NCBI GenBank assembly: GCA_945876945.1
Contig: CAMCQE010000032.1
Span: 1-33,466 of the forward strand
Source: Klebsiella pneumoniae
Lineage (GTDB): Bacteria; Pseudomonadota; Gammaproteobacteria; Ga0077536
Direction: 5' to 3'
Length of the DNA: 33,466 nt
The notes under the pieces are model-generated. The model worked only from the letters and a program-made list of their open reading frames with translations, was not told the DNA's origin and searched no databases. Shown here one piece after another: positions 1 through 33,466 of this stretch (position 1 is its first letter; every line of letters starts with the position of its first letter). Position numbers and translations under genes: made by a program.

Positions 1-27
1 GGTCGGCAATGCTGCCCGGGCGAAGTC

Positions 28-1320
28 TTAAGCCGGCAGTCCGGCCAACTCAAAACCCCGTTGCAACGCGCGCATCAGCGAAAACGCGTCATCCCGACCC
101 GCCAACTCGCGAATGGAATGCATGGCGAAAGTGGGCACGCCCACATCCACCGTGCGCACGCCGAGCGCCGCGGCGGTAATTGGCCCGATGGTGCTACCGC
201 AGGCCACATCTCCGCGCGTCACAAATTCCTGGAGCGGGACTTCGGCCAATCGACAGGCTTCGCGGAACCAGGCGGCGGTTTCGCTGTTGGTGGCGTAGGA
301 CTGGTTGTGATTGGTTTTGAGCACGGGGCCGGCGTTTAGCAGCGGGCCGTGCTGGGCATCGTGGCGGTCGGGGAAGTTGGGATGCACGCCGTGCGCATTG
401 TCGGTGGAAATGAGCAGCGAATGGGCCATCGCGCGCGCATAGGCTTCGTGCGAGCCGGCCACTCTTTCCAGCACCGAGCGCAGAAAACTCCCGCGCGCGC
501 CGGCCGCCGAGCCGCTGCCGACTTCTTCGTGATCGTTCAGCACAATCAGCCGGCTCTGCTGGCCGTGGGAATCGAGCAAGGCGGCGAGGGCCGTGTAGCA
601 GGACAGCAGATTGTCGATGCGCGCCCCGGCAATAAACTCGCCGCGCCAGCCGACCAGTGCCGGCGGCTGTAAATCAAACAGCGAGAGTTCGTAGTCGAGC
701 ACGCAGGCGTTCACCAGACCGGGTTCAAAACCGGCGAGGCGCGACAGCAGTTCCGCCCGCAAATCGAAGCCACTGCCCAGCGCCACGATGGCCGGCAAAT
801 AGGTTTGCTTGTTGATGCTGCGTTTCTCATTAGCTTCGCGGTCGAGATGAATGGCGAGGCTTGGGATCACCGCCACGGGCTCCCGAATGTCGATGAGATG
901 GCTGTCGAGTCGGCCGTCGGGCAGGCGCAGGGTGAGGCGTCCGGCCAGGCCCAGATCGCGGTCAAACCACGGGTTGAGCAAGGCACCGCCGTAGACCTCA
1001 ATGCCTAACTGGCTATAGCCCTTGCTGGTGATTTCCGGCTGCGGCTTGAGGCGCAAGCAGGGGCTGTCGGTGTGCGCGCCCACCATGCGCACGCCCTGGG
1101 TGGCGACCGGGGCATTGCCCAGCACGAAAGCAATCAGCGAGGAGGCATTGCGGGTGACGTAGTAGCGACCACCCGGCGTGAGCGTCCAGGGTTCACGCTC
1201 ATCCAGCGCGGTAAAGCCACCGTCGTCCAGCAGCTGGGTGGCGCTGCGAACGGCGTGAAAAGGCGTCGGCGAGGTATCGAGATAGCGCAGCAGTCCAAGG
1301 TTGAAAGTGGTGATATCCAT
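28..1320 (-). CDS. apeB: M18 family aminopeptidase (probable aspartyl/broad aminopeptidase)
   Basis: A 430-residue cytosolic zinc aminopeptidase of family M18, which removes N-terminal residues from peptides. Visible family blocks run in the right order: GAHTDSPCL (metal His83), RIDN (Asp236), DHEEVGSGS (catalytic/metal Glu265-Glu266), STDNAH (Asp307), and the C-terminal VPTFAMHSIRE with the last metal His401. The length matches bacterial M18 enzymes (about 430 residues). The start ATG at 1320 has an AGGAC ribosome-binding site a few bases upstream on the minus strand. The gene is divergent from the P-type ATPase and shares a 147-bp spacer with it. This is a housekeeping peptide-recycling enzyme; the exact residue preference cannot be read from sequence. 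Confidence 0.93.
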   Translation of the reverse strand: MDITTFNLGLLRYLDTSPTPFHAVRSATQLLDDGGFTALDEREPWTLTPGGRYYVTRNASSLIAFVLGNAPVATQGVRMVGAHTDSPCLRLKPQPEITSKGYSQLGIEVYGGALLNPWFDRDLGLAGRLTLRLPDGRLDSHLIDIREPVAVIPSLAIHLDREANEKRSINKQTYLPAIVALGSGFDLRAELLSRLAGFEPGLVNACVLDYELSLFDLQPPALVGWRGEFIAGARIDNLLSCYTALAALLDSHGQQSRLIVLNDHEEVGSGSAAGARGSFLRSVLERVAGSHEAYARAMAHSLLISTDNAHGVHPNFPDRHDAQHGPLLNAGPVLKTNHNQSYATNSETAAWFREACRLAEVPLQEFVTRGDVACGSTIGPITAAALGVRTVDVGVPTFAMHSIRELAGRDDAFSLMRALQRGFELAGLPA

Positions 1321-1346
1321 AAGTGTCCTGTGGGGCGTTGGGCCGG

Positions 1347-1379
1347 GCGCGCGCTTGATCCGGAACGGGGAGCGCGCGC
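1347..1379. repeat. Inverted repeat in divergent apeB/P-type ATPase spacer
   Basis: Two perfect 9-base arms (1347-1355 and 1371-1379, alternating GC ending in T/A) flank a 15-base loop. It lies between the divergent starts and could be an operator or a cruciform; no T-tract follows, so it is not a classical terminator. The low complexity of the arms (GCGCGCGC) makes a chance origin possible. Confidence 0.4.
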
Positions 1380-1467
1380 GGGGTGCGGCGTAAGGTGCGA
1401 TCGAGTCTAGAGCGCCCGGCGCAGCCGGTCACCTTGTCCATTCTTGATCGCAGGCCACCGACCGCAC

Positions 1468-3990
1468 ATGACCAGCCCCCCAAATCACGCCGGTTTGACT
1501 AGCGCCGAGGCCGCCCGTCGCCTGTTGGATGAGGGGCCGAACGAACTGCCGGAGGCGCATGGCCGCAGCCTCCTCACAATCGTTCTGGCAACCATTCTCG
1601 AGCCGATTTTTCTCTTGCTGGCGCTGTCGGCTGGCCTGTATCTGGCGCTGGGCGACCGGCTGGATGCGCTGACCTTGATGAGCGTATTGCTGCTGATGTG
1701 CGGTATTACGGTGGTGCAGGCAGAACGTACGGAGCGCGTGCTCGGGAGTCTGCGTGAAATGACCAGCCCGCGGGCGTCGGTGCTCCGGGACGGCGTGGCG
1801 CGGCGCGTCCCGGGACGCGAGGTCGTGCGGGGCGATCTGCTGCTATTGGCGGAAGGGGACCGGATTGCCGCCGATGCCGCGCTGCTGGCGGGCGGCGGCG
1901 TGTTAGCCGACGAATCCCTGCTCACGGGTGAATCCGCACCGGTGCGTAAACAAACCTGGGATGGTGCCCAGGTGCTACGCGCGCCCGGTGGTGACGACCT
2001 GCCGTTTTTGTTCGCGGGCACCGTGCTGGTCAAGGGCCAGGGAATGGCGCGCGCGCTGGCGACCGGCCGTCTCACGATGCTGGGGCAACTGGGCGGCAGC
2101 CTGCGCAACATCACGCCGGAGCCCTCACCGGTGCAGACCCAAATTGCCCTGCTGGTGCGGCGCGTGGCGTTGCTGGGCGGCGTCTTGTGTGTCGCACTGG
2201 TGTTGATATACGGCCTGCGCGACGCGGCCTGGCTCGACGGTTTGCTCGCCGGGGTGACGCTGGCGGTGGCCATTCTGCCGGTCGAATTCCCGGTGGTGTT
2301 GACCATTTTCCTCGCGCTGGGCGCGTGGCGTATTTCCCGACACCACGTGCTGACCCGCCGCATGGCGGCGATTGAAGCCCTGGGCGCGGTGACCGTGCTG
2401 TGCGTGGACAAGACCGGCACGCTCACCGCCAATCAGATGCGCGTGCGCATGCTGGAGGCCGATGGCGCACGCTGTGCGGTGGGGACTGACGCGCCCGACG
2501 CATGGCCCGCGCCGATTCGGCGCTTGATGGAATTCGCCATGCTGGCCTGCGCGGTCGCACCCTACGATCCGATGGAGCAAGCGGTGCGCAGGCTCGGTGA
2601 GGAACGCCTGCAAGGCACGCCGCATTTACATGGCCGCTGGGAGATTGCGCGGGAATACGCGCTCACGCCTGGCCTGCTGGCGATGACGCATGTCTGGCGA
2701 GATGTCGACGGCGGCGCCTATGTGGTGGCGGCCAAGGGCGCACCCGAGGCGGTGCTTGATCTCTGTCATGCGAACGCCGAGCGCGTGCGCGTGGTGCGGG
2801 CTCAGGTGGAGGCCTTGGCCGCACAGGGTTTGCGCGTGATCGCAGTGGCGTGCGGTGTGTGGCCGAACGATGAATGGCCGGCCCTGCAACACGATTTCGA
2901 CTACGCGTTTCTAGGGCTCATCGGTCTGGAAGATCCGCTGCGGCCCGAGGTGCCGGCGGCGGTGGCGGAGTGCCAGGCCGCGGGTATCAAGGTGGCGATG
3001 ATTACCGGCGACCATCTCGCCACCGCCCGTGCCATTGCCGCGCAGGCCGGCTTGGCCGCCGGCCAGGCCTTAACCGGTGAGGGGTTGGCGAAACTTGATA
3101 GCGCCGGGCTGCAAGCCCGGCTGGACGACGCCCGCATTTTTGCGCGCGTCATGCCCGCACAGAAACTCGCTCTGGTGCAGGCCTATCAGGCACGCGGCGA
3201 AGTGGTGGCGATGACGGGCGACGGCGTTAACGACGCGCCCGCGCTACGGGCGGCCCAAATCGGGATTGCGATGGGTGCGCGCGGCACCGATGTTGCTCGC
3301 GAAGCCGCCGCGCTGGTGCTGACCGACGACAACTTCGCTTCCATCGTGGCCGCCGTGCGGATTGGACGCCGGGTGTTCGACAATCTACGCAAGGCGGTGG
3401 GCTATCTGGTCGCCGCACACGTGCCCATCGCCGGGGTCGCCTTGCTGCCGCTGCTGCTCGACTGGCCGCTGGTGCTGTTTCCGGTGCACGTGATGTTGCT
3501 GGAAATGATCATCGATCCGGCCTGTTCGATAGTGTTTGAAATGGAAGCCGCCGCGCCCAATCTCATGCAAAGGCCGCCTCGGGGTCGCGACGAAACATTG
3601 CTGCCGCCGTCGCTGCTCTGGCGCAGCCTGGCGCAAGGCGGCCTGAGCTTGCTCGCGGTCGTTGCGGTATATGGCTGGGCACTGGGCCAAGCCCTACCCG
3701 TGCCTGCCGCGCGCGCTTTGGCAGTAACGACTTTGGTGGCCGCCAATCTGGCGATGATTCTGGCGGCCCGCGGCGCGGCGCTGTCGCTAGTGGAAAAACT
3801 GCGCGCACCCAATCCGGCCTTGCGCTGGGTGCTCGCCGGCGCCAGCGCGCTGCTGTTATTCACACTGGCCACGCCGCCGGTGGCGAGGGTCTTCCGCTTT
3901 GAATGGCCCGGAACATTACCGCTGATCGCTGCCGCGCTGATCGGCGTCGGCGCGGTGATGCTGGCGGCGCATCGCCCCGAGCGCGACTGA
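1468..3990 (+). CDS. Cation-translocating P-type ATPase (HAD-IC family)
   Basis: An inner-membrane ATP-driven cation pump of 840 residues. The actuator motif TGES is at residues 153-156, the membrane motif PVEFP at 271-275, the phosphorylation site DKTGTLT begins at Asp314, and the hinge GDGVNDAP is at 584-591. Two N-terminal hydrophobic segments precede the actuator domain, a pair surrounds PVEFP, and about six hydrophobic segments follow the hinge. There is no N-terminal metal-binding CxxC domain, so a copper or zinc P1B pump is unlikely. The PVEFP motif and the LLEMIIDPACS segment in the sixth helix place it near the poorly characterised PEEFP-type bacterial pumps related to Ca2+ ATPases. 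An upstream in-frame TTG at 1444 is possible, but the ATG at 1468 fits better with the N-terminal helix. The transported ion is unknown. Confidence 0.9.
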   Translation: MTSPPNHAGLTSAEAARRLLDEGPNELPEAHGRSLLTIVLATILEPIFLLLALSAGLYLALGDRLDALTLMSVLLLMCGITVVQAERTERVLGSLREMTSPRASVLRDGVARRVPGREVVRGDLLLLAEGDRIAADAALLAGGGVLADESLLTGESAPVRKQTWDGAQVLRAPGGDDLPFLFAGTVLVKGQGMARALATGRLTMLGQLGGSLRNITPEPSPVQTQIALLVRRVALLGGVLCVALVLIYGLRDAAWLDGLLAGVTLAVAILPVEFPVVLTIFLALGAWRISRHHVLTRRMAAIEALGAVTVLCVDKTGTLTANQMRVRMLEADGARCAVGTDAPDAWPAPIRRLMEFAMLACAVAPYDPMEQAVRRLGEERLQGTPHLHGRWEIAREYALTPGLLAMTHVWRDVDGGAYVVAAKGAPEAVLDLCHANAERVRVVRAQVEALAAQGLRVIAVACGVWPNDEWPALQHDFDYAFLGLIGLEDPLRPEVPAAVAECQAAGIKVAMITGDHLATARAIAAQAGLAAGQALTGEGLAKLDSAGLQARLDDARIFARVMPAQKLALVQAYQARGEVVAMTGDGVNDAPALRAAQIGIAMGARGTDVAREAAALVLTDDNFASIVAAVRIGRRVFDNLRKAVGYLVAAHVPIAGVALLPLLLDWPLVLFPVHVMLLEMIIDPACSIVFEMEAAAPNLMQRPPRGRDETLLPPSLLWRSLAQGGLSLLAVVAVYGWALGQALPVPAARALAVTTLVAANLAMILAARGAALSLVEKLRAPNPALRWVLAGASALLLFTLATPPVARVFRFEWPGTLPLIAAALIGVGAVMLAAHRPERD

Positions 3991-4062
3991 GCATGGTTTG
4001 CCCAATTCAGAGGCGCGTCTTATTCTCCGGGCTCAATCGCCCTAGAGCTGCGGGGAGCTAGC

Positions 4063-4896
4063 GTGCAATTAAAACACTGGGCAGGCGCCTGTATGGTCGG
4101 GCTGTGGCTGGTCACCGGCGGACTCGCCCACGCGGCCGGGAAGCAATCGGAAACCGAACTCTGGGACACGGTGCTGAAACCGCAGCACTTCCAGCAGCGC
4201 GTGATTTCCAGCGATCAGGCCATTGTTGAATTGCGCATCCCGGGGCGCGCCGAAGATTCCGGCGTGGTGCCGGTCAGCGTCAATGCCAAGATTCCGCAAA
4301 CCGCCGAGCGCTATATCAAAACGCTCTATGTGTTTATTGACCGTAACCCCAAGCCACTCGCAGGGGTTTTCCATCTCACGCCCGAAGCCGGCAAGGCGGA
4401 CCTGGCAATGCGTTTGCGGATTAACGAGTTCACTCACGTGCGGGTGGTGGCGGAACTGAACAACGGCGAATTGCATATGGATGCGGCCTACACGCGTGCG
4501 AGCGGTGGTTGCTCCGAGCCGCCGCCCTTTCTAAAACTCCGCGAGGCCCGCAAGCGCATCGGCGAAATGAAGTTCCGCGCCAATCATGAACAGGGGGAGG
4601 GCGGTGACGTGGCGCTCGGCCAGCTCATCATCAGCCACCCCAACGTGACCGGGCTCCAACTGGACCAGCGCACGCGCAGCTTCATTCCGCCGGAATACGT
4701 GACCAAGGTCGCGATTAGCTTCAATGGTCGGCACATCCTGTCGGCGGAGACTGATATCTCCATCAGCGAAGACCCAAGTTTCAGGTTCTTCTTCAAGCCC
4801 GAGGCTGGCGGCACGATAGAAGCCCGCATGACCGATTCCAAAGGCCGCGAATTTACCCGCAGCTTCCCGGTGGAAGCATCGGCCAAGGCCTCCTGA
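4063..4896 (+). CDS. Secreted SoxYZ-like fused carrier protein (quinoprotein dehydrogenase-associated type)
   Basis: A periplasmic 277-residue protein. Residues 1-25 form a signal peptide with a hydrophobic core ending in AHA. Residues 35-145 resemble SoxY and 165-272 resemble SoxZ, fused in one chain. In true SoxY a C-terminal GGCGG swinging arm carries the sulfur substrate; here the cysteine is Cys150 in SGGCSEPP, internal at the junction of the two halves. Such fusions are known as quinoprotein dehydrogenase-associated SoxYZ-like carriers. No other sox gene or quinoprotein dehydrogenase is in the window, so the partner is unknown. The start is GTG at 4063, chosen because CGGGGAG lies about six bases upstream and it gives a clean signal peptide. 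A small gene follows two bases after the stop. Confidence 0.83.
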   Translation: MQLKHWAGACMVGLWLVTGGLAHAAGKQSETELWDTVLKPQHFQQRVISSDQAIVELRIPGRAEDSGVVPVSVNAKIPQTAERYIKTLYVFIDRNPKPLAGVFHLTPEAGKADLAMRLRINEFTHVRVVAELNNGELHMDAAYTRASGGCSEPPPFLKLREARKRIGEMKFRANHEQGEGGDVALGQLIISHPNVTGLQLDQRTRSFIPPEYVTKVAISFNGRHILSAETDISISEDPSFRFFFKPEAGGTIEARMTDSKGREFTRSFPVEASAKAS

Positions 4897-4898
4897 GC

Positions 4899-5051
4899 AT
4901 GGCCCGCGCTGCCCGCGATCGCGCAGTCGTTCGACTCCGCAATCGCCACGCCACCCATCCGCTCATGCAAAAAGGCGGCGTGCACGAGAAGCCGCGCAAG
5001 GCCGAGCGCAAGCGCGACAAGCAGGATTTACAGCGCAGGCTGGACAACTAG
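4899..5051 (+). CDS. Small basic protein, 50 residues (conserved HPLMQKGGVHEK-type)
   Basis: A short frame starts two bases after the stop of the SoxYZ-like gene and encodes 50 residues rich in Arg and Lys. Its C-terminal half contains HPLMQKGGVHEKPRKAERK, ending in DLQRRLDN. I associate a motif of the form HPL(L/M)xKGGVHxK with small uncharacterised proteobacterial proteins, but this is from memory and not verified. The tight spacing implies translational coupling to the upstream gene. It has no signal peptide or membrane segment and looks nucleic-acid-binding or ribosome-associated by composition only. The function is unknown. Confidence 0.6.
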   Translation: MARAARDRAVVRLRNRHATHPLMQKGGVHEKPRKAERKRDKQDLQRRLDN

Positions 5052-5063
5052 CCCCCGGGCGTT

Positions 5064-5879
5064 TCAGCCCTTCAAACCTCGCAAAAAATCGAGCAACGCC
5101 GCGTTGAACGCCGCCGGCTGTTCGATGTTCGACAGATGGCCGGCCTGCTCAAGAATGCACAGTTGGGCCGCCGGAATAGCCTCCGCCATCTGCTGTGAAA
5201 CCGCCGGCGGGGTGAGCTTGTCTTCATCGCCACACACCACCAGCGTGGGCACCCGGATGGCGTCGAGTTTGGCCACCGGCTCGTAGCGCGTCATCGCGGC
5301 AATGGCTTTCAGATAGGACTCCTTGTGAAGGGCCGTCATGCTGTCGATCAGGCGTTGCATGGCAGCCGGCGTGGCGTTCTGGCTCAACAGCGTCGGGGCG
5401 ACCAGCGGCGCGATATCACGCGGCGCCTTGCCTTCGAGCAGCGGTTGCTGACGCGAGCGGATGAAGGCTTCGCGCTGCTCGGGCGTGACTGAGCTGTCGT
5501 AGCCCGGAAAGGTGTCGCATAACACCAAACTCGCCACGCGCTGCGGATGGGCCTCGTAGAAATCGAGTGCGATCCGCCCACCCATCGAAAGTCCCACCAG
5601 ATGCGCCTGCGCCACCTCGAGGTGGTCGAGCAGGCGCAGGAGATCGGCCGCAAACAGCGGGAATGTGAGGTCTTCGGGATAGTCGTCGCTGTCGCCATAG
5701 CCACGGGCATCCCACGCGAGCGCGTGAAACTCCGTCCCGACGGCCGCGAGCTGTTCACGCCAGTTGCTGCGATTGCCGCCGATGCCGTGCATGAAGACCA
5801 CGGTCTCGCCGGCACCCGCCTGCTCATAGGCAAGGCGCGGTGCGCCGGGGATCAACAGCGGGCCGCTAATCTGGGTCAT
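5064..5879 (-). CDS. Alpha/beta hydrolase (3-oxoadipate enol-lactonase-like)
   Basis: A 271-residue cytosolic alpha/beta-fold hydrolase. The oxyanion HGIGG is at 31-35, the nucleophile elbow GLSMGG puts Ser98 as catalytic serine, GDEDKLTP near 217-224 supplies the acid, and His248 in QAGHLSN completes the triad. Overall length and the GYGDSD and ATPAAM-type cap segments resemble PcaD-type enol-lactonases, but many carboxylic-ester hydrolases share this shape. No other beta-ketoadipate pathway gene is near, so the substrate is not assigned. It lies nine bases downstream of the cupin gene on the same strand, so the two probably form a small operon. Confidence 0.82.
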   Translation of the reverse strand: MTQISGPLLIPGAPRLAYEQAGAGETVVFMHGIGGNRSNWREQLAAVGTEFHALAWDARGYGDSDDYPEDLTFPLFAADLLRLLDHLEVAQAHLVGLSMGGRIALDFYEAHPQRVASLVLCDTFPGYDSSVTPEQREAFIRSRQQPLLEGKAPRDIAPLVAPTLLSQNATPAAMQRLIDSMTALHKESYLKAIAAMTRYEPVAKLDAIRVPTLVVCGDEDKLTPPAVSQQMAEAIPAAQLCILEQAGHLSNIEQPAAFNAALLDFLRGLKG

Positions 5880-5888
5880 GCGGAAGCC

Positions 5889-6266
5889 TCAGGCGTACCA
5901 GGGCAGCGAAATGGCGGCGCCGGTCTCGCTTTTCACTTCGACGGGAGAGGCGGCCAGGGTGGCGATGATGTGCAGATCCTCATCGCCCGTATTACAGATT
6001 TGATGGACCACGTTGCCCGGGATCACGAGCGTTTGGTCGGCCTTGAAGGGGATCTCGCGATCTTCAAAGCGACACACGCCGCTGCCCCCCATGACGAGGA
6101 TGACTTCCTCACAGGCGTGGCTATGGACCGGAGTGGCGGCGTGCGCTGCGATGGTTTGACGCCAGATTTCAAAACTTTTCAGTCCGTCCTGACAGCCCGC
6201 CAGCGTTTGGTGCTCAAGGCCGGGCAGTTGGTGTTTCTGAACGCTGCTGTTGTTGTTGACGTGCAT
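5889..6266 (-). CDS. Cupin-domain protein
   Basis: A 125-residue single-domain cupin. Cupin motif 1 is visible as HSHACEE with candidate metal ligands His48, His50 and Glu54, and motif 2 as PGNVVHQI with His88. Such proteins bind a divalent metal and act as small dioxygenases, isomerases or sensors. A strong GGAGGG ribosome-binding site precedes the ATG at 6266. It is the first gene of a probable two-gene operon with the downstream alpha/beta hydrolase and is divergent from the glutathione transferase gene. The reaction cannot be told from sequence. Confidence 0.8.
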   Translation of the reverse strand: MHVNNNSSVQKHQLPGLEHQTLAGCQDGLKSFEIWRQTIAAHAATPVHSHACEEVILVMGGSGVCRFEDREIPFKADQTLVIPGNVVHQICNTGDEDLHIIATLAASPVEVKSETGAAISLPWYA

Positions 6267-6405
6267 CGGTAATTCCCTCCGTTGAAGTGATTGAATAAGA
6301 GCGGGGCGGCCTTGGGCTTGTCAATCTCCTGGACACGAGCACGGCGAGGGCGTGGTAAGTTTTCAGCGCCCTTACCATCACCTGCTGCCCCGGAGCGCCG
6401 TGCCC

Positions 6406-7068
6406 ATGATCGACTGCTATACCGCCTCAACGCCTAACGGCTGGAAAGTCACCGTTCTGCTCGAAGAACTGGCCATTCCCTACCGCGTGATTCCCGTTGA
6501 TTTGGCGCAACGCGAGCAGAAAGCCGACTGGTTTCTGGCCATCAATCCTAATGGGCGCATCCCGGCGATTGTTGATCGGGATAACGATGACTTCGCGGTG
6601 TTCGAGTCCGGCGCAATCATGCTGTATCTGGCGCAGAAGACCGGCCGGCTGTTGCCGACCGAACCGAAGGCCGCCTCCCGCGTGATTCAGTGGTTGATGT
6701 TCCAGATGAGCGGCGTTGGCCCGATGATGGGCCAGGCCAACGTGTTTTACCGCTATTTCCCCGAAAAAATCCCGGCCGCGATCGAGCGCTATCACAACGA
6801 ATGCCGACGCTTGTTTGAAGTGCTGAATGGCCAGTTGCTGGGGCGCGAGTACCTGTGCGACGACTACAGCATTGCCGACATCGCGAACTGGTGCTGGGTG
6901 CGCATCCATCGCTGGAGTGGCGTGAACATCGAAGGGCTCGATGCCCTGCAGGCGTGGCTGGTTCGGCTCGAAGCGCGGCCCGCCTGCCAGCGCGGGATCG
7001 TCATTCCGAATCCCATGGCGATGGACGATGCCACCGTGAACCTGGGACAAAGTCTGGTTCAACGCTGA
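6406..7068 (+). CDS. Glutathione S-transferase, Nu-class (YfcG/Ure2p-like)
   Basis: A 220-residue cytosolic glutathione transferase-fold protein. The N-terminal thioredoxin-like domain begins [15 protein letters not shown], where STPNGWK matches the glutathione-binding region of Nu-class enzymes such as YfcG, and [10 protein letters not shown] is the conserved Glu-Ser glutathione-contact segment. The C-terminal helical domain covers about 85-205. Nu-class enzymes typically show disulfide-bond reductase activity with glutathione. A longer frame reaches GTG at 6352, but the ATG at 6406 starts exactly at the conserved first beta strand and has CGGAG about 10 bases upstream, so it was chosen. Confidence 0.88.
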
Positions 7069-7183
7069 TTTCGTGCGTTGGCTCAGGGAGCATTCAGCCT
7101 GTAGCGGATAAAAAGCAGCGGTCGTCCGGTGAGTGGTCACAATCCGGGTGAATCATAGCCACGCCCCATCACAGGAGTCCTGC

Positions 7184-8191
7184 ATGTCGATCCCAGCCTC
7201 GGCTGTCGTCCCGCTGCTCGGTCAGCCGTCTTTCGTGACGCTGCAAAGCCATGTTCTCGCCGAAGAACGCCGCCAGCCGGGGAACTGCGGCAACCTGTCA
7301 TGGATTATCTCGGCACTCGCGATCGCCGCCAAAACCATCGCCGCGCGACTGAAGAACGCGGGCATTGAAGACGTGCTGGGTGAAGTGGGCACGCAAAACG
7401 TACAGGGCGAGCGGCAACAGAAACTCGACGTCATCGCCAACCATCTGCTCATCCAGCTGCTCGGGACCCGCGAGGGCGTGGCCGTGATTGGGTCGGAGGA
7501 AAATGACGAACTGCTGCTGGTAGAGGCCGAGGCCAACGGCGGTCAGCGCTATGCCGTATTGTTCGACCCGCTGGATGGCTCGGCCAACCTCGATGTGGGC
7601 GGCAGCGTGGGCACCATCTTTTCCATTTTTAACGTGCCCAAGGGCGCCGAGCATGTGCTGCAAACCGGACGGCGGCAGGTGGCCGCCGGCTACGTGCTGT
7701 ACAGCTCTTCCACCATTTTCGTTTTAACCACGGGACTCGGCGTGCACATGTTCGTGCTTGATACGGCGGTGGGCGCGTTCATTCGGGTTCAGCAGCATCT
7801 GCGCATGCCGGCGTCCGGCACAATTTACTCGGTCAATGAAGCCAATGTCGCCAGCTTCCCGCCGGGTTATCAGGCGTATCTGGCGCAATGTCGGGACGCG
7901 GGATTCTCTTCCCGCTACGCCGGCGCGATGGTGGCCGATGTGCACCGGGTGTTGATCAAGGGCGGCGTGTTTCTGTATCCCCCAACCGCCAAGTCCCCGC
8001 AGGGCAAACTCCGTCTGATGTACGAAGCTAACCCAATGGCCATGTTGATTGAGCAGGCCGGGGGCATGGCGTCGACCGGGCGCCAGCCGATTCTTGATCT
8101 CGTGCCAGACGAACTGCACCAGCGGGTGCCAGTGGTGCTGGGCAGTACGGGCAATGTGCAGGCCCTGCTGGACCTGCTCAAGGCGGCATAA
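7184..8191 (+). CDS. fbp: Fructose-1,6-bisphosphatase class I
   Basis: Encodes 335 residues of class I fructose-1,6-bisphosphatase, the cytosolic enzyme that converts fructose-1,6-bisphosphate to fructose-6-phosphate and phosphate in gluconeogenesis and, where present, the Calvin cycle. The metal-binding block FDPLDGSANLDVGGSVGT is intact, as are GAMVADVHR and the substrate-binding segment GGVFLYPPT with KLRLMYEANPMAMLIEQAGG. Length is typical. AGGAG at 7173-7177 identifies the ATG at 7184 as the start, over an upstream in-frame GTG at 7133. No other Calvin-cycle gene is in the window. The 3' end runs into a GC-rich hairpin. Confidence 0.97.
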   Translation: MSIPASAVVPLLGQPSFVTLQSHVLAEERRQPGNCGNLSWIISALAIAAKTIAARLKNAGIEDVLGEVGTQNVQGERQQKLDVIANHLLIQLLGTREGVAVIGSEENDELLLVEAEANGGQRYAVLFDPLDGSANLDVGGSVGTIFSIFNVPKGAEHVLQTGRRQVAAGYVLYSSSTIFVLTTGLGVHMFVLDTAVGAFIRVQQHLRMPASGTIYSVNEANVASFPPGYQAYLAQCRDAGFSSRYAGAMVADVHRVLIKGGVFLYPPTAKSPQGKLRLMYEANPMAMLIEQAGGMASTGRQPILDLVPDELHQRVPVVLGSTGNVQALLDLLKAA

Positions 8192-8215
8192 AAAAGCGGC
8201 CGCTGTGGGCCGCTT
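8190..8215 (-). terminator. Intrinsic terminator for the porin locus (minus strand), possibly bidirectional
   Basis: A perfect 8-bp stem AAGCGGCC / GGCCGCTT (8194-8201 and 8208-8215) with a six-base loop. On the minus strand the stem is followed by six T (8195-8190), the arrangement of a Rho-independent terminator downstream of the minus-strand porin. On the plus strand it lies just after the fbp stop codon with only a weak T-tract, so it may terminate both converging transcripts. Confidence 0.8.
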
Positions 8216-8273
8216 AAGGGTTGAATGACTCGGCGCATCGGGCGCATCGCGCGCCGTGGAACGCGCCGTCAGT

Positions 8274-9467
8274 CTAGAAGGTCACGCCCACCCGCAGGCC
8301 GACCACCGCCGCGTCTTTAATGGCGCGGTCGCTGCCGGGATTAAAGAAATACTGGAAGTCTGGCTGCACCAGCAGCCACGGTAGCGGGGTGATGGCGTAG
8401 GTCACTTCGATCAGGGTTTCGGCCTCGCGGAAGCCGCCGGGATTTGCATTCAGGAATTTGTCGCCGTTGCGCGCATAGGCCAAGGCCACGCCCGCCACGT
8501 CGGCGGGCCTGCTCGCCAGCGGCCCGGTCCAGTTCACGCCGCCGCCTGCGTAAAGATCGGTTTGGTTGTTGGCCTGATCGGCAAAGCCCAATTGCCCGAA
8601 GACCCCGAGACCGCGGCCGTCCTCGCAGCGCCAGAGATCGGCTTCGCCCAACACATACATGCCGCTGTTCTGGCCACGAACGCCGGTGAGCATGTTGTCG
8701 AAATCGGTCTGGTGCCAGCCGCCAACGGCGATTTTGAAAAAATGTCATTCAGCCCCGGTGAGGCCGGCTTCGCCGATGGCGAGCACGCCGTCATGATCGT
8801 TGAAGTCAACATGGGTGCCGTAAGGATCGGTCGGGTCGCCGGGCACACCGTCATAAACCGCGCCCATCACGTAGGTGGTTTCGGTCGGGCTCACTTTGAC
8901 CCGCACCGCCATCGCCGTGGTGGGAAAAATGGAGGGTTTAATCTGGCCGATTTCCTGTCCGTTACCGAACGAACTGTTGAGAAACACGCCGCCGAGATCG
9001 CTAACGTAGAACTCGCTGTTCAAGTCGTGCAGACCGGCCAGCACGCTGAGTTTGTCGTCGACGAATTTATGCTCGTACCAGGCTTCGTAGAGCTTTACGG
9101 TATCCGGCGCTTCGATGTTGCTGGCGACCTGCAGGGCGCCGAGCAGATTGGTGGTGTCGCCGCCCGTATTGCCCAGCAGGTACAGGCGCAGGGTGCCGTT
9201 GTTCCACCAGCCGGCCTTGCCGGTATCAATCTGCACCGCGAGGTCGAAGTTGGCGGGGGATTCGACCCCCTGCTTGATGCCGCCAGAGACCACACCCAGC
9301 ACGTCTACCGTGGCGACAGCCTCGATATCGGTGCCTTTTTCGGCCAGCGCCGAGCGCTTGCCGCCCCAGTCGCCCAGTAGCCACGGGTTCGGATCACCCT
9401 CCGCAAACGCCTGCGGCTGCAGGCTGACAAGCCCAAGAGTCAGGGCGGCGGTGCGGCATCGGTCCAT
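8274..9467 (-). pseudogene. Carbohydrate porin, OprB family, interrupted by one in-frame TGA
   Basis: Read on the minus strand from ATG 9467, the frame gives a signal peptide (about 23 residues, ending AFA) and the mature start EGDPNPWLLGDWGGKR, typical of OprB-type sugar porins. It continues as beta-barrel sequence to TGA at 8747-8745. The same frame resumes at once with HFFKIAVGGWHQTDFDN and runs to a normal C-terminal phenylalanine at 8277 (GLRVGVTF). The whole would be about 397 residues, a normal size. There is thus no frameshift and no missing segment, only a single nonsense codon about 60% along. TGA is used as a normal stop by neighbours, so recoding is unlikely. A truncated barrel would not assemble, so this is a recent pseudogene or a sequence error next to a T6 run (8736-8742 region). 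Confidence 0.85.
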
Positions 9468-9670
9468 TCACATTTCCAAATTACATAGCTCGTATGCATT
9501 CCACTAACGACCCGAGACATTAATGCTTGAACTTTCCGGCGTGGGTCACAGGGGGCTTTCGAGCTAAAGGTAGACCAATTTGCCGCGCCCGCGCGATCAA
9601 TATCGGGCATCATTCTCAGCCCGGCGCGCTCGGCGTGCCGGTGTCTCGCATGTGCGTTCAGGGGGTCGTG

Positions 9671-9931
9671 ATGTGGTCAAGAGTTGTCGTGCTGGTCGCT
9701 GTCAGTCTCGCGTTTTCCAATGGGCTTGCCGGCCAATCCCGAGATGAGGGTTACAGGTGGGCCAGAGATAAAGATGTCACCGATCCGGAGGCCTGCCGGG
9801 CCCGGGCCCGGCAGGATGTGAAAGACTCGGTGGCCTTCATCGAGGGCTGCACGGACTATCTGCGCGACGAGGATCTGCTCATCGACGATGACGAAACGAT
9901 CGACCAAAGCGAGGGCTTTGAAAGCGACTGA
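9671..9931 (+). CDS. Small exported protein of unknown function
   Basis: An 86-residue protein with a hydrophobic N-terminus ([20 protein letters not shown]) predicted to be a signal peptide. The mature part is short and strongly acidic at its end ([15 protein letters not shown]), with two cysteines (DPEACRAR and IEGCTDY) that could form one disulfide in the periplasm. I do not recognise a family. The frame stays open upstream to 9527, but ATG 9671 (or GTG 9668) gives the clean signal peptide. It is divergent from the porin locus and about 130 bases upstream of cysK. Confidence 0.6.
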
Positions 9932-10062
9932 GACGCGCGTCCAGCGGGTCTGAATGGACCCTTCGCCGAGGCCGCGCAGCGCAAACGCTAACCGGTGCCT
10001 TCGCGCTCCGGCGCAAGTCCGTTACGATGCGGCGTCATTTCCGTCCCGGGAGCAGCCACAAC

Positions 10063-11016
10063 ATGAAATATTTCGCGGACAACTCACTGTCGATCGGCGA
10101 TACGCCGCTGGTGCGTTTGAACAAGGTGGCGCCCGGCGGCGCGCTGGTGCTGGCCAAAATTGAAGGCAGAAACCCAGCCTATTCGGTCAAATGCCGCATC
10201 GGCACCGCGATGATTGCCGACGCTGAACGGCGCGGGGTGTTGAAGCCGGGCATGGAAGTGGTGGAGCCCACCAGCGGGAATACGGGCATCGCGCTGGCTT
10301 TCGTCTGCGCGGCGCGTGGCTACCCCATTACGCTGACTATGCCGGAAACCATGAGCATTGAACGGCGGCGGGTCCTGAAGGCCTTTGGCGCCAAACTGGT
10401 GCTGACCGAAGGCGCCAAAGGGATGCGCGGGGCGATTCAGAAGGCCGAGGAAATTCTCGCGGCCAACGCCGACCGCTGCTACATGCCGCAGCAGTTCGAA
10501 AACCCGGCTAATCCGGCCATCCACGAGCAAACCACCGGGCCGGAAATCTGGGATGCCACCGATGGTCAGGTCGATGTGATTGTGGCGGGCGTTGGCACCG
10601 GCGGCACCATCACCGGCATTTCGCGCTATCTCAAGCAGACCCGAGGCCGGCAGATTCTGTCGGTGGCGGTCGAACCGGAATCCAGTCCCATCATCAGCCA
10701 GCGACTCGCCGGCGAAGAACTCAAACCCGCTCCCCACAAGATTCAGGGCATCGGCGCCGGCTTCATTCCGGGCACGCTGGATCTTTCCGTGGTGGACCGC
10801 GTGGAGCGGGTGAGCAACGAGGAGGCGGTTGAATTCGCCCGCCGACTCGCCCGCGAAGAGGGCATTCTCTGCGGGATTTCCTGTGGCGCTGCCGGGGCCG
10901 CTGCGGCGCGTTTGGCCAGCGAACCCGCTTTCGCCGGCAAGACCATCGTGGTGATTCTGCCGGATGCGGGCGAACGCTACCTTTCCAGCGTGCTGTTTGA
11001 GGGCATTGAGGGCTAA
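10063..11016 (+). CDS. cysK: Cysteine synthase A (O-acetylserine sulfhydrylase)
   Basis: A 317-residue pyridoxal-phosphate enzyme that makes cysteine from O-acetylserine and sulfide in the cytosol. The PLP lysine lies in [11 protein letters not shown], the substrate loop is [11 protein letters not shown], the phosphate-binding loop is [10 protein letters not shown], and the [12 protein letters not shown] segment is intact. Across its length the sequence follows the CysK pattern ([15 protein letters not shown] start, [16 protein letters not shown]) more than CysM. ATG 10063 is preceded by CGGGAG. A large nested stem-loop follows 15 bases after the stop. Confidence 0.95.
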
Positions 11017-11030
11017 ACCCGCCGGCTGGC

Positions 11031-11077
11031 TGGCGTTGGCCTGATCGCGCGCAAGGCGCGATCCCCGGCCAACGCCA
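11031..11077. repeat. Nested stem-loop between cysK and the cytochrome-like gene
   Basis: An outer perfect 11-bp stem (11031-11041 with 11067-11077) encloses an inner perfect 8-bp stem GATCGCGC / GCGCGATC (11043-11050 with 11056-11063) with a five-base loop; only one and three bases bulge between the two stems. No T-tract follows. It may act as a transcript 3'-end stabiliser, a REP-like mobile palindrome or a terminator of non-classical kind. Confidence 0.6.
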
Positions 11078-11116
11078 AGATGAGGCCTCACTCGCCTCAA
11101 TCGGAGCGCTGGCCCT

Positions 11117-12280
11117 ATGTCCCGCTGGATTTCCCTCGGCGCGTTCGCGCTGTTGCTTCAGTTCAGTCTGCTCGCGCCTGCCGCCGAGCCCCCTGCTGCC
11201 GTCGATTCGGCGAGCACGCGCCAGATCATGCATCGGGTGTTCGATGCCATCGCCTACCTGTTGCCGCTGTCCGTACGCGCGGGCAGTAGCGGCTCGCATT
11301 GGGACCGCGAACTGATCGAGCAGAAGCTGAGTGCGCTGGAACAGGCGGCGGACGCCCTGCAAACCCACGCGGCAGGCGGCGATCAGGCGTTTCGAGGACT
11401 GGCCCGCTCGTTTCGCGCTTCCAGCCACGACGTGGCAACCTCGTTTCGCGAGGTGTGGCCGTCTTACGCCTATTTTTCGCTGATGGAACTCACCCAGCAT
11501 TGCGTGGCCTGTCACGGTCGCCTGCCAGCAGAGGCACAGCCCGGGTTCGGGCAGCGCCTGATGGCGCGCGTGGATACCGCCGGTTTCGATGAAAGCGAAC
11601 TGGCGCAGCTGTATGTCGCGACCCGTCAGTTCGACGCCGCGCTAGGGGTGTTGGAGCGCAAACTGCTGAAGCCCGATGGCGGTAGCGCGATTGAACTCGA
11701 CAGCGGCGGCGTGCTGCTCGATTACCTTGAAATTGCGCTGGTGGTGCAGCGCGACCCTCTCCGTGCACAAAGCCTGCTGGCCCGGTTTGATGCCCGCCCC
11801 GATGTGCCGCGTTATCTGAGCGGCCGCCTGCAGGCCTGGCGTAAGAGCCTGCGCGAACTCGCCCCGATGCTGGCGGGGGAGGCGGAGTTGGCGCCTGCCC
11901 GGCGACTCGTGCTTGCGGCTGACCATTTAACCCGCGCACCGCATAGTCGGGCACGGGCCATTCATGATCTCGTCGCGATGAGCCTGCTCCAGCGCTATGT
12001 CGCCAGCCCGGCCCTGCGGCCGCCAGCCGATTTGGCCGAAGCCTGGTATCTGCTGGGCGTGATTTCCCTGCGCACGCTCGAGCCCAAGTATTCCGTGCCG
12101 GAAATGGAAATCCTGCTGGCGGCAAGCATTCGGGCCGCACCGCACGGTCCGCGCGCGCGCGAGGCCTACGATTTGCTGGAAGAGTTTGGCTATTGGCACG
12201 ACCAGCCGCTTTCGCAACAGAAGGGCGAGAGCGCATTGATCAACATGGCTGAACTGCGGCATCTGATGGCCAAGCCCTAG
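11117..12280 (+). CDS. Secreted c-type heme protein with helical C-terminal extension
   Basis: A 387-residue exported protein of unknown role. Residues 1-22 form a signal peptide ending in APA. Residues 30-135 are helix-rich and end in a single heme-attachment motif CVACH (Cys129, Cys132, His133), preceded by aromatic-rich WPSYAYFSLMELTQH; a CxxCH at the end of an approximately 100-residue helical segment recalls cytochrome c' and related class II cytochromes. Residues 140-387 are long amphipathic helices with paired-helix character (for example residues 150-175 and 300-345), resembling a TPR-like solenoid. I do not know a family with this combination. It sits between cysK and a CDF transporter with no obvious redox partner gene. 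Confidence 0.65.
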   Translation: MSRWISLGAFALLLQFSLLAPAAEPPAAVDSASTRQIMHRVFDAIAYLLPLSVRAGSSGSHWDRELIEQKLSALEQAADALQTHAAGGDQAFRGLARSFRASSHDVATSFREVWPSYAYFSLMELTQHCVACHGRLPAEAQPGFGQRLMARVDTAGFDESELAQLYVATRQFDAALGVLERKLLKPDGGSAIELDSGGVLLDYLEIALVVQRDPLRAQSLLARFDARPDVPRYLSGRLQAWRKSLRELAPMLAGEAELAPARRLVLAADHLTRAPHSRARAIHDLVAMSLLQRYVASPALRPPADLAEAWYLLGVISLRTLEPKYSVPEMEILLAASIRAAPHGPRAREAYDLLEEFGYWHDQPLSQQKGESALINMAELRHLMAKP

Positions 12281-12314
12281 GGATTTTTTCCGGCCGGCGA
12301 CGCGTTTGGCCCCC

Positions 12315-12320
12315 TATAAT
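12315..12320 (+). promoter_or_regulatory. Consensus -10 element (TATAAT) before CDF transporter
   Basis: A perfect TATAAT lies 27 bases before the ATG at 12347, in the 66-base gap after the cytochrome-like gene. No good -35 box is present at 16-18 bases upstream (GGCCGG at 17), so it may need an activator or be fortuitous. Confidence 0.45.
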
Positions 12321-12346
12321 GCGGGCCGCTCATCAGGAGATCCGCG

Positions 12347-13255
12347 ATGTCGCACGGCGCCGATTCCACCAAGTCGATCATTTTCGCGCTGTGCGCGAAT
12401 GCCGCCATCGCGCTCAGTAAGTTTGTCGCCGCCGCTATGACCGGCAGCGGCGCGATGCTGGCCGAGGCCATTCACTCGCTGGCGGATACCGGCAATCAGG
12501 GGCTGCTGCTCATCGGCCTGCGCCATGCGCGCCGCCCGCCCTCGGCCGATTTTCCGCTGGGCTACGGCAAGGCCATTTACGTGTGGTCGTTTCTGGTGGC
12601 GCTGATTCTGTTCAGCGTCGGCGGGCTGTTTTCGCTGTACGAGGGCATTCACAAGCTATCGCATCCGCAGCCGCTCACAGCGCCCTGGTGGGCGATTGGC
12701 GTGCTGGTGTTCGCGATCGCGGCAGAGTCGGTATCGATGTGGGGCTGTCTGCGCGAAGTGGCGAAGGCACGCCACGGGCGCTCGCTCTGGCGCTGGTTCC
12801 GGGAATCGCGGCAGAGCGAACTGCTGGTGGTGTTCGGAGAGGATCTCGCCGCGCTGATCGGTTTGGTGCTGGCGCTGGTTGCGGTGGTCGCAACGATGCT
12901 AACCGGCAACCCCGTGTACGATTCACTGGGCACGGTGGCGATCGGCATCTTGCTCATCGTGATCGCGATATTCGTCGCGATTGAGGTTAAGGCGCTGTTG
13001 ATAGGGCAGGGCGTCGATCCGATGGTGGACGCCGAGATGCGCGAGTGGCTCAACACCCAGCCGGAGGTCGCCCTCCTGCTTAATCTGCTCACCATGCAGA
13101 TGGGCGACCGGGTCATGGTCGCGATCAAAGCCAGGATGGCGCCGATGCCGAGCGCAGACGCCCTCATCGATGGCATTAATGCGGTGGAGGCGCGTTTCCG
13201 CCAGCAGTTTCCCGAAGTCATGTGGCTGTTTTTTGAACCCGATCACGAGGTGTAA
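12347..13255 (+). CDS. Cation diffusion facilitator (CDF) family transporter
   Basis: A 302-residue inner-membrane secondary metal exporter, probably zinc or similar divalent ions against protons. The conserved second-helix motif AEAIHSLADTGNQ (His43, Asp47, Asn50) and a second acidic pair in FGEDLAALIG provide the transport site. Six hydrophobic segments are visible, followed by a cytoplasmic ferredoxin-like domain from about residue 215 (VALLLNLLTMQMGDRVMVAIKARM). The HSLADTGNQ type resembles the SLC30A9-like branch rather than the classical YiiP/CzcD branch, so metal specificity is open. AGGAG sits eight bases before ATG 12347. Confidence 0.88.
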   Translation: MSHGADSTKSIIFALCANAAIALSKFVAAAMTGSGAMLAEAIHSLADTGNQGLLLIGLRHARRPPSADFPLGYGKAIYVWSFLVALILFSVGGLFSLYEGIHKLSHPQPLTAPWWAIGVLVFAIAAESVSMWGCLREVAKARHGRSLWRWFRESRQSELLVVFGEDLAALIGLVLALVAVVATMLTGNPVYDSLGTVAIGILLIVIAIFVAIEVKALLIGQGVDPMVDAEMREWLNTQPEVALLLNLLTMQMGDRVMVAIKARMAPMPSADALIDGINAVEARFRQQFPEVMWLFFEPDHEV

Positions 13256-13347
13256 GCCGGCGCCAGCACTCGTTAACGCCGCGCCAGCTCCGTACACTCT
13301 CCGCCCCTTAAACCTCACTTCCGTCTGACGACCCAATTGAAGCCCGT

Positions 13348-13956
13348 ATGAAAATCAGCGAAACCTTTCACAGCATTCAGGGCGAGGGGCATCTCACCGG
13401 TAAGCCGATGTTCTTTATCCGGGCGCAGGGCTGTAGCGTGAAATGCCCCATTCGGGAGGTCTGTGACCAGCCCGAGTCCCTGGTGTTTCGGGGCGGCACC
13501 GAATACGCGCCCGCCACGCTGGCCGAGATGGCGTTGGCTGCAGTGGGGCCGCGCGGCTGGGTCTCAATTACCGGCGGCGAGCCGCTCGATCAGCCCGATT
13601 TTGACGAACTCGTTGCTGCCTGTCGCAAACTCGGGCTGTTTATCAACGTGCAGACCTCGGGACTCCGCCGCGTGAACGCGCCCTGGGACTGGTGCACGGT
13701 GTCGCCCAAGGCACCGGTGGATGAACTCGCCATCCTGTTCGCGCAGGAACTGAAAGTGGTCTACACGGGCCAGTCGCTGGATGAACTCCGGGCCTACTAC
13801 GAACGCTTCTCGGCCTGGAATTACTACCTGCAGCCTTGCGCGGATGCGAGCGGTACGAATACCGAAGAAACCATCGAGAAAGTCTTCGAGCTGAACCGGC
13901 TGGGGATGCAGTGGGAGTTCTCTGCCCAGTGGCATAAATACCTCGGTGTCCGCTAA
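13348..13956 (+). CDS. queE: 7-carboxy-7-deazaguanine synthase (QueE-like radical SAM protein) with atypical cysteine motif
   Basis: A 202-residue radical S-adenosylmethionine protein. QueE converts 6-carboxytetrahydropterin to 7-carboxy-7-deazaguanine on the queuosine path. The QueE start KISETFHSIQGEGHLTGKPMF, the SAM-contact GGEPL, and the C-terminal NYYLQPCADA and LGMQWEFSAQWHKYLGVR blocks are clear. The iron-sulfur motif is unusual: cysteines 29, 33 and 39 form CX3CX5C (GCSVKCPIREVC) instead of CX3CX2C. No queC, queD or queF is nearby. The function as QueE is likely, but the altered spacing leaves some doubt. Confidence 0.83.
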   Translation: MKISETFHSIQGEGHLTGKPMFFIRAQGCSVKCPIREVCDQPESLVFRGGTEYAPATLAEMALAAVGPRGWVSITGGEPLDQPDFDELVAACRKLGLFINVQTSGLRRVNAPWDWCTVSPKAPVDELAILFAQELKVVYTGQSLDELRAYYERFSAWNYYLQPCADASGTNTEETIEKVFELNRLGMQWEFSAQWHKYLGVR

Positions 13957-14047
13957 GGCCTGAAGGCCGTAGGGCCCGCCGTTGCGAGTGCCCCGCCGAG
14001 TCTGCTAGCGTCTTTTCCCACAACAAAACAACACTGGGGAGACGCAA

Positions 14048-15133
14048 ATGGAAGTCGGCGTATTCATGATGCCCTCGCATCCACCGGAGCGGTCGTTACG
14101 CGACGGCTATGAATGGGACCTGCAGCACATCGAACTGTGCGACAAGCTGGGCTTCTCGGAGGCCTGGATTGGCGAGCACTTCACCGCCCCTTGGGAGCCG
14201 AATCCCTCGCCAGACATTCTTGTCGCCCAGGCCCTGATGCGCACCAAGAACATCCGCCTCGCGGCCGGCGCGCATCTGCTTCCCTATCATCATCCGGCGG
14301 AACTCGCCTGCCGGGTGGCTTTCATGGACCACATCTCCAACGGCCGCATCATGTTTGGTATCGGCGCGAGCGGCCTGCCGAGCGACTGGAAGCTGTTCAA
14401 CGTGGACGGCATGTCCGGCGAGAACCGCGTGATGACCCGCGAGGCGCTGGACATCATTCTCAAGCTCTGGACCGCCGACGAACCTTTTGAATACGTGGGT
14501 AAGTACTGGACGGTGAATCGCACCGGTCCGATGTTCGACACCCTCAAGTTCCACATCAAACCGCTGCAAAAGCCCTATCCGCCGATTGGCGTCGCCGGAC
14601 TTTCACCTCGCTCCGACACCCTGGAAATGGCCGGTGAAATGGGCTTTATGCCGCTCAGTCTCAATCTGTCCCGCGAGTATCTGCGCGATCACTGGGAGTC
14701 GTACCAGCGGGGGGCTGAACGCGCCGGCCGTGTGGCCGATCGCAATGCCTGGCGCGTGGTGCGGGAGGTTTACATTGCAGAAACCGACGCCGAGGCCCGC
14801 AAGCTGGCGCTGAACGGCATGATGGGCCGCGCCTACCGCGAGTATCTGTTGCCGCTGTTCTCGCAGTTCCGCCTGCTGTCGGTCTTCAAGCACGATCCGG
14901 CGGTGCCGGACAGCGACGTCACGCCCGAATATCTGGTCGATCACAACTGGCTGGTAGGTTCGCCCCGAACGGTCACGCAGAAGTTGGCGCAGATGCAGGA
15001 AGAGACCGGGGGCTTCGGCACCATGCTGGTCATCAACTTTGATTTCAAGGACGAGTACAGCGCCTGGTCGGCTTCGCAGCAGGCCCTCATGGAAGAAGTG
15101 GTGCCGCAGTTCAATCGGAAAGCGGCGGCTTAA
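14048..15133 (+). CDS. LLM-class flavin-dependent monooxygenase (bacterial luciferase-like)
   Basis: A 361-residue cytosolic TIM-barrel monooxygenase of the bacterial-luciferase type, which uses reduced FMN and oxygen on an organic substrate. Typical blocks are MEVGVFMMPSHPP, SEAWIGEHF, NIRLAAGAHLLPYHHPAELA, GRIMFGIGASG, and the C-terminal LVGSPRTVTQKL. A strong GGGGAGA ribosome-binding site (14037-14043) precedes the ATG. It belongs to the limonene or alkanal monooxygenase-like branch by general pattern; the substrate is unknown. No flavin reductase gene is adjacent. A different, decayed LLM gene lies at 20936-21498. Confidence 0.88.
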   Translation: MEVGVFMMPSHPPERSLRDGYEWDLQHIELCDKLGFSEAWIGEHFTAPWEPNPSPDILVAQALMRTKNIRLAAGAHLLPYHHPAELACRVAFMDHISNGRIMFGIGASGLPSDWKLFNVDGMSGENRVMTREALDIILKLWTADEPFEYVGKYWTVNRTGPMFDTLKFHIKPLQKPYPPIGVAGLSPRSDTLEMAGEMGFMPLSLNLSREYLRDHWESYQRGAERAGRVADRNAWRVVREVYIAETDAEARKLALNGMMGRAYREYLLPLFSQFRLLSVFKHDPAVPDSDVTPEYLVDHNWLVGSPRTVTQKLAQMQEETGGFGTMLVINFDFKDEYSAWSASQQALMEEVVPQFNRKAAA

Positions 15134-15154
15134 ACAGGAGCGTCTGACCGATTT

Positions 15155-15178
15155 CCACAGCGCTACCCAGCGCTGTGG
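15155..15178. repeat. Perfect 10-bp inverted repeat after the LLM gene
   Basis: Arms 15155-15164 and 15169-15178 (CCACAGCGCT and its reverse complement) with a four-base loop, 22 bases after the LLM stop. No T-tract follows. Its right arm abuts the first REP-like unit, so it may be part of the same repeat cluster or a weak terminator. Confidence 0.55.
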
Positions 15179-15296
15179 GAGCGGCCGATTTAGCCGCGCC
15201 AAATTTGTCGCCAAAATTAAAGGCTGGCATCGTGCCCTAAGGGCGCTCCCACCGGGTCTTTTTCATGTCCGTGGGAGCGGCCTTCCGGCCGCGAAA
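15175..15296. repeat. REP-like palindromic element cluster
   Basis: Two units share the head GTGGGAGCGGCC: the first at 15175-15197 has the stem GCGGC / GCCGC, the second at 15271-15292 has the perfect stem GCGGCC / GGCCGC with a four-base loop. Between them, 15243-15252 is the same head in inverted orientation (GCGCTCCCAC). This head-stem layout and its extragenic position match REP/BIME-type elements of Pseudomonas and Xanthomonas relatives, which are mobilised by RAYT transposases; none is in the window. Confidence 0.75.
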
Positions 15297-15328
15297 TACC
15301 CATCAGTTTGCGGGGATTGCGCCGCGCA

Positions 15329-15601
15329 TCAGGCGGCGGGCAGGCGTCCCGCGATAATCGTTGCCCCTTCGGACCCGGCGAGTTCCGTATGGGGAATGCC
15401 GGCGGCCAGCTTGAAGTCCGAGCCGGCGGGCTGCGAATGAGCTACCCCGTCGTAAGTCAGCGTGAATCCACCGGCCAGTACATAGCCTCGGGCAGTGAAG
15501 TCGTGGGCGTGCTCGGCGTTAAAACGACCCGGCTGCCACTCCGCGATATAGGGCGCTACGCCGTGGCTTGCCAGTTCGGCCCGAAATTCGGCTTCGGTCA
15601 T
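15329..15601 (-). CDS. Small cupin-like protein
   Basis: A 90-residue protein that fits a minimal cupin barrel. Candidate metal ligands are His31 and His33 in NAEHAHDF, with a later histidine in AAGIPHTE. The central GYVLAGGFTLTYDG is typical of cupin strands. Such mini-cupins occur as solitary genes of unknown function. It is separated by about 20 bases from the downstream end of the ComFB-like gene on the same strand. Confidence 0.7.
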   Translation of the reverse strand: MTEAEFRAELASHGVAPYIAEWQPGRFNAEHAHDFTARGYVLAGGFTLTYDGVAHSQPAGSDFKLAAGIPHTELAGSEGATIIAGRLPAA

Positions 15602-15622
15602 GCGAGGCTCTCCTGTGAAGGT

Positions 15623-15931
15623 CTAATCCGTTAAGTCCCGGGGGCCGCGCTTGCTTAAAACGCGACCTAGCGCGAGGTCAATCGCCCGTTCAATCCGGGA
15701 GTTGATAATGGCCATATCGGTGGGTTCCGTGAAGTAGGCCATGTCGACGTCATGCCGGATGTACTTCGCCGGCAGTTCGTTCAGTGCCACACAAACCACG
15801 TCGACAAAAGTGTCGTCATCCAGCTCGATGTCGCGGTCGCGCAGGGCGTCGATAACGGGTCTTTCAAAGTAGTTGTGGAGTTGTTCCAGGGACGAGTAAG
15901 ACAGCGAGGGTGATTTGAAGATGCGTGTCAT
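15623..15931 (-). CDS. ComFB-like protein (late competence ComFB family)
   Basis: A 102-residue protein starting at ATG 15931, which has AAGGAGT about seven bases upstream; the longer frame to 16072 has no such signal. The sequence HNYFERPVIDAL followed by DTFVDVVCVALNELPAKYIRHD matches the ComFB core (helix, then ALNxLPxxY(I/V)). It lacks the CxxC zinc-binding cysteines found in many ComFB proteins, keeping just one cysteine. In other bacteria ComFB-domain proteins have been linked to competence operons and cyclic-dinucleotide signalling; a role here is not known. It shares a 209-bp divergent spacer with hyuA. Confidence 0.7.
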   Translation of the reverse strand: MTRIFKSPSLSYSSLEQLHNYFERPVIDALRDRDIELDDDTFVDVVCVALNELPAKYIRHDVDMAYFTEPTDMAIINSRIERAIDLALGRVLSKRGPRDLTD

Positions 15932-16042
15932 CGCGGGATACTCCTTAAGCGGAAACAAGAGCCCGGAGGCCTGAAGTCTTAGGCCGTAGCGGCGATCGCC
16001 ATTGAAAGTTGACCGTAACTGGTCGTGGAGTTTCATTGCAAG

Positions 16043-16056
16043 ACAGCCCGGGCTGT
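16043..16056. promoter_or_regulatory. 14-bp perfect palindrome, candidate operator upstream of hyuAB
   Basis: The sequence ACAGCCCGGGCTGT is a perfect palindrome 85 bases before the hyuA start and 111 bases before the divergent comFB start. This is the size and symmetry of a dimeric repressor or activator site. No matching regulator gene is adjacent. Confidence 0.45.
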
Positions 16057-16140
16057 GGCGAGAATGCGGCATGGCTGTCTACGCCGCCTGCGCGTAGTGC
16101 ATGCGGTCCCCTTTTCTAATTTCTGCGAGGTTTGTGCGCC

Positions 16141-18222
16141 ATGCCCTATCGGATCTCTGTCGACACCGGTGGCACCTTCACGGACGTAGTCGTGACGGAT
16201 AGCTCCGGCGGTTTCACTATCGGAAAAGCGCTGACGGACCGTCAACGCGCGTTTGCCAGCATCGAGGCCGGTCTCGCGGTCGCCGCCGAACATCTGGGCA
16301 CCACTGCAGCGGCGCTGCTGGCGGATACCTCGGTCTTCCTCTACGGCACCACCCGCGCGACCAACGGCATCGTCGAGCGCAAAATCGCCCGCACCGCGTT
16401 CCTCACCACCGACGGTTTTCCGGACATCCTGCTGTTGAAAGAGGGCGGTAAAGCCGAGCCGCATAACCTGCGGATGGAATACCCGGATCCCTATATCCCC
16501 CGGCGCTATACCTTCGAAGTGCGGGAGCGCATGAACGCCGAAGGCGCGGTGGAGACCGCGCTCGACGAAGCCGCGCTGCGCAGCCTGCTCGCGACCTTCC
16601 CTCAGCGCGGAATCGAAGCGGTGTCGGTGTGTTTGCTGTGGTCGATTGCCAACCCGGCGCACGAGTTGCGCGTAGGGCAGTTGATTGAAGAAGTGCTGCC
16701 CGGCGTGCCTTACACGCTGTCGCATCAAATCAACCCGATTCTGCGCGAATACCGGCGCGCGTCGTCGACCGCGATCGATGCCTCGCTGAAGCCTTTGATG
16801 CAGAAATACCTGTCGGATCTCGAAGCCGATCTCCGCGCCGCCGGCTATCAGAACGACATTCTGGTGAGCACCTCCTTTGGCGGCGTGATGCACCTGACAG
16901 ACGTCGTGCAGCGCCCGATTTATCTCGTGAAATCGGGTCCGGCGATGGCGCCGATTGCAGGACTTTCTTACGTTGAAGCCGAAAATTTGCCGAAAGACGT
17001 GATCGTGTGCGACGCCGGCGGCACCACGTTTGACGTCAGCCTGGTGCGCGACGGCGCGGTGGAGTTCTCGCGCGATACCTGGCTGGGGCCGCAATGGACG
17101 GGCGACAACCTTGGCATGGCCTCGGTAGCCGTGCATTCGATTGGTGCTGGTGGCGGCTCGATTGCCTGGGTGGATTCCGGCGGCCTGCTTCGCGTAGGCC
17201 CGCATTCCGCCGGCTCCGAACCTGGCCCCGCCTGTTACGGACGCGGCGGGCAACGCCCCACCGTGACCGATGCGGCCGTCGTGCTGGGCCACTTCGATCC
17301 CAAGCATTTTCTGGGCGGGCGGATGACGCTGGACGAACCCGCGGCGCGCGCGGCGGTGGCGCAAGTCGCCGAGGCCTTGGGGCAGACGGTGGAGCATGCG
17401 GCGTGGGCCATCATCGCGGTGGCCAACGAAAACATGATCGAGGCCATCAAGGAATTGACCATCAACGAAGGCATCGACCCGGCTGAATCGGTGCTGATCG
17501 GCGGCGGCGGCGCGGGCGGGCTGAACATCGTGCCGATTGCGCAGGAACTGGGTTGCCGCACGGTGCTTTGCCCGCGGACTGCCGGCGCGCTGTCGGCTTC
17601 CGGCATGCAGTACTCGGACATCATCACCGAGGCCGGGGCGAGCAAGTTAACCGCCTCGGACGGCTTTGATTTTCCCGGCGTGAACGCGGCGCTGGGGAGT
17701 ATCGACGCGCGGCTGGATGAATTCGCCGCGCGACTGGCCGAACGCGGCATCACCGAAGTGGAGAAGCGCTATTTCGTAGAGGCGCGTTATCGCTTTCAGG
17801 TGTGGGAACTCGACGTTGGCGTGGCCAGCGGGCAGTTTCAGGATCAAGCCGAAGTCGACGCGCTCGTGGCGGATTTCCACCGGGTTCACGAGCGCGTGTT
17901 CGCGGTGCAGGACCTCGGCAACGCGGTGGAGTTTCTGAATTGGCGCGGCCGGCTCATCGCCCGCGTGCGTCAGGCCACTCTGGAGCCCGGTAAGGAGGCC
18001 TCACTTGAGGACTTGAAGCCGGATCGGATCCGGCCTGCCTACTTCGGCAACGGCTGGGTCGATACCTCGATTTATCTGGGCGAACGCCTGCCGGCGGGCA
18101 CGCTGGTGAATGGTCCCGCAGTCATTGAAGAACCGACCTCTACGCTGGTGATTTATCCCGGCGCGGTGGCCACAGTCAGTCCCGGCGGACGCTACATCGT
18201 CACGCCGCCAGTGGAGGCCTGA
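16141..18222 (+). CDS. hyuA: Hydantoinase/oxoprolinase family subunit A (HyuA-like, ATP-binding)
   Basis: A 693-residue subunit of the hydantoinase A / acetone carboxylase-beta family, which uses ATP to activate a substrate for ring opening or carboxylation. The ASKHA ATPase motifs are visible: phosphate 1 ISVDTGGTFTDVVV at the N-terminus and phosphate 2 VCDAGGTTFDVSLV with Asp291. The adenosine motif is near VLIGGGGAGGLNIVPIAQELG. ATG 16141 follows GCGAGG at a good distance. The stop is two bases before the start of hyuB, so the two subunits are co-translated. Members act on hydantoins, 5-oxoproline, caprolactam, acetone or acetophenone; substrate cannot be told here. No third (gamma) subunit is present, which argues against an acetone carboxylase. 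Confidence 0.9.
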   Translation: MPYRISVDTGGTFTDVVVTDSSGGFTIGKALTDRQRAFASIEAGLAVAAEHLGTTAAALLADTSVFLYGTTRATNGIVERKIARTAFLTTDGFPDILLLKEGGKAEPHNLRMEYPDPYIPRRYTFEVRERMNAEGAVETALDEAALRSLLATFPQRGIEAVSVCLLWSIANPAHELRVGQLIEEVLPGVPYTLSHQINPILREYRRASSTAIDASLKPLMQKYLSDLEADLRAAGYQNDILVSTSFGGVMHLTDVVQRPIYLVKSGPAMAPIAGLSYVEAENLPKDVIVCDAGGTTFDVSLVRDGAVEFSRDTWLGPQWTGDNLGMASVAVHSIGAGGGSIAWVDSGGLLRVGPHSAGSEPGPACYGRGGQRPTVTDAAVVLGHFDPKHFLGGRMTLDEPAARAAVAQVAEALGQTVEHAAWAIIAVANENMIEAIKELTINEGIDPAESVLIGGGGAGGLNIVPIAQELGCRTVLCPRTAGALSASGMQYSDIITEAGASKLTASDGFDFPGVNAALGSIDARLDEFAARLAERGITEVEKRYFVEARYRFQVWELDVGVASGQFQDQAEVDALVADFHRVHERVFAVQDLGNAVEFLNWRGRLIARVRQATLEPGKEASLEDLKPDRIRPAYFGNGWVDTSIYLGERLPAGTLVNGPAVIEEPTSTLVIYPGAVATVSPGGRYIVTPPVEA

Positions 18223-18224
18223 AC

Positions 18225-20021
18225 ATGAACGAACAAGCTGTAAAACCCGTCGCGCGCACCATCGACCCCATCCTGATGGCGGTGTTGGCGAATCGTATGA
18301 ATGCCATCGTGCGCGAGATGTCGAACACGCTGTTGAAGACCGCGCGCTCGGCGGTGCTGGCGGTAGTACGTGACTTCTCCTGCTCGATTGTGACCGGCGA
18401 CAACCGGCTGCTGTGTCCGGGTGAAGGACTCCCCGTGCATATTTTTGGCTCGAGCCTGCAGTCGCAGTCGATGTGCGATTTGCACAAAGACCTCGCGCCG
18501 GGGGACGCGTTTTTGCACAACGACCCTTACCTCGGCAACACGCATGCGGCTGACCACATGGTGATGGCGCCGGTGTTTGTGGATGGGGTGCATCTGTTTA
18601 CCACCTGCGCCAAGGCGCATCAGGCGGACTGCGGCAATTCCATTCCTTCCACCTATCACGCTTATGCCCGCGACATTTACGAAGAGGGCGCGTTGATTTT
18701 TCCCTGTGTGCGCGTGCAGAAAGATTACAAGGACGTCGACGACATCATCCGCATGTGCAAACGTCGCATTCGAGTGCCGGAGCAGTGGTACGGCGATTAC
18801 CTCGCCGAAATCGGCGCGGCGCGTATTGGTGAGCGCCGTCTGATTGAGCTCGCTCGGCGCTATGGCGTGGAAACCATCAAGGCGTTCATCGAAGAGTGGT
18901 TCAGCTACTCCGAGCGCCGCATGGTCGAGGCCATCAAGAAAATGCCGGCGGGCAAGCTGACGAATACCACCACCTACGATCCGCTGCCGCCGGTACTGCC
19001 GGACGGCCTGCCGATTCGGGTGGATGTGGCGGTGGATTCCGAATCTGGATATATCGACGTCGACCTCACCCACAACGCGGACAACATGGCCTTCGGCCTC
19101 AACGAGTCGCTGGCCTGCGCCACCTCCAACGCGATGTGCGGCGTCTTCAACTGCATGGATCCGGACGTCCCTCATAACGCCGGCAGTTTTGCGCGGGTGC
19201 GCGTGCATTTGCGGGAAGGCTGCATCACCGGGATCCCGAAGTTTCCCCACAGTTGCTCGATGGCGACGACCAACATCGGCGACCGCATCGTCAACGTGAC
19301 GCAGTCGGCGTTTGCGTCGATCGGTGATGGCCACGGGATGGCCGAAGGCGCGATCGGCATGGGGGCCGGGGCTGCCGTGATTTCCGGCAACGACTGGCGT
19401 CGTAACGGGCCGTTTATCAATCAGGAATGGCTAGTCACCAACGGCGGGCCGGCGACGCCGGAAACCGACGGCTGGCTGAACTACGGGCTGCCGGTGGCGG
19501 CGGGTCTGATGTATCGCGGCAGCGTCGAAGTCGATGAATCCAAATATCCGATTCTGGTGAAACATCTGCGGGTCATTCCCGGCGGCGGTGGGGCAGGGCG
19601 GATGCGCGGCGCGCCGGGCTCGGAAATTGTCTACGGCCCGCGGCACGATCCGATGACCATCGTGGTGTCTTGCGATGGCCAGGTGCATCCGCCGCAGGGC
19701 GTGCGCGGTGGCCAGGCCGGACCCGCGGCGGCGACCTTCAAGGTGGCTGCCGACGGGCACGAAACCAAACTCCCCGGCGTGGTGGAATGTGTGCTCCAAC
19801 CGGGCGAATGGATTCGCGGCGTGGACTGCGGTGGGGGTGGCTACGGCAATCCGCTGGAGCGCGACCCGGCCCGTGTGCTGCGGGACGTGGTGGAGCGTTG
19901 GGAAACCGCCGCACGGGCGTTTGAGGTGTACGGGGTGGTGCTAAGCGGCGCGGTTGACGACGACACGCTGGCCGTCGATGTGGACGCTACCAAGGCCCGT
20001 CGCCAGAGCCTCGGCGCCTGA
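18225..20021 (+). CDS. hyuB: Hydantoinase/oxoprolinase family subunit B (HyuB-like)
   Basis: A 598-residue partner of the HyuA-like subunit. The family core is plain: DPILMAVLANRMNAIVREM, FSCSIVTGDNRLLCPGEGLPVH, the metal-binding stretch GDAFLHNDPYLGNTHAADHM, and the C-terminal glycine-rich GGGGAGRMRGAPGS and GGGGYGNPLERDP. It begins two bases after the hyuA stop and ends eight bases before the convergent receiver-HPt gene. Together with HyuA it forms an ATP-dependent amidohydrolase or carboxylase, in the cytosol. Confidence 0.9.
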   Translation: MNEQAVKPVARTIDPILMAVLANRMNAIVREMSNTLLKTARSAVLAVVRDFSCSIVTGDNRLLCPGEGLPVHIFGSSLQSQSMCDLHKDLAPGDAFLHNDPYLGNTHAADHMVMAPVFVDGVHLFTTCAKAHQADCGNSIPSTYHAYARDIYEEGALIFPCVRVQKDYKDVDDIIRMCKRRIRVPEQWYGDYLAEIGAARIGERRLIELARRYGVETIKAFIEEWFSYSERRMVEAIKKMPAGKLTNTTTYDPLPPVLPDGLPIRVDVAVDSESGYIDVDLTHNADNMAFGLNESLACATSNAMCGVFNCMDPDVPHNAGSFARVRVHLREGCITGIPKFPHSCSMATTNIGDRIVNVTQSAFASIGDGHGMAEGAIGMGAGAAVISGNDWRRNGPFINQEWLVTNGGPATPETDGWLNYGLPVAAGLMYRGSVEVDESKYPILVKHLRVIPGGGGAGRMRGAPGSEIVYGPRHDPMTIVVSCDGQVHPPQGVRGGQAGPAAATFKVAADGHETKLPGVVECVLQPGEWIRGVDCGGGGYGNPLERDPARVLRDVVERWETAARAFEVYGVVLSGAVDDDTLAVDVDATKARRQSLGA

Positions 20022-20029
20022 AGGTTCTC

Positions 20030-20773
20030 TTAAGCCATTAAGCCAACGCGGCGGGCAAGCGCCGCGTTGGTGTCCTCATTGATACATTCCAGCAGCGTCA
20101 GGCTGGCCTGCGATGGCGCTGCGGTTTCCATGCCGGCAGCGGCTGCAGAGAGTCTCAGTGCGCCGCACAGCGCCGCAGCACCCCGCAATCGATGAAGTTC
20201 TTCCGCCCACCGGCGCGCATCCTCGCTTTGGGCAGCGCCCTGCAGGCGGGCCAGTTGGTCTTCCATGCCGGCGCGCCAGCGCGCTAGCAGCAGGCGCTGT
20301 TCATCAAGACTCAGACCTCCTCCAAAAAACGCCTGGACGTTCCCTTCGTTCAGCAGTGTGGTGCATGGCGCAGTGTGGGTCGGCGTGGCATTCGCTTTCA
20401 CGATCTCGCGCAATGAGCCGGGCGCAATGGGCTTGGTCAGGACCCGACATACGCCCGCGTGGCTTGCCGCGTGACGCGTTCGCGCCGAGTCGTCCGAGGT
20501 CAACAGCAACATGGGCGGCGCCGGCACAACCGTTTCTCGCACCATGCCCAGCAGCGCCACGCCCGGCAGGTCGGGCAGCCGCTGGTCGCTGATGATGAGA
20601 TTAAATCCAGCACCATCCAGAGCGAGCAGCGCAGCCTGTGCGCTGTCGGCAGTCACCACATCAAAGCCGTCTTGCGCCAGCGCGCGCTCGGCCAGCCGAC
20701 GCTCTGTCTTGCTGTCGTCCACCAGCAGCACGCGCATGGCGGTGGCTGGCTGGAGAGTGTGGGTCGCGGTCAT
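20030..20773 (-). CDS. Receiver-HPt two-domain signalling protein
   Basis: A 247-residue cytosolic protein. The N-terminal receiver (13-130) has the acidic pair Asp19-Asp20, the phospho-acceptor Asp63 in ISDQRLPDLPG and Lys114 in LTKP. The C-terminal region (about 140-240) is a helical HPt domain with HRLRGAAALCG, in which His194 is the likely phosphotransfer residue. No output domain exists, so it is a phosphorelay intermediate rather than a transcription factor. The ATG at 20773 has AAGGAA at the right distance; the frame extends upstream without a better start. No sensor kinase with a receiver is next to it; the kinase at 22462 is 1.7 kb away on the other strand. It is convergent with hyuB. 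Confidence 0.82.
   Translation of the reverse strand: MTATHTLQPATAMRVLLVDDSKTERRLAERALAQDGFDVVTADSAQAALLALDGAGFNLIISDQRLPDLPGVALLGMVRETVVPAPPMLLLTSDDSARTRHAASHAGVCRVLTKPIAPGSLREIVKANATPTHTAPCTTLLNEGNVQAFFGGGLSLDEQRLLLARWRAGMEDQLARLQGAAQSEDARRWAEELHRLRGAAALCGALRLSAAAAGMETAAPSQASLTLLECINEDTNAALARRVGLMA
20043..20070. repeat. Hairpin inside the 3' end of the receiver-HPt gene
   Basis: A perfect 11-bp stem (20043-20053 and 20060-20070, CCAACGCGGCG and complement) with a six-base loop lies within the last 14 codons of the minus-strand gene and 22 bases after the convergent hyuB stop. There is no T-tract, but the position between convergent genes suggests a shared 3'-end signal. Confidence 0.5.
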
Positions 20774-20885
20774 GAACGCGTTCCTTGCGATGTCGTTTCC
20801 GAGATGCACTGCGCCACAGAATCTGGCGCGTCGCAACATGCACGGACATACCACTGGAGCGGCCGGCGCTTTGGAAATTCTTGGC

Positions 20886-20920
20886 TATAGTCTGGAAAAA
20901 AATAAGTCACATGACGTGAC
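20886..20920 (+). promoter_or_regulatory. Possible promoter and inverted repeat before the LLM relic
   Basis: TATAGT (20886-20891) resembles a -10 box, without a clear -35. Fifteen bases further on is the inverted repeat GTCAC-ATGAC-GTGAC (20906-20920), placed where a repressor could block transcription. It precedes the broken LLM gene, so it may be a leftover control region. Confidence 0.3.
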
Positions 20921-20935
20921 GACGGGGAGACTGCA

Positions 20936-21498
20936 ATGAAATTCACGTTCTTTCATCTGATGGCCTGGCCGCATCTCGCGGATGACTTTCGCGAAAAACA
21001 TCACTCGGTTTGGGTTGATGTGCCTAACAGTCTGTACGACCCCGCGCGTGGGCACGACGTCTATCACAACTATCTCGATCAGCTCGAATACGCCGAGCAA
21101 TGTGGCTTTGACGGCATCGGCGTCAACGAACATCACTCCAATGCCTACGGGCTGATGCCTTCGCCCAATCTCATGGCTGCAACGCTGACGCGCCGCACCT
21201 CGCGTGCCGCAATCATGGTGCTGGATAACTCCATCGCCCTTGGCCGCGCCCGCTGCAGCAGCCGTATCCCGCCATTCATATCCCCGGCGGCGGCTCCGTT
21301 GAAACCTACGATTTCTGCATCGAAAACACCTATTCCTACAGCTATCTCAGCTACTCCGGCTATCTACGCGGTCGCGATTTGATGCGTGGCGATTGGGATC
21401 AGGTGGCGAGTCGTGCCTATCCGGATGAGCACTGTTTCTGGTGCCCTCCGGTGGCCAATCGTAGCCATCCCGATCGAGAACTGCGCGGGGTGGCCTGA
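20936..21498 (+). pseudogene. Decayed LLM-class flavin-dependent oxidoreductase
   Basis: The first 101 residues from ATG 20936 are good LLM oxidoreductase sequence (MKFTFFHLMAWPHLADDF, GFDGIGVNEHHSNAYGLMPSPNLMAATL, AIMVLDNSIAL). At about 21238 the frame turns to non-family sequence. In the frame shifted by two bases, family sequence resumes as RPLQQPYPAIHIPGGGSVETYDFC and SYSYLSYSGYLRGRDLM and runs to TGA at 21496-21498. Intact relatives are about 350 residues, so roughly 150 or more internal residues are deleted and the reading frame is broken. GGGGAGA before the start is retained. The stop overlaps the start of a truncated hydrolase gene (TGATG), so the two were once an operon. Confidence 0.85.
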
Positions 21499-21653
21499 TG
21501 AAATCCTATCCGATTGAAACGGGGAACGGCCGCACGCAAACCCGCGTGCTGGAAACTGGCGCCGGACCCAAGTTGTTGTATCTGTATTCGGCCGGTGGCG
21601 TGGTTGAGAACGACCCGTTTCTCGAAGCCCTCGGTCAGCAGTTTCACGTTTAA
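21498..21653 (+). pseudogene. Truncated alpha/beta hydrolase N-terminus
   Basis: ATG 21498 overlaps the stop of the LLM relic. It encodes 51 residues starting MKSYPIETGNGRTQTRVLETGAGPKLLYLYSAGGVVEND and ending GQQFHV, then TAA. This is the first beta-strand region and an oxyanion loop (normally HGAGG; here YSAGG) of an alpha/beta hydrolase, cut off before the nucleophile elbow. No remaining hydrolase sequence was recognised in 21654-21758. It cannot be active. It supports loss of a two-gene LLM oxidoreductase plus hydrolase unit. Confidence 0.75.
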
Positions 21654-21758
21654 GAGCCTTCGCAGCCCACATGGCGCCCTAAGAGCAGACTGGCGAGGTG
21701 CTGAGCGCGCTGGGGCGGTTCCACTAGGCGACGCAGCGCGGGCCTCTCCGTGCAGCCG

Positions 21759-22217
21759 TTAATGCACCACCGTGACCGGACACGGCGCGTGATGCAGCAC
21801 CTGCGAACACACGCTGCCCACCAGCAGCGCGTTGAACGCAGAGCGGCCGCGCGCGCCAATCACGATTTGGTCGATGGCGTGTTCCTTCGCGTAGTCGCAG
21901 ATCATGGCCGCAGCCTGTCCCCACGCGATTTCGTTTTCCACACCAGAAACCGTGCCCAGCGCGGTTCTCGCCTTCTCGAAAGCGGGGTCCTTGGCCGGAT
22001 CGTTCATTTGCTTTTCGATGGCGGACAGATATTCGTAGTCGGTCAGCGGGGGAATTTCCGAGAGCACGCTGAGTTGGTAGAGGTCGGGGCTGTGTACTCG
22101 CAACAGCACGACCACAGCGCCCGACAGTCGCGCCAACTCACCGGCATGTCTGGCCGCACGTTCGGCGCCTTCGGAGCCATCAATCGGCACCAGCAGTTTC
22201 TTGAGGGGAAATCCCAT
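21759..22217 (-). CDS. Universal stress protein (UspA family)
   Basis: A 152-residue single-domain Usp protein. It starts KKLLVPIDGSEGAERAARHAGELA and carries the nucleotide-binding motif G-2X-G-9X-GS as GARGRSAFNALLVGS, so it is of the ATP-binding type, and ends HHAPCPVTVVH. The ATG at 22217 has GGAGG nine bases upstream; the much longer frame to 22613 is not supported. An FNR-like box lies about 100 bases upstream (22312-22325), fitting the known induction of many Usp proteins by oxygen limitation. It is divergent from the histidine kinase. Confidence 0.9.
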   Translation of the reverse strand: MGFPLKKLLVPIDGSEGAERAARHAGELARLSGAVVVLLRVHSPDLYQLSVLSEIPPLTDYEYLSAIEKQMNDPAKDPAFEKARTALGTVSGVENEIAWGQAAAMICDYAKEHAIDQIVIGARGRSAFNALLVGSVCSQVLHHAPCPVTVVH

Positions 22218-22311
22218 CGCGCACCTCCGATCAGGGTAGAGTCCTGCACTATGGACGCGCCGGCGCGCGGCGCGCCTAACGCCGATCAGATTTTCTGCAA
22301 GCGTCTGCGAG

Positions 22312-22325
22312 ATGATCTTGCTCAA
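22312..22325 (-). promoter_or_regulatory. Candidate FNR/ANR box upstream of uspA
   Basis: On the minus strand the sequence is TTGAG-CAAG-ATCAT, matching 8 of 10 fixed positions of the FNR/ANR palindrome TTGAT-N4-ATCAA with exact spacing. A possible -10 (TCTGAT, 22290-22285) would put the start site near 22278 and the box centre about 41 bases upstream, the class II activator position. An fnr gene lies 2.1 kb away. Confidence 0.55.
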
Positions 22326-22461
22326 TTTCCCGCCCCTGACCGGGTGGCAGGTTCTGCGGTTTAGCGCGATCTGTGGGTCAGAGCCCCAGAAGACTTTGAG
22401 ATAGCCTCGGCGCTTGCCAGAGGTCAGGGACGGCACTAACGGATTGCGCAGGGAGGCGTTG

Positions 22462-23610
22462 ATGGACAGCAAAGCTTTATCGTTGATCGCCAGCCCGGAG
22501 GCGTGGGCCAAGCCGCAAACGGAGACGCGGCCGCACGAAGCCATCGCCAGTGGCATGTTCATCGCCACCCTGGAGGGTGAGATTGAGGCTGTTAACGAAT
22601 CCCTGACCGCCATGCTTCATTTGCAGGCGTCGGATCTTTGCGGCCGGCCGGTCCATGAGTTGGTGGTCAAGGAAGACCAGTCAAGACTGTTGCAGTCCCT
22701 TGAAAAGCTGCGACACAGCGCAGATGGCGGGCAGGAAATTCCGGTCTGCCTGCACGTTGACGAAGGGGTGGCCATCGAGGCCTCGCTTTACCTCAGCGTC
22801 TTACGGTTCCCGGGTCGGCCGCCAATACTCTGTGGCGCGCTCATTAACCAAACGCAGCGTTTGATTCGCGAAATCGCGGACCACGTCCAGCGCGAACATC
22901 GCGCCCGCATCACGCGGCTGATTGCTCTCGGCGAAGTGGCGTCTTCGATTGCGCACGAAATCAACCAACCGCTCGCCGCCATCACGGCGCTGGCACAAGC
23001 CTGCGAAAATCTGCTCCGCAATGGAAAGACCTGCGATGCGGACTACTCCGGAATTCTTGCGCGTGACATTGCCGAACAGGCGTTGCGCGCCGCCCAGGTG
23101 GTGAAGCGCATCAGGGGCTTCGTCACCCACGGCAACTTGCGGCGCGAGGCCATGACTATCGGTGACATCCTGAACGCCGTGCTGGGCATTGTGATGCCGG
23201 AAGCAAGGGCCAAGGGAACCAGAATCAACATTCTGCTGTCATCGGATTCACCAATGGTTGAGGTGGACGTCATTCACCTCGAGCAGGTGTGTCTGAACCT
23301 CATCCGTAATGCGATTGAAGCCATGTCCTCGCTGCCGGAAGCGCAGCGGGCGATCAGCATTTATTCGCATCAGATTGGCAATCTGGTGGTGGTGACTTTT
23401 GATGATGCCGGGCCCGGTGTTCGGGCGGACGATCGCGAGCAAATCTTCGAGCCCTTTTTCACGACCAAGCCGGACGGCATGGGGCTAGGACTGTCGACCA
23501 GTCAGAAGATAGTGCAGGCGCACGGCGGTACTTTGAGTGTTGAATCTAACGCCCTCGGCGGCGCCAGGCTGGTGATGACCTTGCCGGTAATGATGAAAAA
23601 GGGCGCCTGA
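22462..23610 (+). CDS. PAS-domain sensor histidine kinase (FixL/TodS-C-terminal type)
   Basis: A 382-residue soluble sensor kinase with no membrane segment. A PAS domain covers about 25-135, followed by a short linker and the dimerisation/phosphoacceptor region with His165 in SSIAHEINQPLAAI. The HATPase domain has the N-box NLIRNAIEAM (near 279-288), FDDAGPGV, and FEPFFTTKPDGMGLGLS. The HEINQPLAAI block is typical of FixL-like kinases. I see no clear FixL heme histidine context; instead the PAS region holds cysteines 60, 96 and 124, so a thiol or metal signal is conceivable. ATG 22462 is preceded by GGGAGG. A FixJ-type regulator follows 43 bases downstream. Confidence 0.9.
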   Translation: MDSKALSLIASPEAWAKPQTETRPHEAIASGMFIATLEGEIEAVNESLTAMLHLQASDLCGRPVHELVVKEDQSRLLQSLEKLRHSADGGQEIPVCLHVDEGVAIEASLYLSVLRFPGRPPILCGALINQTQRLIREIADHVQREHRARITRLIALGEVASSIAHEINQPLAAITALAQACENLLRNGKTCDADYSGILARDIAEQALRAAQVVKRIRGFVTHGNLRREAMTIGDILNAVLGIVMPEARAKGTRINILLSSDSPMVEVDVIHLEQVCLNLIRNAIEAMSSLPEAQRAISIYSHQIGNLVVVTFDDAGPGVRADDREQIFEPFFTTKPDGMGLGLSTSQKIVQAHGGTLSVESNALGGARLVMTLPVMMKKGA

Positions 23611-23653
23611 TGGAAAAAGCGCAACCTCTGTTGGAGCACAGGAAAACAGTCTC

Positions 23654-24319
23654 GTGATCAGGACACCCCCCTCGCGATCATCGCTTGCAAGCGAAGGCGT
23701 AGATCGCGGCCAAACGGTCTTCGTGGTGGATGACGATGAGGCGGTGCGCAAGGCTATCGCCATCCTGTTGAACTCCATTGGCCTGCGCGTAGAGACCTTC
23801 GCCTCTGCCACCGATTTTCTGGACAGCTATCGTGCCGAGTGCGGTGGCTGTCTGGTGCTGGATGTGCGCATGCGAGGGCTGGGTGGCATGGAACTCCAGC
23901 AGGTGCTGAACCAGCTTAATTTCGATATTCCCGTGATTTTTATTACGGGGCATGGCGATGTGTCCTTGGCGGTGCAAGCCATGCGTGCCGGCGCCTTCGA
24001 CTTCGTTGAAAAGCCGTTTCGCGATCAATACCTGCTGGAGCGGATCAATCAGGCTTTACAACTCGATATTGATCGCCGACGCGGTCGACTGGAGAGAAAT
24101 TCGATTCAGCTTCGTCTCTCGCGACTCACCCCGCGCGAGCGGGAAGTCATGGAGCGGGTCGTTCAAGGTCAAAGCAATAAAGTGGTGGCGATCGAATTGG
24201 GCCTTAGCGAGCGCACGGTGGAAATTCATCGTGCCAAGGTAATGGCCAAGGCGGGCGCCCGCTCCTTGCCGGAACTCATCGGCATTCTGGCCCGCGTTGA
24301 GTCAAGCACCGCTTCCTGA
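23654..24319 (+). CDS. FixJ-type response regulator (receiver + LuxR-type HTH)
   Basis: A 221-residue DNA-binding response regulator. The receiver (about 20-135) has Asp26-Asp28, phospho-acceptor Asp70 in LVLDVRM, FITGHGD with Thr98, and Lys120 in EKPF. The LuxR-type helix-turn-helix (about 155-215) has LTPREREVMERVVQG and SERTVEIHRAKVMAK. It is of the FixJ/StyR/TodT branch and is paired with the histidine kinase immediately upstream. The start is GTG 23654 with AGGAAA eight bases upstream. It likely controls the next gene, fnr, as FixJ does fixK in rhizobia; this is inference from order. Confidence 0.92.
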   Translation: MIRTPPSRSSLASEGVDRGQTVFVVDDDEAVRKAIAILLNSIGLRVETFASATDFLDSYRAECGGCLVLDVRMRGLGGMELQQVLNQLNFDIPVIFITGHGDVSLAVQAMRAGAFDFVEKPFRDQYLLERINQALQLDIDRRRGRLERNSIQLRLSRLTPREREVMERVVQGQSNKVVAIELGLSERTVEIHRAKVMAKAGARSLPELIGILARVESSTAS

Positions 24320-24337
24320 AATAACGCATGCGCCAAA

Positions 24338-24358
24338 CCCTAGGCACATCCCCCTAGG
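24338..24358 (+). promoter_or_regulatory. Direct repeat of CCCTAGG upstream of fnr
   Basis: CCCTAGG occurs at 24338-24344 and 24352-24358, 14 bases start to start, in the 139-base gap before fnr. Each core is itself palindromic (CCTAGG). No canonical -35 is found for the possible -10 TAGATT at 24415-24420, so an activator site is plausible. The protein that binds is not known; the adjacent FixJ-type regulator is the obvious candidate. Confidence 0.4.
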
Positions 24359-24458
24359 TACTTCCCACAGTCCACTACGCGAAACTCCCAATATCGGGAC
24401 ACCGCCTTCCTGCCTAGATTGAACTCCACAAATCGAAGCACAACAGGAGGGTATTCAA

Positions 24459-25208
24459 ATGGATGGCAATATCGTTTCTTTTTCACCGACGAGCGCTTCT
24501 TGCGGCACCTGCAGATGGTCGCGTTTTTGTGTGGCCCGCCATGCGGAATCCAACGGCCGCGATGGCGTGGCGAAAGGCCCCAGCTGTGGCGCGCCTTTGC
24601 GTCGTGGGGTGCACCTCTTCCGTCAGGGCGACGAATTGAAGTCGCTGTACGTGGTCCGCGCCGGATCGGTGAAGTGTTACACCGACAGCGAAGACGGCTG
24701 CGAGCAGACCATTGCGTTCCAGTTTCCCGGCGACCTGTTGGGCTTCGACGCTATTGGCAGCGGCGCGCACCAGACCTCAGTGGTGGCGCTCGAAACCACA
24801 GCGGTCTGCGCATTGCCGCTGCCGCGTGGCGCGCAAACGGCGCTGGAGTCCACCGCGGTGAGCGGCGATCTGATGCGGGCGGCAGCTTCGCAGCTGATAG
24901 ATCGTCAGAACCACGCGCTGCTGCTGGGTCAGAAGTCGGCGCAGGCGCGGATGTCGGCGTTTCTGCTGGCGCTCTCTGCGCGCTTTGCGGCACGCGGCTG
25001 TTCCCGCACCGAGTTCAATCTGAGCATGTCGCGGCAGGAGATCGCCAACTATCTGGCGGTGGCGGTGGAAACGATCAGTCGGCTGTTCAGCGATTTGCAG
25101 CGTCGCGGTGTGTTGGCGGTAGACCGGCGCTTCGTCCGTATTCTCTCGATGCCCAGACTGCAGGCGATGGCGCACGAGGCGAAGTCGGTAGGCATCGCAC
25201 ATGCCTAA
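24459..25208 (+). CDS. fnr: FNR-type oxygen-sensing transcription regulator (Crp/Fnr family)
   Basis: A 249-residue regulator with the full set of FNR cluster ligands: Cys15, Cys18 and Cys24 in CGTCRWSRFC (CX2CX5C) and Cys117 in TAVCALPL, matching Cys20, 23, 29 and 122 of the E. coli protein. These bind an oxygen-labile [4Fe-4S] cluster. The effector domain spans about 45-135, a dimerisation helix follows, and the C-terminal helix-turn-helix MSRQEIANYLAVAVETISRLFSDLQ has Glu204, Ser207 and Arg208 (E--SR) that read TTGAT half-sites. GGAGGG precedes ATG 24459. Its last 8 bases overlap the pseudo-receiver gene. Equivalent names are anr or fixK-like. Confidence 0.93.
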   Translation: MDGNIVSFSPTSASCGTCRWSRFCVARHAESNGRDGVAKGPSCGAPLRRGVHLFRQGDELKSLYVVRAGSVKCYTDSEDGCEQTIAFQFPGDLLGFDAIGSGAHQTSVVALETTAVCALPLPRGAQTALESTAVSGDLMRAAASQLIDRQNHALLLGQKSAQARMSAFLLALSARFAARGCSRTEFNLSMSRQEIANYLAVAVETISRLFSDLQRRGVLAVDRRFVRILSMPRLQAMAHEAKSVGIAHA

Positions 25209-25626
25209 GATGGCAGACACGGTGAAGCCAACCAGTCAGGCAACGGTCATGGTGGTGAACCCGGACCCGGTGCGTCGGGAATACCTGACGCAGCGCCTGA
25301 CGGCGAGCGGACACGAGGTGGAGTCGTTTGACAGCGCGCGCGCCGCCATTGAGCGGCTCGCGCCACCGCGCTACACCGTGGTGCTGGTGGTGCATCACGA
25401 GCTGGATAACATGACCGCGCTGGAGTTCATCGACGAAATCCGCGCGAGAGGCGTTTTCCTCCCGACGATCGTGACCGTTCCGCCCCACGCGGTAGACGCT
25501 GCGGTTGAAGCCATTCGCCGCGGTGCCACGGATGTTCTGGAAGAACCGCTGGACGATCGTGATTTGGAAGAATCGATCGCGGTCGCTCTGGCGCTGGCGG
25601 GAAAGCCTGTGATCGCCGCTGGATAA
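25201..25626 (+). CDS. Degenerate receiver-domain protein (pseudo-receiver)
   Basis: A 141-residue single-domain protein with the receiver fold pattern (VMVVNPDPVRREYL, VVLVVHHELDNMTALEFIDEIR, VEAIRRGATDVLEEPLDD). All key phosphorylation residues are altered when aligned to the FixJ-type regulator next door: the acidic pair is Asn20-Pro21, the acceptor Asp is His65, and the invariant Lys is Glu115. It therefore probably cannot be phosphorylated in the usual way. The ATG at 25201 overlaps the fnr stop (ATGCCTAA), giving translational coupling; a second in-frame ATG at 25210 is possible. Receiver-like FixT, controlled by FixK in rhizobia and Caulobacter, inhibits FixL, so a similar feedback role is a reasonable guess. 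Confidence 0.8.
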   Translation: MPKMADTVKPTSQATVMVVNPDPVRREYLTQRLTASGHEVESFDSARAAIERLAPPRYTVVLVVHHELDNMTALEFIDEIRARGVFLPTIVTVPPHAVDAAVEAIRRGATDVLEEPLDDRDLEESIAVALALAGKPVIAAG

Positions 25627-25640
25627 TCTTCGTGCAAGGG

Positions 25641-25673
25641 CTCGCCCACCTGCGGCATTCAGGGGGTGGCGAG
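25641..25673 (+). terminator. Stem-loop after the pseudo-receiver gene
   Basis: CTCGCC-C-ACC (25641-25650) pairs with GGTGGCGAG (25665-25673) with a single bulged C and a 14-base loop, followed by a T-rich but interrupted stretch. It sits 14 bases after the stop and likely ends the fnr operon transcript. Confidence 0.5.
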
Positions 25674-25700
25674 TCTGAATCTTCTTCAGCCAATTGCCGG

Positions 25701-25729
25701 TTGGAGTGCGGCGGATCGAGCTCTATAGT
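25701..25729 (+). promoter_or_regulatory. Sigma70-like promoter for sqr
   Basis: TTGGAG (25701-25706), 17-base spacer, TATAGT (25724-25729), about 67 bases before the sqr ATG. Spacing is ideal and each hexamer departs from consensus by two bases or fewer. Confidence 0.6.
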
Positions 25730-25795
25730 AGCGGTCCACCCGGCTCCTACCCGCCGCAGGTGTGACTGGCAGAGGCAGACGGGAGTGCATCGAAG

Positions 25796-27022
25796 ATGAC
25801 TGAAAAGAAACAACGTGTGGTTGTCGTTGGCGCCGGCGCCGGTGGCGCAGGGGTGGCGGCCCGCCTGCAACACGCCGGACGCTTTGATGTCACCGTCGTC
25901 GACCCCGCCGAGTCGCATTTCTATCAGCCCATGTGGACCTTCGTGGGCGGTGGGGTTTTCCCGCGTGAAAGTAGCAAGCGGCCGCTGCGGGAAGTGATCC
26001 CGGCCGGCGTGCGCTGGGTGCAGAGCGCGGTCAGCGAATTCCGACCAGATGAAAACGCGGTGATCACGCGGGCGGGCGAGCATCTCGCCTACGACTTTCT
26101 GGTGGTAGCGCCCGGCATCCAAATCAACTGGCAGGCCATTACCGGTTTAAGCGAATCGCTGGGCCGCAACGGCGTATGCAGCAACTACAGCTACGACAGC
26201 GTCAATTACACCTGGGAAACCTTGCAGAGAATGGCCACCGGTCGCGCGGTTTTCAGTTTTCCGACCACGCCTATCAAGTGCGCCGGTGCGCCGCTCAAAA
26301 TCATGTTCCTGGCCGAAGATCATCTGCGGCGGACGGGACGTCGCTCACAGACCGAAGTGGTCTACAACTGCGGTGTGGGGGCAATTTTTCGCGCCCCCAA
26401 ATACGCCGCCGAGCTGGTGAAGATCAGCGCCTCGCGCGATATCAACGTCAACTACAAACAAGACTTGGTGGCAGTGCGCGGCGACGCGCGCGAGGCGGTG
26501 TTCCGCGACACCGATACGGGCAACGAGCGGGTTGAGAAGTTCGACATGTTGCATGTGGCGCCGCCGATGGGGGCGCCGGACTTCGTTAAGCAAAGTCCTT
26601 TGGCCGACGCCGGCGGCTGGGTGGAAGTGAATCGCAGCAGCCTCCAGCATGTGCGCTATCCCAACGTGTTCTCGCTGGGAGATGCCAGCAGTCTGCCGAC
26701 CTCCAAGACCGCCGCCGCAGTGCGAGCGCAGGCGCCGGTGTTGGTGGCCAATCTGATGGCGGTCGCGAACGGCAAGGCACCGAGCGCGAGCTATGACGGC
26801 TATACCTCATGCCCGCTCATTACCGGTTACGGGCGCTTGATGCTGGCCGAATTCGACTACGACCTGAAGCCCTGCGAGACCTTCCCGTTCGATCAGGGCA
26901 AGGAGCGCTTGAGCATGTATTGGCTCAAGAAATACGCGATGCCGGTGATTTACTGGCAAGGGCTGGTGCGCGGTCGCAAATGGCCCTGGCCTTTCCCCGA
27001 GAGCGCGCCCAAAGGCGCCTGA
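25796..27022 (+). CDS. sqr: Sulfide:quinone oxidoreductase, type II (SQOR-like)
   Basis: A 408-residue FAD enzyme at the membrane surface that oxidises sulfide to persulfide/sulfane sulfur and reduces quinone. The FAD motif VVVVGAGAGGAGVAARL is at the N-terminus. Active-site cysteines are Cys162 in TPIKCAGAP and Cys339 in YDGYTSCPL, the pair used by type II (human SQOR-like) enzymes. Blocks YDSVNYTWETLQ, LHVAPPM, RYPNVFSLGDASSLPTSKTAAAV and PFDQGKERLSMY follow the human-type sequence closely. The C-terminal region has amphipathic/hydrophobic helices (PVIYWQGLVRG) for membrane attachment. It is transcribed alone behind its own promoter, next to the fnr regulatory block; no persulfide dioxygenase gene is adjacent. 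Confidence 0.95.
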   Translation: MTEKKQRVVVVGAGAGGAGVAARLQHAGRFDVTVVDPAESHFYQPMWTFVGGGVFPRESSKRPLREVIPAGVRWVQSAVSEFRPDENAVITRAGEHLAYDFLVVAPGIQINWQAITGLSESLGRNGVCSNYSYDSVNYTWETLQRMATGRAVFSFPTTPIKCAGAPLKIMFLAEDHLRRTGRRSQTEVVYNCGVGAIFRAPKYAAELVKISASRDINVNYKQDLVAVRGDAREAVFRDTDTGNERVEKFDMLHVAPPMGAPDFVKQSPLADAGGWVEVNRSSLQHVRYPNVFSLGDASSLPTSKTAAAVRAQAPVLVANLMAVANGKAPSASYDGYTSCPLITGYGRLMLAEFDYDLKPCETFPFDQGKERLSMYWLKKYAMPVIYWQGLVRGRKWPWPFPESAPKGA

Positions 27023-27042
27023 GCGCCGCTTGCTCTCAACGC

Positions 27043-28572
27043 TCAGGCAATGGTGACTTTAGCCATCTCGTCCACCGCCTGACGGTGGTCGGGGAAGAAA
27101 CGCAGCATCTCCATACACTGTTTGCGCGCGGCGCTTGGGTCCACTGCTTGATGCTTGCCGGTGGCGCGCCGTGGCTTCTTTGGAAAACGTCCCATCCCGC
27201 CCAGAATGCAGAACCACGACGTTGGGCTGTAGGCCAAGCGGTCGCGCTGGCGCGTGATTTCTGCCAGCAGGTCGCCGCCTTCATCCCAGGTTGCCAAAAT
27301 AGCCGCTACTGAATCCGAGACATTGGGGTTGTCGCGCGCCGCGATCCAGTAGGGCGTATCGGTGCGGGTGTTCAGCTTGTAATGCATCTGGATGTAGTCG
27401 CGGATGCTGTCGTACACCCGGTTAATTTTGTCGTTGAACTCAGCGCGCTGGCGCTCGAGGGCGCGCGCGGTGCCGAAGGAGGCGATGAACTGCTCGACGG
27501 TGTCTTGCACGATCATCAGCGCAGTCGCCTCCAGCGGTTCAACAAATCCCTGCGCCAGTCCAATCGCCACACAGTTGCGTTCCCAGGTGCGTTCCAGTCG
27601 GCCAACCCGCATTTGCAGATGACGCGCTTCGCCGCTGTCGTCAGTCAGTTGCAGATGGGCACGCAGTTCGCGCTCGGCGGCGTCCGGCTCGATAAAGTCG
27701 GATGAATACACATACCCGTTGCCGTAGCGATTGGTCAGCGGAATCTTCCACGCCCAGCCGCATTTCATGGCGGTGGAGAGCGTTTCCGACGGCAGTGATT
27801 GTGGATTCTCCAAAGGCGTAGGCATCGCCACCGCGCGATCATTGAAGAGCCAGGGTTTGTAACTCATGAACGGCACGCCGAGGGTTTTGCCCGACAGCAG
27901 ATTGGCAAACCCGGTGCAGTCGACGAAGAAATCAGCATCGACCAGACCGTGTTGCGCGGTCTCAACCCCCGCAATGTCGCCGTTTTCGGTCTGCTGGACG
28001 CGGGTCACGGTATCCACCAGAGGCCTCACGCCCCGCGCGCTTGCCCAGTGGCGTAAAAACTCGCCAATCAGGCGCGCATCGAAGTGATAGGCGTAGTCCG
28101 ACTCATAGCGGCTGCGGGGATCCGGCAGCGGCGCGCAGCGCTTTTTGGCCACCCAGTTGGATAGAAAAAACCAATCTGGATTGGCCTGTACGTCGATGTT
28201 TTGCTGGCGGAGCGTGACGTTGTGGTGGAAGGCGCGGATTGAGGCGTCGTCGCTCATCGTGAAAAACGGGTGGTAATAGCTTTCGTAGCCCGGGCGCGTC
28301 GACCACTGGGGAAAACGGATCCCGCACTTATACGTGGCATTGCAGGCTGGCATCCATTCCTGATCCGGAATCCCCAGCGTTTGGAAGAAGCGCCGCATTT
28401 TGGGCGTCGCGCCTTCACCCACGCCGATGATGCCAATGGTCGAGGACTCCAGCAGCGAGATTTGAACGCCCTTGGACGCCCAGTGATGCGCCATCAGTGC
28501 GGCCGTCATCCAGCCGGCTGTGCCGCCACCCACAATGAGAATTCGCCGCGGTGTATTGGTTTGCTCATTCAT
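27043..28572 (-). CDS. Flavin-dependent halogenase (tryptophan-halogenase family)
   Basis: A 509-residue enzyme of the tryptophan 7-halogenase (PrnA) family, which uses reduced FAD, oxygen and halide to halogenate an aromatic or indole-like substrate. FAD-binding GGGTAGW is at 15-21, the catalytic lysine is Lys82 in CNATYKCGIRF, the diagnostic WxWxIP is present as GWAWKIPL, and the GFVEPLEATAL block carries the glutamate near the active site. ATG 28572 has AGGAAA upstream; the frame open to 28620 has no better start. No flavin reductase, transporter or biosynthetic genes are nearby and sqr is convergent. The native substrate is unknown; free tryptophan is only one option. Confidence 0.9.
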   Translation of the reverse strand: MNEQTNTPRRILIVGGGTAGWMTAALMAHHWASKGVQISLLESSTIGIIGVGEGATPKMRRFFQTLGIPDQEWMPACNATYKCGIRFPQWSTRPGYESYYHPFFTMSDDASIRAFHHNVTLRQQNIDVQANPDWFFLSNWVAKKRCAPLPDPRSRYESDYAYHFDARLIGEFLRHWASARGVRPLVDTVTRVQQTENGDIAGVETAQHGLVDADFFVDCTGFANLLSGKTLGVPFMSYKPWLFNDRAVAMPTPLENPQSLPSETLSTAMKCGWAWKIPLTNRYGNGYVYSSDFIEPDAAERELRAHLQLTDDSGEARHLQMRVGRLERTWERNCVAIGLAQGFVEPLEATALMIVQDTVEQFIASFGTARALERQRAEFNDKINRVYDSIRDYIQMHYKLNTRTDTPYWIAARDNPNVSDSVAAILATWDEGGDLLAEITRQRDRLAYSPTSWFCILGGMGRFPKKPRRATGKHQAVDPSAARKQCMEMLRFFPDHRQAVDEMAKVTIA

Positions 28573-29021
28573 CGTGATTGCTTTCCTAATCTTTGGGCGC
28601 GCTACAAAAACGGCCTCCATGCGGCCTATCGTAGCCGGAAGCTTTTGCTTGCCGCGACCCGTTAGTAGCGACGCTGTCTGCGCGATAGGAATGGACTCAG
28701 CTGTTGCGTCGCAGCACTAAAACTTCCCCTAAATCAGATAATTGACACCCCTTACCCTCGTCCATATAGTCCGGGCAGGTGGCGAGCCAGCGGTCTCAAA
28801 CGAGTCAAGATCGCGAATGCGCCACCGAGCATCGTTCAGAGGGGGGCGGAGCAGGCTTGCGACAGTCGGCTCTCGCATCGGAACGGAAGCTCAAAACTAA
28901 AATTAATTACGTTCCACCAAGGGAGCTCCGACTCGTACCGCAGCCCGTTCGGAAACCGATTAACCTCGCGTCCCGAATACAAGCTGTGCGCCGAGCGGTC
29001 CCAATTCCGGGATAGAAAACA
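28573..29021. other. Non-coding stretch with RND operon promoter and long leader
   Basis: About 450 bases without a convincing gene. The left part holds the upstream region of the halogenase (minus strand). The right part holds a near-consensus promoter at 28742-28770 and then about 245 bases of leader before the RND start. A 78-codon frame at 28779-29015 crosses the leader but has no ribosome-binding site or recognisable protein features, so it is not called. An AT-rich block (28895-28915) lies inside otherwise GC-rich leader. Confidence 0.6.
28742..28770 (+). promoter_or_regulatory. Near-consensus sigma70 promoter of the RND/YCF48 operon
   Basis: TTGACA (28742-28747), a 17-base spacer and TATAGT (28765-28770): eleven of twelve consensus positions with optimal spacing. 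Transcription would begin near 28777 and give a 5' untranslated leader of about 245 bases before ATG 29022. Confidence 0.8.
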
Positions 29022-31451
29022 ATGGGACTGAGACATCGCTTTGCCGCTTGGGTAATTAATAACCGCAATCTCTCGCTGGCTATCCTGCTGGCAATCACCG
29101 CGTTCTTCGCAGTGGGCCTCACCAAGGTGCAGGTCAAAACGATCTTCTCCGACCTCTTCCCCAAAGATCACCCCTTCGTCCAGACCTACAAAGCGCATAA
29201 CAACTTCGGCAACCCGCTCACCGTGGTGCTGATGGTCAAGCGCAAAGACGGCGACATCTACAACAAAGACACGCTGCAAAAAGTCTGGGACCTGACCAAG
29301 GAAATCGACCTCGCGCCGTCGGTCGACCACGACCAGATTTTGTCCATTGCCACAGAGAAAGCCCGTTACTCCGAGGCCACTCCTGATGGTGTCGAAGTCA
29401 AACCCTTGATGGACGCCAAAGCGCCAGAAACGGCCGAAGAACTGGCGGACTTCAAAGTGCGCGTCGACCGCGCCAACAACGTGCGCACCTTCCTGATCTC
29501 GGGCGACGAAACCGCCACGCTGGTGTCTGCCACGTTTATCGAACGCACGCTGGACTACGGCCAGACGTTTGAGTTCGTGCAACAACTCGTTGAGAAGAAC
29601 CGCGACGAACACCACGAAATTTACGCCGCCGGCCAGCCCATGCTCACCGGTTGGGTGTACCGCTATCAGGTACAGATGCTGACCATCTTCGGCATCACCG
29701 CCACCGCGCTCATCCTCTCGCTGGTGTTCTACATGGGGAACATCCCCGGCGTAGTCGCCCCGGTGACCGTGAGCATCATCGGCGGCATTTGGGGCTTCGG
29801 CCTTACCGGTTGGCTGAATCAGCCCATTGAACCCCTCATCATGGTGGTGCCCATGTTGCTGGTGGCGCGTGCGTTCTCGCACTGCGTGCAGTATCTCGAG
29901 CGCTATTACGAAATCCTCCATGAAGTGAAGGACAAGCAAAAAGCCGCAATGCTCTCGCTGGGCGTGATGATGGCGCCGGGTATTCTCGGGATCATCACTG
30001 ACTTCGTGTGTTTGTACCTGATCGCCATCGCGCCGATTCCGGTCATGGAACGCTTCGCCATCTTTACCGGTACGTGGGCGGTTGCGCTGATTCCCACCGA
30101 CGTGTTCCTGTCCGCGCTGTTGGCGTCCTACCTGCCAACCCCCGGCAACGTCGACGTCCTCATCGGCAAGTCCGACAAAAAGACCTGGCACAACAGCCTC
30201 ATTAACCTGCTCGGCGCTATCGGCCGTTTGTCCCATGGGGCGAACGCGCGGATGACCACCGTCGTAGTGGTCGTGATCTCGGTGCTATCCATTTGGTTAT
30301 CCACCCAGCTCCGCATTGGTAACCCGGTGGAAGGCAGCAACCTGCTGTTCAACACCTCGGAGTTCAATACGGCAGTTCGCGCCATCAACTCCCACTTCCC
30401 CGGATTGATGACGCTGGAAATCGTGTTTGAGGCCAAGGGCAAAGACGAGGCCGCCGACGCCAGCTTCCAGGGCGAGAACGCGCCGCGCATTTTGCGCCAG
30501 GCGCAAACCCTCGCGACCATGCTCAAAATGCAGCGCTTCCTGGAAGCCGAGCCTCAGCCACCGGAAGCCACGCTTTCATTTGGTGACTACCTGCCGGAAG
30601 CGAGCCGCTTGATTAGCGGTGGTAATCCCAAGATGGCGCCGCTGGACAACACCAACATGGCGGTTGACGGCGCGGTGACGGCCCTGCTGATGGGGTCTAA
30701 CGCCAAGAACTATGGCCACGTCACCGACTTCACCATGCAGAACGGCACCCTGTCGCTCTGGTACAAGAACAACAAGCAGGAAACCGTGGACATGGCGCTC
30801 GATCAAGCCCAGCGCGCGGTGGAATCGGTGGGCGCTGACCACCCCAACTTCCGCATCCGACTTGCTACGGGCGCCATCGCGCTTCAGCAATCCGTGAACG
30901 ACGTGGTACATGCGAACAAGTGGCTTATTCTGGGCTGCCTGAACGTCATCATTCTGTTTGTGGTGAGCTACGCCTACCGTTCGTTTGTGGCCGGCTTCAT
31001 CCTGCTGATCCCGGTAAACCTTTCGAACGCCATGCTGGAAGGTGTGATGGTGCTCCTCGGCATTGGTCTGGACGTGAACAGTCTGCCGATTGCCAGTATC
31101 GGTATCGGTGTCGGTATCGACTACGGCATCTATCTCGTCAGCCGCATGTGTGAGGAATACCAGGAATCGAAGGATTACGGCGCTGCCATCCAGCACGCCA
31201 TCCAAACCTCCGGCAAGGCCATTTTCTTCACCGCGACCATCGTGCTCATCAGCATCCTGCCGTGGTACTTCATGTCGAAACTAAAATTCCTGTCCGACAT
31301 GGGCCTGCTCCTGGTGATGGTCATGACCATCAACATGATCATTTCGCTTATCGTGCTGCCGCTGCTGGTGTGGTGGATTAAACCCAAGTTCATTGCTTCC
31401 GAAGATCAGCTGATTTCGGAGAAAATAGACTTGACCGCGCACCGGGCGTGA
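29022..31451 (+). CDS. RND superfamily (MMPL-type) transporter
   Basis: An 809-residue inner-membrane transporter of the RND superfamily with duplicated halves. Segment 1 is at about 14-34, a large periplasmic loop spans 35-215, a five-helix cluster follows (215-400), a helix near 410-430, a second periplasmic loop 430-620, and the final six helices. The RND helix motif GIGVGIDYG has the proton-relay Asp700; the matching first-half region is LVARAFSHCVQYLERYYE. It resembles the MMPL/hydrophobe exporter branch used for lipids and hydrophobic molecules rather than AcrB. It is the first gene after a strong promoter; a YCF48-type protein follows, then a DUF1302 gene. No membrane-fusion protein gene is nearby. 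Substrate and direction are unknown. Confidence 0.9.
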   Translation: MGLRHRFAAWVINNRNLSLAILLAITAFFAVGLTKVQVKTIFSDLFPKDHPFVQTYKAHNNFGNPLTVVLMVKRKDGDIYNKDTLQKVWDLTKEIDLAPSVDHDQILSIATEKARYSEATPDGVEVKPLMDAKAPETAEELADFKVRVDRANNVRTFLISGDETATLVSATFIERTLDYGQTFEFVQQLVEKNRDEHHEIYAAGQPMLTGWVYRYQVQMLTIFGITATALILSLVFYMGNIPGVVAPVTVSIIGGIWGFGLTGWLNQPIEPLIMVVPMLLVARAFSHCVQYLERYYEILHEVKDKQKAAMLSLGVMMAPGILGIITDFVCLYLIAIAPIPVMERFAIFTGTWAVALIPTDVFLSALLASYLPTPGNVDVLIGKSDKKTWHNSLINLLGAIGRLSHGANARMTTVVVVVISVLSIWLSTQLRIGNPVEGSNLLFNTSEFNTAVRAINSHFPGLMTLEIVFEAKGKDEAADASFQGENAPRILRQAQTLATMLKMQRFLEAEPQPPEATLSFGDYLPEASRLISGGNPKMAPLDNTNMAVDGAVTALLMGSNAKNYGHVTDFTMQNGTLSLWYKNNKQETVDMALDQAQRAVESVGADHPNFRIRLATGAIALQQSVNDVVHANKWLILGCLNVIILFVVSYAYRSFVAGFILLIPVNLSNAMLEGVMVLLGIGLDVNSLPIASIGIGVGIDYGIYLVSRMCEEYQESKDYGAAIQHAIQTSGKAIFFTATIVLISILPWYFMSKLKFLSDMGLLLVMVMTINMIISLIVLPLLVWWIKPKFIASEDQLISEKIDLTAHRA

Positions 31452-31515
31452 AGCCCGGCAGTTGCCGGAACCCTGACAAAGACTTATTCGCAAGCCATTT
31501 TTGAACGAGGACAAC

Positions 31516-32538
31516 GTGGACAAGAGCAAAAATTTTCAGCGCAAGGGCGCGCGCTTCATTACCGGGCTGACGCTGTTGCTGGCGAGCACCATGCCGCTGA
31601 TCAGTATCGCGGCCGACGAAGCGGCGCCGTCTGCCGCGCTGGCGACCGTGCACAAAGGCATTCCGCACGATGCCCTCTATGCGCTGAATTTTGTCGGTAA
31701 GAACGGCCTCGCGACCGGCGCGGCCGGCGCCATTCTCGAGACCAAAGACGGCGGCGCGACTTGGACGGACGTGAAGTCCCCCACACAGGTTGGCCTCTTC
31801 GGGATTGCCGTCAATGGTGACAAACGCGTCATCGTGGGTCAGCAAGGCACCGTGCTGGTGGCCAACGGCGATACATGGGAACCCATGAAGTCTGGCAGTG
31901 ACAAGCGCCTGCTGAACGTTGGCATGAACGCCTCTGGCTTGGCCATCGCAGTAGGTGAGTTCGGCACCATCCTGCGCTCCAAGGACGGCGGCAAGTCTTG
32001 GGAGCCGCGTGTTCTTGACTGGGCTTCCTACCGCGATGACGGCTACGAGCCGCATGTCTACTCGGTGGACGTTCAGGACTCTGGCCGCATCGTCATTGGT
32101 GCGGAGTTCACCTACGTGCTGATCTCTGAAGACGGTGGCGAGACCTTCAAGCTTGCGAACAAGGGCGAGAAGTCCATTTTCGCGATGCACCTGCAGGCTA
32201 ATGGCACGGGTTACGCCGCTGGTCAGGAAGGACTCGTGATGAAAACCACCGACAACGGCAACACCTGGACCGTGCTGAAGACCGGGTCCGACGCCAACCT
32301 TTTCGGCATCTGGGCCTCAGCCCAGGGCGAAATCGTGGCGACCGGCATGCGCGCGCTGCTTCGTAGCAGCGACGCGGGCGAGACGTTTACCGGCTCCACC
32401 GACACCGCTGTCGTGCGCAATTGGTTTGTGCCAGTGGCCGCGGGTCAATCCGAGACCAAAGGTGAAGGTGGCGGGCTGGTGCAAGAAGTGGTGTATATCG
32501 CAGGCCATGACGGCGTAATCGCTCGCGTGTTGCGATAG
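31516..32538 (+). CDS. YCF48-related secreted beta-propeller (BNR/Asp-box repeats)
   Basis: A 340-residue exported protein. The start is GTG 31516 with GAGG five bases upstream; a TTG at 31501 is also open. Residues 10-34 form a signal peptide ending in SIAA. The mature protein is made of Asp-box turns of the form DGGxTW: DGGATWTDV, DGGKSWEPR, DGGETFK, DNGNTWTV and DAGETFTG, consistent with a seven-bladed propeller like photosystem II factor YCF48. In proteobacteria such propellers occur beside RND transporters and DUF1302/DUF1329 genes, as here. It is probably a periplasmic or outer-membrane-facing adaptor; no enzymatic residues of sialidases are evident. Confidence 0.87.
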   Translation: MDKSKNFQRKGARFITGLTLLLASTMPLISIAADEAAPSAALATVHKGIPHDALYALNFVGKNGLATGAAGAILETKDGGATWTDVKSPTQVGLFGIAVNGDKRVIVGQQGTVLVANGDTWEPMKSGSDKRLLNVGMNASGLAIAVGEFGTILRSKDGGKSWEPRVLDWASYRDDGYEPHVYSVDVQDSGRIVIGAEFTYVLISEDGGETFKLANKGEKSIFAMHLQANGTGYAAGQEGLVMKTTDNGNTWTVLKTGSDANLFGIWASAQGEIVATGMRALLRSSDAGETFTGSTDTAVVRNWFVPVAAGQSETKGEGGGLVQEVVYIAGHDGVIARVLR

Positions 32539-32608
32539 CACAACGCTAAGCCCACGGCCCAATCATCGCCTCAACGCAATTTATCCCCAATATGGCGGAT
32601 AAAAACCG

Positions 32609-32637
32609 TTGAACAATGCTTGGGCATGGGCTAGATT
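32609..32637 (+). promoter_or_regulatory. Possible sigma70 promoter upstream of the DUF1302 gene
   Basis: TTGAAC (32609-32614), 17-base spacer, TAGATT (32632-32637). It would let the DUF1302 gene be expressed separately from the RND-YCF48 pair, with a leader of about 170 bases. Confidence 0.5.
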
Positions 32638-32694
32638 CCGGAACAAGGTCAGGTTAGTGGCGGTAATGCCGCACATGACCCTGATACAAGGATC

Positions 32695-32715
32695 GGTTGT
32701 TGTATAAGAACAACC
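32695..32715. repeat. Hairpin in the DUF1302 leader
   Basis: Perfect 7-bp arms GGTTGTT (32695-32701) and AACAACC (32709-32715) with a seven-base loop, about 100 bases before the GTG start. It could be an operator or an RNA stem in the leader; no T-tract follows, so it is not a terminator. Confidence 0.5.
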
Positions 32716-32813
32716 CGGCAAACGGCGGCATTCGGGCCATTCAAGCCCCTCTAATGCACCGTCTGCTTCTGGGGGACGAGACGTAATCTCACGATTAACA
32801 GAGGAGAGCGGGA

Positions 32814-33466
32814 GTGGCTAAAAATAAACTAAAGGGCTTGGTGCTCGCGGGCGGCACCGTCGCCAGCGCGATGGCCGGCACTGCGGCTTACGCCGTAGAC
32901 GTCAACATTTCGGGATTTGTTCGGCAGGAAATCGCGGTTTCAGTGTCCGACGAAGGGAACCCGTTCAACACGGCTTCCAACGACTTCATGGGCCGAGTCA
33001 TTCCTAACGTCACCAACCCTGGCGTGGGTCTCAGCAACGGCGGGGACCTGACGCCCGGCGGAACAGTGTCCACCGGCAAAGGAGTGCCGTTTGATAACGG
33101 CGGGTTCACCTCCCCAATCAAAGGCTTAACTGCCACTTCTGGCGCGGCAGCAAGCGGTGCCTACGTTGGCGCGATGGCCGGGCGCATGGCCGGCGCGGCC
33201 GCTGGCTGTCTCGCCACTGGAACCTGCGGAGCTACCGCCAGAGGCTTGCGCGACGACAACACTTTCAACCTCTTCGCTACGCGCGCTGAAATTGACGTGA
33301 TGGCCCAGTGGAACGACTCAATCAAAACCTTCGTCAAATTCCGCGCCTTCTCCGACTATCAGGAGAAGTTCAACGACCAGCTCGGCACCCCGGGCGGCCA
33401 CTTTGCTGCCGACTTTGGCTTTTACGGCCAGCAGGCGGGCAACGTGCTGGAATGGAACACGCCGAG
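32814..33466 (+). CDS. DUF1302 family protein, 5' part (runs off window end)
   Basis: An open frame of 217 codons continues past the window end. GTG 32814 has GAGGAG and GGAG just upstream. Residues 1-27 form a signal peptide (VLAGGTVASAMAGTAAYA). The mature start VDVNISGFVRQEIAVSVSDEGNPFN and the later FNLFATRAEIDVMAQWNDSIKTFVKFRAFSDYQEKFN are beta-barrel-like, as in DUF1302 outer-membrane proteins. Between them (about 109-144) is an alanine/glycine-rich insert with repeated small residues (GAMAGRMAGAAAG) and two cysteines, Cys132 and Cys138, unusual for an outer-membrane strand. DUF1302 genes usually pair with DUF1329, expected beyond the window. The function is unknown, with a role in hydrophobic-compound handling inferred from context only. 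Confidence 0.8.
   Translation, partial: MAKNKLKGLVLAGGTVASAMAGTAAYAVDVNISGFVRQEIAVSVSDEGNPFNTASNDFMGRVIPNVTNPGVGLSNGGDLTPGGTVSTGKGVPFDNGGFTSPIKGLTATSGAAASGAYVGAMAGRMAGAAAGCLATGTCGATARGLRDDNTFNLFATRAEIDVMAQWNDSIKTFVKFRAFSDYQEKFNDQLGTPGGHFAADFGFYGQQAGNVLEWNTP

Follow-up and report, generated by a model that had tools for sequence, protein, structure and literature searches.

Envelope crossing of strongly hydrophobic compounds in Gram-negative bacteria is poorly understood. The locus described here raises the question of whether an inner-membrane pump, a periplasmic propeller, and a DUF1302 protein, encoded one after another at the end of a contig, form a single route through the envelope, and with which partners. 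The window, meaning the whole stretch of DNA that was analyzed, is the entire contig C32 (G000:C32), 33466 bp, of a 3.8-Mb draft genome. A sequence-only reading had placed the three genes in order under a near-consensus promoter, and this arrangement is confirmed by Pfam, by relatives, and by conserved promoter hexamers (Table 1). The same reading took the route to be of a poorly described kind, which does not hold. The trio itself is of the known Ame kind, and what is new here is that a conserved row joins it to a motor/vWA module, which lies past the end of the window.

Table 1. Positions and supporting evidence for the promoter region, the transporter genes, and the paired ExbD-like genes. 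Positions refer to the window unless another contig or locus is named.
Feature	Position	Strand	Evidence or remark
Probable operator, 15-bp near-palindrome TGTTGCGTCGCAGCA	28702-28716	.	Conserved in three relatives; single exact genome match
Sigma-70-type promoter, TTGACA-17-TATAGT	28742-28770	+	11/12 matches; hexamers kept in relatives
RND/MMPL (putative HAE3-type) inner-membrane pump, 809 aa	29022-31451	+	Pfam MMPL; HAE3 profile; 12 TM; TM4 SHxVQ; TM10 DYGIYL
Secreted YCF48-type beta-propeller	31516-32538; ORF opens 31501	+	Pfam PSII_BNR; Ycf48-like proteins in PDB
DUF1302 outer-membrane protein, residues 1-217, cut at contig end	32814-33466	+	Identity to relatives; full-length relative is DUF1302
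Two ExbD-like genes	L150 (own C136) 7518-8369; relatives L119-L146		Asp versus Asn at key helix position

The pump matches the Pfam MMPL family in a profile search (3e-24) and the HAE3 profile at 6e-43, with a score of 147 bits that lies under the curated cut-off of 352 bits. A hydropathy scan gives two large loops in addition to the transmembrane segments, and weak profile matches connect the protein to HpnN, BstA, and MmpL3. The propeller is encoded by a 345-aa ORF with a signal-like segment at its N-terminus and a Pfam PSII_BNR/YCF48 match of 2e-16, and its matches in the PDB are Ycf48-like proteins. Of its two candidate starts, GTG at 31516, which is preceded by GAGGA, is likelier than TTG at 31501. 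Only 217 of the ~760 residues of the DUF1302 protein are present, the rest being lost to the contig end. Searched by itself, this fragment matches no Pfam family; its nearest relatives share 78-82% identity with it, and a full-length relative of 762 aa matches DUF1302 with 72 bits. Placement in the outer membrane, as had been proposed, is supported by a signal peptide, a C-terminal Phe, a beta-strand pattern, and the porin matches of a predicted structure that is itself weak (mean pLDDT 55, pTM 0.59), so only its barrel class is used.

A promoter with 11/12 matches would arise by chance in the 401 bp upstream, read on the + strand, with a probability of ~0.00025. Conservation supports the site: both hexamers are identical in three relatives (L090, L094, and L100) despite drifted surroundings. 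The near-palindrome adjoining the promoter occurs in exact form nowhere else in the genome and is likely a local operator, a regulatory role suggested by its position and conservation.

No membrane-fusion protein is encoded among the RND, YCF48, and DUF1302 genes of the window, in agreement with the sequence-only reading, and neither an HlyD/AcrA-type fusion protein nor a TolC-type channel was found among the genes of the wider cassette. By gene content, the cassette would thus not be counted as a classical tripartite HAE1 RND efflux pump. Its nearest described counterpart is AmeABCD of Castellaniella defragrans, reported in 2018 as a set of RND, YCF48, DUF1329, and DUF1302 proteins; deletion mutants tolerate monoterpenes less well and accumulate more Nile Red (PMC6394551). 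Both have an RND protein, of HAE3 type in AmeABCD and putatively so here, a YCF48/COG4447 periplasmic protein, DUF1329, and DUF1302, and both lack a classical fusion protein. The DUF1302 assignment is made through full-length relatives, and for the window fragment through its identity to them; DUF1329 is found on another contig of the same genome (C136) and on 12 relatives' contigs, does not adjoin DUF1302, and would be joined to the window as set out below. AmeABCD runs DUF1302-DUF1329-YCF48-RND, whereas the order here is RND-YCF48-DUF1302-...-DUF1329. Since the A-B-C-D order is not kept, the cassette is classed as an Ame variant rather than a plain member, on a likeness that covers composition and the RND signature of Ame-order pumps. 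RND proteins of Burkholderiales cassettes in the Ame order carry TM4 SHxVQ and TM10 DYGIYL as the window pump does, at ~25% identity. A compact RND-DUF1329-YCF48-DUF1302 row in Zavarzinia has an RND protein at ~60% identity.

Related gene sets are known from other bacteria. In P. putida, PP_0765/PP_0766 and PP_2018/PP_2019 are required on Tween 20, so that DUF1302, DUF1329, a periplasmic protein, and an RND protein, matching the domains here, are needed together; that set is split over two loci with no motor module reported, unlike the single row here (PMC10866462). A strongly expressed nanopod cluster of the benzene degrader ORM2a shares porin-like, DUF1329, YCF48, and MMPL genes with the cassette, and differs in having a universal stress protein and in listing no motor/vWA module (PMC13101534). 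The alkane uptake pair AupA/AupB was considered as a relative and rejected, as AupA is FadL-like and neither DUF1302 nor RND is mentioned. Further DUF1302, DUF1329, and RND genes lie on contigs C22, C122, and C93 of the genome studied here (G000), where several related systems may coexist.

Conservation of the row was surveyed in 36 genomes of the window's own family, which in this sample also make up its entire order. DUF1302 directly follows YCF48 in all 27 of the relatives' loci, which supports the view of the genes as one envelope system. RND precedes YCF48 in 19 loci and is absent there in three loci with upstream sequence, and the remaining loci start too near YCF48. The trio genes do co-occur in relatives, so the earlier claim is not refuted on that count. 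The conserved unit extends past DUF1302, and the window shows only its front end; the row continues in relatives with ExbB-ExbD-ExbD-vWA-TPR-acyl-CoA ligase-DUF1329. ExbB, ExbD1, and ExbD2 come next after DUF1302 in 16 of the 20 loci with enough downstream sequence, in one of which (L144) they follow only after a 2-kb gap. Where the contig continues beyond the motor genes, they are followed by the vWA protein, the TPR protein, and often the acyl-CoA ligase. The ten-gene row also occurs in G154, from another family of the class (contig L098). The TPR protein is present in 30/36 family genomes, and among 369 sampled genomes of the class it was seen in only four family members and G154.

The downstream half of the row has a counterpart in the genome under study. 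Contig C136 starts inside ExbD1 and continues with ExbD2, vWA, TPR, ligase, and DUF1329. In the nearest relative, a single contig (L125) covers both halves, at 87.5% identity to the window end and 91.5% to C136, and this alignment, which strongly suggests that C32 and C136 are neighbors, leaves 2458 bp for the remaining DUF1302 and ExbB. Neither the remainder of DUF1302 nor ExbB was found in the draft genome, and both fall in the assembly gap. DUF1329 and acyl-CoA genes, for which the sequence-only reading had advised a search, thus both lie in the same inferred cassette, in C136 and in relatives. Its further suggestion, that the propeller replaces a fusion protein as the periplasmic link, stands in part. 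AmeB and AmeC had already been put forward as the fusion proteins by the AmeABCD authors in 2018 (PMC6394551). As the sole link the propeller is unlikely, and in that role it is rejected, because DUF1329 belongs to the cassette. The DUF1329 protein (L112 1008-2384, on C136) begins with a twin-arginine-like signal, SRRHF, and may be exported folded.

In the motor part of the row, ExbB, ExbD1, and ExbD2 are identified by Pfam. The vWA protein has a TonB-like layout of a single N-terminal helix, a Pro-containing linker, and a C-terminal vWA domain (Pfam); S-x3-H in the helix and a MIDAS-like DATG[S/T] in the vWA domain are each kept in 18/18 sequences. The proton-carrying helix Asp is kept in 17/17 ExbD1 sequences, and the equivalent position of ExbD2 is Asn in 17/17 and also in G154, a difference that suggests an asymmetric motor dimer. 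The TPR protein has a signal-like start and is predicted to be an all-helical solenoid (mean pLDDT 82). A row of motor, transducer, and TPR genes is also found in Vibrio TonB2 clusters.

A vWA "force transducer" module was described in 2025 without an assigned function, and motor-transducer-TPR rows occur in PVC-group clusters (PMC12204202). At the level of composition the module here matches it, with a tolQ-like gene, two differing tolR-like genes, a TMH-linker-vWA protein with the TonB-type His, and a TPR gene. Unlike the cassette here, the published module is mentioned with no RND/DUF1302 transporter beside it (PMC12204202), and the described AmeABCD cassette has no ExbB/ExbD/vWA/TPR genes. 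A literature search found no link of vWA/motor modules to RND/DUF1302 transporters; most subscription papers fell outside it, and absence is not proven. A row holding both a transporter and a vWA transducer makes each testable through the other.

The gene content, order, and conservation of the cassette, and the topology and motifs of its products, are direct observations, and they are probably best explained by a transporter of the Ame type that carries a hydrophobic compound across the envelope and is coupled to a proton-driven motor. The RND pump would act in the inner membrane, the propeller and DUF1329, which is LolA-like, would form the periplasmic link, and DUF1302 would be the outer-membrane barrel. 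The ExbB/ExbD motor would pull the TonB-like vWA protein, which with the periplasmic TPR solenoid would act on an outer-membrane or periplasmic part, opening or assembling it. A physical complex, a transfer of force, and the nature of the substrate are presumed in this scheme, and it is conserved gene order alone that suggests the coupling of motor to transporter. The acyl-CoA ligase would activate an imported acid. TonB-type energy normally serves import, and for this reason, together with the ligase in the row, the balance tips slightly toward uptake. Published Ame work argues for export (PMC6394551).

A narrower version of this scheme, in which the motor pairs an active ExbD (Asp) with a changed one (Asn) and makes the vWA transducer gate the RND-DUF1302 hydrophobe route mechanically, is advanced tentatively, at somewhat less than even chances. 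If coupling is true, a single transporter would be powered by two proton-driven machines, the first seated in the inner membrane and the second extending toward the outer membrane. If mechanical gating is true, an RND system would receive energy in a TonB-like manner, and vWA transducers would gain a first function.

Gene order is no proof of contact, and the modules separate in some genomes. In G017, G018, and G019, vWA-TPR is kept and the motor genes are missing from the row; G028 keeps DUF1302-DUF1329 without motor or vWA-TPR; and the motor-vWA-TPR-ligase row of G026 and G025 (loci L169 and L174, respectively) has no adjoining RND trio, so the module is separable. These cases hold confidence in the coupling at a moderate level. 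G028, G026, and G025 are what would be expected if two separate systems were neighbors in the row, with the motor/vWA/TPR module doing a different job in the envelope, for instance maintaining the outer membrane, from that of the Ame-type transporter. The absence of motor genes near the Zavarzinia and Burkholderiales cassettes, and the occurrence of the motor-transducer-TPR row elsewhere, in the Vibrio and PVC-group clusters, fit that account as well. It is nevertheless judged unlikely, though deserving of weight, as the module is kept between DUF1302 and DUF1329, both of one Ame-type set, in at least eight genera and another family.

A plain Ame-type detoxification exporter, in which the propeller and DUF1329 serve as fusion proteins while the motor has no role, would agree with the AmeABCD deletion phenotypes (PMC6394551) but would not need conserved motor genes and an acyl-CoA ligase in its row, and it is considered very improbable. 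About as improbable is a lipid exporter that, in the manner of hopanoid or sterol transporters, helps to build the outer membrane of the cell itself. In its favor are the weak HpnN, BstA, and MmpL3 matches of the pump, the LolA-like DUF1329, and a near-universal presence in the order (TPR in 30/36 genomes), but in TM4 the pump carries the signature of Ame-order pumps, and HpnN functions without such partners (PMC6394551).

Beside the coupled transporter, which remains the preferred reading, the surroundings of the row show some features of their own. Divergent from RND is a flavin-dependent tryptophan-halogenase-type gene (27043-28620, - strand), whose position is kept in several relatives. 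Upstream of RND in L088 (992-8523) and similar loci are hydantoinase/acetophenone-carboxylase-like genes and an uncharacterised 309-aa protein. The hydantoinase genes of the window (16132-20021) were considered as their equivalents and rejected at only 24-29% identity. Further upstream in the window, SoxY and SoxZ domains are fused in a single ORF (4063-4896).
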